In this document: positions 1-64,000 of the stretch, in pieces
How positions within the stretch are numbered: position 1 is the first letter of the stretch
Layout: each line of letters starts with the position of its first letter
Assembly (NCBI RefSeq): GCF_900172345.1
Contig: NZ_FWFY01000002.1
Span: 248,001-312,000, forward strand
DNA length: 64,000 nucleotides
Direction: 5' to 3'
From: Limimaricola soesokkakensis
GTDB taxonomy: Bacteria; Pseudomonadota; Alphaproteobacteria; Rhodobacterales; Rhodobacteraceae
The notes under the pieces: model-generated
What the model saw: only the letters and a program-made list of their open reading frames with translations
The model's database searches: none
What the model was told of the DNA's origin: nothing
Made by a program: the position numbers and the translations under genes

Positions 1-329
1 CGCTCGACGCCGCCAGGCGGGCCATTCCGGAAGGGCGTTTTCACCGGCTCTTCCTGCCAGCCCCGTTGCCGGAAGGAGACCATGACCTGCTGCTGCTGTC
101 GGAAGTGCTCTACTTCCTCGACCCTCGGGGACTTGCCGCCCTCGCGCAACAGATCGACCGGCGCTGGCCTGCCGCCGATCTGGTCTGCGTGACCTGGCTT
201 GGACCAAGCGGCAATGCGCTTCAGGGCGCGGAGGCACTCGAGATTTTCCGCGCCAGTAGCCGAAGGGCTTTGCGGTGTGCGATGTCGACCGACCTCTATC
301 GCATTGATGTAGCGGAGGGAGGGCGATGA
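1..329 (+). CDS. Class I SAM-dependent methyltransferase (NodS-like), C-terminal part, cut by window start
   Basis: The reading frame is open from base 3 of the window and ends at 329, so only about the last 108 residues are present. The segment LLLLSEVLYFLD resembles the motif after the SAM-binding fold in NodS-like methyltransferases, where D-L-hydrophobic-SEVLYYL is typical. The SAM-binding glycine motif lies outside the window. The stop overlaps the next start by 4 bases, so the gene is translationally coupled to the glycosyltransferase that follows. In related alphaproteobacteria such a pair often sits with an acyl-CoA dehydrogenase and a PIG-L deacetylase; that is recalled family context, not seen here. 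The substrate is unknown, and a glycolipid or hydroxylated polyketide-like product is only a guess. Confidence 0.7.
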   Translation, partial: LDAARRAIPEGRFHRLFLPAPLPEGDHDLLLLSEVLYFLDPRGLAALAQQIDRRWPAADLVCVTWLGPSGNALQGAEALEIFRASSRRALRCAMSTDLYRIDVAEGGR

Positions 330-1309
330 AACCGCTCTGCGAGGTCTTCGGCGCAGACGCGGTCGCGACCGCCGGTGTGGTGGTGGTCATCCCCGCCTGC
401 AACGAGGCCGAGCGCATCGGCGCCTGTCTCGATGCGATAGCGGCGCAGGAGGGGCGGCGGGACTTCGCCTTCCATGTCTGCGTGAACAACACCGAGGACG
501 ATACGGCGGAGATCGTCCGCGACCGCGCCCGTCGGCATGGGCTGGCCCTAGTGCTGAGCGAGCTTTGGTTGCCGCATGGCGGCGTCGGGCGGGCGCGTCG
601 GCTCGGGCATCTCTTGGCGATGCGGTTCAGCCCGCAAGCCACGGCCTTACTTTCCACCGATGCCGACTGCCAGGCGGAGCCGGGCTGGATCGGCGCCATG
701 AGAGCGGCGCTCGAGACGCATCCGGCGGTGCTGGGCCGCATCGAGGGGCTCGACGATCTTCCTCCGGAGATGCTCGAGACGGTGCGGCGCGGCGGGCAGA
801 TCGAGGACGACTACATGCGGCTCTCGATGGAGTTCGCACGCCTCCTGTCGGAGGACGAAGCAACCTCGATCGGGCTCAACACCGCCGGCGGGGCCAATCT
901 CGGAATACGCCGGGAGGTCTATCGCGCGGTCGGTGGTTTTCGCGCTCTGCCGAGCCGCGAGGACCGGGACCTGATCGACCGGGTGATGGCGGCGGGCTAT
1001 CGGCCTGCCCGTGCCGAGGAGGCCGTGGTTCGGGCGTCGATGCGCCCGGAGGGCCGGGCCCCCGGTGGCATGGCGGACAAGATCGCCGAACGCCTTTCCG
1101 GCGCTGCGACATCGCTCGATACGGCCCTGGCTCCGATAAGCGCCATGCTGACCAGGTTCTCATGCGGAGGCAGGCAGCCATTCGACTTCTCCTTGGACCG
1201 GGCGGCGGAGGATCTGCCGATCCTTGCGGCGCATGTGGAGCAGCTTCGGCACAGGAGCGACCCCGACGAGCGGCACCGATATCTGCGATCGGTCGGAAGC
1301 TGGAATTGA
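326..1309 (+). CDS. Family 2 glycosyltransferase
   Basis: A 327-residue protein with a GT-A fold near its N-terminus: the segment VVVVIPACNEAERIGACLDA is the typical nucleotide-sugar-binding start of GT2 enzymes. The motif LLSTDADCQAEPGW supplies the DxD metal/nucleotide site. No membrane segments are evident, so it is probably a cytosolic or membrane-associated transferase. The ATG overlaps the stop of the upstream methyltransferase (ATGA), indicating one operon. The donor and acceptor sugars cannot be told from sequence. The next gene downstream is a separate unit after 257 non-coding bases. Confidence 0.85.
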   Translation: MKPLCEVFGADAVATAGVVVVIPACNEAERIGACLDAIAAQEGRRDFAFHVCVNNTEDDTAEIVRDRARRHGLALVLSELWLPHGGVGRARRLGHLLAMRFSPQATALLSTDADCQAEPGWIGAMRAALETHPAVLGRIEGLDDLPPEMLETVRRGGQIEDDYMRLSMEFARLLSEDEATSIGLNTAGGANLGIRREVYRAVGGFRALPSREDRDLIDRVMAAGYRPARAEEAVVRASMRPEGRAPGGMADKIAERLSGAATSLDTALAPISAMLTRFSCGGRQPFDFSLDRAAEDLPILAAHVEQLRHRSDPDERHRYLRSVGSWN

Positions 1310-1566
1310 ACCTGCATCTCAGATGCGCGGATCGGTCCGTCGCGAGTGGAGCTCATAATCCGGTGGTTCGGGTGGAAGCCAAGCCTCGCTGCACTTGGGG
1401 CATATGTCCGCTTCTTGAGGACAACCGCGCGAAGAGCGGCCGAAGCGGGGTCAGTAGTCGGGTCGTGTAGGCGCGTCCCCTTTCAAGCAGTTCCTTGCCC
1501 CGCGTGGTGCCCATAGTAGTTTGTCCGTTTGCGGCGTGCTACATCGCCCCAACAGGAGGGACGTGC

Positions 1567-4554
1567 ATGCTTTCAGGTGCCGACGAACGACTGATGTTCC
1601 TCGAAGGCGGGGGCGAAGTCGGGGCGATACTCGAGGCATGGGGGTGGCACGGGCACCCCCTGGGGTCTCCGTGTGACTGGCCACAAAGCCTCAAGACGGC
1701 AATTCAGATCATTCTGGCATCTCCCCTGCCGAGCTGGATGTGCTGGGGCCCCGAGCAGTACCTGTTCTACAATGACGCCTACCACTCACTGCTTGGCACG
1801 GCGCATCCCGAGGCTCTCGGACAGCCGGCGGCGCAGGGCCTCGCGGCGTTCTGGAACGAGGTGGAGCCGGTTCTGGCCGGAGTCATGGAGGAGGGAAAAG
1901 CGGCCCGGTTGAGGTCGATATCTCCGCCTCCCCAAGGCAGTCATGCTCCACCGCGCGAAATGTCGCTCGCACGTGTTGCAGACGATCACGGCCGGCCGGC
2001 GGGGGTGCTCTGCACGCTCCTCGATGCGTCGGTCGGGGAACCCGCCGAAGAGAAAACCGACGATTTGCAGGTTCTCCAGCACAAGCTTCTGGAGTTGACG
2101 CTGCAGGAGCGGCCTCTCGAACTGATCCTCGACGAACTGATGCGGGCGGTTCGGAACTTCGTAGGCCGAGAGGCCGCCTGCTCGATCCTTTTAACTGACA
2201 AAGAGGGCCGCAGGCTCTACCACGGCGCCGCAATCGGCTTGGCGAAGTCCTATACCGACGCCATTGACGGTGTCGCGATTGGGCCGGCGGTCGGGTCCTG
2301 CGGCACCGCCGCCTACGAAGGCGCCCCGGTCCACGTCGCCGACATCGCGACCGACCCGCTCTGGAAGGATTTCCGCGATCTGGCCCTGCCGCATGGTTTG
2401 CGCGCCTGCTGGTCGCATCCAGTCGTGGGCGCCAGGGGCAAGGTGCTGGGCACCTTCGCGATCTACAGTCCCAATCCCGGACTGCCGACGAGGCGAGAGG
2501 ATGATTTTCTTGACCTGGTGGCCCGGATCACGGCCCTGATCCTCGAGAGGTATTCGGTCCAGGAAGCGCTGAACGATCAGGCACGGCTTTTGGAAACCTT
2601 GAACCGGACCGGGGCGGGTGTGGCGGCCGAGCTGGATCACGAGGCGCTGGTGCAGATGGTCACCGATGCCGGGGTCGAGCTGACCGGCGCCCAGTTCGGC
2701 GCGTTCTTCTACAATGTCGTCAGGGGCTCCGGCGAAAGCTACATGCTTTATACGCTGTCAGGTGTCGACCGCACGGCGTTCAGCGACTTCCCGATGCCGC
2801 GTAACACCAAGGTCTTTGCCCCGACTTTTGCGGGCGATGGCATCGTCCGCTCCGACGACATCACCACCGACCCGCGCTATGGAGACAACGCGCCCTATCG
2901 CGGCATGCCCGAAGGCCATCTACCGGTGCGCAGTTATCTGGCCGTCCCGGTGATTTCGCGATCGGGGGAGGTGCTGGGGGGTCTTTTCTTCGGCCACGCC
3001 GAGCCCGGTCGGTTTTCCACCCATCACGAAAAGCTCATGGATGGCCTCGCGGGTCAGGCGGCGATCGCGCTGGACAACGCGCGCCTCTACCGCTCGGCGC
3101 AACGTGAGATCGAGGAACGGCGACGCGCCGAAAGCGATCTGCTCAGGACCAAGAAGGATCTGGAGGTCGCTCAAGAGCGTATCGAGCTGGCTCTGGCCGC
3201 CGGGGCGATCGTCGGCACCTGGATCTGGCATATCCCGACCGATACCGTCACCGCTGACGAACGGTTTGCTCGTGCCTTCGGCCTACCCCCCGAGCGGTGC
3301 CGGGCCGGTATGCCAATCGCGGAGGCGGCAGCTTCCATTCACCCGGAGGACTGGGACCGCGTTCGCGGGTTGATCGACAAGGCGGTCCGCGATGGCGGCA
3401 CATACCGCGCCGAATACAGGGCCTTGCACAGCAACGGCTGCTATCGCTGGGTCGAGGCAGTCGGATTTTGCGAGCACGACGCAGCCGGACAAGCGATCCG
3501 TTTCCCCGGGGTCCTGACGGATATCGAGCAAAGGCGCCGGATCGAGAGCGACCTCGAACGCCGTGAGGCCGATCTGGCGCTGCTGCTCGATGCCACGGCG
3601 GACGGGTTCTATGCCGTCGACAGGAACGGCTACACGACGCGGTGCAATGCGGCCTTCCTGCGCATGCTCGGCTTCGAGAAGGAAGAGGACGTCATCGGCA
3701 AGCAATTGCACGAGATCATCCACCACTCCCGTGCCGATGGCACGCCCTACCCGCGTGAACATTGTCCGATCTATCACGTCGCCGCGACCGGCGAGATGGC
3801 GCATGTCGATGACGAGGTCTTCCATCGCACCGACGGCAGCTCCTTCCCGGTGGAATACTGGGTCCGCCCGGTGATCTGGCAGGGGGAACTGCAGGGCGCG
3901 GTCTGCAACATTCTCGACATCAGCGAGCGCAAGCGCGCCGAAGAGGCGCGCCAGCTGCTGATGCGCGAACTGAACCACCGCGTGAAGAACCTGTTCTCGA
4001 TCACGGCCGGGATGATCAAGATGACCGCGCGCCACGCCAACAGCGTGGATGAGCTGTCGGCCGCGCTCACCGGCCGCGTGATGGCGCTCGCCCGCGCGCA
4101 CGAATTGATCGGCAGCTCGATCACCGCGCGCCAGAACCCCGAAGCGACCGGCGGGCTCGACAAGCTGATCGAGGTGGTAATGGAGCCGCATATCGACGGA
4201 CGGGACGGGGCGATCGAACTCGACGGCCCGGCGGTGGAACTCGGCCCCACCGCCACGACGGGGCTTGCGCTCATCCTGCACGAACTGGCCACCAATGCCG
4301 CCAAATACGGCGCGCTTTCCGCCCCCGAAGGCAGGGTGACGGTCCATTGGACCACGGATGGAGACAGGCTTTCCCTGCGTTGGGCCGAGACCGGCGGCCC
4401 GCAATTGATGGGACCGCCGCACCGAAGCGGCTTCGGCAGCCAACTGGCGCGTCTCAGTGCCACGGGTCAACTCGGCGGCACGATCGAACATGATTGGAGC
4501 CGGGAGGGCGTCAAGATCCACCTGACCGCGATGCTCGAACGGCTGTCACAGTAA
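1567..4554 (+). CDS. Multi-sensor HWE-family histidine kinase (PAS-GAF-GAF-PAS-PAS-HWE)
   Basis: I place the start at ATG 1567 because AGGAGG lies 7 bases upstream; an in-frame ATG 24 codons earlier has no such site. The 995-residue protein has no membrane segment and is likely a soluble sensor. Rough order: PAS-like 25-150, GAF 175-328, GAF 350-508, PAS 538-652, PAS 668-788, then the kinase core. The core has the phospho-acceptor in [11 protein letters not shown] (His804), the N box [14 protein letters not shown] near 905, and W939-A-E941, the W-x-E signature that separates HWE kinases from classical HisKA kinases. HWE kinases often serve light, redox or general-stress sensing; the signal here is unknown. 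The GAF domains have no obvious bilin cysteine. A response regulator follows 18 bases downstream. Confidence 0.9.
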
Positions 4555-4572
4555 AAGGGATGGAGCGGCGTC

Positions 4573-4986
4573 TTGACCGAACCTGATCGATATCTTCACG
4601 GCCTCAAGGTCCTGATCGTGGAAGACGAGCCTTTCATCGCGCTTGATCTCTCGCTCGGTGTCGAGGACGCCGGCGGCACGGCCCTCGGACCGGCATCGAC
4701 CGTGGCACATGCCTTGGCTCTGATCGAGACCGCACGACCCGATGCGGCGATCGTCGACGTCGATCTACCCGATGGCGATATCGGCCCGGTGCTGGACGTG
4801 CTCCGTCCCGAGGTGCCGGTGGTCGTGCATACCGGGGTAGGCCTGCCGGATCACCTGCGCCGGGCACATCCCGAGGTGCAGGTCTGCATCAAGCCGACGA
4901 CGCCGACCAAGCTTGCGGAACGGCTCCATCATGAACTCGAAAACCGGCGCTGCGGCGGCCTCAGGCCAACACCTGAGGAGACATAA
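4573..4986 (+). CDS. Single-domain (receiver-only) response regulator
   Basis: A 137-residue receiver domain with no output domain. Acidic pocket E17/D18, phospho-acceptor D62 in AAIVDVDLPDGD, T87 and K107 in CIKP all match the CheY-type fold. It begins with TTG 18 bases after the HWE kinase stop, with a weak GGAG upstream, so kinase and regulator form one operon and probably one phosphorelay. Receiver-only partners are common for HWE kinases and may pass phosphate onward or act as a phosphate sink. The exact start is uncertain because there is no nearby in-frame ATG. Confidence 0.85.
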   Translation: MTEPDRYLHGLKVLIVEDEPFIALDLSLGVEDAGGTALGPASTVAHALALIETARPDAAIVDVDLPDGDIGPVLDVLRPEVPVVVHTGVGLPDHLRRAHPEVQVCIKPTTPTKLAERLHHELENRRCGGLRPTPEET

Positions 4987-5147
4987 GCGGAAGTGGGAGA
5001 GCCCCAAGCAAGGCTGCAATGCTGCCTATAGTGGCTGGCAGACAGGAGGTTCAGAGGGTTTTCAGGAACAAGAGCGGATCTTGGTCAGAAAAGCCCCTGC
5101 ATGATCCCTAGCAGGCAAGCCCATGGGCAAATCGCGCAAGAGCGTGG

Positions 5148-5173
5148 GGATCGCGCATGATGATGCGCGATCC
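5148..5173 (-). terminator. Perfect hairpin just downstream of gyrB
   Basis: GGATCGCGCAT and its exact reverse complement flank a 4-base loop, forming an 11-bp stem 9 bases past the gyrB stop. No T-tract follows on the minus strand, so it may stabilise the mRNA 3' end or act with Rho rather than be a classical intrinsic terminator. Confidence 0.45.
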
Positions 5174-5182
5174 TACAAGGCT

Positions 5183-7651
<2,469 letters not shown>

Positions 7652-7676
7652 TCACGGTTTTCCCCCATATTTTGCG

Positions 7677-8297
7677 CTATAGCAGGGGAATGAGCAGCCC
7701 GATGCCGACCAGCATCACCGCCGCCGCGCGGTTGGTCCGGCGCAGCGCCGGCGGCGAGGTCAAAAGTGCCCGCGCCCGGTCGATCGAGGCTGCCAGAACG
7801 AGGTTTCCCGCAAGCGGCACGACGAAGGAAATCGCGCAGATCGCGGCGATGTCGGGCCCGGTCAGACCCGACAGGTCGAAGAAGCCGGGCAGCATCCCCA
7901 TGTAGAACAGGATCGCCTTGGGATTGCCCAGGATCACCGCCAGACCGGCCGCGAAACCGGCCCACATGCCGGGCCGCGTCAGCCGGCTGTCGCGGGCGAT
8001 GGAGGCGTCGGCATGGCGCCATAGCAGCACCCCCATGGTCACGAACATCGCCGCCGCGACCCAGCGCAGCAATTCCAGAAATCCGCCATAGACCGAGAGC
8101 ACCCAGCTCACGCCAAGGATGGCGAGCAGCGGCCAGAGCACGTCGCCCACCACCACGCCGAGCGCCAGCGGCCAGGCCGCGTGAAACCCGCCCGACAGCG
8201 CCCGGGCGGTCAGCGCCACCCAGACCGGGCCGGGCGTGAGAAACAGCACGAAAAGCGCGCCCGCATAGAGCGCGAGGTCATGCGCGGCGAGAGTCAT
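7677..8297 (-). CDS. LysE/RhtB-family amino-acid exporter
   Basis: A 206-residue membrane protein. The start ATG overlaps the stop of the VOC gene (ATGA), so I prefer it over a longer frame with a non-membrane extension. The segment ALFVLFLTPGPVWVALTARAL carries the TPGP motif typical of LysE/RhtB exporters, and AVILGNPKAILFYMGMLPGF matches the conserved NPK-FF region of the fourth helix. About five or six membrane helices are visible. It probably exports an amino acid or homoserine-lactone-like metabolite; the substrate cannot be inferred. It is embedded in the replication operon between recF and gyrB. Confidence 0.85.
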   Translation of the reverse strand: MTLAAHDLALYAGALFVLFLTPGPVWVALTARALSGGFHAAWPLALGVVVGDVLWPLLAILGVSWVLSVYGGFLELLRWVAAAMFVTMGVLLWRHADASIARDSRLTRPGMWAGFAAGLAVILGNPKAILFYMGMLPGFFDLSGLTGPDIAAICAISFVVPLAGNLVLAASIDRARALLTSPPALRRTNRAAAVMLVGIGLLIPLL

Positions 8298-8728
8298 GCC
8301 GGGTCGGGCAGCGTCAGCGACCCGTCCTCGGCCAGCGGCCAGAACGGGTTGTGAGCGATCTCCCAGACATGGCCGTCGGGATCTGCGTAATAGCCAGAAT
8401 AGCCCCCCCAGAACACCTCTTCGGGCGCCTTCAGCGCCGTCGCACCCGCATCGAGCGCCCTGCGCCACGCGGCATCGACCGCGGCGCGGGTCTCGAAGTT
8501 CTGCGCCAGCGTCATCGCCCCGGTGCCGAGGCTCGCGCTTGGCCGCCCCTGATCCTTGGCGAGATCGGCCCTGCCGAACAACCCCAGCACCGATCCTTGC
8601 ATCTGGTAGAAGGTCACGGAGGGCTGGCTCGACGGGTGCGGCGACCAGCCCAGAGCCTCGTAGAAGGCACAGGCGCGCGCCATGTCGTCCACGCCGAGGG
8701 TGATGAGCGTCACGCGCTGTGATGTCAT
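8294..8728 (-). CDS. VOC (glyoxalase/bleomycin-resistance fold) family protein
   Basis: A 144-residue protein with a vicinal-oxygen-chelate fold: LITLGVDDMARACAFYEALGW at the start and GGYSGYYADPDGHVWEIAHNP at the end, the latter holding the conserved DPDGHxWE metal-site segment. Such proteins are dioxygenases, isomerases, glyoxalases or antibiotic-binding proteins; no specific reaction can be assigned. Both ends overlap neighbours by 4 bases (recF before it, the LysE-type exporter after it), so the three are translationally coupled. Confidence 0.8.
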   Translation of the reverse strand: MTSQRVTLITLGVDDMARACAFYEALGWSPHPSSQPSVTFYQMQGSVLGLFGRADLAKDQGRPSASLGTGAMTLAQNFETRAAVDAAWRRALDAGATALKAPEEVFWGGYSGYYADPDGHVWEIAHNPFWPLAEDGSLTLPDPA

Positions 8729-9825
8729 GTCTGGCTCCCGATCCTCGAGACGCCGGCGGTTTCGGTCACCTCGATGCGTTGCGCGCGCTCGCCCAGAGCC
8801 TCGAACAGCCCCGGCTCGGTGCCGGTCATGAAGGCCTGCAGCCCCAGTGCGCAGATTTCGTCATAAAGCGCCGCGCGGCGTCGCGTGTCCAGATGCGCCG
8901 CCACCTCGTCGAGCAGCAGAACCGGCGGCGCGCCCCCCGTGGCGGCAAGCGCCCGGGCATTGGCGAGAATCAGCGAGATCAGCAGCGCCTTTTGCTCGCC
9001 GGTCGAGGCGTCGCGCGCCGCCACCCCCTTGGCGCGCCACAGCGCATCGAGATCGGCGCGGTGCGGCCCGATCAGGGTGCGGCCCGCCGCCATGTCGCGG
9101 CCGCGCATCGCCGCGAAGGCCGCCCCGAGCGCCTCGGCCTCCTCGGGCGTTTCGTCGGGATAGATAAGCGCGAGATCAGCGGTGGGAAAGGCGGTCTCGG
9201 TCTCGTCCTGCGCGCCAGCAAGGCGCTCGATCGCGGCGCGACGCGCGGTGGAGATGGCCGCGCCCGCCTCGGCCATGCGGCCCTCCAGCGCGCCGTACCA
9301 ATGCGGATCGCGCACCCCGTCCTTCAGCAGCCGGTTGCGCTCGCGCATCGCCTTTTCATAGTCGAGCACCCGCTCGGCATGGCCGGGATCGAAGCTCAGC
9401 ACCGCCCGGTCGAGGAATCGCCGCCGCCCCTCGGCCGCCTCGATCCAGAGCCGGTCCATCGAGGGCACCAGCCACAGCACCCTGAGCACCCGCGCCAGCG
9501 CCACCTGCGGCACGGTCTTGCCGTCGATCTGCACGGTGCGGCTCTGCCCGGCCTCGGCGCGGGTCTCGATCTCGTGCGGCGCGCCCTCGGCCTCGACCTC
9601 GGCCCAGACCTTCCAGCCCAGCCGCTCGGGCCGCCGCGCGATCTCCTCGGCCCCGGCGCGGCGCATGCCCCGCCCCGGCGACAGGAGCGATATCGCCTCG
9701 ATCAGGTTGGTCTTGCCGGCGCCGTTGGGGCCGAAGATCGCCACCGGCCGACCGTCGAGCGCCAGCTTCGCGCGCTTGTGCGAACGGAAATGCGACAGAT
9801 CGAGCGCGGTGACGGCCGCCTTCAC
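8725..9825 (-). CDS. recF: DNA replication and repair protein RecF
   Basis: A 366-residue SMC-like ATPase that loads RecA at single-strand gaps together with RecO and RecR. The N-terminal LDLSHFRSHKRAKL and the Walker A loop FGPNGAGKTNLIEAIS are typical, and the C-terminal VLLLDEVAAHLD is the Walker B/D-loop. Length matches the family. It follows dnaN by 49 bases, in the classic dnaA-dnaN-recF order, and its stop overlaps the start of the VOC gene. Confidence 0.97.
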   Translation of the reverse strand: MKAAVTALDLSHFRSHKRAKLALDGRPVAIFGPNGAGKTNLIEAISLLSPGRGMRRAGAEEIARRPERLGWKVWAEVEAEGAPHEIETRAEAGQSRTVQIDGKTVPQVALARVLRVLWLVPSMDRLWIEAAEGRRRFLDRAVLSFDPGHAERVLDYEKAMRERNRLLKDGVRDPHWYGALEGRMAEAGAAISTARRAAIERLAGAQDETETAFPTADLALIYPDETPEEAEALGAAFAAMRGRDMAAGRTLIGPHRADLDALWRAKGVAARDASTGEQKALLISLILANARALAATGGAPPVLLLDEVAAHLDTRRRAALYDEICALGLQAFMTGTEPGLFEALGERAQRIEVTETAGVSRIGSQT

Positions 9826-9874
9826 GCGCGGCCCTCACCGACTTTGTTCTTCAAATACGCAAATCCTGCCCGCG

Positions 9875-10993
9875 TCACACGCGCATCGGCATGACGACAT
9901 AGACCGCCGACTGGTCGTCGCCCTCGCGCATCAGGGTCGGATCGCCGGAGGAGTTGAACAGGAACACCGCGTTCTCGCGGTCCACCTGGCTCGCGATCTC
10001 CTGCAGGTACTTGGCGTTGAACCCGATCTCGAGCCGCTCGTCGCCATAGGCCACGGCGAGCTCCTCCTCGGCCGCGCCCGAATCCGGGGCGTTCACCGAG
10101 AGCACCAGCCGGTCCTCCTCGAGCGACAGCTTCACGGCGCGCGAGCGCTCCGAGCTTACCGTGGCGACCCGGTCCACCGCGCGGGCGAACTCGGACGCGT
10201 CGACCTCGAGCCGCTTTCGGTTGTTTTGCGGAATCACCCGGCTGTAATCGGGGAATGTGCCGTCGATGACCTTGGAGGTCAGGGTGATGTTCGGCGTGGT
10301 GAAGCGGATCTTCGTCTCGCTCACCGACACCTCGATCAGCGCCTCGTCGTCGTCGAGCAGCTTGCGCAGCTCGTTCACGGTCTTGCGCGGCACGATGACG
10401 CCGGCCATCGTCTCCGCCCCCTCGGGCAGCTCGGCGTCAATGCGCGCCAGCCGGTGCCCGTCGGTCGCGACGCAGCGCAGCACGCGGCCCTGCTCGCCCT
10501 CGGCCACATGCATGTAGACGCCGTTGAGGTAATAGCGCGTCTCCTCGGTTGAGATCGCGAACTTCGCCTTGTCGAACAGCCGGCGCAATACCGGCGCGGG
10601 CGCAGTGAAACTGGCCTCGTATTCCGAGGAGGCCATCACCGGGAAGTCCTCCTTCGGCAGCGTCGCGAGCTGGAAGTTCGAGCGCCCCGCCTCGATCGAC
10701 AGGCGGCCGTTGCCGCCCTGATCGGTCAGCGTCACCAGCGCCCCGTCGGGCAGCTTGCGCACGATCTCGTTGAGCAGCACGGCGGCGACGGTGGTGGCGC
10801 CCGCGGCCTCGACCGTGGCCGGGGCACGGTCGACTACCTCGATGTCGAGATCGGTGGCGCGGAAGCGGACCGTGTCGCCCTCGGCCTCGATCAGCACGTT
10901 GGCGAGAATCGGGATGGTGTTGCGGCGCTCGACCACCGACTGGGCCTGGGCGACGGCCTTGAGCAGAACGCCGCGTTCGATCGATAATTTCAT
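9875..10993 (-). CDS. dnaN: DNA polymerase III beta subunit (sliding clamp)
   Basis: A 372-residue protein beginning [14 protein letters not shown] and ending [11 protein letters not shown], the standard clamp C-terminus. The three-fold repeated clamp architecture spans the whole length. The start is chosen at the conserved [11 protein letters not shown] lies 8 bases upstream, while a nearby upstream ATG is too close to this site. The clamp encircles DNA and tethers polymerase III, MutS, MutL and other partners. It lies 119 bases downstream of dnaA on the same strand. Confidence 0.98.
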
Positions 10994-11112
10994 GTGCATC
11001 GCTCCGCTGTTGTCGCCGACCGGGGCCGGGACTGGAAAACTACCTGTTTTCAGCCCGTCCTCAAGCATTTTCGGCGGCGGCGCGGCGTCACTCTTCGCGC
11101 CGGGGGCGCGGC

Positions 11113-12480
11113 CTATTCCTCGAGCGCGCGGCGCAGCAGTTCGAGGTCATCAGCGATCTGGCTGTCGGTGGCCTTCAGCTCTTCGATCTTGCGCACCCCG
11201 TGCATCACCGTGGTGTGGTCGCGCCCGCCAAAGCGGCGGCCGATCTCGGGCAGCGAACGCGAGGTCAGCTTCTTCGACAGGTACATCGCCACCTGCCGCG
11301 GCCGGGCATAGCTGCGCAGCCGCTTCGGGCCGATCATGTCCGACAGGCGGATGTTGTAATGCTCCGACACCCGGCGCTGGATCTCCTCGACCGTGATCTT
11401 GCGATCGCTGGCGCGCAGGATGTCGGCGAGGCAGTCCTGCGTCATCTCGAGCGAGATTTCGCGGCCCACCAGCGAGGCAAAGGCAAAGAGCCGTGTCAGG
11501 GCCCCCTCGAGCACCCGCACGTTGTTAGAGATGCGATGCGCCAGGAACTCGTAGACGCCGGGCTGCACTACGATGCCGGGATACTGCGCGCGGTAATAAT
11601 CGGCCTTGGCCTGCAGGATGCCGACGCGCAGCTCGAAATCGGTGGGGAACAGGTCCACGACGAGGCCGGAACCCATGCGCGAGGTGATCCGCTCCTCGAC
11701 GTCCTTCATGGCGCCCGGCGCGCGATCGGCCGAGATAATGATCCGTTTGCCGGCGTCGATCAGCGCGTTGAAGGTGTGAAAGAACTCCTCCTGCGTCGAA
11801 TCCTTGCCGCCGAGGAACTGGATGTCGTCGACCATGAGCACGTCGACCGAGCGGAACAGCTGCTTGAAATCCATCATGCGCTTGTCGCGCAGCGCGGTGA
11901 TGAAGCGGTACATGAACTGCTCGGCGGAGGTGAGCACGACCTTCAGATGCGGCTGGCTGGCGCGCAGCTCGTGGCCGATCGCGTGCATCAGGTGCGTCTT
12001 GCCCAGGCCCACCCCGCCATAGAGGAACAGCGGGTTGAAGCCCAGGCTGCCGCCCTCGGCGATGCGGCGCGCGGCGGCATGGGCCATCTCGTTGGGCTTG
12101 CCGACGACGAAGCGGTCGAAGGTGAAGCGGGGGTCGAGCGTGGCCGAGGGGGTGGCATCGTCATCCTCGAGCGCGAGATGGGCGGAGGCCGCGTCGGTTT
12201 TCGGCTGGGGCGCCGCGGGGCGGGGCGCGGCGGCGGCGCTGGCGGACTGGGCGAAGATCAGGCGCTGCACGGCGAAGCCGGCGCGGGCCAGCTGCGTCAG
12301 GATCTGGTCGCCGAAATTCTGCAGCACGTAGTTGCCGTGGAAGGTGGTGGGCACGTGGAACCGGGCGACGCCGTCGACCAGCGCCTCGAAGCGCAGCGGC
12401 GCGATCCAGGTGGTGTGGTTGTTGGCGCCCACCGCCTGCTTGAGCTCTTCGCTGACCTGCGCCCAGATTTCGTTCGTCAT
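11113..12480 (-). CDS. dnaA: Chromosomal replication initiator protein DnaA
   Basis: A 455-residue AAA+ initiator. Domain I begins [14 protein letters not shown]; a variable Ala-rich linker follows near residues 85-115; the AAA+ domain has Walker [11 protein letters not shown] and Walker [13 protein letters not shown]. Domain IV carries the DNA-binding signature [15 protein letters not shown], which contacts TTATCCACA boxes. The start is set at the conserved MTNEIW; a longer frame would add 22 low-complexity residues. It heads the leftward dnaA-dnaN-recF block, but candidate DnaA boxes are about 30 kb away at 42.1-42.4 kb rather than next to this gene. The upstream region is rich in GANTC sites, suggesting methylation control as known for Caulobacter dnaA. 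Confidence 0.98.
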
Positions 12481-13127
12481 GACCTGTCCCCGACCTGCCT
12501 TCATCGTCACCCGGGCGCGCCCGCCGCGCCCGGCCTTGCCATCCACATCCGGGCACAGGCAGTGCGGTCGCCGGCGCGCATGCGCCGACGCTGTTCCGCA
12601 CCGGACTGACCTAACCTCCGGACCCGAACGGGAGCGGCCAAGGCCGCCGACCCGCTATCGCAGTTCGGCCCGGGATCGGGACATGACGGCATGTGACGCC
12701 CGCCGGATGGCGGTCGCAATGCAGACAAGCGCGGGACGGCCAATGGCACGGCCGAGGCCGTGCACCCGTCACGCTCCAGAGAGCAGGCACCCCGTTCGCG
12801 GTCCCGATCTGATCGGCCGTGCAGCTGGCCTTCGGACCACCGTGGTGCCGACTCGTCCATGTTCCCCCAGGAACGATGTGAATCGCATGGGCAAGTTAGC
12901 CGCTGGCTTTGGAGGTCATCAACCGAACAACGCGCTTGACGACGGACTCCGCTGAATCGAATCCGCGCCGATTTCACCGGTCCCCTGAATCCTAAGGGCC
13001 GCGCGCAAGAGCCGTGCGAGGCCGCCACAGCACGTTCCGGACGGCCCCGATATCCTAAGGGATCAACTTGACAGCGAGGTGACGCCAAACCCCGCGATTC
13101 TTTCGCAACGGCAGCAAATCGACAATG
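12481..13127. other. Non-coding region upstream of dnaA with clustered GANTC sites
   Basis: No convincing gene is seen in these ~650 bases. Seven GANTC sites (CcrM-type methylation targets) lie at 12850, 12880, 12945, 12954, 12959, 12987 and 13096, six of them within 142 bases. The 10-mer ATCCTAAGGG occurs twice, at 12989-12998 and 13052-13061. No TTATCCACA-like DnaA box was found. The dnaA promoter presumably lies here; the rpsT terminator closes the right side. Confidence 0.7.
12893..12922 (-). promoter_or_regulatory. Possible dnaA promoter
   Basis: On the minus strand TTGATG is followed after 18 bases by TAACTT, a loose match to sigma-70 -35/-10 elements, about 410 bases before the dnaA start. 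GANTC sites at 12880 and 12945 flank it. The match is weak and the distance long, so this is only a candidate. Confidence 0.25.
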
Positions 13128-13156
13128 AAAAAGGGGCGCCCCTTTCGGGGCACCCC
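13128..13156 (-). terminator. Intrinsic terminator of rpsT
   Basis: On the minus strand GGGGTGCCCC, a GAAA loop and GGGGCGCCCC form a 10-bp stem (one G-U pair), followed by TTTTT. It begins 28 bases after the rpsT stop. Confidence 0.9.
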
Positions 13157-13184
13157 TCTGAATTCGTTTGCCTTTGCGGCAAGA

Positions 13185-13451
13185 TCAGGCGGCGAGCGCC
13201 TTCACACGCGACGACAGGCGCGACATCTTGCGGGCGGCCGTGTTCTTGTGAACGACACCCTTGGTGACGCCGCGCATCAGCTCGGGCTGAGCTTCGCGCA
13301 GGGCGGCCTGAGCGGCGTCCTGCTGGCCGGAGGCGATCGCCTCCTCGACCTTGCGCAGGAAGGTACGAATGCGCGACCGGCGCATCTTGTTGATCGCGAA
13401 GCGGCGCTCGTTCTGGCGAGCGCGCTTCTTGGACTGGGGCGTGTTGGCCAT
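13185..13451 (-). CDS. rpsT: 30S ribosomal protein S20
   Basis: An 88-residue, strongly basic protein beginning [17 protein letters not shown], the S20 signature, and ending in the usual Ala-rich helix. S20 binds 16S rRNA early in 30S assembly. I use the conserved MANTPQS start; an upstream ATG five codons earlier would add MDSRH. It is a single gene closed by a strong intrinsic terminator. Placement between dnaA and mutM is common in Rhodobacterales. Confidence 0.97.
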
Positions 13452-13547
13452 GTGTCGAGAATCCACTTGCGGGGTAACTGTTCTGAAGCCGCGTCTCTAA
13501 GCCCGAGTCGGCCGCTAGTCAACCTGTCGCGCCGCCTTTTCCACAGC

Positions 13548-14324
13548 TCAGCGGTCGCGGTATTGCGGTTCGCGCTTCTCGCGGAAGGCGGCCATGCCCT
13601 CGGCCTGGTCCTCGGTCGAGAACAGCGCCTCGAACAGACGTCGCTCATAGGCCAGCCCCTCGGTCAGCGGCAGCTCCTGGCTGCGGTTCACCGCGTCCTT
13701 GATCGCGAGCACCGAGACCTGGCTCTTCTCGGCGATCTTCGTCGCCGCCGCGCGCGCCTCCTGTTCGAGCTGGCGCGCCGGCACGACGCGGCTGACCAGC
13801 CCGGCGCGCTCGGCCTCCTCGGCCGACATGAAGCGGCCCGTGAGGTGCATGTCCATCGCCTTGGGCTTGCCCACCGCGCGGGTAAGCCGCTGGCTGCCGC
13901 CCATCCCCGCCATGATCCCGAGATTGACCTCCGGCTGCCCGAACTTGGCGGTGTCGGCGGCGATGATGATGTCGCAGGCCATCGCCAGCTCGCAGCCGCC
14001 GCCCAGCGCGTAGCCCGCCACCGCCGCGATGATCGGTTTGCGAATCCGCGCCAGCCGCGCCATGTCGCCGGCATAGAGCGCGCGGCGGTACATCTCGACG
14101 AAAGACAGATCGGCCATCTCGGCCACGTCGGCGCCTGCCGCAAAGGCCTTGTCCGAGCCGGTCAGCACGATGCAGCGCACCTTGTCGGAGCGGTCGGCCT
14201 CCTCGAGCGCGCCGACCAGCTCGCGCAACAGCACCGAGTTGATGGCATTCATCGCCTGCGGGCGGTTGAGCGTGATGGTGGCGATGTCGTCCTCGGTTTC
14301 GACGAGGATGGTGGTATAGGCCAT
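13548..14324 (-). CDS. Enoyl-CoA hydratase
   Basis: A 258-residue crotonase-fold enzyme that adds water to trans-2-enoyl-CoA in fatty-acid beta-oxidation. Oxyanion-hole segments are visible: [13 protein letters not shown] near residue 60 and [16 protein letters not shown] near 100. The two catalytic glutamates of hydratases correspond to the E of GGGCELA and the E of [12 protein letters not shown]. It lies 54 bases downstream of mutM on the same strand, a pairing common in this order. It may be short-chain specific, as for FadB1/EchA-type enzymes. Confidence 0.92.
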
Positions 14325-14378
14325 GGCTGTCTCCGGCTGCTTTCGCGAAACCTGACCCGCCCCGCTCCGGCGATCAAG

Positions 14379-15230
14379 TCACCTCTGGCAGCGCGCGCAC
14401 AGGAAGGTCGAACGCCCGGACTGCACGATCCGGTCCACCCGACCGTCGCAGCCCGCGGTCGGACAGGCCGCGCCCTCGCGGTCATAGACCCTGAAGCCGT
14501 GCTGGAAATAGCCCATCGCGCCATCGGCCTGCCTGTAATCCTTGAGCGAGGAGCCCCCGGAGATGATCGCCTCTTCCAGCACCACCCGGATCAGCGGCAC
14601 CAGCGAGGCGACCCGCGCCGCCGAGATCCGCCCGGCCTTGCGGCGCGGATCGATGCCGGCGCGGTGCAGCACTTCGCAGACATAGATGTTGCCAAGCCCG
14701 GCCACCACGCGCTGGTCGAGAAGCGCGGTCTTGATCGGCACCATCCGCCCCTTGAGCCGCTCCACGAGATAGGCCTCGTCGAAGCGGTTGCCCAACGGCT
14801 CCGGCCCGATCTCGCGCAAAAGCCAGTGCGCCTCGACCGCCTCTGTTGCGGCCAGATCCATCGCCCCGAAGCGGCGCGCGTCGTTGAAGGTCACCCGCGC
14901 GCCATTGGCCATGTCGAACACCACGTGGTCGTGCTTTTCCGGCGCGGGATGTTGATGATGGAAATTACCGAGCTTCATGCCCGACACGGTCATCCGCCCC
15001 GACATGCCCAGATGCACGATCAGCGTCTCGCCGCCCGACAGGTCCGCGAGGATGTATTTCGACCGCCGCCGCAGCCGCTCGACCCGCTGCCCCGAAAGTC
15101 GCTCGGCCATGCGTTCTGGAAACGGCCAGCGCAGGTCGGGGCGGTTCACATGGGCGGTCTCGATCACCACCCCCTCCATCGCGGGGGCAAGCCCGCGACG
15201 AACCGTCTCGACCTCTGGCAATTCGGGCAT
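14379..15230 (-). CDS. mutM: Formamidopyrimidine-DNA glycosylase
   Basis: A 283-residue base-excision repair enzyme that removes 8-oxoguanine and FaPy and nicks the abasic site. The N-terminus [14 protein letters not shown] provides catalytic Pro (P2 in the precursor) and E3. A helix-two-turn-helix follows ([18 protein letters not shown]), and a C-terminal four-cysteine zinc finger is present: CPTAGC near the end and CARCQR as the last residues. Length is normal. It is divergent from ubiE with about 81 bases between. Confidence 0.97.
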
Positions 15231-15311
15231 GGGTTCTTTCTTTCGGCTGTCGCGGCCTATATGCCGCCACTGAGCCCTATCAAGGCATCACGGCGGCACG
15301 GGACAAGACCC

Positions 15312-16058
15312 TTGAGCGACGACCAGACCACGCATTTCGGCTACCAGACGGTGCCCGAGGACGAGAAGGCAGGCCGCGTGCGCGGGGTCTTTACCTCCGT
15401 CGCCTCGCGTTACGACGTGATGAACGACGTGATGAGCGTCGGCATCCATCGGCTCTGGAAGGACGCGATGATGGACTGGCTGGCACCGCGTCCGGGCCAG
15501 AAGCTTCTCGACGTGGCCGGCGGCACCGGCGACGTGTCGTTCCGCTTCCTCGGCCGCGCCGGGCATGGCCATGCCACGGTCTGCGACCTCACCGAATCCA
15601 TGCTGGTCGAGGGCCGCAAGCGGGCCGAGGCCGAGCGGCTGGGCGACAGCCTCAACTGGGTGGTGGGCGACGCAATGGCGCTGCCCTTCCCCGACAACAG
15701 CTTCGACGTCTACACGATCAGCTTCGGCATCAGGAACGTCACCCGGCCGCAGAAGGCGCTCGACGAGGCGTTCCGGGTGCTGCGCCCCGGCGGCCGTCTG
15801 ATGGTGCTGGAGTTCAGTCAGATCCCCAACGAGATGATGCAGAAGGTCTACGACCTCTACAGCTTCAACATCATTCCTGCGATGGGCCAGCTGATCGCGA
15901 ACGACCGCGACAGCTACCAGTATCTGGTGGAATCGATCCGCCGCTTCCCGGACCAGGAAACCTTTCTCGGCATGGTCGAGGCGGCGGGTTTCGAGCAGGC
16001 GAAGTACCGTAACCTGAGCATGGGCATCGCCTGCCTGCATTCGGGGTGGAAGCTCTGA
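15312..16058 (+). CDS. ubiE: Demethylmenaquinone/2-methoxy-polyprenylbenzoquinol C-methyltransferase
   Basis: A 248-residue class I SAM methyltransferase acting in ubiquinone biosynthesis. Motif I is [16 protein letters not shown], and the UbiE signatures [17 protein letters not shown] and [13 protein letters not shown] are present. The likely start is TTG at 15312 ([11 protein letters not shown]); no ATG lies closer to the conserved region and the ribosome site is weak. The stop overlaps the start of ubiB by 13 bases, so the two quinone genes are coupled. Confidence 0.95.
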
Positions 16059-17581
16059 GGGGCCCGCACAACCTGATCCGGCTGATCCGCACCGGCGCTA
16101 CTTTCGAGCGCACCGGCGCGATGGCCGTGGTGCTCGACGCGATGGACGCGCCGCGCCCGCTGCGGCTGGCGATCCGGCTCTTCGCCGCGCCGTTCCGCTG
16201 GCTTGGCTACGAGGGCGACCCTGAGATGCCCGCCGCCACTCGCGCGATCACCGCGCTCGGTCCCGCCTATATCAAGTTCGGCCAGATCCTCTCGACCCGG
16301 CCCGACGTGGTGGGCGACGAGCTCGCGGTGCAGCTGCGGGTGCTGCAGGACCGGCTCGCCCCCTTCCCCACCGCGCAGGCCAAGCGGGCGATCGCAATCG
16401 AGCTGGGCCAGCCGGTCGATCAGCTCTTCTCGGAGTTCTCCGAGCCCGTCGCCGCGGCCTCTATCGCCCAGGTACACCGGGCGCGCCTCGCCGAGACCGG
16501 CGAGACCGTCGCGGTCAAGGTGCTGCGCCCCGGCATCGAAAAGGCGTTTCGCCGCGACATCGAGGCGTTCTACTTCGCGGCCCGGGTGATCGAGCGGCTG
16601 TCGCCCGCCTCGCGCCGGCTGCGTCCCGTGGAGGTGATCGCGCATTTCGAGAGCGTGGTGCTGGGCGAGCTGGACCTGCGGCTCGAGGCCGCGGCCGCGG
16701 CCGAGTTCGCCGCCAACACCGCCAAGGACGAGGGCTTCGCCGTGCCGACGCTGCGCTGGCACCTCTCGGGGCGGCGGGTCATGACGATGGGCTGGGTCGA
16801 CGGCATCGGCGCGGCCGAGGTGGCCGAGATCGACGCCGCCGGTCACGACCGCAAGCGCCTCGCCGCCCGGGTTCTGCAGCTGTTCCTCGCCCATGCGCTG
16901 CGCGACGGCTATTTCCATGGCGACATGCATCAGGGCAATCTCAAGGTCGGCCCCGACGGCACGCTGATCGCGCTCGATTTCGGGATCATGGGGCGGATCG
17001 ACGAATACACTCGCCGGGTCTATGCCGAGATCATCTTCGGCTTCATCCGCAAGGACTACAAGCGCGTCGCCGAGGTGCATTTCGAGGCGGGCTACGTCCC
17101 CGCCGACCGGGACGTCGATGCCTTCGCCTCGGCCCTGCGCGCCGTCGGCGAGCCGATCTTCGGCATGGACGCCTCGCGGATCTCGATGGCGCGTCTGCTC
17201 AACTACCTGTTCGAGGTGACCGAACGCTTCGGCATGCAGACCCGCACCGAGTTGATCCTTTTGCAGCGCACCATGGTGGTGGTCGAGGGCGTGGCGCGTA
17301 CGCTCGACCCGCATATCAACATCTGGGAGGCCTCGCGCCCGGTGGTCGAGGATTACATTCGCGAAAGCATCGGCCCCAAGGCCGTGGCCCGCGATCTCGG
17401 CCGCACGATACAGGTGCTGTCGCGCTTCGGTCCGCGGCTGCCCGCGATGGCCGAGGCGGCGCTGGTCCGGCAGAGCCACCCCGAGCCGAAAGAGCGGCGG
17501 CGCGAGTTGCCGCCGCTTGGCTGGATCGCCGTCGGCGCGGCGCTGACGGCGGCGGCGGGCTGGGTCGCCTCGCTGGTCTAG
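16046..17581 (+). CDS. ubiB: Ubiquinone biosynthesis accessory protein UbiB (atypical kinase/ATPase)
   Basis: A 511-residue UbiB/ADCK-family protein starting with GTG inside the end of ubiE. Family motifs: [15 protein letters not shown] (KxGQ), [11 protein letters not shown], the catalytic-loop-like [11 protein letters not shown] and ALDFGIMG. A hydrophobic C-terminal segment ([19 protein letters not shown]) is a membrane anchor. UbiB supports early ubiquinone synthesis steps, possibly by extracting lipid precursors. Its TAG stop shares the CTAG tetramer with the stop of the convergent flgD. Confidence 0.96.
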
Positions 17582-18240
17582 AAGGCCTCTCGCAGCGCCG
17601 TGACCTGCGCCACAGGCACCAGCCCCCCGCCATCGAGCAGCAGCATCACGCCCCCGGCCTCGAGCCGAGCCTCGCGCACGCGGCCATAGGTTTCGACCAC
17701 GTCGCGGCCGATCTCTTCCTCTCCGGACAGGCTGGCGATGGCAAGGCCGTAGTCACCGGCCGGCAGCGGCATGCCTCGCGCATCCGTACCGGCCCACTGA
17801 AAGGATTGCGGGCCGGGCGGGACCTCGTGGCGCATCACCTCGCGGCCTGCGGCATCGCTCACCACCAGCAGACCGGCCTCCGCCCCCGGCCGGGTTTCGA
17901 AGCCGATATCCAGGGGCGCGCCGTCGAATGTGGCGGGCAGCGGGGCGCGTACCTCACGCCCGACCCAGACCGCGACCTGCGACAGCTCCCCCTGCCCCTG
18001 GCTTTCCGACAGCGCCGCCAGCAGCTCGTTCGTCCGCACCTGCTGTTCGACTCCCGAAAAGGTCGCGAGCTGCACCGCGTAGTCGGCGGACTCCATCGGT
18101 TCGAGCGGATCCTGATTGCGGATCTGCGCCGTCAGCATCTTCAGGAACATCTGGAAATCCGCGGCATCGGTAAGGCCGGGGCGGCCTTCGGCCCGAACGG
18201 GCGCCGGCAACTGGGCGGTGGCATCTGGTATCAGGGTCAT
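17578..18240 (-). CDS. flgD: Flagellar hook-capping protein FlgD
   Basis: A 220-residue protein. FQMFLKMLTAQIRNQDPLEPMESADYAVQLATFSGVEQQ is the FlgD N-terminal signature, here spread over residues 29-67. A FlgD Ig-like/TLR hook-scaffold region follows (FQWAGTDARGMPLPAGDYGL). It caps the growing hook and guides FlgE assembly. It follows fliK by 11 bases, so they form one operon. The FlgE gene nearby is damaged, so the function of this protein in this strain is doubtful. Confidence 0.93.
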   Translation of the reverse strand: MTLIPDATAQLPAPVRAEGRPGLTDAADFQMFLKMLTAQIRNQDPLEPMESADYAVQLATFSGVEQQVRTNELLAALSESQGQGELSQVAVWVGREVRAPLPATFDGAPLDIGFETRPGAEAGLLVVSDAAGREVMRHEVPPGPQSFQWAGTDARGMPLPAGDYGLAIASLSGEEEIGRDVVETYGRVREARLEAGGVMLLLDGGGLVPVAQVTALREAF

Positions 18241-18251
18241 GTCGGCCTTTC

Positions 18252-19430
18252 CTAGAGACGGAGATCGAGGCCCGTGAGGGGCGCTTCCACTGAAGGGTGG
18301 GGGATTGCGGCGCTTGGCCCCTCTCCCGGCGGCAAGGGGTCCTGGTGATCCAGGCCGCCCTTTTTCCGCGGCGGCGTCCCATCGCCCCCCCGTCCGTCCT
18401 CGAAGCCGAGGCTGACGGAACGGTAGCCCAGCGCGCGAAGCTCCCCGGCAAGCTCCTGCAGGTGCCGCCGGATCAGCTCGGTCGTGTCGCCGCGTTCAGC
18501 AGCTATGATCAGGGTGATCCGGTCGCCCTCGGTATGGATCTGCATCGCCACGCGGCCCAGTTCCTCCGGGTCGAGCCTCAAGTCGACCCGCCCTCCCGCC
18601 ATGGCGCTGATCTGAGCGGTCTGTTGTGCCATCTGCTGCGCCACCGAACGCGGCGTCGTCGCAATCCGCATCTCTTCGGGTGCCCCCTGGCTCCGATCCG
18701 CCGGGACCAGCGCGCCCCAACCCTCCGGTCCCGGCACGTCGGCGTTGCCGGGTGCCGAAGGATCGGGGGCCACCGGCCCCGGGGAGGAATCCCCCGCCAA
18801 AGCAGAAATTCTTCGGACCGCCACCGTAGCCTCCTTTGCCCCGGCCACGTCAGTCCTGTCGCTATCTCCTAACTGCGCGGCGGGAAGCGAGGCGTGGTTC
18901 GTTGGGGCAGTTCTGCTTCGTATCCCAGCCCTCTCCGTTACCAAGCTGCCTCGGGCTGGCCCTTCAAAGTGCGGCACCAGTCCCGCTTCCCCGACTGCGC
19001 TAGCACGATGGGCAGAATCCATCGCTGAGACCAACCGCGTTCCGGATATTGCCAAACCAGCCGCGCTTCGGCCGTTCGGCCTCTGCATCGCATCCGCTTC
19101 AAAATCCGGAGCCCCCGCCTCAGCAGGTTCCGAACCGACTCGCCCAAGCTCGGCGGCGGGGGGAATGGGGCTGGACCCCCAACCCGAGGGGCCTGCCTTC
19201 TTCGCGGTTGGGGCAGGTTTCGCCGAACGGGGTGCCGGAACCGCGAGTACCGGTTCTTCCACCTCTTCGGTTTCCTCGCGCCTCGCCTCGACCCCGCCCT
19301 CCCGAGTTCCGTTTCGTCCTTCGCCTCCCTCCGAAACCAGCGCCGCGAAACCCTTCCCGCCCGTCGAAGCGGCCATCACTCCCCGCGGCGGGATGGGCCT
19401 ATTGCCCGGACCAAGAAGCGGGTCGAACAT
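18252..19430 (-). CDS. fliK: Flagellar hook-length control protein FliK
   Basis: A 392-residue protein with a long, low-complexity N-terminus rich in Ala, Pro, Glu and Ser (the ruler part) and a conserved C-terminal domain near residues 285-355 (VDLRLDPEELGRVAMQI and LIRRHLQELAGELRALGY). FliK measures hook length and switches export from hook to filament proteins. The start at 19430 has AAGGGA 8 bases upstream; ATG 19376 is an alternative. It is divergent from flgJ. Confidence 0.88.
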   Translation of the reverse strand: MFDPLLGPGNRPIPPRGVMAASTGGKGFAALVSEGGEGRNGTREGGVEARREETEEVEEPVLAVPAPRSAKPAPTAKKAGPSGWGSSPIPPAAELGRVGSEPAEAGAPDFEADAMQRPNGRSAAGLAISGTRLVSAMDSAHRASAVGEAGLVPHFEGPARGSLVTERAGIRSRTAPTNHASLPAAQLGDSDRTDVAGAKEATVAVRRISALAGDSSPGPVAPDPSAPGNADVPGPEGWGALVPADRSQGAPEEMRIATTPRSVAQQMAQQTAQISAMAGGRVDLRLDPEELGRVAMQIHTEGDRITLIIAAERGDTTELIRRHLQELAGELRALGYRSVSLGFEDGRGGDGTPPRKKGGLDHQDPLPPGEGPSAAIPHPSVEAPLTGLDLRL

Positions 19431-19542
19431 GCGGCGTCCCTTCGACGTGTCGGCTTGGATGCAGCATGGCCGGAAAGGCTTACCGTATCTTTACCGGGTG
19501 ACGGAATGATCGAGGCCGATCCCTGTGGAGAAGAGATTTGCC

Positions 19543-19836
19543 ATGATTCCCCAGACCTCCCTCTCACCGCCGTCGGCAGGACCGTCCGTGCATGACATCA
19601 GGCCAGCCGCCCCTGACCCGCTCTGGCGCGCGGCCCAGGCGCTCGAGGCCGGGTTCCTGTCGGAACTCCTGCGCCTCTCGGATCCCGGCACCCCCGATGC
19701 GGGCTTTGGCGGGGGCCCGGGCGAAGCTCAGTTCCGGTCTTTCCTGATCGAGGCTCAGGGCGAGCGCATCACTGCCGCCGGCGGCATCGGGCTGGCCCGG
19801 AAACTCTACGCCGCCATGGGCGGGCCGGATCGATGA
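19543..19836 (+). CDS. flgJ: FlgJ-like rod-binding protein
   Basis: A 97-residue protein with only the rod-binding domain (LWRAAQALEAGFLSELLRLS, then AQFRSFLIEAQGERITAAGGIGLARKLYAAM); it lacks the muramidase domain of the enterobacterial protein, as usual in alphaproteobacteria. It probably caps the rod during assembly. GTG at 19525 is an alternative start. Its stop overlaps the flgN-like start by 4 bases. Confidence 0.8.
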   Translation: MIPQTSLSPPSAGPSVHDIRPAAPDPLWRAAQALEAGFLSELLRLSDPGTPDAGFGGGPGEAQFRSFLIEAQGERITAAGGIGLARKLYAAMGGPDR

Positions 19837-20177
19837 AGCCTCCCCTGACGGACCGGTTGGCCGAACTGCTGGCGACCGAGCGCACGGCACTCCTGTCAGG
19901 GCGCCTGGCGGATCTTGGCCCGATGCTCGACACCAAGACAGCTCTCGTAGAAGCGTTGTCGACGCAATCGCAGAACCGGGGCGCGCTCGCCGCTATCGAA
20001 GCGGATCTGGCCCGCAACGCCCGTCTCTACGAGGCGGCGTTGGCGGGCCTGCGCGAGGGAGAGGCCCGGGCGGCCGCGCTGCGCCGTGTCGAGGGCGGCT
20101 TCGCCACTTATGACCGCAACGGCCGGCCCCGCCCCGCCGCGACGGCCGCCGCACCGGCGCTGCGGCGCGGGGCCTGA
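19833..20177 (+). CDS. FlgN-like flagellar export chaperone
   Basis: A 114-residue, helical protein (DRLAELLATERTALLSGRLA, then LVEALSTQSQNRGALAAIEA) with the size and heptad pattern of FlgN-type chaperones, which hold hook-filament junction proteins FlgK and FlgL before export. The identification rests on length, helical pattern and the coupled flgJ gene. The FlgK and FlgL partners are not in this window. Confidence 0.6.
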   Translation: MKPPLTDRLAELLATERTALLSGRLADLGPMLDTKTALVEALSTQSQNRGALAAIEADLARNARLYEAALAGLREGEARAAALRRVEGGFATYDRNGRPRPAATAAAPALRRGA

Positions 20178-20216
20178 ACGGTTCGAGTCGAATGCCCCGC
20201 ATTCGGGCCCCGCACA

Positions 20217-20231
20217 TTAGGACCCGCTTAA
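20217..20231 (+). promoter_or_regulatory. CtrA-like box upstream of fliC
   Basis: TTAG-N7-TTAA (N7 = GACCCGC), one base from the CtrA consensus TTAA-N7-TTAA, 168 bases before the flagellin ATG. The same pattern occurs upstream of flgE. CtrA is a known activator of flagellar genes in Rhodobacterales; binding here is inferred. Confidence 0.4.
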
Positions 20232-20310
20232 GCCCGGCTTGCGACAAGAAAGCCGTCACCGGATCAGCCGGCGACAGATGGCGGCGGGATACGACCCGGT
20301 CCGCGCGACG

Positions 20311-21792
20311 TCAGAATGGCCGTCCGAATGTCCGCGCCCGGCGCGGGCCTGCATTGAAACCCGGCGCGCGATGGCCGCCGAGCTTTGGGACCATACATAT
20401 GTCCAGCATTCTGACCAATAACGGCGCGATGGTCGCGCTACAGACCCTCAAGGGGATCAATTCGAGCCTCTCCAAGACCCAGACCGAGATCTCGACCGGC
20501 AAATCGGTCTCCTCGGCGAAGGACAATTCGACGGTCTGGATGACCTTGGCATTGGTCGAATAGGCGCGCTGGGTCTGGATCAGCTGGGTCAGCTCGGACG
20601 CGACGTCGACGGTCGATTCCTCGCGCGCGAAGCCGACGATGTCACCGGTGGGGCCGTCGCCCGCGTTCCACAACAGCATGTCGCCGCTGTCGCGGGTCAA
20701 GGTGTAGGACTGGCCGTCATGGGTTTCGAGCCCGTTGGGGTTGGGCACGTCGACGAGCGGCACCTGATAGATGCGGCGGCTCGCGCCATTGTCGTAATAT
20801 GCATGGACGAATCCGCCGGGATCGACCTCGACGGAGGTCATGTTGCCGGTGGCCGCGCCGTCGCGGCTGATCGTCAGGGGCGAGAACAGCGCCGCGAGCT
20901 GCGACAGCCCGCCGGACACGTCTCCCGCGCCGATATTCACCGAGATCGGTCCGCCCGCCACCTCGATCTCGAAGGCGCCGGTTTCGGGATCGTAGTCGCC
21001 GCCCTGCGTCGCCGTGACAGAGAGAAGCGCCCCGCCCGCCTCGCGGCTGTCCTCGAAGGTAAGGGTGTATTCGCCCACCAGCGTGTCGCCGGCGGCGCCG
21101 TCGGTGATCTGCATCACCCATTCGTTCGTCGGCGCGCCGCCCGCCGCCGGCAGGCTCGGCGTGAAGGTCAGGCCGAGCTGCTGCGTGGTGCCGAGATTGT
21201 CGTAGTATTCGACCGTCAGCTCCTCGGGCAGACCTTCGGCGCCCTCCTGCGTCGAGGTGGCGGGCAGGTTGATCGCGAGCGTCACCTCGGTGGTGGGAAT
21301 GCCCGAGAGCTGCCCGGCGGGCACGCGCACCGGCTGCAGCCCGCCGATCGTGTCGCGTGGAAAGGTGCCGATCGACCCGTCGAGCCCGGCGGGCCAGCCC
21401 AGCAGCGTCTGCCCGTCCGGCGTGCGCAGGTAGCCCTCTTCGTCGGCGCGGAACGAGCCGGTGGTGGCGAGCCGGAAGTCCGCATCGTCGCCGCCGATGA
21501 TCGCGGTGGCGCTGACCGGCAGGAAGCCGCGGCCGCGCACCGCGAGATCGGTGGGGTTCGAGGTCGAGGACAGCGCACCGCTTTCGTCGACCAGCCGCTG
21601 CGACGTGGTCGCGACCCCGCCTGCCACGTAGCGGCCCGGGCCGCTGCCCATCATCAGCGAATGGAAATCGGTAGTGGCCCGGCGATAGCCGAATGTGGCC
21701 GAGTTGGCGATGTTGTCGGAGATCGTCGCCAACCGGTGGGCATTGGCCGCGAGGCCGGAAACGCCGGCGCTGAGAGAGGAGGAGATCGTCAT
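20311..21792 (-). pseudogene. flgE: Flagellar hook protein FlgE, C-terminus replaced
   Basis: The first ~417 residues are an ordinary hook protein: MTISSSLSAGVSGLAANAHR, ISDNIANSATFGYRR and RGRGFLPVS at the start, and AYSTNAKVIQTV near the end. At that point a normal FlgE would have only about 15-20 further residues forming the D0 helix. Instead the frame runs antisense through the flagellin 5' end and its leader to a stop at 20311, giving a foreign tail of ~76 residues. Authentic sequence ends near 20540. The D0 C-terminal helix packs the hook, so the chimeric protein is unlikely to polymerise. Divergence or assembly error cannot be separated from sequence alone. Confidence 0.9.
20399..20563 (+). 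pseudogene. fliC: Flagellin, first ~47 codons only
   Basis: MSSILTNNGAMVALQTLKGI and EISTGKSVSSAKDNS are the N-terminal D0 region of alphaproteobacterial flagellins. After codon 47 (W47) the sequence turns into the reverse complement of the flgE 3' end and stops at 20561-20563, leaving a 54-codon frame. Normal flagellins need both N- and C-terminal helices, so this is non-functional. The shared 12-mer TCGACGGTCTGG at 20528-20539 fits both genes, suggesting a join at microhomology. Confidence 0.92.
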
Positions 21793-21850
21793 GGTGACCT
21801 TTCCGGTGAAACGGGTGGAGCCTGTCCCTTTCCGACCTACAGCGCCGGGC

Positions 21851-21865
21851 TTAAGGCGGCGCTAA
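21851..21865 (-). promoter_or_regulatory. CtrA-like box upstream of flgE
   Basis: On the minus strand TTAG-N7-TTAA (N7 = CGCCGCC), overlapping the motB stop and 59 bases before the flgE start. Same spacing and same single deviation from the consensus as the box upstream of fliC. Confidence 0.4.
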
Positions 21866-22692
21866 TGGGGGCGCAGCAGCGTGATCTCGAGCCGGTCGCT
21901 GCGCGGCGCGGCGGGCCCCTCGGCCGAGGGATCGCGGTCGCCAAGACCCGTGACGCGGCGCATCCGCGCGGGCGCGAGCCCGGCCGCGACCAGCCCCTCG
22001 CGCGCCGCGTCGGCCCGGCCCGAGGACAGGCGCCAGACCGGGTTGTCGGCCAGCACCACCGGCCGCGCGGCCAGATGCGCCGCCACGGCGACAGGGTTCT
22101 CGACCAGCGCGGCGGCCTGCGCCACGAGCCCCAGAAGCTGGGTCGTGACCGGCAGCGGCGCGGTCTCGCCGGGGGCGAAGATCGGCGCGCCCGCGCGCGC
22201 GAAGATCTCGATCACCAGCCCCTCCTCGGTCAGCCGCGTCACCACGTGGCGCAGCGCCTCGCGCGCGACGAGGCTTTCGCCACCGCGGCCGAGCAGCACC
22301 TCCTCGATGTCGCGCAGCGCCGCCACCTCGGCGAGGGCGGCCCCCTCGCCCGGCGGTCGCGGCAGGTCTTCGGCAAGAGGCGGCAGGGCCGTGGAACTCG
22401 CGCCATCGACGCCGGAGGCGCTGAGCCGTTCGCTGCTGGACAGGGAATCGCCCGCGAGCACCTTGTCGCCGCCGCCCGAGGTGCGGCTGATCGCGATGGT
22501 CGGGGCGAAATAGTCGGCCAGTCCCTTGCGCTGCTGCTCGGTGGTGGCGTTGAGCAGCCACATCAGCATGAAGAAGGCCATCATCGCGGTGACGAAATCG
22601 GCATAAGCCACCTTCCAGGCGCCGCCGTGATGGCCGCCGCCGGCGACGACCTTCTTGCGCTTGATGACGACCGGCGCGTTCTGGGCTGACAT
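21862..22692 (-). CDS. motB: Flagellar motor stator protein MotB
   Basis: A 276-residue protein starting MSAQNAPVVIKRKKV with GGGGGAGAG upstream. The single membrane helix near residues 25-50 contains AYADFVTAMMAFFMLMWLL, with the proton-binding Asp of the stator in ADFVTAMMAFF. The C-terminal OmpA-like peptidoglycan-binding domain is recognisable but divergent (VWRLSSGRADAAREGLVAAG). MotB couples ion flow to rotation with MotA, which is not in the window. flgE follows 69 bases downstream. Confidence 0.92.
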   Translation of the reverse strand: MSAQNAPVVIKRKKVVAGGGHHGGAWKVAYADFVTAMMAFFMLMWLLNATTEQQRKGLADYFAPTIAISRTSGGGDKVLAGDSLSSSERLSASGVDGASSTALPPLAEDLPRPPGEGAALAEVAALRDIEEVLLGRGGESLVAREALRHVVTRLTEEGLVIEIFARAGAPIFAPGETAPLPVTTQLLGLVAQAAALVENPVAVAAHLAARPVVLADNPVWRLSSGRADAAREGLVAAGLAPARMRRVTGLGDRDPSAEGPAAPRSDRLEITLLRPH

Positions 22693-22777
22693 GCGCTCTC
22701 CCCCGGGCCGGAGCGGCCCGAGTCCCAAAGGCTAGCGCCCCGAGGTTAAGCCCGGGTGTAGTGGCAGGGGGCGGCGC

Positions 22778-23566
22778 CTATCCCTGCCGGGGCCTGCGGG
22801 CCACCGGCGTCACCAGGGTCTCGGGCCGCCGCGCCTCGGCCGCCTCGAACAGCGAGAAGGTCTGGTTCACGTAGTTCACCGCGCCCGAGATCAGCTCGAG
22901 ATATTCCAGCAGTTCCGGCGTGCGCTGCGCCTCGACCATGGCCACGCCGCGATCCTGCGGCAGAGTCTCGAAACAGGCATAGAACAGCGGATCGCCGCGC
23001 GCGATCTTCAGGGGCTTTTGCGGCTCGTGCCATTCGAAGGCCCACATCAGCGGCCGCGGCCAGACATTGATCGGAAAGCGGCCGCCGAAGATCGTGCCGG
23101 GCAAAGGCTCGCGGCTGTAATGCATGAAGGGCGCGACCTGGCTCATGTAGACCGGCTCGTCGCACAGAAACAGATAGGGCAAGGAGAGCTGCAGCGTCGG
23201 CACGCCGGGGTGGCGCCATTCGGCCTCGCCGACGAGATGCAGCTTGTCGCCGAGCTTGCTGGCGCGGATCGTGCTCGCCGCACCGTTCAGGTTCTTCAAC
23301 ACCGGCTTGCCCTTATCGTCACGGGCGAAGCCGATATGGATGTCGAAGGGGCAGCGGATCAGGAAATGGCGGCTTTCGAGGTTGATTACCGCCGGGCAGC
23401 GCGAGGCCGATTTGGCATGGCTGCGGTCGAGATCCACCGAGCGCACCCGTTCCGGCGGGGCATAGATGATGCCGGCCTTGGTCTCGTTCAGGCACCAACC
23501 GACCGTGACCGGGCCGCTGTTGGAACCGGTATCGCGGGTATTCTCGAAACGGACGGACAACTGCAT
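22778..23566 (-). CDS. Conserved-looking protein of unknown function
   Basis: A 262-residue protein I do not recognise. The start at 23566 has GAGGTG 8 bases upstream; a longer frame adds 16 residues. It has no signal peptide or membrane segment. Notable are aromatic-rich stretches such as INVWPRPLMWAFEWHEPQKP and DPLFYACFETLPQDRGVAMV, and an early segment VTVGWCLNETKAGIIYAPPE. The composition and codon pattern look like those of its neighbours. It sits between motB and a TSUP-family permease on the same strand but is not overlapped by either, so a functional link is not shown. Confidence 0.7.
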   Translation of the reverse strand: MQLSVRFENTRDTGSNSGPVTVGWCLNETKAGIIYAPPERVRSVDLDRSHAKSASRCPAVINLESRHFLIRCPFDIHIGFARDDKGKPVLKNLNGAASTIRASKLGDKLHLVGEAEWRHPGVPTLQLSLPYLFLCDEPVYMSQVAPFMHYSREPLPGTIFGGRFPINVWPRPLMWAFEWHEPQKPLKIARGDPLFYACFETLPQDRGVAMVEAQRTPELLEYLELISGAVNYVNQTFSLFEAAEARRPETLVTPVARRPRQG

Positions 23567-23640
23567 GAAACGAACACCTCGAAGCTCTACTGGAAGCGGA
23601 CCATGCCCGACCACGAGGGGCTGTCAAAGCCCCAAACGCA

Positions 23641-24411
23641 TCAGAGCAATGCCGAGAGCCCGTCCCAGCACAGCTTGAGACCCACGAGGACGACCATGGC
23701 GTACATCACCGGATAGAAGATCTCGGCCCGCATCCTGCGGACCACGAAGGCCCCCGCCAGCGTCGCCCCGACCGCGAGCGGCAGCAAGGTGGCCGCCGCT
23801 ATGAGATTGGCCGCGTCGAACTGCCCCAGAAAGGCGTAGGGGATCACCTTGATGGCGTTCACCACGGCAAAGAAGATCACGCTGGTGCCGGTATAGAGCC
23901 TCGGGTCGAGCCGGAGCGGCATCGCGTAGACTTGGTACGGCGGACCCCCCGCATGGGCGACGAAGCTGGTGTAGCCCGCGAGCGTGGCCCAGAGCGAAGC
24001 GCGCATGATGCTTTCGGACCGGGGCGCGGCACGGCGCGCGGGGCCTGACAGCAGCCAGCGTGCCGAAAAGGCCAGCGCCACCACGCCGACGATCAGCCGC
24101 ACCACCGCGTCCGAGACCAACGCCGCCGTCAGCCAGCCGATGCCGATGCCGATCGCGGCCCCCGGCAGCATCCGCTTCAGCGTGCTCAAATGGTACTGGC
24201 CGCGCCAAGCCCAGAGGCTGATCGCGTCCATCACAAGAAGGATCGGCAGCAGGATGCCCGCCGCCTGCACCGGCGGGATCGCCAACGCCATGATCGGCAC
24301 GCCCAGAAGCGCCAGCGCGCCGCCCAGCCCCCCCTTGGAGAGCCCGACGAGCACCACTGCGACGCAGCCTGCGAGCTGGGCCGAAGGCTCTGAGAAGACG
24401 AATTGCTGCAT
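23641..24411 (-). CDS. TSUP (TauE/SafE) family permease
   Basis: A 256-residue membrane protein starting MQQFVFSEPSAQLAGC. About eight hydrophobic helices are visible; VVLVGLSKGGLGGALALLGV holds the first TSUP repeat motif and SFVAHAGGPPYQVYAM the second (G-x-x-x-F-x-H-A-G-G-P). TSUP proteins move sulfite, sulfoacetate or other organic anions. The substrate is not evident. It lies 19 bases after the ribokinase-like gene, so they may be cotranscribed. Confidence 0.88.
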   Translation of the reverse strand: MQQFVFSEPSAQLAGCVAVVLVGLSKGGLGGALALLGVPIMALAIPPVQAAGILLPILLVMDAISLWAWRGQYHLSTLKRMLPGAAIGIGIGWLTAALVSDAVVRLIVGVVALAFSARWLLSGPARRAAPRSESIMRASLWATLAGYTSFVAHAGGPPYQVYAMPLRLDPRLYTGTSVIFFAVVNAIKVIPYAFLGQFDAANLIAAATLLPLAVGATLAGAFVVRRMRAEIFYPVMYAMVVLVGLKLCWDGLSALL

Positions 24412-24430
24412 GCTCGTCTCTGCGGCGGCC

Positions 24431-25303
24431 TCAGAAACGCGCCGCCTCGACCTCCTCGCGCGAGGGGATCGCATCGGCCGCGCCGTGGCGACCGACCTTG
24501 AGCGCTCCGGCCCGCGCGGCCAGTTCGAGCGCCCGCGGCATCGGCAGGCCCTCGGACAGCCCGGCGAGCAGGTAGCCGGTGAAGGTGTCGCCCGCGCCGG
24601 TGGTGTCGACCGCCCTGACCTTGGGCGCATCGACATGGTGGCGCGTGCCCGTCGCGGTCTCGATCCAGTCGCAGCCCGCCGCGCCCAGCGTCACCACGAC
24701 ATTCGGCACTGGTAACTCCTCCATCGACGTGCCCAGCGCCTCCGAAAGCTGGCGCGCCTCGACCTCGTTGAGAACCAGAAGGTCGAGATGCGGCATCACC
24801 GCGCGCACCGCCTCGCCCGCGAAGGGGGCCGCCGCATAGGCCACGGTGAGACCGCGCGCCCGGGCCTGCGCCGCCGCTTCGACCTGGCCGTTGGTCTCGT
24901 TCTGCGTCACCAGCAGATCGCCCGCGACGGCCCCGTCCAGAGCCTGTTTCACGGCGTCGAGGTCGATCTCGCGATTGGCGCCGGGCCAGAGCGTGATCGC
25001 GTTCTCGGCCTGCGCGTCCACGGCGATGATCGCATGGCCGCTCGACCCCTCGCGGCGCTGCACATGGGTGCAATCGACGCCGTAGCCTTCGAGCCGCTCG
25101 ATCATCCAGCCGCCATCCGCGCCGACCGCACCGAGATGCGCCACTCGCGCCCCGGCCCGCGCCGCCGCGACCGACATGTTGGTGCCCTTGCCGCCAAGAC
25201 CGTGATTCAGCGCGGTCGCTGCCAAGGTCTCGCCCGGGGTCGGGATATGCGGCACGGCATAGACGTGATCGGCGTTGATCGAGCCGAGATTCCAGATCGT
25301 CAT
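24431..25303 (-). CDS. rbsK: PfkB-family carbohydrate kinase (ribokinase-like)
   Basis: A 290-residue sugar kinase. [18 protein letters not shown] near residue 38 is PfkB signature 1 and [20 protein letters not shown] near 235 is signature 2 with the catalytic Asp in GAGD. The N-terminal start [20 protein letters not shown] matches ribokinases. Ribose phosphorylation is the likeliest role, but no rbs transport genes are nearby, so another pentose or nucleoside is possible. The ATG overlaps the stop of malic enzyme by 4 bases. Confidence 0.85.
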
Positions 25304-27561
25304 GCGCGGCGCGCCTTGCAGGCAGCCATGACGGCCATGTTGACGATGTCGTTGACGGTCGAGACGGTCGAGCAGATCTGGATTGGCTTGTCGACGCCCG
25401 ACAGGATCGGGCCGATCACCGTGGCGCCAGCCATCTCCTGCATCAGTTTCACGCTGATCGAGGCCGAGTGCCGCGCCGGGACCACCAGCACGTTGGCCGG
25501 GCCGGTGAGACGCGAGAAGGGATAGTTCTCCTGCCCCTTTGGGTTCAGCGCCACGTCGACGGCCATCTCGCCCTCGTACTCGAAATCGACATTGCGCCGG
25601 TCGAGTACGCCTGCGGCGGCATGCATCTTGGTCGCGCGCTCGGAAACCGGGTAGCCGAAGGTCGAGAAGCTGACGAAGGCCACGCGCGGCTCCAACCCGA
25701 GTTCACGCGCCACCTGCGCGCCCTGCGTCGCGATGTCGGCGAGATCCTCCTCGTCGGGCCATTCATGCACCAGCGTGTCGGCGATCAGCACGATCCGGCC
25801 GTTATGCATCACCACCGAGACGCCGACCGCCCCGTCATGCGGACCCGCGTCGAAGACGTGGTTCACCAGCTCCATCACATGCGCCGATTTGCGGGTGGCG
25901 CCGGTGATCATGCCGTCGCCATGGCCATGCGCCAGCATCAGCGAGGCAAAGACGTGCCTGTCGCGCCCGGCAAGGCGATGGATGTCGTGCTGGTCATGGC
26001 CCTTGCGCTGCAGCCGCTCGTAGAGGAACGCCTTGTAGGTATCGAGATGCGGCGTGTTGGCGGCGTTGACCACCTCCAGCTCGGCCGCCGCATCGGCCAT
26101 GCCCTCGGCGGCGAGCTTCTCGGCCACGTCGTCGCTGCGCCCCACCACCAGGGCCTTGCCGAAGCCCGAACGCTGGTACTGCACGGCGGCGCGCAGCACC
26201 CGCGGGTCGTCGCCCTCGGCGAAGATCATGGTGGCCTGCGCCGCCCGCGCCCGGGCGTTGAGCCCACGCAGCACGCTCGCGGTCGGGTCCATCCGGCCCT
26301 TCAGCGCCTGCTGGTAGTGCTCCATGTCCTCGATTTCCCGCCGGGCCACGCCGGTGGCCATGCCGGCGCGGGCGACGGCGGGCGGAATCCGGTGGATCAG
26401 TCTCGGATCGAAGGGCGTCGGGATGATGTAGTCGCGCCCGAAGCTGAGCTTCTGGCCATAGGCCAGCGCCACCTCGTCGGGCACCTCCTCGCGCGCCAGC
26501 TCGGCCAGCGCCTCGGCGCAGGCGATCTTCATCTCGTCATTGATGGCACGGGCATGGATGTCGAGCGCGCCCCGGAACAGGTAGGGAAAGCCAAGAACGT
26601 TGTTCACCTGGTTCGGATAGTCCGAGCGCCCCGTCGCCACGATTGCGTCCTCGCGAACCTCGTGCGCCTCCTCTGGCGTGATCTCGGGATCGGGGTTGGC
26701 CATGGCGAAGATCACCGGGTTCGGCGCCATCGACCTGACCATCGCCTGCGTCACCGCGCCCTTGGCCGAGACGCCGAGGAACACATCGGCCCCGTCCATC
26801 GCCTCTTCCAGCGTCCTGAGCGACGTGTTGGCGGCGTGGGCCGATTTCCACTGGTTCATGCCCTCGGCGCGGCCCTTCCAGATCACGCCCTTGGTGTCGC
26901 ACATGATGCAGTTGTCGTGCTTGGCCCCCATCGACTTGAGCAGCTCGAGACAGGCGATGCCCGCCGCGCCTGCGCCGTTCAGCACGATGCGCACATCCTC
27001 GATCTTCTTGCCCGACAGGTGCAGCGCGTTGAGCAGCCCGGCGGCGCAGATGACGGCGGTGCCGTGCTGGTCATCGTGGAAGACGGGGATGTCCATCTCT
27101 TCCTTGAGGCGCTGCTCGATGATGAAGCATTCGGGTGCCTTGATGTCCTCGAGATTGATGCCGCCGAAGGACGGGCCCATCAGCCGCACCGCGTTGCAGA
27201 AGGCGTCCGGATCCTCGGTGTCGAGCTCGAGGTCGATCGAGTTCACATCGGCGAAGCGCTTGAACAGCACCGACTTGCCTTCCATCACCGGCTTGGAGGC
27301 CAGCGCGCCGAGATTGCCGAGGCCGAGCACGGCGGTGCCGTTCGAGATCACCGCGACGAGGTTGCCCTTGTTGGTGTAGTCATAGGCGGTCTCGGGGTGC
27401 TCGGCGATCACCTCGCAGGGGATCGCCACGCCGGGGCTGTAGGCGAGGCTCAGATCGCGCTGGGTGGTCATCGGGACCGTCGCCGTCACCTCCCACTTGC
27501 CGGGGCTTGGGGCCTCGTGGAAGTTCAGCGCGTCCTCGCGCGTGAAACGGGGTTTGGCCAT
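25300..27561 (-). CDS. maeB: NADP-dependent malic enzyme (MaeB type, with phosphotransacetylase-like domain)
   Basis: A 753-residue bifunctional-type enzyme that decarboxylates malate to pyruvate. The N-terminal malic part holds [38 protein letters not shown] (metal and substrate site) and the nucleotide loop [20 protein letters not shown]. Residues beyond about 430 form a phosphate-acetyltransferase-like domain that regulates the enzyme and lacks clear catalysis in the family. The start at 27561 has AAGGGA upstream. The reverse strand is also open over most of this gene, an artefact of high GC. Confidence 0.95.
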
Positions 27562-27705
27562 CGCTCGTCCCTTCTGTCCCTTGGACGCACAGGCATAGCG
27601 GGATGCTGCGGCGCGGCGCAACGCCCTAGCGTCAGCGCGGCTGCGGGGTTTCGCGCGGCGGCCGCAAAAGCTAGGGTCGCGCCGCTGCACCCCCGGGAGA
27701 GACGC

Positions 27706-30357
27706 ATGAACACGCAGGCCGGCACCGTGACGCCGATGATGGCGCAGTATCTGGAGATCAAGGCGGCGCATGCCGACGCGCTGCTGTTCTACCGGATGGG
27801 CGATTTCTACGAGATGTTCTTCGACGACGCGGTGGCCGCCGCCGAGGCGCTCGACATCGCGCTGACCAAGCGCGGTAAGCATATGGGCGAGGACATCGCG
27901 ATGTGCGGCGTCCCGGTCCATGCCGCCGAGAGCTATTTGCTGACGCTGATCCGCAAGGGGTTTCGCGTGGCCATTGCCGAGCAGCTCGAAGACCCGGCCG
28001 AGGCCAAGAAGCGCGGCTCGAAATCGGTGGTGAAGCGCGACGTGGTGCGGCTCGTCACCCCCGGCACGCTGACCGAGGAGAGCTTGCTGGATGCGCGGCG
28101 GCACAACTTCCTCGCCGCCTTCTCGGAGCTCCGCGACGACTGCGCCCTGGCATGGGTCGACATTTCGACCGGTGCGATCTCGGTGTTGGGCTGCGACCGG
28201 CTGGCGCTGGGCCCGGAGCTGGCGCGGCTGACCCCACGCGAGCTCTTGGTCGACGAAAGCCTCGAACAGAGCCTGTCGGAGGTCACATCGGGCTTCGATC
28301 TGGCGGTGACGCCGCTGCACCGAGGGGCGTTCGACAGCGCCGGCGGCGCAGCGCGGCTGGCACGCCTGTGGAAGGTCGCCTCGCTCGATGCCTTCGGATC
28401 GTTTTCGCGTGCCGAGATCTCGGCGATGTCGGCCTTGGTCGAATATCTGGAGCTGACCCAGAAGGGGAACCTGCCGCTGCTGCGCCCGCCGCATCAGGAG
28501 GCGCGGATGTCGGCGATGCGGATCGATGCAGCGACGCGCCGGTCGCTGGAGCTGACCCATGCGATGCAAGGCGGACGCGAAGGCTCGCTCCTGCATGCGA
28601 TCGACCGCACGGTGACGGCGGGCGGGGCCCGGCTGCTGGAGCGGCGGGTGGCCTCGCCCTCCTGCAATCTCGACACCATCACGGCGAGGCAGCAGGCGGT
28701 GGCGCATCTGGTCGAGGAGGACCGGCTGCGCGGCGATCTGCGCGAAGCGCTGCGCGGCGCCCATGATCTCGACCGGGCGCTGTCGCGGCTCGCGCTCGAC
28801 CGGGGCGGTCCACGCGACATGGCGGCGATCCGCGCCACGCTCGACGTCGCAGACCAGATCGCCGCCTTGGCCGAGGGCGGCGATCTGCCCGGACCGCTGG
28901 CCGAGGCGATGCGCAGCCTGAGGGGTCAGGAGACGCTGCATGCGCTGCTCGACGAGGCGCTGGTAGCCGAGCCGCCGCTTCTGGCGCGCGATGGTGGCTT
29001 CGTCGCCGCGGGCTATGACGCCGATCTCGACGCGGCACGGCGGCTGCGCGATGAGGGGCGCGGGGTGATCGCCGCGATGCAGGCCGAATATGCCGCCGAA
29101 ACCGGTGTTCAGAGCCTGAAGATCAAGCATAACAACGTGCTGGGCTATTTCATCGAGACCACCGCCACCCATGCCGCGAAGATGCTGGCGCCGCCGCTTT
29201 CCGAGCGGTTCATCCATCGCCAGACCACGGCGAACCAGGTGCGGTTCACGACCGTGGAGCTCAACGAGATCGAAACCCGCATACTGAATGCGGGCGGACA
29301 CGCGCTCGAGCTTGAAAAACGGGTCTATGATAGGCTGAAATCGGCCATTCTCGACCATGCCGCGCCGCTCGGGCAGCTGGCCCGGGCGCTGTCCGAGATC
29401 GATCTCGCGGCCGGTCTTGCCGATCTGGCGCGCGGCGCGGATTGGTGCCGCCCGCAGCTCGATGACAGCCGCGCGTTTCACGTGGAATCCGGCCGCCACC
29501 CGGTGGTCGAGCAGGCGCTGCGCCGCGCCGGAGAAACCTTTGTCGGCAATGACTGCGATCTCGGCGATGCGCCGCTTTGGCTGCTGACAGGTCCGAACAT
29601 GGCGGGTAAATCGACCTTCCTGCGGCAGAACGCGTTGATCGCAGTGCTGGCGCAGATCGGCAGCTACGTACCCGCGGCTTCGGCCCATATCGGTCTGGTC
29701 AGCCAGATCTTCAGCCGCGTCGGCGCCTCGGACGATCTGGCGCGCGGCCGCTCCACCTTCATGGTCGAGATGGTCGAGACGGCAGCGATCCTGAACCAGG
29801 CCGATGACCGCGCCTTGGTCATCCTCGACGAGATCGGGCGCGGCACTGCCACCTATGACGGGCTGTCGATCGCATGGGCGGTTCTGGAACACTTGCATGA
29901 CGTGAACCGCTGCCGCGGCATCTTCGCCACCCATTACCACGAGATGACTCAGCTCGCGGCCAAGCTCGACGGCGTGGCGACCGCGACCGTCGCAGTGCGC
30001 GAATGGCAGGGCGAGGTGATCTTCCTGCACGAGGTGCGACGCGGCAGCGCCGATCGCAGCTACGGCGTGCAGGTGGCGCGGCTTGCGGGGCTTCCGGCGA
30101 CGGTGGTCGATCGGGCGCGGGTGGTGCTGCAGGCGCTTGAGCAGGGCGAGCGCGAGGGCGGCGGACGGCGGCAGGCGCTGATAGACGACCTGCCGCTCTT
30201 TGCCGCCGTGAGCGCCGCGCCGGAACCCGCCGCGCCGGCGGTCTCGGCGGTGGAAGCGCGGCTGCGCGAGCTGCATCCCGACGAGCTGACGCCGCGTGCC
30301 GCGCTCGAACTGGTCTACGAGTTGCACGGGCTGCTGCCCGCGTCGCGGGACCGCTGA
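27706..30357 (+). CDS. mutS: DNA mismatch repair protein MutS
   Basis: An 883-residue MutS1 protein. The mismatch-binding F-x-E motif appears in the N-terminal [19 protein letters not shown]. The ATPase has Walker [20 protein letters not shown] and signature [20 protein letters not shown], with the H-loop region [10 protein letters not shown]. The C-terminus ends with a helix-turn-helix dimerisation segment ([20 protein letters not shown]). GGGAGAG precedes the ATG. It is divergent from maeB (144 bases between). The partner MutL is not in the window. Confidence 0.97.
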
Positions 30358-30387
30358 AAAAAGAAAGGCGCGGCCATAGGCCACGCC
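30357..30387 (-). terminator. Intrinsic terminator of grpE, at the mutS stop
   Basis: On the minus strand GGCGTGGCC, loop TAT and GGCCGCGCC form a 9-bp stem with one G-U pair, followed by TTTCTTTTTT. It lies 67 bases past grpE and abuts the convergent mutS stop. Confidence 0.88.
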
Positions 30388-30453
30388 TTCGATCACGTTT
30401 CAAATCGAACTTGCCCTCCAACGCATGCTGCGAGGACAAGTTCCGAGAAACTT

Positions 30454-31014
30454 TCAGCTTTCCTTGAAGGAAGACACGCCGACCTGCGCCGGGCGCAGCA
30501 ACCGGTCATGCAGCAGGAAGCCCTGTGCCGCCACCTGGATGATCTCGCCCGCCTTGGTGCCGGGCACCGGCGCCTCGAACATCGCCTGATGCATCTGCGG
30601 ATCGAACTTGTCGCCCACCTTCGGGTCGATCGGGTGGATGCCGTGCTTCTTGAAGACGCTCAGTAGCTCGCGCATCGTCAGCTCGATCCCCTCGATCAGC
30701 GCCTTTTGCGCCTCGCGCTGATCCTCGGCAATGGCGTCGAGGGCGCGGGAGAGGTTGTCATGCACCGGCAGCAGGTCGCGCGCGAGCTTGGAGCCGCCGT
30801 AATTCTCGGCCTCGCGGCGATCGCGCTCCGCCCGCTTGCGGGTGTTCTCGGCATCGGCCAGCGCGCGGATGAAACGGTCGCGGATCTCGTCGCGCTCGCG
30901 CTTGAGGATCTCGAGATCGTCCGAGCCCTCGGCGGCCTCGGCGCTCACCTCGCCGTTCTCGTCCACCTCTGCGGCCAGCTCGTCGAGGCTGCGCGGTTCG
31001 TCTTGCTCTGCCAT
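30454..31014 (-). CDS. grpE: Nucleotide exchange factor GrpE
   Basis: A 186-residue cochaperone of DnaK. The acidic N-terminus precedes a long coiled coil (ILKRERDEIRDRFIRALADA) and the beta-domain GrpE signature (GHPIDPKVGDKFDPQMHQAM region, read here as KKHGIHPIDPKVGDKFDP). It follows hrcA by 15 bases, the usual alphaproteobacterial hrcA-grpE operon. dnaK and dnaJ are elsewhere. No CIRCE operator is seen upstream. Confidence 0.97.
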   Translation of the reverse strand: MAEQDEPRSLDELAAEVDENGEVSAEAAEGSDDLEILKRERDEIRDRFIRALADAENTRKRAERDRREAENYGGSKLARDLLPVHDNLSRALDAIAEDQREAQKALIEGIELTMRELLSVFKKHGIHPIDPKVGDKFDPQMHQAMFEAPVPGTKAGEIIQVAAQGFLLHDRLLRPAQVGVSSFKES

Positions 31015-31029
31015 CTGTCGTCTTTCCCT

Positions 31030-32094
31030 TCAGGAGCGGTCGGAGACGAGGCGCCCGACCAGCTGTGCTGTGTAGTCCACGATGGGCACGATCCGCCCGT
31101 AATTGAGACGGGTCGGCCCGATGACGCCCACGGCGCCGATGATCTTACGGTCGGCGTTCATATAAGGAGAAACCACCAGAGAGGAACCCGAAAGTGAGAA
31201 AAGCTTGTTCTCGGAGCCGATGAAAATCCGCACCCCGTCACCTTCTTCGGCAAGGTCAAGGAACTGCGCGATGTCACGCTTGCGTTCGAGATCGTCGAAC
31301 AGCGAGCGGATCCGGTCGAGATCCGCCTCCTCGCCCGGGCCGCCGAGCAGATTTCCGCGACCGCGCACGATCAGGCGCTCGCCCTGCTCGCCCGGATTGA
31401 CCCATGTGGCGAGGCCCGATTCGACGAGATCCGCGGCGAGCCGATCGATCTCCTGCCGCCGGGCCGCGATCTCGCGCGAGATCACGCCCGCCAGTTCGCG
31501 CAGCGTGTGACCGCCGGCGATGGCGTTGAGGAAATTCGCCGCCTCGCGCATCGAGGAGGGCGTCTGACCGGCAGGCGGGGTGAAGATGCGGTTCTCGACA
31601 TGGCCATCGGCGAAGACCAGCACCACCAGCGCCCGATCGGGCGAAAGCGAGACGAATTCGACATGCTTGATCGGCGCCTCGTGCTTGGGCGTCAGCACCA
31701 GCGACGCGCCATGGGTGATCCCCGAGAGCGCGTGTCCGACCCGGTCGAGCAGCGTGGTCACGTCGCCATCGGCCTCCTGCATCGACTGGTCGATGCGGCG
31801 GCGGTCCTCGCCATCGAGATCGCCGACCTCGAGAAGCCCGTCGACGAACATCCGCAGGCCCGTCTGGGTGGGAATCCGCCCGGCGCTGACATGCGGGCTA
31901 CCGAGCAGGCCCAGATGTTCGAGATCCTGCATCGTGTTGCGAATGGTGGCGGCCGAGACCTTTTCCGACATGTGCCGGGTCAGCGTGCGCGATCCGACCG
32001 GGGCACCGGTTTCGAGATAACCCTCGACCACGCGGCGGAACACCTCGCGGGAGCGGTCGTTCATATCCTCGATTCGGGGCGATCTGTCTGGCAT
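31030..32094 (-). CDS. hrcA: Heat-inducible transcription repressor HrcA
   Basis: A 354-residue repressor of heat-shock operons, binding CIRCE sites. The N-terminal winged helix includes GAPVGSRTLTRHMSEKVSAA and the recognition stretch ATIRNTMQDLEHLGLLGSPH; a GAF-like sensing and dimerisation domain follows. I chose ATG 32094 (MPDRSPRIEDMNDRSREVF); ATG 32064 is an alternative with GAGG too close. It forms an operon with grpE and is divergent from rph. Confidence 0.95.
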   Translation of the reverse strand: MPDRSPRIEDMNDRSREVFRRVVEGYLETGAPVGSRTLTRHMSEKVSAATIRNTMQDLEHLGLLGSPHVSAGRIPTQTGLRMFVDGLLEVGDLDGEDRRRIDQSMQEADGDVTTLLDRVGHALSGITHGASLVLTPKHEAPIKHVEFVSLSPDRALVVLVFADGHVENRIFTPPAGQTPSSMREAANFLNAIAGGHTLRELAGVISREIAARRQEIDRLAADLVESGLATWVNPGEQGERLIVRGRGNLLGGPGEEADLDRIRSLFDDLERKRDIAQFLDLAEEGDGVRIFIGSENKLFSLSGSSLVVSPYMNADRKIIGAVGVIGPTRLNYGRIVPIVDYTAQLVGRLVSDRS

Positions 32095-32230
32095 CGCGGG
32101 TTTGGGTCCTGTCTGGGGGCACGGCACATTAAGGGCGGCACCGGCAGGAGGTCAATGCGGCCCCATGCCGGCCTTGGATTTGTGGCCTGCAAGGCGTATG
32201 CGCAAGCCCGACATATGAAAGGATGAGACC

Positions 32231-32938
32231 ATGCGCCCCTCCGGCCGGACCCCCGACGCGCTGCGCGCCGTCGAGATCGAAACGGGCTTTAACCGCCATG
32301 CGGAAGGCTCCTGCCTGATCCGTATGGGGGATACCCAGGTGATCTGCACCGCCACGGTCGAAGAGCGGGTCCCGCCGTTCAAGCGTAATTCCGGCCAGGG
32401 CTGGGTCACCGCCGAATACGGCATGCTGCCACGCGCCACGAACAGCCGGATGCGTCGTGAGGCCAAGGACAAGCAATCGGGCCGCACCCAGGAAATCCAG
32501 CGCCTGATCGGCCGCAGCCTGCGCGCCGGGGTCGATTTCCATGCGCTCGGCGAGCGGCAGATCACCATCGATTGCGACGTGATCCAAGCCGATGGCGGCA
32601 CGCGCTGCGCCTCGATCACCGGCGGTTGGGTCGCGATGAAGCTCGCGGTGCAGAAGCTGATGAGCGCCGGGCTGGTGAAGTCCGACCCGCTAGGCGATCC
32701 GGTTTCGGCGATCAGCTGCGGCCTCTATGCCGGGCAGCCGGTGCTCGATCTCGATTATCCCGAGGACAGCGAGGCCGGTGTCGACGGCAACTTCGTCATG
32801 ATCGGGTCAAAGCTGATCGAGGTGCAGATGTCGGCCGAGGGCTCGACCTTCTCGCGCGAGCAGATGACCCAGCTTCTGGATCTTGCCGAATCAGGCTGCG
32901 CCGAGCTGGCCCGAGCGCAATTGCAGGCGACCGCCTGA
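32231..32938 (+). CDS. rph: Ribonuclease PH
   Basis: A 235-residue phosphorolytic 3'-5' exoribonuclease that trims tRNA 3' ends. Start [20 protein letters not shown]; the family motifs [20 protein letters not shown] and [20 protein letters not shown] and the catalytic-site region [20 protein letters not shown] are present. Full length, so unlike the truncated form of laboratory E. coli K-12. Its stop overlaps the rdgB start by one base (TGATG). Confidence 0.97.
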
Positions 32939-33546
32939 TGCGGCGCTTCACCGAGAAATCGCTCGTCGTGGCGACACACAATGCCGGCAAGCTGGAGGAA
33001 TTCCGCGCCCTGCTCGCGCCGCTGGGGGTGACCGTGACCGGCAATGGCGATCACGGCCTGCCCGAACCCGAGGAGACCGAACACAGCTTCGTCGGCAATG
33101 CCCGGATCAAGGCCCGCGCCGCCGTGGCCGCCACGGGCATTCCGGCCCTGGCCGATGACAGCGGCCTCGAGGTCTTCGACCTCGACGGTCGTCCCGGGGT
33201 GCATACCGCGGATTGGGCCGAGACCGGGAATGGCCGCGATTTCGACATCGCGATGGAGCGTGTCCATCGCGAGCTCGAGGCCAGCGGCCGCCCTGCCCCG
33301 CATCGCGCCCGGTTCTGCTGCACGCTGGTGCTGTGCTGGCCCGATGGGCATGAAGAGGTCTTCGAGGGCTTCGCCGAAGGACAGGTCGTGTGGCCGATGC
33401 GCGGGGCGCGGGGCCACGGCTACGACCCGATATTCATGCCGGACGGGCATGACATCACCTTTGCCGAGATGGATGCCTCGGCCAAGAACGCCATGAGCCA
33501 CCGGGCCCAAGCCGTCGAGAAGCTGCGAGCCTGCCTTGGAGAATAG
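32938..33546 (+). CDS. rdgB: Non-canonical purine NTP pyrophosphatase (dITP/XTP)
   Basis: A 202-residue enzyme that hydrolyses dITP and XTP to keep deaminated purines out of DNA. THNAGKLEEFRALLAPLGV near the start binds phosphate; ADDSGLEVFDLDGRPGVHTA carries the catalytic Asp; HGYDPIFMPDGHDITFAEMD closes the site. Coupled to rph upstream (1-base overlap) and to hemW downstream (11-base overlap), forming an rph-rdgB-hemW operon common in alphaproteobacteria. Confidence 0.97.
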   Translation: MRRFTEKSLVVATHNAGKLEEFRALLAPLGVTVTGNGDHGLPEPEETEHSFVGNARIKARAAVAATGIPALADDSGLEVFDLDGRPGVHTADWAETGNGRDFDIAMERVHRELEASGRPAPHRARFCCTLVLCWPDGHEEVFEGFAEGQVVWPMRGARGHGYDPIFMPDGHDITFAEMDASAKNAMSHRAQAVEKLRACLGE

Positions 33547-34699
33547 GGTCGAAAACTGGCAGAGAGGCGGGTTCGGTCTCTATTTGCACTGGCCTTTCTG
33601 CCAGGCCAAATGCCCCTATTGCGACTTCAACAGCCACGTCGCGCAGCGGATCGACCAAGATCGATGGGCTGCGGCCTATCTTCTGGAACTCGACCGCTTG
33701 GCCGAGGAGACCGGCGATCGAATTCTCGGCTCGGTCTTTTTCGGTGGCGGTACGCCAAGCCTGATGGAGCCGCGCATCGTTGGCACGATACTTGATCGGA
33801 TTTCGCGGCATTGGCGGTTGCGCAACGATTTCGAAGTGACCTTGGAAGCCAACCCGACCTCGATCGAGGCGGATCGGTTCACCGGATATCGCCAAGCCGG
33901 GGTCAACCGCGTCTCAATGGGAATGCAGGCCCTGAACGACATGGATCTGCGGCGGCTAGGACGCTTGCATAGTGTCGATGAGGGGCTTCGGGCCTTCGAC
34001 ATTGCGCGCAATGCCTTCGACCGGATCAGCTTCGACCTGATCTATGCGCGGCAGGACCAAAGTCCCGAGGCTTGGGAAAGCGAGTTGCGGCGGGCCATGG
34101 AGCTTTGCGCCGATCATCTCTCGCTCTACCAACTCACGGTCGAGGAAGGCACGGCCTTTGGCGACCGTCTGGCACGGGGCGGGCTTCGCGGTCTGCCGGA
34201 CGAAGATCGTTCGGCGGAGATGTACGAGATCACCCAGACGTTGACGACCGAAGCAGGCCTCCCGGCCTATGAGATTTCGAACCATGCGGTCCCCGACGCG
34301 GAAAGCCGGCACAACCTCGTCTATTGGCGCTCGGGCGACTGGATCGGCATCGGTCCGGGTGCGCATGGTCGACTGGAATTCGACGGGATCCGTTATGCCA
34401 CCGAAGCGCCGAAAGCGCCGGGAGCCTGGCTTTCCCAAGTCGAAAGTGGCCGTGGGGGCGAGATCGAGCGTGTTCGGCTTTCGCCCCTCGAAGGCGTGGA
34501 AGAACGCTTGATGATGGGGCTGCGATTGGCGGAAGGCGTGCAGCTTCCGGAAAAAGTCGATCTTCTCTCCGAAGATTTCGACCGACGCGTGGAGGCACTA
34601 ACGGAATTGGGTTTCTTGAACCGCGTTCAGGACCGGCTCATCGCTACAGAGGCGGGCCGACCGATCCTGAACGGCGTGTTGCGGGAATTGCTGGCCTAG
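33536..34699 (+). CDS. hemW: Radical SAM heme chaperone HemW
   Basis: A 387-residue radical SAM protein formerly annotated as coproporphyrinogen oxidase. The Fe-S motif CQAKCPYC (CxxxCxxC) follows LYLHWPF, GGGTPSLM gives the SAM-binding stretch, and the C-terminal HemN-like domain is complete. It lacks the extended N-terminus of true HemN, so heme delivery to targets is the likelier role. The TTG at 33536 is used because no ATG precedes the conserved region; it starts inside rdgB. Confidence 0.93.
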   Translation: MENRVENWQRGGFGLYLHWPFCQAKCPYCDFNSHVAQRIDQDRWAAAYLLELDRLAEETGDRILGSVFFGGGTPSLMEPRIVGTILDRISRHWRLRNDFEVTLEANPTSIEADRFTGYRQAGVNRVSMGMQALNDMDLRRLGRLHSVDEGLRAFDIARNAFDRISFDLIYARQDQSPEAWESELRRAMELCADHLSLYQLTVEEGTAFGDRLARGGLRGLPDEDRSAEMYEITQTLTTEAGLPAYEISNHAVPDAESRHNLVYWRSGDWIGIGPGAHGRLEFDGIRYATEAPKAPGAWLSQVESGRGGEIERVRLSPLEGVEERLMMGLRLAEGVQLPEKVDLLSEDFDRRVEALTELGFLNRVQDRLIATEAGRPILNGVLRELLA

Positions 34700-34705
34700 G
34701 AGCGC

Positions 34706-35587
34706 TCAGTTCCCCGAAAGGACGCGAAGGATGTCGTCGAGCTGCTCCAGATCGCGATAGCGCATCGAGATACGGCCGCCCTCCCCTTGGCCATCATGAT
34801 CGATGCTCACCGGCATTTTCAGCGTCGCGGAAAGCTCGCTTTCGATCTGGAGCGTATCAGCATCCTTGCTCGGCTTACGCGCGGCCTTCGGCGTCGGCGC
34901 CTTGCCGGGTTTGCGAACCAGCGATTCAGCGTCACGCACCGACATGCCCTTGAGCAGGATCTGACGCGCCAGACTGGAGGCATGTTCGTTGCCGACCAAG
35001 GTACGTGCATGGCCAGCGGTCAGCTGGCCAGTTGTCAGCATTTCCTGCACATCCGCGGGGAGCGACAGGAGCCGCATCAGGTTCGCGATATGGCTTCGGC
35101 TCTTGCCGAGCGCGCTGGCCAGCTGCTCTTGCGTATGGCCGAACCGGTCCATCAACTGCCGATAGCCGGCGGCTTCGTCGATCGCATTGAGATCGGCGCG
35201 CTGGATGTTTTCAATGATCGCGACTTCGAGAACCTCGGTGTCGCTGTATTCGCGGATCAACACCGGGAGTTCGTGCAGTTTCGCGATCTGCGAGGCGCGC
35301 CAGCGGCGTTCGCCGGCGACGATCTCGAAATAGCCGTCGCGATTGGGATCGCGGCGCACGATCAGCGGCTGGATCACGCCCTTTTCGCGGATCGAGGATG
35401 CGAGTTCCTCAAGCGCCGTTTCGTCGAAATGTCGCCGTGGCTGGTCCGGATTGGGACGGATCTTTTCGATCGGAACCATCATGTCGGGACGCCTTGCCTG
35501 TTCTGCGGTGGTCTGATCCTGGGTCACATCGGCCATGAGGGCGGAAAGCCCCCGCCCGAGACCGCGCGTCTTCTGCTTTTCGGCCAT
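34706..35587 (-). CDS. parB: Chromosome-partitioning protein ParB
   Basis: A 293-residue CTP-dependent DNA clamp that loads at parS. MAEKQKTRGLGRGLSALM is the ParA-activating N-terminus. The CTPase boxes include NPDQPRRHFDETALEELASS and VAGERRWRASQIAKL, and the helix-turn-helix spans EQLASALGKSRSHIANLMRL. The C-terminal dimerisation domain is present. An ATG at 35599 that overlaps the parA stop is an alternative but has its Shine-Dalgarno too close. Two perfect parS sites lie within 3.3 kb, in rsmG and at mnmG. Confidence 0.96.
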   Translation of the reverse strand: MAEKQKTRGLGRGLSALMADVTQDQTTAEQARRPDMMVPIEKIRPNPDQPRRHFDETALEELASSIREKGVIQPLIVRRDPNRDGYFEIVAGERRWRASQIAKLHELPVLIREYSDTEVLEVAIIENIQRADLNAIDEAAGYRQLMDRFGHTQEQLASALGKSRSHIANLMRLLSLPADVQEMLTTGQLTAGHARTLVGNEHASSLARQILLKGMSVRDAESLVRKPGKAPTPKAARKPSKDADTLQIESELSATLKMPVSIDHDGQGEGGRISMRYRDLEQLDDILRVLSGN

Positions 35588-35595
35588 ATCCGCTC

Positions 35596-36378
35596 TCATC
35601 CCTCCCGTTCAATGACTTCTGCGGCCAGATCCAGATAGGCCTTGGTGCCCGCGCAGGCGGGATCGTAATCGAGAACCGGCATGGCATGGGACGGCGCTTC
35701 GCTCAACCGCACATTGCGCGGGATCACCGTCTTGAACACAAGATCGCCCAAGGTGCCCCGCGCGTCGGCTTCGACCTGTTGGGACAGGTTATTGCGGCGA
35801 TCATACATGGTCAGGACGATACCCTCGATCCGCAGGGCTTCGTTGGCGGTGCTGCGCACTTCGCGCAATGTCAGCATGAGCTGCGAAAGGCCTTCGAGCG
35901 CGAAGAACTCGCTCTGCAAGGGCACGATCATCGAGCCAGCGGCCACCATCGCGTTGATCGTGAGAAGGTTCAGCGCCGGTGGGCAATCGATCAGAATGTA
36001 ATCATAATCGCCCCGGTCGGCGATAAGCTCGGCCAAGCGGCGCTGCAGCATGCGACTGCGGCCACCCGAGGCCATCAGCTCGACATCGGCGGAGCTCAGA
36101 TCGGTCGTCGCCGGGATGATATCCAGCCCATAAACCTGCGTCCCATGTATCCCTTCCGATGCGGGATCCTGACCCAGAAGCAGGTCATAGGTAGTGGATC
36201 GACGATCGCCGGCGGCGAGGCCGAGACCCGTCGAGGCGTTGCCCTGGGGGTCCATGTCGATCAGCAGGACCCGGCGCCCGGCCTTGGCAAGGGCCGCTCC
36301 GAGGTTGATCGCCGTGGTGGTTTTCCCGACCCCGCCCTTTTGGTTGGCAAGGGCGATGATACGACAGGTCTCAGGCAT
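35596..36378 (-). CDS. parA: Chromosome-partitioning ATPase ParA
   Basis: A 260-residue deviant Walker ATPase of chromosome segregation. ALANQKGGVGKTTTAINLGA is the deviant Walker A with both lysines, LLIDMDPQGNASTGLG is the A' motif, and YILIDCPPALNLLTINAMV the Walker B. Its dimers bind DNA non-specifically and pull ParB-parS complexes to the new pole. The start overlaps the rsmG stop by 8 bases; the mnmE-mnmG-rsmG-parA-parB operon is typical for alphaproteobacteria. Confidence 0.97.
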   Translation of the reverse strand: MPETCRIIALANQKGGVGKTTTAINLGAALAKAGRRVLLIDMDPQGNASTGLGLAAGDRRSTTYDLLLGQDPASEGIHGTQVYGLDIIPATTDLSSADVELMASGGRSRMLQRRLAELIADRGDYDYILIDCPPALNLLTINAMVAAGSMIVPLQSEFFALEGLSQLMLTLREVRSTANEALRIEGIVLTMYDRRNNLSQQVEADARGTLGDLVFKTVIPRNVRLSEAPSHAMPVLDYDPACAGTKAYLDLAAEVIEREG

Positions 36379-36988
36379 GGGTCAGGTTGCTCACGAGCAG
36401 GATACGGGCTGCGGGGTCGGTAACACTCTGTCGGGTATCGATGTCGAAATGCCAAGTCCTACGAGCTTCGTCGATCTCGGCTTCGTAGCTCTGTCCCTTC
36501 AGGAACACGCATCGTCCGCCCGGCGCAAGATGCAGATGCGCGTAGGACAGAAGATCTGTTAGGGGAGCCAAGGCACGCGCACTGATTGTTTTCGCCTCCA
36601 AAGGAGCGAGCTGCTCGACCCGCGTGCAGTGGACGGTCAGGGAAAGACCTAGTTCCCTCCCCGCAGTCCGCAGAAATGCTGCTTTCCGTTGGTCGCTTTC
36701 GACCAAATGCAGGTCGAGACCGGTCTCCTGCTCGGCAGCCATTATGGCGACCACGATTCCAGGAAATCCGCCACCCGATCCCAAATCTGCCCAAGGGCCG
36801 CGCGTACTCGGTATGAACTCTGCGAGTTGTAGGGAGTCGGCGATATGCCGAGTTTCCACCTGTTCGAGGTCGGATTTGGAGACCAGATTGATCGCCGGCG
36901 ACCATTTGCGGACGAGTGCCGCGTAAGCGATCAGACGCTCTCGTGTTTCACGTGAAACACCCAAATCCTGAAGAACGCTTTCGCTCAT
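36371..36988 (-). CDS. rsmG: 16S rRNA (guanine-527-N7) methyltransferase
   Basis: A 205-residue SAM methyltransferase (GidB). The SAM loop is [17 protein letters not shown], the family start region [20 protein letters not shown] and the catalytic-site stretch [20 protein letters not shown] are present. A perfect parS palindrome lies within its 5' coding region at 36944-36959, encoding GVSRE near the start. Its ATG overlaps the mnmG stop by 4 bases. Confidence 0.96.
36944..36959. promoter_or_regulatory. parS site 2, inside rsmG
   Basis: TGTTTCACGTGAAACA, identical to the universal parS consensus and a perfect palindrome. It is coding sequence of rsmG near residues 10-15. It lies 5.3 kb from the putative oriC and 0.6 kb from the start of parA. 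Confidence 0.95.
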
Positions 36989-38841
36989 GCGGCCGCTCTG
37001 CGGCTGGCGTTGATCAGCAAGAGCATCCCGGCCGCAGTCATTCCTTCGATCTTGCCCGCTTCGCCTACCGACCGGGGCCGCGCCACCTCGAGTTTCTGCC
37101 GCAACTCGTTCGAGAGACCAGGCAAGCTCGCATAATCGAGATCGATTGGAAGACGACGTGCTTCATCGCGCCGGATGGATTCAGCGTCGCGATCCTGCCT
37201 CTGCGCGTAAGCACTGTAGATTGCATCATTCTTCAGCTGAACCGCAGTCTCAGTGTCGATTTCAGCGAGTTCAGGTTCGATAGCGCACAGCATTTCGAAA
37301 TCGACATCGGCGATGCTTAGGGCTTCGATACCGTCCTTCCTCGGGCGATCCGGGTTGAGATTTGCCCCTTGCGAGGCAAGATCCCGCGGCGCAAAACTCA
37401 TTTCCGCGAGTCTCAAACGCGCGATTTCGAGCCGGTTCATCTTGGCCGAGAACTGCTCCCAGCGCGCCTCGCCAACGCAACCCGAAGCGTGCCCCATAGG
37501 CGTCAGCCGCTGATCAGCATTGTCCGCGCGAAGCGACAGCCGGAACTCTGCCCGTGAAGTGAACATGCGATAGGGCTCGGTAACGCCCCGCGTAACGAGA
37601 TCGTCGATCATTACGCCGATATAGCTGGACGTCCGGCTGAACTCTGGCGGGGTACGATCCAAGGCCTCAGAAGCTGCTGCCAGACCAGCAGCGCAGCCTT
37701 GGGCGGCTGCTTCCTCATAGCCCGTCGTACCGTTGATCTGCCCCGCAAGGTACAGGCCCGGGACGTCCTTCAGCTCCAGCCCGCGCGTGAGCGCTCTCGG
37801 ATCGATGTAGTCATACTCGATGGCGTAACCGGGCTGCTCAATACGGACGTTCTCAAGCCCTACCATCGCGCGGATGAAGTTTTCCTGGACATCAAGCGGT
37901 AGCGAGGTCGAGATGCCATTTGGATAGACCGTATCGGTGTTCAGCCCTTCGGGTTCGAGGAAAACCTGATGGCTCTCTTTCTCGGCAAATCGAACGACCT
38001 TGTCTTCGATTGAAGGACAATAGCGCGGACCGGTGCCGCTGATATTGCCGCTATGCATTGCCGATTTCGAAAGATTTGCGCGGATCACCTCATGTGCAGC
38101 CGGGTTGGTGTGGGTGATGCCGCAGGAAATCTGCCTTGCTTCGGGACGCTTGTTCAGGAAGGACAGCATCACCGGATCATCGTCACCCGGCTGCATTTCC
38201 AAGCGCGCCCAGTCGATCGTCTTTCCGTCCAACCGCGCTGGTGTGCCGGTCTTGAGTCGGCCCATCTGCAATCCGAAGCTGTCGATGCGTTCCGCGAGAC
38301 GGGTCGAGGCTTCGTCCCCTACCCGACCCCCCGGCCGCGTCTCCGCGCCGAAATGCAGAACGCCGCGCAGGAAGGTTCCGGTGGTGAGAATGACGCTCCG
38401 AGCGTCGAGACGCGTGCGATCGGCCAGATCGACGCCGCAGATCCGACCGCCGCGCTCGACCAGATCGTAGACCTCTCCTTCAACGAGTTCGAGATCCGCG
38501 ATTGCGCGCAACTCCTCCTGCATGCGGCTGCGATAGATTTCTCGGTCTGCCTGCAATCTCGGGCCTTGGACGGCGGGGCCCTTGCGCCGGTTCAAAAGGC
38601 GGAACTGGATGCCCGAAGCATCCGCCACTCGCCCCATCAGACCGTCGAGAGCATCCACTTCTCGAACGAGATGCCCCTTGCCCAAGCCACCGATGGCGGG
38701 ATTGCAGGACATTGCGCCGATCGTGGCAATCTTCATCGTCACCAGCGCCGTCTTCGCACCCATGCGGCTTGCAATGGCTGCAGCTTCGACGCCGGCATGA
38801 CCGCCACCGACCACCACGATGTCGTAGGATTTCTGTTTCAC
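36985..38841 (-). CDS. mnmG: tRNA uridine 5-carboxymethylaminomethyl modification enzyme MnmG (GidA)
   Basis: A FAD-dependent partner of MnmE that modifies wobble uridine-34. [20 protein letters not shown] is the FAD-binding Rossmann motif; [20 protein letters not shown] and the C-terminal GATase-like helical domain are typical. I choose GTG at 38841, giving 618 residues from [10 protein letters not shown], because AGGAG (38851-38855) is 9 bases upstream; the longer frame begins with TTG at 38850 and reads FHVKQ, with the ribosome site abutting it. Either way a parS palindrome overlaps the initiation region. The stop overlaps rsmG by 4 bases. Confidence 0.95.
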
Positions 38842-38849
38842 GTGAAACA
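38834..38849. promoter_or_regulatory. parS site 1, at the mnmG start
   Basis: TGTTTCACGTGAAACA, identical to the parS consensus. Its CACGTG core holds the likely GTG start of mnmG, so the ParB-binding site and the translation start occupy the same bases. 3.4 kb from the putative oriC. Confidence 0.95.
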
Positions 38850-38853
38850 ACTC

Positions 38854-40137
38854 CTATTTCCCGATACAGAAGCTAGAGAAAATCTCCCCGAGGATGTCCT
38901 CCACATCGACCCGACCGACGAGGCTGTCAAGCGCCCTGACGGCAAGCCGGAGTTCTTCCGCCGCCAGGTCGAGGCTCATGGTTCCCTCCGGCAGGATGTC
39001 TCGGCAGTGGTTAATGTGTTCGATGCCATCACGCAGAGCCAAGCGATGCCGTTCCCTGATCGCGACCCCGGCACCGAGTGTCCTTTCCGACAGGCGGCCG
39101 GCGATTTCATCAAGCAGTTCGGAGACACCGGCGCCGGTTTTACCGGAGATGCCTAGTCGCGGATCCGCTTGTAGATCGGCGCGCCCAATCCGCACAATGT
39201 CGTCCGGACCGGAAAAACCGTGATCATAATCTTCCGGCACCACGAGATGCAGCCGCAGATCGGCGCTCGCTGCACGGCTTCGCGCCCGTGCGATCCCAAT
39301 GGCCTCAACCTCATCGTCGGAATCGCGCAACCCAGCCGTATCAAGTAGCGTGACCGGCAGGCCACGAAGCTCCATCCGGACCTCGATCACGTCGCGCGTG
39401 GTGCCCGGCACATCCGAGATGATCGCCGCGTCGCGCCCGGCCAAGTAATTGAGAAGTGTAGACTTTCCCATGTTCGGTGCGCCGATGATCGCCACCTCGA
39501 ACCCTTCGCGGATTCGTTCGGCGGCACCGACACCCTCCATCTCCCGGCGCATCGCCGTCTCGCAGCGATCGAGCAACTCGATCACCTCAGGCGTGACATC
39601 GACAGGCACGTCTTCTTCCGCGAAATCGATCACCGCCTCGAGGAGCGCCATCGCGCGGAGCAGATCCCGCTTCCACAGGTCCGCCTTCTCGCCGAGGCCG
39701 CCGGCCATGCTGCGCATCGCTTGTCGCCGCTGCGCTTCAGTTTCCGCATCGATGAGATCGGCCAGGCCTTCGACCTGCGACAGGTCGAGACGCCCATTCT
39801 CGAGCGCCTGCCGTGTGAATTCACCTGCTTCCGCCAGACGTAGCCCTGGCATCTCGGACAGGCGCGTCAGAACGGCGTTGATCACCGCGCGGCTGCCATG
39901 AAGATGCAGTTCGACCACCTCAGCCCCTGTGAAGCTGCGCCCCTCGGCAAAGGTCAGTACCAGCGCCTCGTCGAGCGCCTCCCCTTCCCCGTCACGCAGC
40001 GTTCTCAGGCCGCGCCCATGCTTCGGCAGCGCACCCGCCATTCGTTCGGCCGCGAGGCGCGCCGATGGGCCAGAAATGCGAACGACGGCGACCCCGGCGC
40101 GCCCGCGCGCCGTGGCCAAGGCATAGATCGTGTCCAT
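38854..40137 (-). CDS. mnmE: tRNA modification GTPase MnmE (TrmE)
   Basis: A 427-residue GTPase that, with MnmG, installs the cmnm5 group on wobble uridine-34. The N-terminal formyl-THF-binding domain ([40 protein letters not shown]) is followed by the G domain with [35 protein letters not shown] and [15 protein letters not shown]. It ends with FCIGK, the signature C-terminus with its essential Cys. The usual G4 NKxD motif is absent; the segment at residues ~317-321 reads GRADL. It begins 24 bases after the rho stop. Confidence 0.95.
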
Positions 40138-40161
40138 GGAGAAGTCCTCGCGCGTGCCGCG

Positions 40162-41436
<1,275 letters not shown>

Positions 41437-41529
41437 GGGAAACGGTCCTGTGGCAGCCCGCGGGCCGCTCTTGTCGGTCGTGAAAATGGAATCGCTTTGC
41501 CCGGACGGGCAAGCGGGAGCAGTCTTAGG

Positions 41530-41542
41530 CGTGGATAAGTCG
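41530..41542 (+). promoter_or_regulatory. Outlying DnaA-box-like 13-mer between hemJ and rho
   Basis: CGTGGATAAGTCG, an exact copy of a 13-mer at 42305-42317 in the putative oriC. Its core GTGGATAA is the reverse of TTATCCAC. It lies in the 133-base gap upstream of rho. Confidence 0.5.
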
Positions 41543-41569
41543 TACGTCAACGCCGCGCAGCGGGATGCC

Positions 41570-42019
41570 TCAGAACGGGCGCACCACCACCGCCACCACG
41601 ATCACCAGCAGGAGCAACGTCGGCACCTCGTTGGCGATGCGGTATTGCCTGCCGCTTCGGCTGTTGGTGCCAGCGGCGAACTCCTTGCGCCGCTTCGACA
41701 GCCAGCCATGCATCCCGGTCATCGCCAGCACCGCGGCCGCCTTGATCCAGGGCCACGGCTCGGACCAGTCGACGACGCCGAAGGAGATCAGCAGCAGCCC
41801 GAAGAGCCAGGTCGAAATCATCGCTGGCCCCATGATCAGCTTCAGCAGCTTCATCTCCATGATCTGGAAGGTCTCGTCGAGCTGCGAGCCGCTCTCTGCC
41901 CGCTCCGCGTGGTACACGAAGAGCCGGGGCAGGTAGAACATGCCCGCCATCCACGCCACGAAGGACAGGATGTGTCCCGTCTTTATCCACGGATAGGCGT
42001 AGGCGGCGAAGTCGGTCAT
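41570..42019 (-). CDS. hemJ: Protoporphyrinogen IX oxidase, HemJ type
   Basis: A 149-residue membrane protein with four hydrophobic helices and conserved His ([34 protein letters not shown]). HemJ oxidises protoporphyrinogen IX to protoporphyrin IX in heme synthesis. The start at 42019 has GAGGGACC upstream. It is the gene immediately left of the putative oriC and points away from it. Length is at the typical short end for HemJ. Confidence 0.9.
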
Positions 42020-42094
42020 CTCGGTCCCTCTCTCAGACCAACTCCTTCTCAAATGAATAAGGATAAAAGAAAAGATGAAGAGGGTAGTAGGGCC

Positions 42095-42102
42095 GTGGAT
42101 AA
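42095..42102 (+). promoter_or_regulatory. DnaA box 1 of putative oriC
   Basis: GTGGATAA; the 9-mer CGTGGATAA differs by one base from the consensus TGTGGATAA. A purine-rich AT tract lies directly upstream (42049-42085). Confidence 0.65.
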
Positions 42103-42125
42103 GCGGCCGTTGACGGCATATCCTC

Positions 42126-42143
42126 AGAGTCGTCCACAGGCTG
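42126..42143 (+). repeat. 18-bp direct repeat, left copy
   Basis: AGAGTCGTCCACAGGCTG, identical to the copy at 42417-42434. Each contains one GANTC and a weak DnaA-like box TCGTCCACA (7 of 9 bases). Confidence 0.9.
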
Positions 42144-42189
42144 GGCTTGCAGTCGAGGCCATTGGAACGACTCGGCTACATCGGTCAAC

Positions 42190-42230
42190 GTACTGAAAGT
42201 AAATGATTTAAATTTTCAGCTTGCCATATG
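42190..42230 (+). other. Candidate duplex-unwinding AT-rich tract
   Basis: The most AT-rich short segment in the gap, about 30% GC against the GC-rich neighbours; CTGAAA at 42193-42198 and TTTCAG at 42214-42219 form an inverted repeat around GATTTAAA. No GANTC lies inside it, but sites flank it at 42169 and 42239. Confidence 0.5.
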
Positions 42231-42305
42231 TCACGCCCGAGTCGCGATCTTGACTCCGCCATTTGCCCACAACGATCCCCAATGCCGGGCTTATGCTCGT
42301 CCCCC

Positions 42306-42313
42306 GTGGATAA
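42306..42313 (+). promoter_or_regulatory. DnaA box 2 of putative oriC
   Basis: GTGGATAA within CGTGGATAAGTCG, which also occurs exactly at 41530-41542. Surrounded by GANTC sites at 42320, 42333 and 42352. Confidence 0.65.
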
Positions 42314-42416
42314 GTCGCTGAGTCGCGGAGACGACTCACCCCGCTTGTCCCGAGTCGCGGGAGGGGTCACAACCTTCCACCGAGTCGTGCTCATGATTCG
42401 ATCCCGATTCCTCCCT

Positions 42417-42434
42417 AGAGTCGTCCACAGGCTG
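42417..42434 (+). repeat. 18-bp direct repeat, right copy
   Basis: AGAGTCGTCCACAGGCTG, 291 bases from the left copy and ending two bases before the maf start codon. It may serve both origin binding and the upstream region of maf. Confidence 0.9.
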
Positions 42435-42436
42435 CC

Positions 42437-43036
42437 ATGATCCAGACCCTCATCCTCGCCTCCGGATCCGAGATCCGTGCCAGCCTCCTCAAAGGGGCCG
42501 CGATCCCGTTCGAGATCGAGAAGCCGCGTATCGACGAGGCGGCGTTGAAGGCCGCGCTACTGGCCGAAGGCGCGCCGCCGCGCGATCTTGCCGACAAGCT
42601 GGCCGAGATGAAGGCGCTGAAGGTCTCGAATCGCAATCCCGGCGCCCTGGTTCTGGGCTGCGATCAGGTGTTGGCGCTCGGCGGCGAGATCTTTTCCAAG
42701 CCCGAAAGCCGCGAAGAGGCGCTCGACCAGCTCACTCGGCTTTCGGGCCGCACCCACCAGCTACTTTCGGCGGCGGTGATCTGCCGCGACGGTGAGCCGA
42801 TCTGGCGCCATGTCGGCGTGGTCCGGCTCGACATGGCGAAATGCTCCGAGACGTATCTGCGCGATTACGTCGACCGCAACTGGGAATCGATCCGCCACTC
42901 GGTAGGCGGCTACAAGCTCGAGGAAGAGGGCGTGCGCCTTTTCGTGCGAGTGATGGGCGATTATTTCACGGTGCTCGGCCTGCCGTTGGTGGAGCTGATC
43001 AACTGGCTGGTGCTGAGGGGAGATCTGCAACGATGA
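42437..43036 (+). CDS. maf: Maf family nucleotide pyrophosphatase
   Basis: A 199-residue protein with ILASGSEIRASLLKGAAIPF at its start and the catalytic stretch VLGCDQVLALGGEIFSKPES. The family hydrolyses non-canonical or dTTP/UTP nucleotides and affects septation. Its start sits two bases after the 18-bp repeat, so the 5' leader is the origin itself. The stop overlaps the aroE start by 4 bases, forming a maf-aroE-coaE-dnaQ operon reading away from the origin. Confidence 0.93.
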   Translation: MIQTLILASGSEIRASLLKGAAIPFEIEKPRIDEAALKAALLAEGAPPRDLADKLAEMKALKVSNRNPGALVLGCDQVLALGGEIFSKPESREEALDQLTRLSGRTHQLLSAAVICRDGEPIWRHVGVVRLDMAKCSETYLRDYVDRNWESIRHSVGGYKLEEEGVRLFVRVMGDYFTVLGLPLVELINWLVLRGDLQR

Positions 43037-43863
43037 GCGCGCATCGCATTCCGCTGGCCGGCGTCATCGGCGCCCCGATCGCACATTCCCGCTCGCCGCG
43101 GCTCTTCGCGCACTGGCTCGCGGATCTCGGCATCGCCGGGCATTACGTGCCCATGCATGTGGAGCCGGAGGATTTCGAGCAGGTCGTGCGCACCCTGCCC
43201 CGCATGGGGTTTCGCGGCACCAACGTAACCTTGCCGCACAAGCACGCGGCGTTGCAGGTGGCCGATCATGTCAGCGCCCGCGCGGCGCGGATCGGCGCAG
43301 CTAACACATTGAGTTTTCGGGACGATGGCATCCACGCCGACAACACCGACGGCTACGGCTTCGTCGAGAACCTGCGCCAGGGCGCGCCGGACTGGCGGCC
43401 TGCTGACGGGCCGGCGGTGGTGCTCGGTGCGGGCGGCGCGGCGCGGGCGGTCCTGGACGCGCTGATCGAAGCGAACGTGCCCGAAATCCGTCTCGCCAAC
43501 CGCACCCGGGCCCGCGCCGAGGCGCTGGCCGAGGCCTTCGGCCCGAAGATCCGCGTGATCGACTGGGCCGAGGTGGCTCCCGCGCTCGACGGCGCGGCGA
43601 CCGTCGTGAACACCACCTCGCTGGGCATGGAGGGCGCCGATCCTTTCGATCTCGACCTCTCCGCCCTGCCCGGCTCGGCGCTGGTGACCGATCTGGTCTA
43701 CACGCCGCTCGACACGCCGATGCTTCTCGCGGCGCGGGCGCGGGGCTGCCGCACGGTCGATGGTCTGGGCATGCTGCTGCACCAGGCGGTGCCGGGCTTC
43801 GAGCGTTGGTTCGGCGCAACGCCGCAGGTGACGGAGGCAACGCGGGCGGCGGTGCTGGCATGA
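43033..43863 (+). CDS. aroE: Shikimate dehydrogenase
   Basis: A 276-residue NADP-dependent enzyme of aromatic amino-acid synthesis (3-dehydroshikimate to shikimate). Substrate site [20 protein letters not shown] with the conserved S-R-S-P, catalytic Lys in [13 protein letters not shown], nucleotide motif [20 protein letters not shown] and the [10 protein letters not shown] stretch favour NADP(H). The start was set at 43033 by overlap with the maf stop. Confidence 0.96.
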
Positions 43864-44453
43864 GCTTCCGGCTCGGCCTCACCGGTTCGATCGGCATGGG
43901 CAAATCCACCACGGCACGGATGTTCGCCGATGAGGGCCTGCCGGTCTGGGATGCGGATGCGGCGGTGCACCGGCTCTATGGTCGCGGCGGTGCCGCGGTG
44001 GCGCCGATAGAGGCGGCCTTTCCCGCTGCGGTGATAGATGGCGCGGTCTCGCGCCCCGCGCTCAAGGAGATCATCGCCGCCGATCCCGAGGCCCTGCCCC
44101 GCATCGAGGCAATCGTCCATCCGCTGGTCCAAGCCGACCGCGAGGCTTTCGTCGCCGCGCAATCGGCTGATATCGTCGTGCTCGACGTGCCGCTCCTCTA
44201 CGAGACCGGCGGCGCGGCCGAGATGGACGCGGTGGTGGTGGTCAGCGCCCCGGCCGAAACCCAGGCCGCGCGCGTCCTCGCCCGGCCCGGCATGACCCGG
44301 CCACAGTTCGAGGCGATCCTCGGGCGACAGATGCCGGATGTTGAGAAACGCGCCAAGGCCGATTACCTGATCGAGACGACGAGCCTCGAGGCCGCCCGGC
44401 AGGGCGTGCGCGAGGTGATCGCCCAGATCAGGAGGCAGATGCGCGATGCGTGA
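43860..44453 (+). CDS. coaE: Dephospho-CoA kinase
   Basis: A 197-residue P-loop kinase for the last step of coenzyme A synthesis. [20 protein letters not shown] is the Walker A; the substrate lid follows ([20 protein letters not shown]), with [20 protein letters not shown] in the middle. Overlaps both neighbours by 4-8 bases. Confidence 0.96.
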
Positions 44454-45132
44454 GATCGTTCTCGACACGGAAACCACCGGTTTCGAGCCCGCCGAGGGCG
44501 ATCGCATCGTCGAGATCGGCGCGGTCGAACTGCTTAATCACATGCCCACGGGTCGCACCTACCACCAATACATCAATCCCGAACGTTCGATGCCGCAAGG
44601 CGCCTTCGAGGTGCATGGGCTGGGCGACGAGTTTCTGCGCGACAAGCCGGTCTTCGCCGCCATCGCGCAGGATTTCGTCGATTTCATCGGCGATGCGCGG
44701 TTAGTGATCCACAACGCCGCCTTCGACATGAAATTCCTCAATGCCGAGCTGTCATGGGTGAAGATGCCGAAGATCCCGATGGATCGCGCGCTCGACACGC
44801 TGGCCATCGCGCGCAAGCGGTTCCCGGGCTCCCCCGCCTCGCTCGATGCGCTGTGCCGCCGCTTCGGCATCGACAACTCGTCGCGCACGCTGCACGGCGC
44901 GCTGCTCGACAGCGAGATCCTGGCCGAGGTCTATCTGGAGCTGATCGGCGGGCGGCAGCCCGATTTCGCGTTGAACGTCACGCAAGGCCGTTCCGGCGAG
45001 GCCGAGGCCGACTGGCGGCCGCGCCCCCGTCCCGTGCCGTTGCCGGCGCGGCTGACGGAGGAAGAGGCCGCCGCCCATGCCGAGTTCATCGGCAAGCTGG
45101 GCGACGACGCGCTTTGGAAGAGGTTCGGCTAG
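44446..45132 (+). CDS. dnaQ: DNA polymerase III epsilon subunit (3'-5' proofreading exonuclease)
   Basis: A 228-residue DEDD-h exonuclease. Exo I is [11 protein letters not shown], Exo [17 protein letters not shown] and Exo [20 protein letters not shown], each with its metal-binding acidic residue and the catalytic His of HGALLD. The C-terminal extension would contact the alpha subunit. The stop lies 3 bases before the end of the convergent secB gene. Confidence 0.96.
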
Positions 45133-45135
45133 GCC

Positions 45136-45681
45136 TCAGGCGGTGCCGGACGGACCCGGCTCGGCCTCGGAGGCCTTCTGGGCCTGCTGCGCCTGGGCGC
45201 GGCGCTGAAGCTCGTTGCGGTAGAGCTGCAGGAAGTCGATCTGCTCGAGGTTCAGCGGCGGGAAGCCGCCGTCGCGGGTCACGTCCGAGACGATCCGACG
45301 CAGATAGGGGAAGGTGATGCGCGGGCACTCGATCAACAGATAGGGGTGCAGCTGCTCGTCCGGCACGCCGGAGATCTGGAAGACGCCGGCATACTCGATC
45401 TCGAACAGGAACAGCGGCTCGCCGGATTCCTTGGCCTTCGAGGTGATGTTGAGCTTGGTGATGACCTCGTACTGGCCCTCGGCGCCGCGCTTGCGGGCGT
45501 CGAGATTGACCTGCACCGAGACCTCGGGCTGCAGGTCGCCGGTCAGGCCCTTCTGCGCCAGCGCGTTCTCGAAGGACATGTCACGGATGTACTGCGCCAC
45601 GACGCGCTGCGTCACCTTGGGCTGCTGGGGCGCCTGCCCCTCGGTCTCGGGGGTGGCGGGAGCGTCGGGTGTATCGGTCAT
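45136..45681 (-). CDS. secB: Protein-export chaperone SecB
   Basis: A 181-residue tetrameric chaperone that keeps precursors unfolded for SecA. The conserved core contains TQRVVAQYIRDMSFENALAQ, VFQISGVPDEQLHPYLLIEC and PYLRRIVSDVTRDGGFPPLN. The N-terminal 20 residues are Pro/Gln-rich and low complexity, the C-terminus is acidic and Ala-rich. Positioned next to the putative origin-proximal dnaQ as in many alphaproteobacteria. Confidence 0.96.
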   Translation of the reverse strand: MTDTPDAPATPETEGQAPQQPKVTQRVVAQYIRDMSFENALAQKGLTGDLQPEVSVQVNLDARKRGAEGQYEVITKLNITSKAKESGEPLFLFEIEYAGVFQISGVPDEQLHPYLLIECPRITFPYLRRIVSDVTRDGGFPPLNLEQIDFLQLYRNELQRRAQAQQAQKASEAEPGPSGTA

Positions 45682-45736
45682 GACTGGGTCCTCCGGTAAC
45701 TGTTGGCCCTTTGTCTAGCAGCCGCCGGGGCGCCCC

Positions 45737-46234
45737 TCAATGCCGTGTCCATCCCGATGGATGCGTCGGCGCGCGGCCTTCGCCCAGCTCCTGGAATTCG
45801 CCGTCGATCACGGTGTCGCGCGGTGCCTGCGGCCCGCGCGGATCATATGGCCGGCGCGGCGATTGCTGTCCCATCTCGAAGCTCGCCACCTTCACCTTGT
45901 CCTTCAAGAGCTTGAACACCCGGCTCCGTACCGCCGGCACCAGCAGCGCGAAGCCGCAGGCATCGGTGAAGAAACCCGGCGTCAGCAAGAGCGCGCCCGC
46001 GAACAGGATCATTGCCCCGTCCGCCAGCGGCCGCGAGGGGTCGGAGAGTTCGTTCATCGAGCGTTTGAGCCGCGCGATCGCCTGCATGCCCTGCCCGCGC
46101 ACCAGCGCGGTACCGGCAATCGCGGTCAGCACCACGATCAGCAGCGTCGGCCACAAGCCGATCAGCCCGCCGACTTGGATGAACAGGCCGATCTCGATCA
46201 ACGGCACGGCGAGGAAGGCGATGAAGAGCCACAT
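45737..46234 (-). CDS. fxsA: FxsA family membrane protein
   Basis: A 165-residue inner-membrane protein with three to four hydrophobic segments (LFIAFLAVPLIEIGLFIQVG and GLIGLWPTLLIVVLTAIAGT). FxsA over-expression overcomes phage T7 exclusion in E. coli, while the normal role is unclear. It is divergent from the Tim44-like gene, with about 140 bases between. Confidence 0.88.
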   Translation of the reverse strand: MWLFIAFLAVPLIEIGLFIQVGGLIGLWPTLLIVVLTAIAGTALVRGQGMQAIARLKRSMNELSDPSRPLADGAMILFAGALLLTPGFFTDACGFALLVPAVRSRVFKLLKDKVKVASFEMGQQSPRRPYDPRGPQAPRDTVIDGEFQELGEGRAPTHPSGWTRH

Positions 46235-46375
46235 GGGCGGTCTCCCGAAACTGTGTTGTCATCCCCGTACCCAAAGGCAATCCGCGCCGGTGGGTCGGTG
46301 GACTTGAACGGTTGCGTGGCTTACATAGGTGCGACATGGACCCGGTGCGAGGTCCGTGCTGACAAGAGGCTCCGA

Positions 46376-47035
46376 ATGAACTCTCCCATCATCCAGCTTC
46401 TGGTGCTCGCAGGCATCGCGATCTTCCTGATCCTGCGGCTGCGCGGCGTGCTGGGAACGCGGGAGGGCTTCGAAAAGCCAAGCCTTCCGGCGCAGGCCGA
46501 AAAGCGCCGCAACCGCCCCGAATTCGAGGTGATCGAGGGCGGGCCGGATCGCGACATCACCGATCACGTCCCCGAGAACAGCGACACCGCCAAGGCGCTC
46601 TACGCGATGAAGGCGGCGGATCCGAACTTCAATCTCAGCGAATTCCTGCAAGGCGCGCGCGGCGCCTACGAGATGATCCTGATGGCGTTCGAGAACGGCG
46701 ACCTCGAAAGCGTGCGGCCGTTCCTGTCGGATGACGTCTACGAAGCCTTCGCCGAGGTGATCACCGCGCGCGAGCGCGAGGGGCTCAAGGTCGAGGCGAC
46801 CTTCGTGGGCCTGGGCGAGATCGCGGTCCGCGAGGCCAGCTTCGATGCCGCCAGCCGCGAGGGCGAGATCGCCGTGCGCTTCACCGGCGAGATGACCTAC
46901 GTGGTGCGCAACGCCGCGGGCGAGATCGTCGAGGGCTCGACCTCCGAGATCAAGCGCCAGCGCGACGTCTGGACCTTCGGTCGCGTCATGGGCAGCGAAG
47001 ATCCCAACTGGAAACTGGTGGCAACCGGGGAATGA
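46376..47035 (+). CDS. Tim44/TimA-like putative adaptor protein
   Basis: A 219-residue protein with one N-terminal membrane helix (SPIIQLLVLAGIAIFLILRL) and a Tim44-like C-terminal domain (AYEMILMAFENGDLESVRPF, TFVGLGEIAVREASF, and VWTFGRVMGSEDPNWKLVAT). The bacterial members are thought to act at the membrane; no target is known here. AGAGG lies 7 bases before the ATG. Its stop overlaps mltA by 4 bases, and a Tim44-mltA pair recurs in this order. Confidence 0.88.
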   Translation: MNSPIIQLLVLAGIAIFLILRLRGVLGTREGFEKPSLPAQAEKRRNRPEFEVIEGGPDRDITDHVPENSDTAKALYAMKAADPNFNLSEFLQGARGAYEMILMAFENGDLESVRPFLSDDVYEAFAEVITAREREGLKVEATFVGLGEIAVREASFDAASREGEIAVRFTGEMTYVVRNAAGEIVEGSTSEIKRQRDVWTFGRVMGSEDPNWKLVATGE

Positions 47036-48063
47036 CCCGGCTCGCGGCGGCACTGGCGCTGGCCCTGGGGCTGCCGCTTGGCGCGGCGGCCAGTCCGAAG
47101 CTTCTTGGCTTCGACCAACTCAGGGGCTGGGCCACCGACGACCACCGCGCCGCGCTCGACACCTTTCTCGAAACCTGCGGCGATCTGCGCGACCGCGACT
47201 GGCAGGCGCTTTGCGCGCTGGGTCACGAGACCGAGGATGCCAAGAGCTTCTTCGAGCTGTTCTTCCTGCCGGTGCAGATCGAGGATGGGCGCGAGGCGCT
47301 GTTCACCGGCTATTACGAGCCCGAGCTGCGCGGCTCGGAGGTGCCCGACGGGCGCTATGTCGCGCCGGTCTACCGCGTCCCCGACGACCTGCCCTCGGAG
47401 GGGCCATGGCTGACGCGGCAGGAGATCGATCAGAGTGGCGCGCTTCGCGGCCGCGGCCTAGAGATCGCCTATGTCGACCCGGTCGACCTGTTCTTTCTGC
47501 AGATCCAGGGGTCGGGCCGGGTGCGTCTGCCCAATGGCCGGATGATCCGGTTGGGTTATGGCGCCGCCAATCGCCAGCCCTATTCCTCGATCGGCCAGGA
47601 GCTGGTGGCGCGCGGCGTCTACGAGCCGCACCAGGTCTCGGCTGACGTGATACGGTCTTGGGTGCGGCGCAACCCGGTGGATGGCAAGGAGCTGCTCTGG
47701 ACCAACCGTTCTTACGTGTTCTTCCGCGAGGTGAACGAGGTTCCGGCCGAGCGGGGCCCTCTTGGTGCGATGAACCGCTCGATCACGCCGCTGCGCAGCA
47801 TCGCAGTGGACCCGGCCTTTGTGCCGCTCGGCGCGCCGGTTTGGATCGAGACCGAGGGCGAGGATCGGTTTCGCAGACTGATGATCGCGCAGGACACCGG
47901 ATCGGCGATCAAGGGCGCTCAGCGCGCCGACATCTTTTTCGGCACCGGGCGGCTTGCGGGCAAGCGCGCGGGCCGGACTCGCGATACCGGCCGGATGGTG
48001 GTGCTGCTGCCGATCCAGCGCGCTTGGGACATGTTGCCGCAGACGCTGGCCGACCCGGCCTGA
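47032..48063 (+). CDS. mltA: Membrane-bound lytic murein transglycosylase A
   Basis: A 343-residue enzyme that cleaves the glycan strand of peptidoglycan with 1,6-anhydro formation. The N-terminus MTRLAAALALALGLPLGAAA is a signal peptide; no lipobox Cys follows, so a lipoprotein is not shown. The 3D barrel and catalytic domain are present: LFTGYYEPELRGS, FFLQIQGSGRVRLPNG, and RLMIAQDTGSAIKGAQRADI with the catalytic Asp. Overlaps smr downstream by one base. Confidence 0.93.
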   Translation: MTRLAAALALALGLPLGAAASPKLLGFDQLRGWATDDHRAALDTFLETCGDLRDRDWQALCALGHETEDAKSFFELFFLPVQIEDGREALFTGYYEPELRGSEVPDGRYVAPVYRVPDDLPSEGPWLTRQEIDQSGALRGRGLEIAYVDPVDLFFLQIQGSGRVRLPNGRMIRLGYGAANRQPYSSIGQELVARGVYEPHQVSADVIRSWVRRNPVDGKELLWTNRSYVFFREVNEVPAERGPLGAMNRSITPLRSIAVDPAFVPLGAPVWIETEGEDRFRRLMIAQDTGSAIKGAQRADIFFGTGRLAGKRAGRTRDTGRMVVLLPIQRAWDMLPQTLADPA

Positions 48064-48680
48064 TGGCGCGCAAACCGAGGCATCTGTCGCCCGAGGAACG
48101 GGCGTTGTGGGACAGTGTTGCGCGTCAGGCGGCGCCGATGCACAAGCGCGGTAAGCCTGCGCTGGGCGCCGAGAGCCCATCCTCTTCCGCGCCGAAAGCA
48201 CCGGCCTCGCCGGACACCGCCCCGTCCGAGCGCTTCGATCCCCTGCCCCGGTTCCAGGTCGGTCAGAAGGCCGATCCGAAGCGCCCCGACGATCTGCTGC
48301 CCGGCCTGCGGGACCGGCTGCGCGCCGCCCCGGTGGCGATGGATGCCAAGGCGCATGGCCGGATGACCCGTGGCAAGCTCAAGCCCGAGGCGCGGCTCGA
48401 CCTGCATGGCATGACGCTGTCGGAAGCGCATCCCGAGCTGGTGGCCTTCATCCTGTCGAGCCAAGCGATGGGCCGCCGGCTGGTGCTGGTGATCACCGGC
48501 AAGGGGCGCGTACGTGATTACGAGGCGCCGATGCCGGTGCGGCACGGGGTGCTGCGCCATCAGGTACCGCAGTGGCTCGGCCTGTCGCCGCTGCGCGAAG
48601 CGGTGCTGCAGATCACCCCCGCCCATATCCGCCATGGCGGCGAAGGGGCCTATTACGTCTATCTGCGCCGCAGCCGCTAG
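48063..48680 (+). CDS. Smr-domain protein (possible endonuclease)
   Basis: A 205-residue protein with a C-terminal Smr domain (ARLDLHGMTLSEAHPELVAF, then LVLVITGKGRVRDYEAPMP and HIRHGGEGAYYVYLRRS). The LDLHGMT and TGKG motifs are diagnostic; the N-terminal ~90 residues are low complexity. Smr domains nick DNA or RNA and occur in MutS2 and stand-alone proteins. The stand-alone form here is downstream of mltA, a frequent neighbour in alphaproteobacteria. Its TAG stop shares CTAG with the convergent MFS gene. Confidence 0.9.
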   Translation: MARKPRHLSPEERALWDSVARQAAPMHKRGKPALGAESPSSSAPKAPASPDTAPSERFDPLPRFQVGQKADPKRPDDLLPGLRDRLRAAPVAMDAKAHGRMTRGKLKPEARLDLHGMTLSEAHPELVAFILSSQAMGRRLVLVITGKGRVRDYEAPMPVRHGVLRHQVPQWLGLSPLREAVLQITPAHIRHGGEGAYYVYLRRSR

Positions 48681-49924
48681 GCGGCGCGGACCAGCGGCTC
48701 CGAGCTAGGTAACAGCCGCGCCGCACGCCGTACGCCAACCGCGAGCAGCAGGCCCGCCAGCCCGAGATAGGCGGCGATGCCGAACATCTGGTCCGGGAAA
48801 TCGATGCCGCGATCGATCAGCACGCCGCTCACCCCCGGACCGATCGCGGTGCCGAGCACCATCACTGCCGCCGCCGCCGACTTGATCGCGCCGATATGGC
48901 GGGTGCCGTAGAACTCGGCCCAGAACGCGCCCGGCAGCACCGCCTGCACGCCGCCGCCAAACCCCGCGACCGCGAGTCCCAGCGCCGCGAGCCCAAGCCC
49001 GTCGGCCTGGCTCAGCACCAAGAAGGCCAAGGTCCATGGCAGCATCAGGAACGGCATCAGCCGCGCCGTGCCAAGCCGGTCCAGCGCCGCACCGGCGGCA
49101 AAGGTTCCCGCGATGGTCATGCCAGTGAAGACGGGCATCAGCGCCACCCATTGCCCGAGACTCCAGGGCTTCACCTCGGCGAGGTGCACCTGCTGAAAGA
49201 ACAGCGCGGTGCCCCAGGCGGGCGGCCCCATCAGTGCCGGTACCAGCATCCAGAACAGCCAGTGCCGCACCGCGCCGAGGCGGGTCCAGTGCCGACCCTC
49301 CATGCCGAGGCTCTGGCTGTCCTGCGCGATGCTCTGCGGGGTCCGCTCGCGGCGCAGCAGCCGCAACGCCAGAGGCACCGCCATGAGCGACAGCGCCGCC
49401 GCCGCGACCCAGAGCCGGCGCCAGTCGATCAGGCCGAGCCCCGCCACGAAGATCACCGGCAACACCGCCTGCCCCAGCGCCACGCCCATCGAGGCGATCG
49501 ACAGCGCCTTGCCGCGCCCGGCGGCGAACCAGCGCGCCATGGCGACGACCGAGATATGCGTCATCATCCCCTGCCCGGCAAAGCGCAGCAGGAAGATCAC
49601 CGGCACCAGCGCCCAGCCCCAGCTCCCCGGCAGCACCGCCATGCACAGGCAGCCCAGCGCCAGGAGCGCCATTGCGGCAGGGCCGAGCCGGCGCGCCCGG
49701 AACCGGTCGGTCAGCCCGCCGGCCCAGATCATCACCAGCGCCGAGAACGTGGTGCCCAGCGTGTAGATCCCGCCCCAGGCGCCGTGGCTCAAACCGAACT
49801 CGGCGCGGATCTCGCCCGCGAAGATCGAGATGAAGAAAGTCTGCCCGAAGGAGGAGCCGAAGCTCAGCAGCGCACCGGCCGCGAGAAAGGGCGCGTTGTC
49901 ACGCAGGAAACGGATCAGGGTCAT
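48677..49924 (-). CDS. MFS transporter
   Basis: A 415-residue twelve-helix permease. The loop after helix 2 contains GGLTDRFRARRLG, a form of the MFS motif A (G-x-x-x-D-R-x-x-R/K-R). Helix regions are balanced by the usual central cytoplasmic loop near residue 200. It resembles the oxalate/formate-like and multidrug branches, but the substrate is not predictable. The start has no other ATG nearby. Divergent from the diacylglycerol-kinase-like gene. Confidence 0.88.
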   Translation of the reverse strand: MTLIRFLRDNAPFLAAGALLSFGSSFGQTFFISIFAGEIRAEFGLSHGAWGGIYTLGTTFSALVMIWAGGLTDRFRARRLGPAAMALLALGCLCMAVLPGSWGWALVPVIFLLRFAGQGMMTHISVVAMARWFAAGRGKALSIASMGVALGQAVLPVIFVAGLGLIDWRRLWVAAAALSLMAVPLALRLLRRERTPQSIAQDSQSLGMEGRHWTRLGAVRHWLFWMLVPALMGPPAWGTALFFQQVHLAEVKPWSLGQWVALMPVFTGMTIAGTFAAGAALDRLGTARLMPFLMLPWTLAFLVLSQADGLGLAALGLAVAGFGGGVQAVLPGAFWAEFYGTRHIGAIKSAAAAVMVLGTAIGPGVSGVLIDRGIDFPDQMFGIAAYLGLAGLLLAVGVRRAARLLPSSEPLVRAA

Positions 49925-50046
49925 GGAATGCCGCCTTTCGTGCCCTTGGTGCCAGCCTTGGTCCGGAGGTGGAAGTCGGTACGCTCCGAAACCTTCCCCG
50001 ACTCCAAACGTTTATCCGCCGAACCCTTTTCAGGAGCCTCGCGGAC

Positions 50047-50985
50047 ATGTCCGACCCGATCGCTGCCCGACCCGCCCCGGACCGGGCCGGCATCCGTGTG
50101 ATCTGCAACGATCATTCCGGCCGCAACAGCCGCGAGGCCGAGGCCATCGACCGTGCTATGGCGGTGCTGGGCCCAGAGGCCGAGCTATGCCACGTGAAAG
50201 GGCGAGACATCGCCGAAACCGCACGCGCCGCGGTACGCGACGGCTATGGCACGGTGGTGGCGGCGGGCGGCGACGGCACGATCATGGCCGTGGCCTCCGC
50301 GCTCAACGGCTCGGATTGCGCGCTGGGCGTGCTCCCCTTGGGCACCTTCAACTTCTTCGCACGCGGCTACGGCATCCCCGAGGACCCCGAGGGCGCGGCG
50401 AAAGTCATCGCCGCCGGGCACAGCCGCAGCATCGATCTCGGCGCGGTCAACGGGCGGCTGTTTCTGAACAACGCCAGCATCGGGGTCTATCCCGCGATCC
50501 TCAAGGAGCGCGAGACGGTCTATCGCCGATGGGGCCGCAGGCGCATCGCGGCGCATTGGTCGGTGCTCAAGACCTTCTGGCGCTTTACCCGGCCGCTCAA
50601 GGTCGAGATCGAGGTCGAGGGGCAGCGCCGCCGGTTTCGCACGCCGCTGGTCTTCGCCGCGCGCTCGGCGTTCCAGTTAGATCATTTCGGGCTGCAGGGC
50701 GCGGACTGCATCCGCCAAGGCGGCTTCGCGGTGTTCGTGGCGCCGGACGAGGGCCGGATGGGCCTCTTGTCGGATGCGGTAAGGCTAGCGGTCAAGCAGA
50801 TGCGGCTGGGCGAAGATTTCGAACTGATCTGCGCCGACCGTCTGGTGATTCACGTGAAGCGCCGGCGTCAACTCGTCGCCTGCGACGGCGAGAAATTCGC
50901 CATGGACGGTCCGCTCGAATTCGAGATGGTCCGCAATGCCTTTCGGATCATCGTACCCGACGCCGCCGGCGAGGCGGCGGCATGA
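50047..50985 (+). CDS. Diacylglycerol/lipid kinase family protein
   Basis: A 312-residue protein with the DAGK catalytic signature VVAAGGDGTIMAVASALNG and GVLPLGTFNFFARGYGIPED, and NASIGVYPAIL after. Start at 50047 has AGGAG 10 bases upstream; a longer frame adds 26 residues. It likely phosphorylates diacylglycerol or a related lipid at the membrane. The stop overlaps the metallophosphoesterase start by 4 bases; such kinase-phosphatase pairs recur. Confidence 0.9.
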   Translation: MSDPIAARPAPDRAGIRVICNDHSGRNSREAEAIDRAMAVLGPEAELCHVKGRDIAETARAAVRDGYGTVVAAGGDGTIMAVASALNGSDCALGVLPLGTFNFFARGYGIPEDPEGAAKVIAAGHSRSIDLGAVNGRLFLNNASIGVYPAILKERETVYRRWGRRRIAAHWSVLKTFWRFTRPLKVEIEVEGQRRRFRTPLVFAARSAFQLDHFGLQGADCIRQGGFAVFVAPDEGRMGLLSDAVRLAVKQMRLGEDFELICADRLVIHVKRRRQLVACDGEKFAMDGPLEFEMVRNAFRIIVPDAAGEAAA

Positions 50986-51770
50986 GGCGGGTGCTGCACA
51001 TCTCGGACCTGCATTTCGGCCGTACCCGCGAGGATCTCCTCGAGCCGCTGATCGAGACGATCAACCGGCTTGGTCCCGACATGGTGGCCTTTTCCGGCGA
51101 CCTGACCCAGCGTGCCCGCGAAAGCCAGTTCGCCCAGGCCGCCGACTTCATCTCGCGGCTGGAGATGCCGGTCTATACCGTGCCGGGCAATCACGACACG
51201 CCGATCGACAATCCGTGGCTGCGCTTCGTGAAGCCGTTCCACCGCTATCGCAGCCTGATCTGCGAGGAGCTGGAGCCCGTACATATCGACGAGGAAGTGG
51301 CGCTGATCGGCGTCAACACGGTGAACCGCTTCGCCTGGCAATCGGGAAAGATCAGCCAGCGCACGATCCGCCGTGTCTGCGACGCCTTCGCGGGCGCGCC
51401 GGACGGACGCACGCATCTGGCGATGATGCACCACCCGCTCGAACACGATCCGGGCACCGAGAAGCGGTTGATGCGCGGCGCCCGTGCCGCGGTGGCCTGC
51501 CTCGGGCGTTGCGGCGCCGACGTCGTGCTCTCGGGGCATCTGCACAACGCGGCCGTGGCACCGCTCACCGCGGCGCCGGGCGTGCTTCTGGTGCAGGCCG
51601 GAACCGGGCTTTCCTCGCGGCTGCGCGAGGAGACCAACAATTTCAACCTGCTCCATATCGAGCCCGACCGCATCAAGGTCGAACGTTACGGGGCCGAGGA
51701 TCGGCCCCGTTTCGAGATCATTCAGACCGCCCGCTTCGCCAAGGGAAAAGGGGTCTGGCGCGAGGTCTAG
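50982..51770 (+). CDS. Calcineurin-like metallophosphoesterase
   Basis: A 262-residue phosphoesterase with metal-site motifs in order: [10 protein letters not shown] (DxH), [15 protein letters not shown] (GDxxxR), TVPGNHDTP (GNHD) and SGHLHNAA (GHLH); the additional MMHHP site is also present. It resembles the CpdA/cyclic-nucleotide and Icc-like group, but the substrate is not shown. Its TAG stop shares CTAG with hslU. Confidence 0.9.
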
Positions 51771-53065
51771 AGCACGTAGCGCGACAGGTCGGTCGAACGC
51801 GACAGCTCGCCCAGATGCGCCTCGACGAAATCCTCGTCGACCTTGATCGTCTCGCCGGCCCGGTCGGGCGCGGTGAAGCTCAGCTCCTCGAACACCCGCT
51901 CCAGCACGGTATAGAGCCTGCGCGCGCCGATATTCTCGACCGAGCGGTTCACCTCTGCGGCGATCCGCGCCAGCGCCGCGATGCCGCCTTCGGTGAACTC
52001 GACCGTCACCTCTTCGGTGCCCATCAGCGCCGCGTATTGCCGGGTCAGCGCGTTGTCGGTCTCGGTCAGGATGCGCACGAAATCCTCTTCGGTCAGGGCG
52101 CGCAGTTCGACCCGGATCGGCAGACGGCCCTGAAGCTCGGGCAGCAGGTCCGAGGGCTTGGCCACGTGGAACGCGCCAGAGGCGATGAACAGGATGTGGT
52201 CGGTGCGGATCGGACCGTGCTTGGTCGAGACGGTGGTGCCCTCGATCAGCGGCAGCAGGTCGCGCTGCACGCCCTCGCGGCTGACATCGGCGCCGCGCGC
52301 ATCTGCCTTGGCGCAGACCTTGTCGATCTCGTCGAGAAACACGATGCCGTTCTGCTCCACGTTCTCGACCGCGGCCTTGGTCACGGTCTCGTCGTCCAAA
52401 AGCTTGTCGGCCTCGTCGGCGATCAGCAACTCGTAGCTCTCGGCCACGGTGACGCGCTTCTTCACCTTGCGGCCGCCCATCGCCTTGCCGAAGAGATCGC
52501 CGAGATTCATCATGCCGCCGGGCTGGCCCGGAACGTCGAAGCCCTGCATCGGGTTGGAGCTGTCGGTCACCTCGATCTCGATCATCGTGGTGTCGAGTTC
52601 GCCGCTCTTGAGCTTGCGGCGGAACATCTCGCGGGTCTGATCGCGGGCATCGGTGCCGGCGATCGCCGTGATCACGCGGTTCTCGGCGGCCTCATGCGCC
52701 TTGGATTTCACGTCCTCGCGCATCTGCTCGCGGGTCTGGAAGATCGCGGCCTCCACAAGATCGCGGATGATCTGCTCCACGTCGCGACCGACATAGCCCA
52801 CCTCGGTGAACTTCGTCGCCTCGACCTTGAGGAACGGCGCATGCGCGAGCTTGGCAAGACGGCGCGAGATCTCGGTCTTGCCGACGCCGGTGGGGCCGAT
52901 CATCAGGATGTTCTTCGGGTACACCTCGTCGCGCAGATCCGAAGAGAGCTGCTTGCGCCGCCAGCGCGAGCGCAACGCCACGGCCACGGCGCGCTTGGCC
53001 TCCTTCTGGCCGATGATGAAGCGGTCGAGCTCGGAGACGATCTCGCGGGGGGTCAGGTCGGTCAT
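51767..53065 (-). CDS. hslU: ATP-dependent protease ATPase subunit HslU (ClpY)
   Basis: A 432-residue AAA+ unfoldase. Start [20 protein letters not shown] (other in-frame ATG 9 codons earlier). Walker [21 protein letters not shown], pore segment [16 protein letters not shown], Walker [21 protein letters not shown] and the sensor region follow. It feeds proteins into HslV. It lies 66 bases downstream of hslV, with two perfect palindromes between. Confidence 0.97.
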
Positions 53066-53090
53066 GGGATTCCTCGTCGGATGAGGGGCC

Positions 53091-53110
53091 AAGATCCTTC
53101 GAAGGATCTT
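53091..53110. repeat. Perfect 20-bp palindrome 1 between hslV and hslU
   Basis: AAGATCCTTCGAAGGATCTT, its own reverse complement, centred on TTCGAA. It lies 25 bases before the hslU start and 3 bases from palindrome 2. Confidence 0.9.
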
Positions 53111-53113
53111 GCC

Positions 53114-53133
53114 AAATTTCTTCGAAGAAATTT
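53114..53133. repeat. Perfect 20-bp palindrome 2, overlapping the hslV stop
   Basis: AAATTTCTTCGAAGAAATTT, its own reverse complement, also centred on TTCGAA. Its last two bases belong to the hslV stop codon. Confidence 0.9.
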
Positions 53134-53689
53134 ACGCGCTCAGCGTCTCAACGGTGAGCTTGCCATTGGTGTAGACGCAGATGTCGGCGGCGATCGCCAT
53201 GGCGCGCCGCGCCACCTCCTCGGCGTCGAGATCGGTCTCCATCATCGCCCGGCCCGCGGCTAGGGCGTAATTGCCGCCCGAGCCGATCGCGGTGACGTCA
53301 TGCTCAGGCTCCAGAACGTCGCCGGCGCCGGTGATCACCAGCAGATCCTTGCCGTCCGAGACGATCAGCATCGCTTCGAGCTTTTGCAGGTACTTGTCGG
53401 TGCGCCAGTCCTTGGCAAGTTCGACCGAGGCCCGCGCCAACTGGCCCGGCGTCGCCTCGAGCTTCTTCTCCAGCCGCTCTAGCAGGGTGAAGGCGTCGGC
53501 CGTCGACCCGGCGAAGCCGGCGATGACCTCGTAGCCGCCGGGGGAGAGCCTGCGCACCTTGCGCGCGGTGCCCTTGATCACGGTCTGGCCGAGGCTCACC
53601 TGGCCGTCGCCCGCGATCACCACCTTGCCGCCCTTGCGCACGCCGATGATGGTTGTGCCATGCCAGCCGGGGAAGTCGTCGCTCATCAT
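53132..53689 (-). CDS. hslV: ATP-dependent protease proteolytic subunit HslV (ClpQ)
   Basis: A 185-residue proteasome-like threonine protease. The segment [20 protein letters not shown] holds the catalytic N-terminal Thr (Thr12 of the precursor) exposed after removal of an 11-residue propeptide; E. coli HslV has only Met removed. Later motifs [20 protein letters not shown] and [19 protein letters not shown] are typical. It partners HslU for heat-shock proteolysis. hslV lies upstream of hslU in one operon. Confidence 0.96.
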
Positions 53690-53822
53690 GCCTCCAGTCG
53701 GGCGCGGGGCGAACCGCGCGCCATGCGTATTTGTCGAAAGATGAAGGGGAAGGCCCCTTCACCGTTCGGGCCGATATGGGGGCCGGGGGCCGGAAGGGCA
53801 AGTTTGCCCCGGATCAGAGACG

Positions 53823-53846
53823 AAAAAGGCGCCCGTAGGCGCCTTT
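53823..53846 (-). terminator. Intrinsic terminator of trxA
   Basis: On the minus strand AAAGGCGCC, loop TACG, GGCGCCTTT with a T-tract at its end. It lies 22 bases after the trxA stop and would also fold on the other strand. Confidence 0.8.
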
Positions 53847-53867
53847 GGTCGTCCAGTGAAAGGAGGA

Positions 53868-54188
53868 TCAGATCGACTCGTCGATCCAGCCCTTCAGCGC
53901 CGCCTTGGGGGCGGCGCCGGCGCGGTTCGAGACGATCTCGCCATCCTTGAACAGGAACAGCGCCGGGATGCCGCGCACGCCGAGCTGCGCCGGGGAGTTC
54001 GGGTTCTCGTCTACGTTGACCTTTACGATCTTCACGCGGCCCTGGTACTCGTCCGACAGCTCCTCGAGGGCCGGGCCGATCGTTTTGCAGGGGCCGCACC
54101 ACTCGGCCCAGAAATCCACCACGACGGGGACATCGGACTGGCGCACTTCGGCGTCGAAATTCGCGTCATTGACTGCAACGGTGGCCAT
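53868..54188 (-). CDS. trxA: Thioredoxin
   Basis: A 106-residue redox protein with active site W30-C31-G32-P33-C34 in [19 protein letters not shown] and the cis-Pro loop [15 protein letters not shown]. It keeps cytosolic proteins reduced and serves reductases. It lies 57 bases downstream of addA on the same strand and is closed by an intrinsic terminator, so it can be the last gene of the tsaE-to-trxA run. Confidence 0.97.
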
Positions 54189-54245
54189 CGGGCTCTCCTT
54201 GGGTCTCGGTTTGGGTGAGAGACGTAAGGATGCGGGGTAGGCGCG

Positions 54246-57200
54246 TCAATGGGCGGCCCGGCGCAAGGCCGCCATGACGAGATCATGGGGCAGGGGCATC
54301 AGCCGCGCCGTTGCGGTCCACAGGATCGCCGTCTCGACCCGCCGGTCGGGCCAGAGCCGCGCCAGCATTGCCGCATAGGCTCCCATCTGCCGCAGGATGC
54401 CCTCCGGCGTGTCCTCGGGCCCCTCCGGCGCGATGCGGTTGGTCTTGAAATCGATGGCGAGCACGCGGTCCTCCTCGATCAACAACCGGTCGATCGCGCC
54501 GTGCAGCCGCCGCCCGCCCAGCTGCGGCAGATCGGCGGTGATCGCGGCCTCGGCCAGCGTGCCGGGGGCAAAGACCGGCTCCAGCCCCGGGGCCGAGACC
54601 AGCGCCAGTGCATCGGCGAGCAGGCTCTCGGTCTCGCCAGCCTCGGCCGCCTCCTCGGCATTGTCGAGCAGGCGGCGCCCTTGAGCTTCCCGGCTGGTTT
54701 CGGGCAGTGCGGGCAGGTGTTCGAGCAGCAGGTGCATCAGCGTGCCGCGCGCCCGCGCGACCTCGCCCTCGTCGGGGTCGCTGTCGCCTGGCAGCACCTT
54801 GGCGCCGCCGAGATCCGACGGGCTGAGGATCGGCGTGGCCTCCTCAGGCATGGTGACGGCCGGGTAGACCGGGGCCGGGGGCAGGGCGATCGCCGCCGCG
54901 CGGGGCGGCAGCAGATCGCCGCAGGCCCAGTCGAGATGCACAAAGCGCCGCCCCTCGCCGCCCGGCATCGGCGCGGCAGCGGCGCCGAGCCGGTCCAGAC
55001 CCTCGGCCACCGTGGCGTGCCAGCTCTGGCCCGCCTCGCCGGTATCGCCGGCGGCGCAGAGGATGAGCCAGCTTTCGGCCCGGGTCATCGCCACGTAGAG
55101 AAGCCGCCGCCGCTCGCGCTCCTGCGCGTCGATCAGCCCCTCGCGCAATTCCTGCATCGGCGGCGGCATCTCGGCCGCGGCGCCGGCCCAGAGCTGCGCC
55201 CCGCCCGCGTCATAGAGCCGGTCGCGCAGCCGTACGTCGCGCTTGGCGGTATCGGGCAGGATCACGATCGGCGCCTCGAGACCCTTGGCGCCATGCACCG
55301 ACATCACCCTGAGCCGGTCGCCTGCGGATTCCGCCTGCCGCTTGATCTCCAGATCATCGGTCTCGAGCCATTCGAGGAAGCCGGTGAGCCCCGGCACCTC
55401 GGACTGCTCGTAGGACAGCGCCTGACTGAGCAGCGCGTCGATCCCGTCCTCGGCCTCGGGCCCAAGCCGGGCCAGAAGCTTGCGGCGGCCATCGTGGCGC
55501 AGCAGCAGCCGATTGATCAGGTCGTAGGGGCGCAGGTAATCGGCCTGGCGCCGCATGTCGTCGAGCACGCCCATGGTTTCGGGAAACGCCTCGCGCCGGT
55601 CGCGCAGCTGTGGCCAGAGATGGCCGGGGCGGCCCTGCGCGAGGCGATAGAGGTCGTTCTCGCTCCAACCCAGCAGCGGCGAGCGCAGCGCGCAGGCAAG
55701 CGACAGGTCGTCCTCCGGCAGCGCCAGAAAGCGCAGCACCGCCGCGATGTCCTTGACCGCCAGCTCGCCGCCGATCCGCAGCCGGTCGGCCCCGGCGACG
55801 TTGAGCCCGGCCGCCTTGCAGGCGCGGATGATCTCGGAGAACAGTGCCGAGCGCCGCTGCACGAGGATCAGCACGTCGCCCTCGCTGACGGGGCGGCGAT
55901 CATAGACGCCGGAATGCCCGCGCTCGACCGGGATCGTCTCCTCGGCCTTCATGCGGACGATCTCCTCGGCGATGCGCCGGGCCAGCTCGACCGAGGGGGC
56001 GGTCTCGCCGGGTCGGTCCACCGGGTCGGTCCAGTCGGCCTCCTCGGCTTCGGTCGCGGGCTTTTCGACCGTGGGCCACAGATCCACGCGGCCCGGCATC
56101 GCGGATTTGAACGCCCGGTGCGGCACCTCGACGCCGAGCCCCTCGCGATGCGGGCCCACGAAGGTCGCATCCACCGCCCGCAGCACCGCCTCGGAGGAGC
56201 GGAAGCTGTGCTCCAGATCGAGCCGGTTCAGACCCGCGCCCGCCGCCTCGAGCCGCTCCGCGAAATGCTGCTGCATCCGGTCGAAGCCCTCGGGATCGGC
56301 CCCCTGGAAGGAGTAGATCGACTGCTTCTTGTCGCCGACGACGAAGATCGTGCGGTTGCGGTCGGGCTGCGCACCCTCTCCGGCAGCGAATTCCTGCGCC
56401 AGCCGCTCGATCACCGCCCATTGCGCCGGGCTGGTGTCCTGCGCCTCGTCCACGAGGATGTGGTCGATGCCGCCATCGAGCCGGAACAACACCCATTGCG
56501 CCACCGCCGGGTCGGTCAGAAGCTTGCGCGCCTTGCCGATCAGATCGTCGAAATCGAGCATGCCGCGCAAGAGCTTGCGCCGCTCATAGGCGGGCACGAA
56601 GGCGCGGGCGAAGGCGTCGAGATGGCGGGTCTTTTCCAGCGCCACCAGCGCCAAACGGGTGGCGCGGCCCTCCTCGATCCGGGCCATCAGATCGTCGAGC
56701 TGCTCGATCAGCGCCGGATCGCTCTCGCGCAGCTTCTTGGTGGGGAACTTGCCGATCTTGGCGCCGAAGGGAGCGGCGGCCTTGGCACCGAATAGGAACA
56801 GGCCCTCCAGCAGGTCGAGCAGCGCCGGGCCGGGGGCGGCCCTCAGATCGACTGCGTCGAGCCTGTCGGCGGCCTTCTGATCGGTTACAGTGCCCTTGCG
56901 CAGCAGCAGCCTGAGCGCGCCCAGCAGTTCGAAATCATCCGGCTCCAGGCAGACATCGTAGAACCGCTCGAGCGTCAGCCCGGCGGGGACGTCGAAATAG
57001 CGCGCCAAGGCGGCCTCGTCCGGGGCGTCGAGAAAGGTCTCGCGCCGCGCCGTGATCTCCGACAGGAGCGCGTCGAAATCGCCTTCGGGCGCCTGCAGCG
57101 CCAGCGCGTCCACGAGCGCCCGTTCGGGCCCCGAGGCCATGGCGTCGACCACCTCGGCGCGCAGAAGCTGCGCGGTGCGGTCCTCCATCTCGGTGAATTG

Positions 57201-57617
57201 CGGGCTGACCCCGGCTTCGAGCGGAAAGCGGCGCAGCAGACCCGCGCAGAAGGAGTGGATGGTCTGGATGCGCAAGCCCCCGGGCGTCTCGATCGCGCGG
57301 GCGAACAGCGTGCGGGCCGAGCGCAGCGAGATCGCCTGCGGCGTGCCGAGCCGCTCCAGCGCGTCCCTGAGCTCCGTGTCCTCCATCATCGCCCATTCGC
57401 CCAGGCGCCGGAACAGGCGGTTCTGCATCTCGGAGGCGGCGGCCTTGGTGTAGGTCAGGCACAGGATGTTCTGCGGGTCGGTGCCATCCAGGAGCAGCCG
57501 CGCCACCCGGTCGGTGAGCACGCGGGTCTTGCCCGATCCGGCATTGGCCGAGAGCCATGTCGAATTGGCCGGATCGGCGGCGCGGACCTGCCGCTCGGTC
57601 GCGTCGTCGCGGATCAT
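54246..57617 (-). CDS. addA: Double-strand break repair helicase-nuclease AddA
   Basis: A 1123-residue UvrD-like helicase with a C-terminal nuclease. Walker A LSANAGSGKTRVLTDRVARL at residues 22-41, Walker B VDEAQDTSPAQWAVIERLA, later helicase motifs, and the nuclease core VLAIDFKTNR near the C-terminus. With AddB it processes breaks for RecA, the alphaproteobacterial counterpart of RecBCD. ATG 57617 overlaps the addB stop by 4 bases; the longer frame adds 13 residues. Confidence 0.96.
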   Translation of the reverse strand: MIRDDATERQVRAADPANSTWLSANAGSGKTRVLTDRVARLLLDGTDPQNILCLTYTKAAASEMQNRLFRRLGEWAMMEDTELRDALERLGTPQAISLRSARTLFARAIETPGGLRIQTIHSFCAGLLRRFPLEAGVSPQFTEMEDRTAQLLRAEVVDAMASGPERALVDALALQAPEGDFDALLSEITARRETFLDAPDEAALARYFDVPAGLTLERFYDVCLEPDDFELLGALRLLLRKGTVTDQKAADRLDAVDLRAAPGPALLDLLEGLFLFGAKAAAPFGAKIGKFPTKKLRESDPALIEQLDDLMARIEEGRATRLALVALEKTRHLDAFARAFVPAYERRKLLRGMLDFDDLIGKARKLLTDPAVAQWVLFRLDGGIDHILVDEAQDTSPAQWAVIERLAQEFAAGEGAQPDRNRTIFVVGDKKQSIYSFQGADPEGFDRMQQHFAERLEAAGAGLNRLDLEHSFRSSEAVLRAVDATFVGPHREGLGVEVPHRAFKSAMPGRVDLWPTVEKPATEAEEADWTDPVDRPGETAPSVELARRIAEEIVRMKAEETIPVERGHSGVYDRRPVSEGDVLILVQRRSALFSEIIRACKAAGLNVAGADRLRIGGELAVKDIAAVLRFLALPEDDLSLACALRSPLLGWSENDLYRLAQGRPGHLWPQLRDRREAFPETMGVLDDMRRQADYLRPYDLINRLLLRHDGRRKLLARLGPEAEDGIDALLSQALSYEQSEVPGLTGFLEWLETDDLEIKRQAESAGDRLRVMSVHGAKGLEAPIVILPDTAKRDVRLRDRLYDAGGAQLWAGAAAEMPPPMQELREGLIDAQERERRRLLYVAMTRAESWLILCAAGDTGEAGQSWHATVAEGLDRLGAAAAPMPGGEGRRFVHLDWACGDLLPPRAAAIALPPAPVYPAVTMPEEATPILSPSDLGGAKVLPGDSDPDEGEVARARGTLMHLLLEHLPALPETSREAQGRRLLDNAEEAAEAGETESLLADALALVSAPGLEPVFAPGTLAEAAITADLPQLGGRRLHGAIDRLLIEEDRVLAIDFKTNRIAPEGPEDTPEGILRQMGAYAAMLARLWPDRRVETAILWTATARLMPLPHDLVMAALRRAAH

Positions 57618-60583
57618 CCGACATCCTCCCCTCGGGCCGTTTCGGAGAAGTCCCACTCGCCGAAGCGCGACAGGTGGTCGTAATCGCTGCGGTCCTTGTC
57701 GCTCATCATTGCCATGCGGGCCGAATAGCCGCGTCCGGGATCCTGCCAGCGTGCGATCAGATCGCGCAGCTGCGACCAGACGAGGTCCGGCGGGATCTCG
57801 TCGATGGGCGCGTCGACGGTAGTGCCCTGTCCGGCGAGGCCGATATAGGCCGCCCCCGCGACGCGGCCCGCCTCCACGTTCTTGAAGCCGCCGCGCTCGG
57901 CCATCGCCGCCTCCAGAAGCAGCTGCTTCTCGAAGATCTTCTGCTGCGGCACGCTGGGCGGCGCCCCGGTCTTGTAGTCATAGATCCTGAGTCCGTCCTC
58001 GCCGATGTCGATCCGGTCGGCCTGCGCGGTCAGGGTGAAGCCCAGATCCTCCATGCCGGACGAACCGTCGATTTCGAAATGACTTGGCGTGGCCAGCGCC
58101 TGCCGCTTGGCCTCGGTGCGCAGGAACCAGTCCGCGATCCGGGCGATCCGGGCGATCCAGAGCCGGCGCACGGTGGGCCATGGGCACTCCGCTTCGAGCA
58201 CCTGCTCGGTCACCGCCATCAGCCGCGCCTTGGCGCCCGGGTCGGTGGGGGCGATGCCGTCCCGCAGGAAGGTCTCGAACACCTTGTGCAGCACCGTGCC
58301 GCGCAGCGCCGCATCGGCGCTGGGCGTCAGCGGGTCGAGCGCACGCAGCCGCAGCACGTGGCGGGCATAGATCGTGTAGGGGTCGCGGATCAGGGTGCGG
58401 ATCGTCGTGACCGAAAGCCGGTCGGGCCGCGCCGCCACCGGCGGGCGCGGCGACGGGCGCGGCGCGGGCGGCACCCGGGCCTCGGGCACCGAGAGCGCGG
58501 TGGCGCGGGCGAGCCAGTCGGCGCCGCGCGCCCGCATCCCGGCCAGCGCCGCGCGGCCGCCCTGATCGGGCAGGCCCTCGAGCAGGTTGGTCAGCCGGTT
58601 GATCCAGCGCGAGGGCACGGTCTCGGCATCCGATGAACGGGTCGAGCGGGTGATCCAGACCTCGCGCACCGCCACCGCCTGTTGGTAGTCATGCGCCGAC
58701 AGGCCGATCCGCCGCTCGGGCAGCAGCAGCCCCGCCTGCGCCCGCATCTTGCGATTGAGCCATGGATCTGCGGGCGGGGCCTCGGGCCACGACCCCTCGT
58801 TCATCGAGGCGAGGATGGTCAGATCGGCGCCCTGCACCCGCGCCTCGAGCGTGCCGCGGATCAGCACCTGCGGATGACCGATATCAGGGTTGCGCACCTC
58901 GACCCGGCGCAGAACGCCAAGGAACAGCGAGCGGTAGTCGCGCGTGCCCATCTCGCCCGCTGCCTCGGCGTGTTCGGCAAGCCCCTCGCAGGCCTGCCGC
59001 GCGGCGCGTCCCGCCGCTTCGTCCCAGAGCCCGCCGCTGCCCTCGGCACCGGGGCCGGAGGCGAGGCATTCGGCCAGCTTCAGATGGCAATCCAGATGCT
59101 TGGCGAGCGGCCGGTCGCCCGCCTCGGGCACGAGGCCCAGCGCCTCGCAGAGCCAGTCGGCCCAGACCATGCGGCCGGTGTCGCGCTCGCCCGTCTTCTC
59201 GGCCCAGCGCCTGAGCAGAGCAGCCTCGGGATAGGCCGCGCCCTCGCGGCGCAGTGCCAGCTCCAGTTCTCGGGTACGCAGCAGGTGCGGGCCGCGATCC
59301 TGTCCCGAATGGCAAAGCGGGTGCTTGAGCAGCGACAGGATCGCTGAAGGGCCGGGCCGTTCGCCCATGATCTCGGACACCAGCCGCAGGAACCGTCCCG
59401 GCGGGGTCAGCGGCAGCGGTACGCCGGCGCTGTCATCGGCCACGAGATCCCAGCGGTCGAGCGCTGCCGAAACCTGCCGCGTCAGCATCCGGTCGGGGGT
59501 GACCAGCGCCACGGTCTTGCCCTCGTCCACGGCGGCGCGCATCCGCAGCGCGATGGTCTCGGCCTCCATCCGGGGCGACGGCGCTTCGAGCAGCGTCAGC
59601 CCTTCGGTGGCGGGGCCGAGATCGCCCAAGTCCGGCCCCTCGTCGCGCCACTGGTCGGTGACCGGCGCGGGGCGCAGAGACAGCGAGACCAGCCGGTTGC
59701 GTTCGGGCGAGGGGGCGGGCGTGTCGTGCCACAGCCGCAGATCGCCGGCCTCCATCTCGAGCATCCGCAGGATCCGGCGAAACCGGAACTGCGGGTGGTC
59801 CTCGGCGGCGAGCGCCTCGTCGAGCCGCTCCCACACCTCCTGCGGCTGGTCCATGTCGACGCCGGGCAGCACCACCGCACCTTGCGCCTGCCGCGCCACC
59901 GCCTGCAAAAGCAGCGCCGTCGCCCCGCGCGATCCGGTGGAGCCCGCGACGATCACCGGGTCGGTGGGGGGCTCCTCGGCCCATCTCTCGATCAGCCGCT
60001 CCACCGCCATGCGCTGGCGCGCCTCGCGGTCCGGGGCGGCGTCCGGGCCGAACCAGACGTTGACGATGTTGAGGAATTGCAGCGAGCGGGCCCAGTGGCC
60101 CGAGAGGTCGGTCACGTCGAGACCGGCGATGTCGTCGGGCGACACCCCCTCGCCCTGCATCTCGTCCATCAGACCCGCGAGGCTATCGGAAAGGTCGTAG
60201 AGCGCTGCACGGGGCGCGAGATCGGGCTGCGCCTCGATCAGCCGCGACACGAGCTGCGTCAGCTCCAGCCTGCGGCGCAGCCCGTTGACCGGCAGCGGCA
60301 GCTCCGGCCCCATCGGGTCGAGCGCCAGATCGGTGATCAGCCGCAGCCGCGGCAGCAGCGTCGCCGGGCCCTGATCGAAGATGTCGCGCACCCGGCGGCG
60401 CATCCGGTTGGTGCCCAGATAGACGGTGACCCGGGCCATGGCCTCGGGGCCCTTGTCGCCGAAGCGCGCGCGCAGACCCGCGACGAGGCCTTCGGCGAAA
60501 TCGACGCCGCAGGGCAGGGCGTAGAGATGGGTGGGGCCGGTATCCGAGAAGGGCCCGGCGTCGCGAAAGCTCTCAGACGGCAT
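57614..60583 (-). CDS. addB: Double-strand break repair protein AddB
   Basis: A 989-residue AddB. The nuclease motif LRIYDYKTG lies near the C-terminus. I see no Walker A near the N-terminus (HLYALPCGVDFAEGLVAGLR), and no cysteine cluster around the nuclease domain, so the 4Fe-4S cluster of B. subtilis AddB is absent, as usual for alphaproteobacterial AddB. I use ATG 60583 (MPSESFRDAGPFSDTGP), which overlaps the end of the upstream gene by 11 bases; a longer frame adds 28 residues. Confidence 0.93.
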   Translation of the reverse strand: MPSESFRDAGPFSDTGPTHLYALPCGVDFAEGLVAGLRARFGDKGPEAMARVTVYLGTNRMRRRVRDIFDQGPATLLPRLRLITDLALDPMGPELPLPVNGLRRRLELTQLVSRLIEAQPDLAPRAALYDLSDSLAGLMDEMQGEGVSPDDIAGLDVTDLSGHWARSLQFLNIVNVWFGPDAAPDREARQRMAVERLIERWAEEPPTDPVIVAGSTGSRGATALLLQAVARQAQGAVVLPGVDMDQPQEVWERLDEALAAEDHPQFRFRRILRMLEMEAGDLRLWHDTPAPSPERNRLVSLSLRPAPVTDQWRDEGPDLGDLGPATEGLTLLEAPSPRMEAETIALRMRAAVDEGKTVALVTPDRMLTRQVSAALDRWDLVADDSAGVPLPLTPPGRFLRLVSEIMGERPGPSAILSLLKHPLCHSGQDRGPHLLRTRELELALRREGAAYPEAALLRRWAEKTGERDTGRMVWADWLCEALGLVPEAGDRPLAKHLDCHLKLAECLASGPGAEGSGGLWDEAAGRAARQACEGLAEHAEAAGEMGTRDYRSLFLGVLRRVEVRNPDIGHPQVLIRGTLEARVQGADLTILASMNEGSWPEAPPADPWLNRKMRAQAGLLLPERRIGLSAHDYQQAVAVREVWITRSTRSSDAETVPSRWINRLTNLLEGLPDQGGRAALAGMRARGADWLARATALSVPEARVPPAPRPSPRPPVAARPDRLSVTTIRTLIRDPYTIYARHVLRLRALDPLTPSADAALRGTVLHKVFETFLRDGIAPTDPGAKARLMAVTEQVLEAECPWPTVRRLWIARIARIADWFLRTEAKRQALATPSHFEIDGSSGMEDLGFTLTAQADRIDIGEDGLRIYDYKTGAPPSVPQQKIFEKQLLLEAAMAERGGFKNVEAGRVAGAAYIGLAGQGTTVDAPIDEIPPDLVWSQLRDLIARWQDPGRGYSARMAMMSDKDRSDYDHLSRFGEWDFSETARGEDVG

Positions 60584-61274
60584 GTGTACCTTGCAGCATC
60601 TCTTCGGCCAGGGGGATGCAGTCGGGGCGGCCGACATCGCACCAGCGCCCGTCATGCACCACGCCAAAGAGCCTGCCCCGCGCCGCGATCTCGTTCCACA
60701 GAAGGTTCAGCGAGAAAGCGTCTTCGGGTATCGCGTCGAGCCCGTCCGGCACGATGATCTGCGCGCCCGAATAGACATGGCCCGGCCCGCGCGACAGCCG
60801 CCCCTCGGCATCGACGAGGAAATCGCCCTGCCCCGTATGGCCCAGCGCGTTCTCGCGCGGGAGCAGCAGCAACAGCGCCTCCATGCGCGACGGGTCCCAT
60901 GCGCGTTTGAGCGCGGTGAGCGGGTTCGGCCCGGACCAGATCGCGTCGGAATTGAGCGTGTACACCGGCCCCGGCCCGAGCAGCGGCCGCGCCTTTCTCA
61001 GGCCGCCCCCGGTCTCCAGCAGCTTGTCGGTCTCGTCCGACAGGATCACGTCGCGGCCCTGAAGATGCTCGCGCAGCACCTCGCCCCGGTGATGCAGGTT
61101 GACGACGCGCCTGAGCGGCATCAGCGGTACGGTCAAATCGAGCGCGTGGTCGATCAGCGGCCGCCCCCCGACCTCGACCATCGGCTTGGGCCGGTGGGCC
61201 GTGAGCGGCCCCATGCGGCGGCCGAGCCCGGCAGCAAAGATCATGATGGCGCTGGGCGTCCCTTGGGTCGTCAT
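60573..61274 (-). CDS. Nucleotidyltransferase, N-acetylmuramate-1-phosphate uridylyltransferase-like (MurU)
   Basis: A 233-residue sugar-phosphate nucleotidyltransferase: SAIMIFAAGLGRRMGPLTAH is the nucleotide-binding loop and HRPKPMVEVGGRPLIDHAL the signature. MurU makes UDP-MurNAc directly from MurNAc-1-phosphate in cell-wall recycling. The identity is supported by the adjacent AmgK-like kinase (overlap 4 bases), which supplies this substrate. ATG 61274 was chosen because it overlaps that stop. Confidence 0.85.
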   Translation of the reverse strand: MTTQGTPSAIMIFAAGLGRRMGPLTAHRPKPMVEVGGRPLIDHALDLTVPLMPLRRVVNLHHRGEVLREHLQGRDVILSDETDKLLETGGGLRKARPLLGPGPVYTLNSDAIWSGPNPLTALKRAWDPSRMEALLLLLPRENALGHTGQGDFLVDAEGRLSRGPGHVYSGAQIIVPDGLDAIPEDAFSLNLLWNEIAARGRLFGVVHDGRWCDVGRPDCIPLAEEMLQGTHAV

Positions 61275-62230
61275 GAAGCGGTCTCCTCGGGAGCATGCAG
61301 GGGGGCGGGAATGGCGGCGGCGTGGGGTCGAAGCTCGGCCAGCGCCGGATGCGTGAGATCGGCGCGGATCTGCCCCCAGACGCGGGGCATCAGCGCAAGG
61401 TAGCGGGTCTTGCCGTCGCGCTTGGCGAGGCGGGCAAAGATGCCGAGGATGCGCAGGTTGCGCTGCAGTCCGAGCACGGCACAGGCGGCTTCGACCGCCT
61501 CCGGCGCGCGGCCGGTGGCCTCGGCGAAACGGGCGATCATCGCGGCGCGGAGCCGGTCCGAGACGTCGCGCCGCGCGTCGCGCAGCAACGACACCAGATC
61601 GTATTCGGGCGGCGCCAGCAGCGCGTCCTGAAAGTCGAGCAGGCCGATCCGGTCGGTGCCGTGGCGCCCGGGGCGCCAGATCAGGTTCTCGGCGTGGTAG
61701 TCCCTGAGCGCCAGCACCGAGGCCGTCGGCGCGTGCCGCTCCAGCGCGCGTTGCAGAGCCTCTCGCAGCGGCGCGAGCTCGAGCCCGGGCGCGTACCATT
61801 CGCCCAAGGGCGCGATCATCTCGGCCCCGATCCCGGGCGTCAGCGCCGCGAGCCCCTCGGGCGCTGGCGCCAACTGCAGCCGTGCCAGCACGTCGATCGC
61901 GGTTTCGTAGGGGGCCGTGTCGCCGGGATGCGCCTCGGCCCACTGCGCCACTTGGGTCGGACCGAGATCCTCGAGCACCGCGAGCCCCGCCGCGCGGTCG
62001 AGCGCGTAGATGTGCGGCGCGCAGAGGCCGAGCCCGGTCAGGTGCCGCGCGATGGCCAGGAAGGCATCGAGCGCGGGCAGCGTGTCGGCCGGGCAGATCA
62101 TCAGGATCAGGCTCTCGCCCGAGGGATCCTGCAGCCGCTCGTAGCGCCGCGACGAGGCGTCGCCTGCCAGCGGGGTGCGGGCATGGCCGCCAAGGCCATG
62201 ACGGGCGAGGAAGGCGTCAATCTCAGCCAA
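61271..62230 (-). CDS. amgK: Anomeric MurNAc/GlcNAc kinase (AmgK-like aminoglycoside phosphotransferase fold)
   Basis: A 319-residue APH-fold kinase. Catalytic loop VLALRDYHAENLIWRPG (D-x-H-x-x-N) and metal-binding GLLDFQDALLAPPEYDLVSL are visible. AmgK phosphorylates MurNAc at C1, then MurU forms UDP-MurNAc, which bypasses the de novo step blocked by fosfomycin. This gene follows tsaE with an 8-base overlap and precedes the MurU-like gene with a 4-base overlap. Confidence 0.85.
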   Translation of the reverse strand: MAEIDAFLARHGLGGHARTPLAGDASSRRYERLQDPSGESLILMICPADTLPALDAFLAIARHLTGLGLCAPHIYALDRAAGLAVLEDLGPTQVAQWAEAHPGDTAPYETAIDVLARLQLAPAPEGLAALTPGIGAEMIAPLGEWYAPGLELAPLREALQRALERHAPTASVLALRDYHAENLIWRPGRHGTDRIGLLDFQDALLAPPEYDLVSLLRDARRDVSDRLRAAMIARFAEATGRAPEAVEAACAVLGLQRNLRILGIFARLAKRDGKTRYLALMPRVWGQIRADLTHPALAELRPHAAAIPAPLHAPEETAS

Positions 62231-62690
62231 GGACCGGCTCCAGCCGCGCGCGCCAGCTCTCGGGACCGCGAATGCTCAGCCGATGCCCGTCGGCGCGCGC
62301 CTCGAAGTCGAGCGACAGCGCCTCGGGCGGGGCCATCTCGCCCATCCGGTCGGGCCATTCGATCAGGCAGATCGCGCGGCCCATCGCCTCTTCGAGCCCC
62401 AGCTCGACCAGTTCGAAAGGGTCGGAGAGCCGATAGAGATCGCAATGCCAGATCTCGCCGCCGGGCGCCTCGTAGCTCTGCACCAGCGTGAAGGTGGGCG
62501 AGGGCACCTCTTCGTCGGGATTGCCGATGCGGGCGCGGATCAGGGCGCGGGCGAAAAAGCTCTTGCCCGCGCCGATCTGCCCCGAGAGCAGCAGCGTGTC
62601 GCCCGCGCGCAGATGCGGCGCGAGCCGACGGGCCAGCGCCAGGCTGTGCGATTCGTCGGAAAGGGGGATCGGTCCGGCCAACAGGGTCAT
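62223..62690 (-). CDS. tsaE: tRNA threonylcarbamoyladenosine synthesis ATPase TsaE
   Basis: A 155-residue ATPase. Walker A LLLSGQIGAGKSFFARALIR; SPTFTLVQSYEAPGGEIWHC and DLYRLSDPFELVELGLEEAM match the family. TsaE drives TsaBD in making t6A37 of ANN-reading tRNAs. It starts the apparent operon with amgK, the MurU-like gene, addB and addA. The stop-start overlap with amgK is 8 bases. Confidence 0.95.
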   Translation of the reverse strand: MTLLAGPIPLSDESHSLALARRLAPHLRAGDTLLLSGQIGAGKSFFARALIRARIGNPDEEVPSPTFTLVQSYEAPGGEIWHCDLYRLSDPFELVELGLEEAMGRAICLIEWPDRMGEMAPPEALSLDFEARADGHRLSIRGPESWRARLEPVLG

Positions 62691-62737
62691 GGCCGCAACC
62701 TAGGCGCTGGGCCGTGTGCTGCAAGCCGAAACGCCGC

Positions 62738-64000
62738 TCAGCCGCCGCGTGCGCGGACCAGCGCGGACTCCGCACCGCCGTTGGCCCGGGCCGCGATGCA
62801 GGGCGCCTCGGGCGCGTCGGGCCAGAAGCTCGCCAGCGTCGCGCCGCCGGGCAGCGGCGTGAAGCGGCAGCTCAGGCCGCGCCCGTCATTGAGCCGGAGC
62901 CGGTCGCACCATTCGGCCCGCTCGCCGAAGGCGGTGGCGAAATCGCGCAGCTCGCCCAGCACCGGAGAGGGCGCGACCAGCGCCTGCCAGCGGGCGATCT
63001 CCTCGGTCAGCCCGATCTCGGCGAGACCGCCCTCGGGCAGGTCCCACAGCGCCGCGTAGACCCCATTATGCAGCAGCCGCGTGCCGCCGGCCGAGAACAC
63101 CGCGATCGCCTCGGGCAGCGTGTCGAGCACCGCCCGCGCCGTATCGAGCCCGGCCCGGAAGTGCCGGGTCAGGGAGATCTCGGCGCTGATATTCTCGAAC
63201 AGGAAGGCCACCGCGCCGTCGGGATGCGGCCGCCCGGTCACCCGGTAGGTCTGGCCACCCGGCAGCGACCACGTCTCGCAATAGGTGCCGCGCGCCGCCT
63301 GCGCCTCGAGCGCGGCGACCTGTTCGCGCCAGCTGGTGTAATCCTTGGGCTCGGGGAGCATGTTGCGGTCGCGCAGGCGATCGAGCACGCATTGCACCTG
63401 CGGGCGCGAGCTCAGGAAGGCGATCGGCAGGCCGGTCAGGTCGTGAAAGGCAGGGTTGAACATCACCAGCTTGCGGTCGCGGTCGAAGATGGCGAGGCCG
63501 ATGGCGAGCTGCGCGAAGGTCTTGGTCAGGGTCTGCACGAATTTGCGTCGGGCCTGCTCGGCCTCGACGACCTCGGTCACGTCGAGCGCGAAATGCACGT
63601 GTTCCGCGCCGCGCTTGATGCGGGTGATCTCGAACCAGCTGCGGCGCGCCTCCCCGAGCGACAGGCTGGTGCGGCAACGCTCGCGGTCGGGGCCGGCGGG
63701 CTCGAAGCCCGGCGCCTCGAACAGCTCGCCCGGCATCCAGTCGACATCCCCGGTCGGGCAAGGCGGGTCATGCGCCTGCCGCCGCGCCTCGGCGAGCCGC
63801 ATATAGGCGCGGTTGGCCCAGCTCAGCCGTCCCTCGGGGTCGAGCTTCCAGATCAGCTGCGGCGCGTCTTCGCCGATGCAGCGCAGGGTCTCCAGCTCGT
63901 CCTGAAGCGCCGCGAAGGCGATCGCATCGACCGCCTCGCGGGTCAGGTCGGAGGTCCCGTCGGGGCACAGGGTCAGCCGCAGCAACCCGTCCCAATGTTC
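62738..64000 (-). CDS. PAS-domain protein, 5' end beyond the window
   Basis: The minus-strand frame is open to the right edge, so the N-terminus is missing; a TTG at 63985 within it is not a convincing start. About 420 residues remain, with at least two PAS-like regions (PQLIWKLDPEGRLSWANRAY; LAIGLAIFDRDRKLVMFNPA) and a third region near DTARAVLDTLPEAIAVFSAG. No histidine kinase or GGDEF core is seen up to the stop. It is upstream of tsaE by 47 bases. Sensor role and partner are unknown. Confidence 0.75.
   Translation of the reverse strand, partial: EHWDGLLRLTLCPDGTSDLTREAVDAIAFAALQDELETLRCIGEDAPQLIWKLDPEGRLSWANRAYMRLAEARRQAHDPPCPTGDVDWMPGELFEAPGFEPAGPDRERCRTSLSLGEARRSWFEITRIKRGAEHVHFALDVTEVVEAEQARRKFVQTLTKTFAQLAIGLAIFDRDRKLVMFNPAFHDLTGLPIAFLSSRPQVQCVLDRLRDRNMLPEPKDYTSWREQVAALEAQAARGTYCETWSLPGGQTYRVTGRPHPDGAVAFLFENISAEISLTRHFRAGLDTARAVLDTLPEAIAVFSAGGTRLLHNGVYAALWDLPEGGLAEIGLTEEIARWQALVAPSPVLGELRDFATAFGERAEWCDRLRLNDGRGLSCRFTPLPGGATLASFWPDAPEAPCIAARANGGAESALVRARGG

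Follow-up and report, generated by a model that had tools for sequence, protein, structure and literature searches.

The gap between the divergently transcribed genes hemJ and maf of Limimaricola soesokkakensis, which is very probably the chromosomal replication origin oriC, carries eleven GANTC sites, and the same gap contains 11–14 of them in each of the eight Limimaricola species compared. On the evidence of sequence conservation, it is best read as an array of CcrM sites kept by selection.

The putative oriC occupies positions 42020..42436 of the window, i.e., of the whole 64-kb stretch of DNA that was analysed. Its left neighbour is hemJ (protoporphyrinogen oxidase, UPF0093; 41570..42019, minus strand; TIGR00701 over cut-off), with the start taken as the ATG at 42019, and its right neighbour encodes a Maf-like nucleotide pyrophosphatase (42437..43036, plus strand; PF02545 over cut-off). 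The HemJ protein is 98% identical to that of Limimaricola sp. G21655-S1, and five further Limimaricola records come next among the matches listed. The gene order is parA, rsmG, mnmG, mnmE, rho, hemJ / maf, aroE, coaE, dnaQ, where parA, rho, hemJ and maf were confirmed by profile search of the translations, while rsmG, mnmG, mnmE, aroE, coaE and dnaQ are the presumed names of open reading frames (ORFs) recognised from their translations. The parA gene lies at 35596..36378 on the minus strand (ORF and profile match), and two perfect copies of the palindrome TGTTTCACGTGAAACA, which we take to be the parS motif, were found by motif matching at 36944..36959 and 38834..38849, 3–5 kb to the left of the gap. 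Both parS copies stand at or near the starts of the rsmG- and mnmG-like ORFs, apparently inside coding sequence, the mnmG-like ORF with parS at its start reading MFHVK. No repABC genes were found beside the gap, whose neighbours are hemJ/rho and maf, plus the ORFs read as aroE, coaE and dnaQ. In other genera of the family, hemJ and maf are likewise adjacent in 71 of 88 loci, with a gap of 318–396 bp as measured from the start of the HemJ query. Such a conserved neighbourhood, to which nearby parA and parS belong, is that of a hemJ-maf type oriC, and nearness to parAB is named as one criterion for the oriC of Rhodobacteraceae in the available text of PMC6699656.

An unwinding-element-like block at 42052..42103, next to hemJ, consists of a purine/AT-rich tract and a trio-like repeat, GATGA..GTAGTAGGG, followed by a DnaA box, GTGGATAA. 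This layout recurs in an alignment of 23 origins, in which a purine/AT-rich tract by hemJ leads to a GATGATG..GTAG run, presumably comparable to what is called a DnaA-trio, and then to a GTGGATAA-like box; among 72 gaps, 60 contain the motif GATG[AT][ATG] within their first 90 bases, and 68 contain the core GTGGA/TCCAC within their first 110. DnaA-box-like sites TTATCCACG with one mismatch stand in the gap at 42094..42102 and 42305..42313, both on the minus strand, and a third at 41983 inside hemJ. The DnaA boxes and the AT-rich unwinding element by which an oriC is recognised are thus present, with the boxes in the window being one-mismatch TTATCCACG and weaker forms only and the perfect box TTATCCACA being absent from the whole 64 kb. 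Accordingly, of the DnaA boxes and AT-rich tract announced in the preliminary description, the tract stands as described and the boxes stand in these imperfect forms.

The GC skew inside the window is noisy, with the minimum at 61087, and could not serve to prove the oriC. For G010, a complete relative, the cumulative GC skew was followed over 369 kb and reaches its minimum 1954 bp before maf, and the same hemJ-maf gap is accompanied there by two perfect parS to the left at a similar distance; this minimum is shallow (−1964, with another low of −1806 situated 14.6 kb rightward). The skew switch that had been proposed as a check is not seen in the noisy profile of the window and is seen, in shallow form, beside the same gap in the relative. 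The octamer GGGNAGGG, which we assume to be KOPS-like, is polarised about the gap, with 4 copies on the plus and 40 on the minus strand to the left and 22 and 12, respectively, to the right (p 4e-7), and its polarity switches between 49569 and 54288, 7–12 kb right of the gap; this displaced switch and the noisy skew count against an origin in the gap. Within the window, all 16 copies left of the switch are on the minus strand, and three of the four that follow are on the plus strand. Taken together, the diverging gene strands (hemJ on the minus and maf on the plus strand, as had been described), parA, the two parS, the unwinding-like block and the skew minimum in the relative make the proposed identity of the gap as oriC very probable.

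The array comprises two sites that lead into degenerate DnaA boxes, seven that match the motif YGAKTCG and two others. GANTC 1 (42127..42131) and GANTC 11 (42418..42422), both on the plus strand and both with the hexamer GAGTCG, lead into the degenerate boxes TCGTCCACA at 42130 and 42421, respectively, and in the alignment of 23 origins these boxes align with GAGTTATCCACAG-like boxes of other genera. The sequence CGAGTCG, which matches YGAKTCG, is found at GANTC 2 (42169..42173, minus strand), 3 (42239..42243, plus), 7 (42352..42356, plus) and 8 (42382..42386, plus), TGAGTCG at GANTC 5 (42320..42324, plus) and 6 (42333..42337, minus), and TGATTCG at GANTC 9 (42395..42399, plus). GANTC 4 (42252..42256, minus strand) reads GACTC, and GANTC 10 (42406..42410, plus) reads CGATTCC. 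Sites 3 and 4, 5 and 6, and 8 and 9 form pairs, as first and second members, at a distance of 13 bp. All eleven positions listed beforehand between 42127 and 42422 proved exact, and the recount likewise returned eight of the eleven as GAGTCG or its complement, with GAGTCG at six sites and CGACTC at two.

The G+C content of the gap is 55% vs 67% in the window. In the whole window, GANTC is depleted, with 81 sites observed vs 328 in dinucleotide shuffles. At the rate of the rest of the window, the 416-bp gap is expected to hold 0.46 GANTC vs the 11 observed (Poisson p about 3e-12), and dinucleotide shuffling of the gap itself (2000 rounds) gives an expectation of 2.96 and a maximum of 9, with no round reaching 11. 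The chance figure of about one, as proposed earlier, is fair in view of these two expectations. A genome sample composed of the window and 20 further stretches (464 kb of the 3.94-Mb genome) gave an average of 0.37 GANTC per 300 bp, so the density of the gap is far above that of the sampled genome, and outside the gap the highest counts per roughly 300 bp in this sample are 7 (upstream of dnaA), 4 and 4. The hexamer GAGTCG occurs in 58 copies in 400 kb of the stretches, i.e., 0.04 per 300 bp vs 8 in the gap.

Within Limimaricola, nine of the eleven array positions are common to all eight species and two to seven. In seven species, all 44 core letters of the GANTC sites, the variable base N at 11 of 11 and the next base at 11 of 11 sites are invariant vs 102 of 215 spacer columns, which upholds the claim that the repeat unit is longer than GANTC. 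With inclusion of the most divergent species (G005), the invariant fractions become 39/44 for the core, 10/11 for N, 8/11 for the next base and 82/215 for the spacers. In that species, GANTC 7 is lost and a new GAATC stands 4 alignment columns on, and another site is shifted by one base, GANTC being found 1–4 columns away both times. Since N, the next base and the GANTC core are all kept, the constraint acts on the methylation site and also on a longer motif. In each of the eight species, the array is about fourfold denser than its own local shuffle expectation, and none of 300 shuffles per species reaches the observed number. Where species of the genus have additional GANTC sites, or new ones in place of those lost, these differ in their letters from the shared ones. 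The species-specific extra sites were considered as proof of ongoing selection and set aside, their number being, by a rough estimate, roughly what base composition gives.

The origins of other genera were taken from the best-scoring 88 of 197 other genera in the family, of which 71 were usable; 17 of 96 loci were dropped for the lack of a HemJ match beside Maf or for a gap of more than 1200 bp. The 71 origins carry 1.8 GANTC on average, with zero in 21 of them and a total of 127 vs 112.4 by shuffle, and the flanks of 30 of these origins are depleted in GANTC (132 vs 476 expected). Of the 74 loci in named records outside Limimaricola, 20 had both genes and a usable gap, with 0–7 GANTC. Dense arrays were found in two further lineages. 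All four species of the genus g35 are dense (8, 11, 11 and 11 sites), and of the 11 sites that they share, 4 vary in N with GANTC itself kept. In g35 (L330–L333), some GANTC sites stand directly beside the DnaA-box-like sequences ttatccacaGAGTC and GAATCtgtggat. Of the 15 genomes of the genus g42, one had no Maf match and another (L348) no HemJ match, and both were left out; two of the 13 usable species carry 8–9 GANTC and the other 11 carry 0–2. The gaps of the dense pair, L338 and L343, are 93% identical, and the pair has probably gained its GANTC sites recently. Four species of the genus g197 have 3–7 sites. The dense arrays of other lineages are unlike that of Limimaricola in positions and letters, and, as judged from the gap sequences, there may have been at least two gains apart from that of Limimaricola. 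As for GANTC being a systematic extension of the DnaA box, 14 of the 127 sites in the 71 other-genus origins are within 3 bp of a TCCACR core vs 17.1 at random, and 4 of 25 vs 5.2 in two Limimaricola origins; the idea fits two sites only and was rejected as a general rule.

A second GANTC cluster is located upstream of dnaA (11113..12546, minus strand; TIGR00362 over cut-off), at 12850..13100, between dnaA and an ORF read as rpsT, with 6 sites in 12850–12991 and 7 when 13096 is included, which makes it, after the gap, the densest interval of that size in the 464-kb genome sample. The cluster is largely in register across Limimaricola. The regions upstream of dnaA in other genera were taken from 68 of the 197, best-scoring first, with one (L288) dropped for the lack of a DnaA match; the remaining 67 hold 304 GANTC in 37 kb vs 148 by shuffle, with 2–10 each. 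The numbers upstream of dnaA and at oriC are uncorrelated (Spearman −0.08, n = 48). The assumption that the oriC array and the dnaA cluster were gained together was rejected, the latter being family-wide and its size showing no correlation with the oriC count. The pattern suggests that dnaA is generally controlled by CcrM in Rhodobacteraceae.

Among the candidate factors, the presumed CcrM link is borne out insofar as a CcrM orthologue is encoded: the profile search of G000, the one genome searched for it, returned a protein of 369 aa with the N6_N4_Mtase and RAMA domains over cut-off, which matches NF050803 with E 1e-190 and 633 bits, below the model's own cut-off of 830 bits. Its gene is situated about 149 kb from the hemJ-maf gap and adjoins an ORF that reads as rnhB. 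GcrA is encoded in all eight Limimaricola genomes (split across two contigs in G002 and G004), and SeqA, searched with the PF03925 profile, was found in none of the eight, the E. coli positive control being matched. The motif that we take to be the CtrA box, TTAA-N7-TTAA, was sought as TTAA-N6..8-TTAA and was not found in the 64-kb window. The sequence YGAKTCG is matched by 7 of the 11 array sites, whereas in the genome sample 107 of 565 GANTC match it (p = 0.0016). It is rare in other dense arrays (1 of 11 sites in L204, 3 of 8 in L165) and upstream of dnaA (one of the 6–9 sites per Limimaricola species, 19 of 304 in the 67 other genera), and, therefore, a GcrA-type motif does not explain those. 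According to the available text of PMC7987155, YGAKTCG is the extended methylated motif of the Caulobacter promoters activated by GcrA, which works there with sigma70, and the extended motif was not seen in Brevundimonas. GANTC methylation enhances GcrA binding, as stated in the accessible part of PMC3667746.

On these grounds, a model can be proposed, to which we give even chances, in which the activity of the origin is tuned by CcrM methylation that is read by GcrA or DnaA. The hemJ-maf gap would serve as the DnaA-dependent chromosome origin of Limimaricola, and after the passage of the fork the eleven oriC sites, like the cluster upstream of dnaA, would stay hemimethylated for as long as CcrM has not acted. 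The reader of this state at oriC would most likely be GcrA, whose responsive motif YGAKTCG, as defined in Caulobacter, is matched by 7 of the 11 sites, or else DnaA itself at the boxes at 42130 and 42421, which share bases with GANTC, and the permission to re-initiate would thereby be tied to completed re-methylation. GcrA would be the most economical reader in Limimaricola, with DnaA as the alternative; independent gain, methylation in vivo, binding by the reader and an effect on initiation are the parts of the model that we infer. The excerpted text of PMC3973325 cites additional chromosome copies in Caulobacter cells that overexpress CcrM, and it describes replication control as normal in minimal medium in Caulobacter without CcrM. 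The latter is the strongest counter-evidence to a methylation-tuned origin. Against the reading of methylation there is also the fact that most of the sampled genera have no array, with zero sites in 21 of 71 and a total (127) near that given by composition (112). The same holds for the distance of GANTC from DnaA-box cores, which is no smaller than random, for the rarity of YGAKTCG in the other dense arrays and upstream of dnaA, for the origin of that motif in Caulobacter promoters and its absence in Brevundimonas, and for the lack of correlation between the dnaA cluster and the oriC count.

The main rival, which we regard as possible though unlikely, is that GAGTCG is bound by an initiation protein blind to methylation, either DnaA at degenerate boxes of low affinity or an orisome factor peculiar to the lineage, and that the CcrM site within the hexamer is incidental. 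Such a protein would account for the invariance of N and of the next base (11 of 11 each in seven species), which methylation alone would not need, for the alignment of two GAGTCGTCCACAGG copies with the GAGTTATCCACAG-type DnaA boxes of other genera, and for the three pairs spaced by 13 bp, but it agrees poorly with the differences in N and flanks among the arrays of other lineages, with the other letters of the extra and replacement sites in Limimaricola, and with a distance between GANTC and DnaA cores that is no smaller than random. It is less probable still that the array represents GcrA/CcrM-regulated promoters of maf and/or hemJ with no role in replication. The last three sites end 14–37 bp before the maf start, and the action of GcrA and sigma70 at methylated YGAKTCG promoters (PMC7987155, available part) as well as the methylation-enhanced binding (PMC3667746, likewise) lend this reading some force; however, eleven sites over 296 bp would seem to exceed the needs of a promoter, no sigma70-like promoter was found in 41950–42500 (a weak negative), and neither hemJ, a gene of haem synthesis, nor maf is obviously a cell-cycle gene.

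The least probable explanation is relaxed avoidance, in which coding sequence shuns GANTC but the gap, being richer in A+T, tolerates it as neutral, and drift and shared ancestry account for the array. The 71 other-genus origins, with 127 sites vs 112 by composition, and the depleted flanks of 30 of them (132 vs 476) behave as it predicts; yet the roughly fourfold excess over the local shuffle expectation in eight of eight Limimaricola species, unreached in 300 shuffles, and the invariance of all core letters in seven species while the spacers diverge speak against it, and on such sequence comparisons this explanation appears already disfavoured.

If the methylation-tuned origin is real, the array may help to set when the copying of the chromosome restarts, and convergent methylation-site arrays would exist at the origins of the alpha and gamma classes of proteobacteria. 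Whether CcrM controls initiation at DnaA origins is answered in the negative for Caulobacter in the available text of PMC3973325; for other Alphaproteobacteria, relatives with and without arrays at the same origin offer a comparative test, with Limimaricola, g35 and the g42 pair on one side and near relatives with 0–2 sites on the other. It is a tentative and rather doubtful extension that several alphaproteobacterial lineages independently rebuilt a methylation clock like that of E. coli at oriC and dnaA, CcrM standing in for Dam, and GcrA or some other reader of methylated GANTC for SeqA; GcrA of Limimaricola would in that case act at the replication origin besides its action in transcription. 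In the limited open-access literature, we found no report of GANTC arrays at Rhodobacterales chromosome origins, nor of a DnaA chromosome origin whose GANTC/YGAKTCG array is dense and fixed throughout a genus, or of such arrays in several lineages. Already in print, as far as the accessible portions of the sources extend, are GANTC sites at Caulobacter origins and GANTC-rich repABC origins (PMC3973325, PMC11514494, PMC6090056).

In the repABC origins of chromids and plasmids, GANTC is likewise above expectation at a replication origin (PMC11514494 and PMC6090056, available text), and a SeqA-like role of hemimethylation was proposed for ori2 of Agrobacterium (PMC11514494, same portion), whereas the array of Limimaricola lies in the hemJ-maf gap, at a chromosome origin of the DnaA type and not at a repC origin. 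The Cori of Caulobacter crescentus is similar in being an alphaproteobacterial DnaA-type origin with 'several' GANTC, but the array of Limimaricola is genus-fixed at 11–14 sites, with no CtrA box in the 64-kb window, and CcrM is not needed for initiation control in Caulobacter (for both Caulobacter points, PMC3973325 as excerpted). The GcrA/CcrM promoters of Caulobacter share with the array the motif YGAKTCG (PMC7987155, in part), which fits 7 of 11 Limimaricola sites, and GcrA is encoded in Limimaricola; in contrast, the Caulobacter sites are promoters, and the description in the available part of that source does not include GcrA at the chromosome origin. The Dam/SeqA system of E. coli differs in that Limimaricola has CcrM and GANTC for Dam and GATC and that SeqA was found in none of the eight genomes. 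The arrangement of the sites is alike in that those of an orphan adenine methylase are densely arrayed at oriC, with 11 GATC in 232 bp of the E. coli oriC and 11 GANTC in 296 bp in Limimaricola, and a second cluster of methylation sites is also present upstream of dnaA in Limimaricola, the dnaA promoter of E. coli being likewise bound by SeqA when hemimethylated (PMC10073500, available text).
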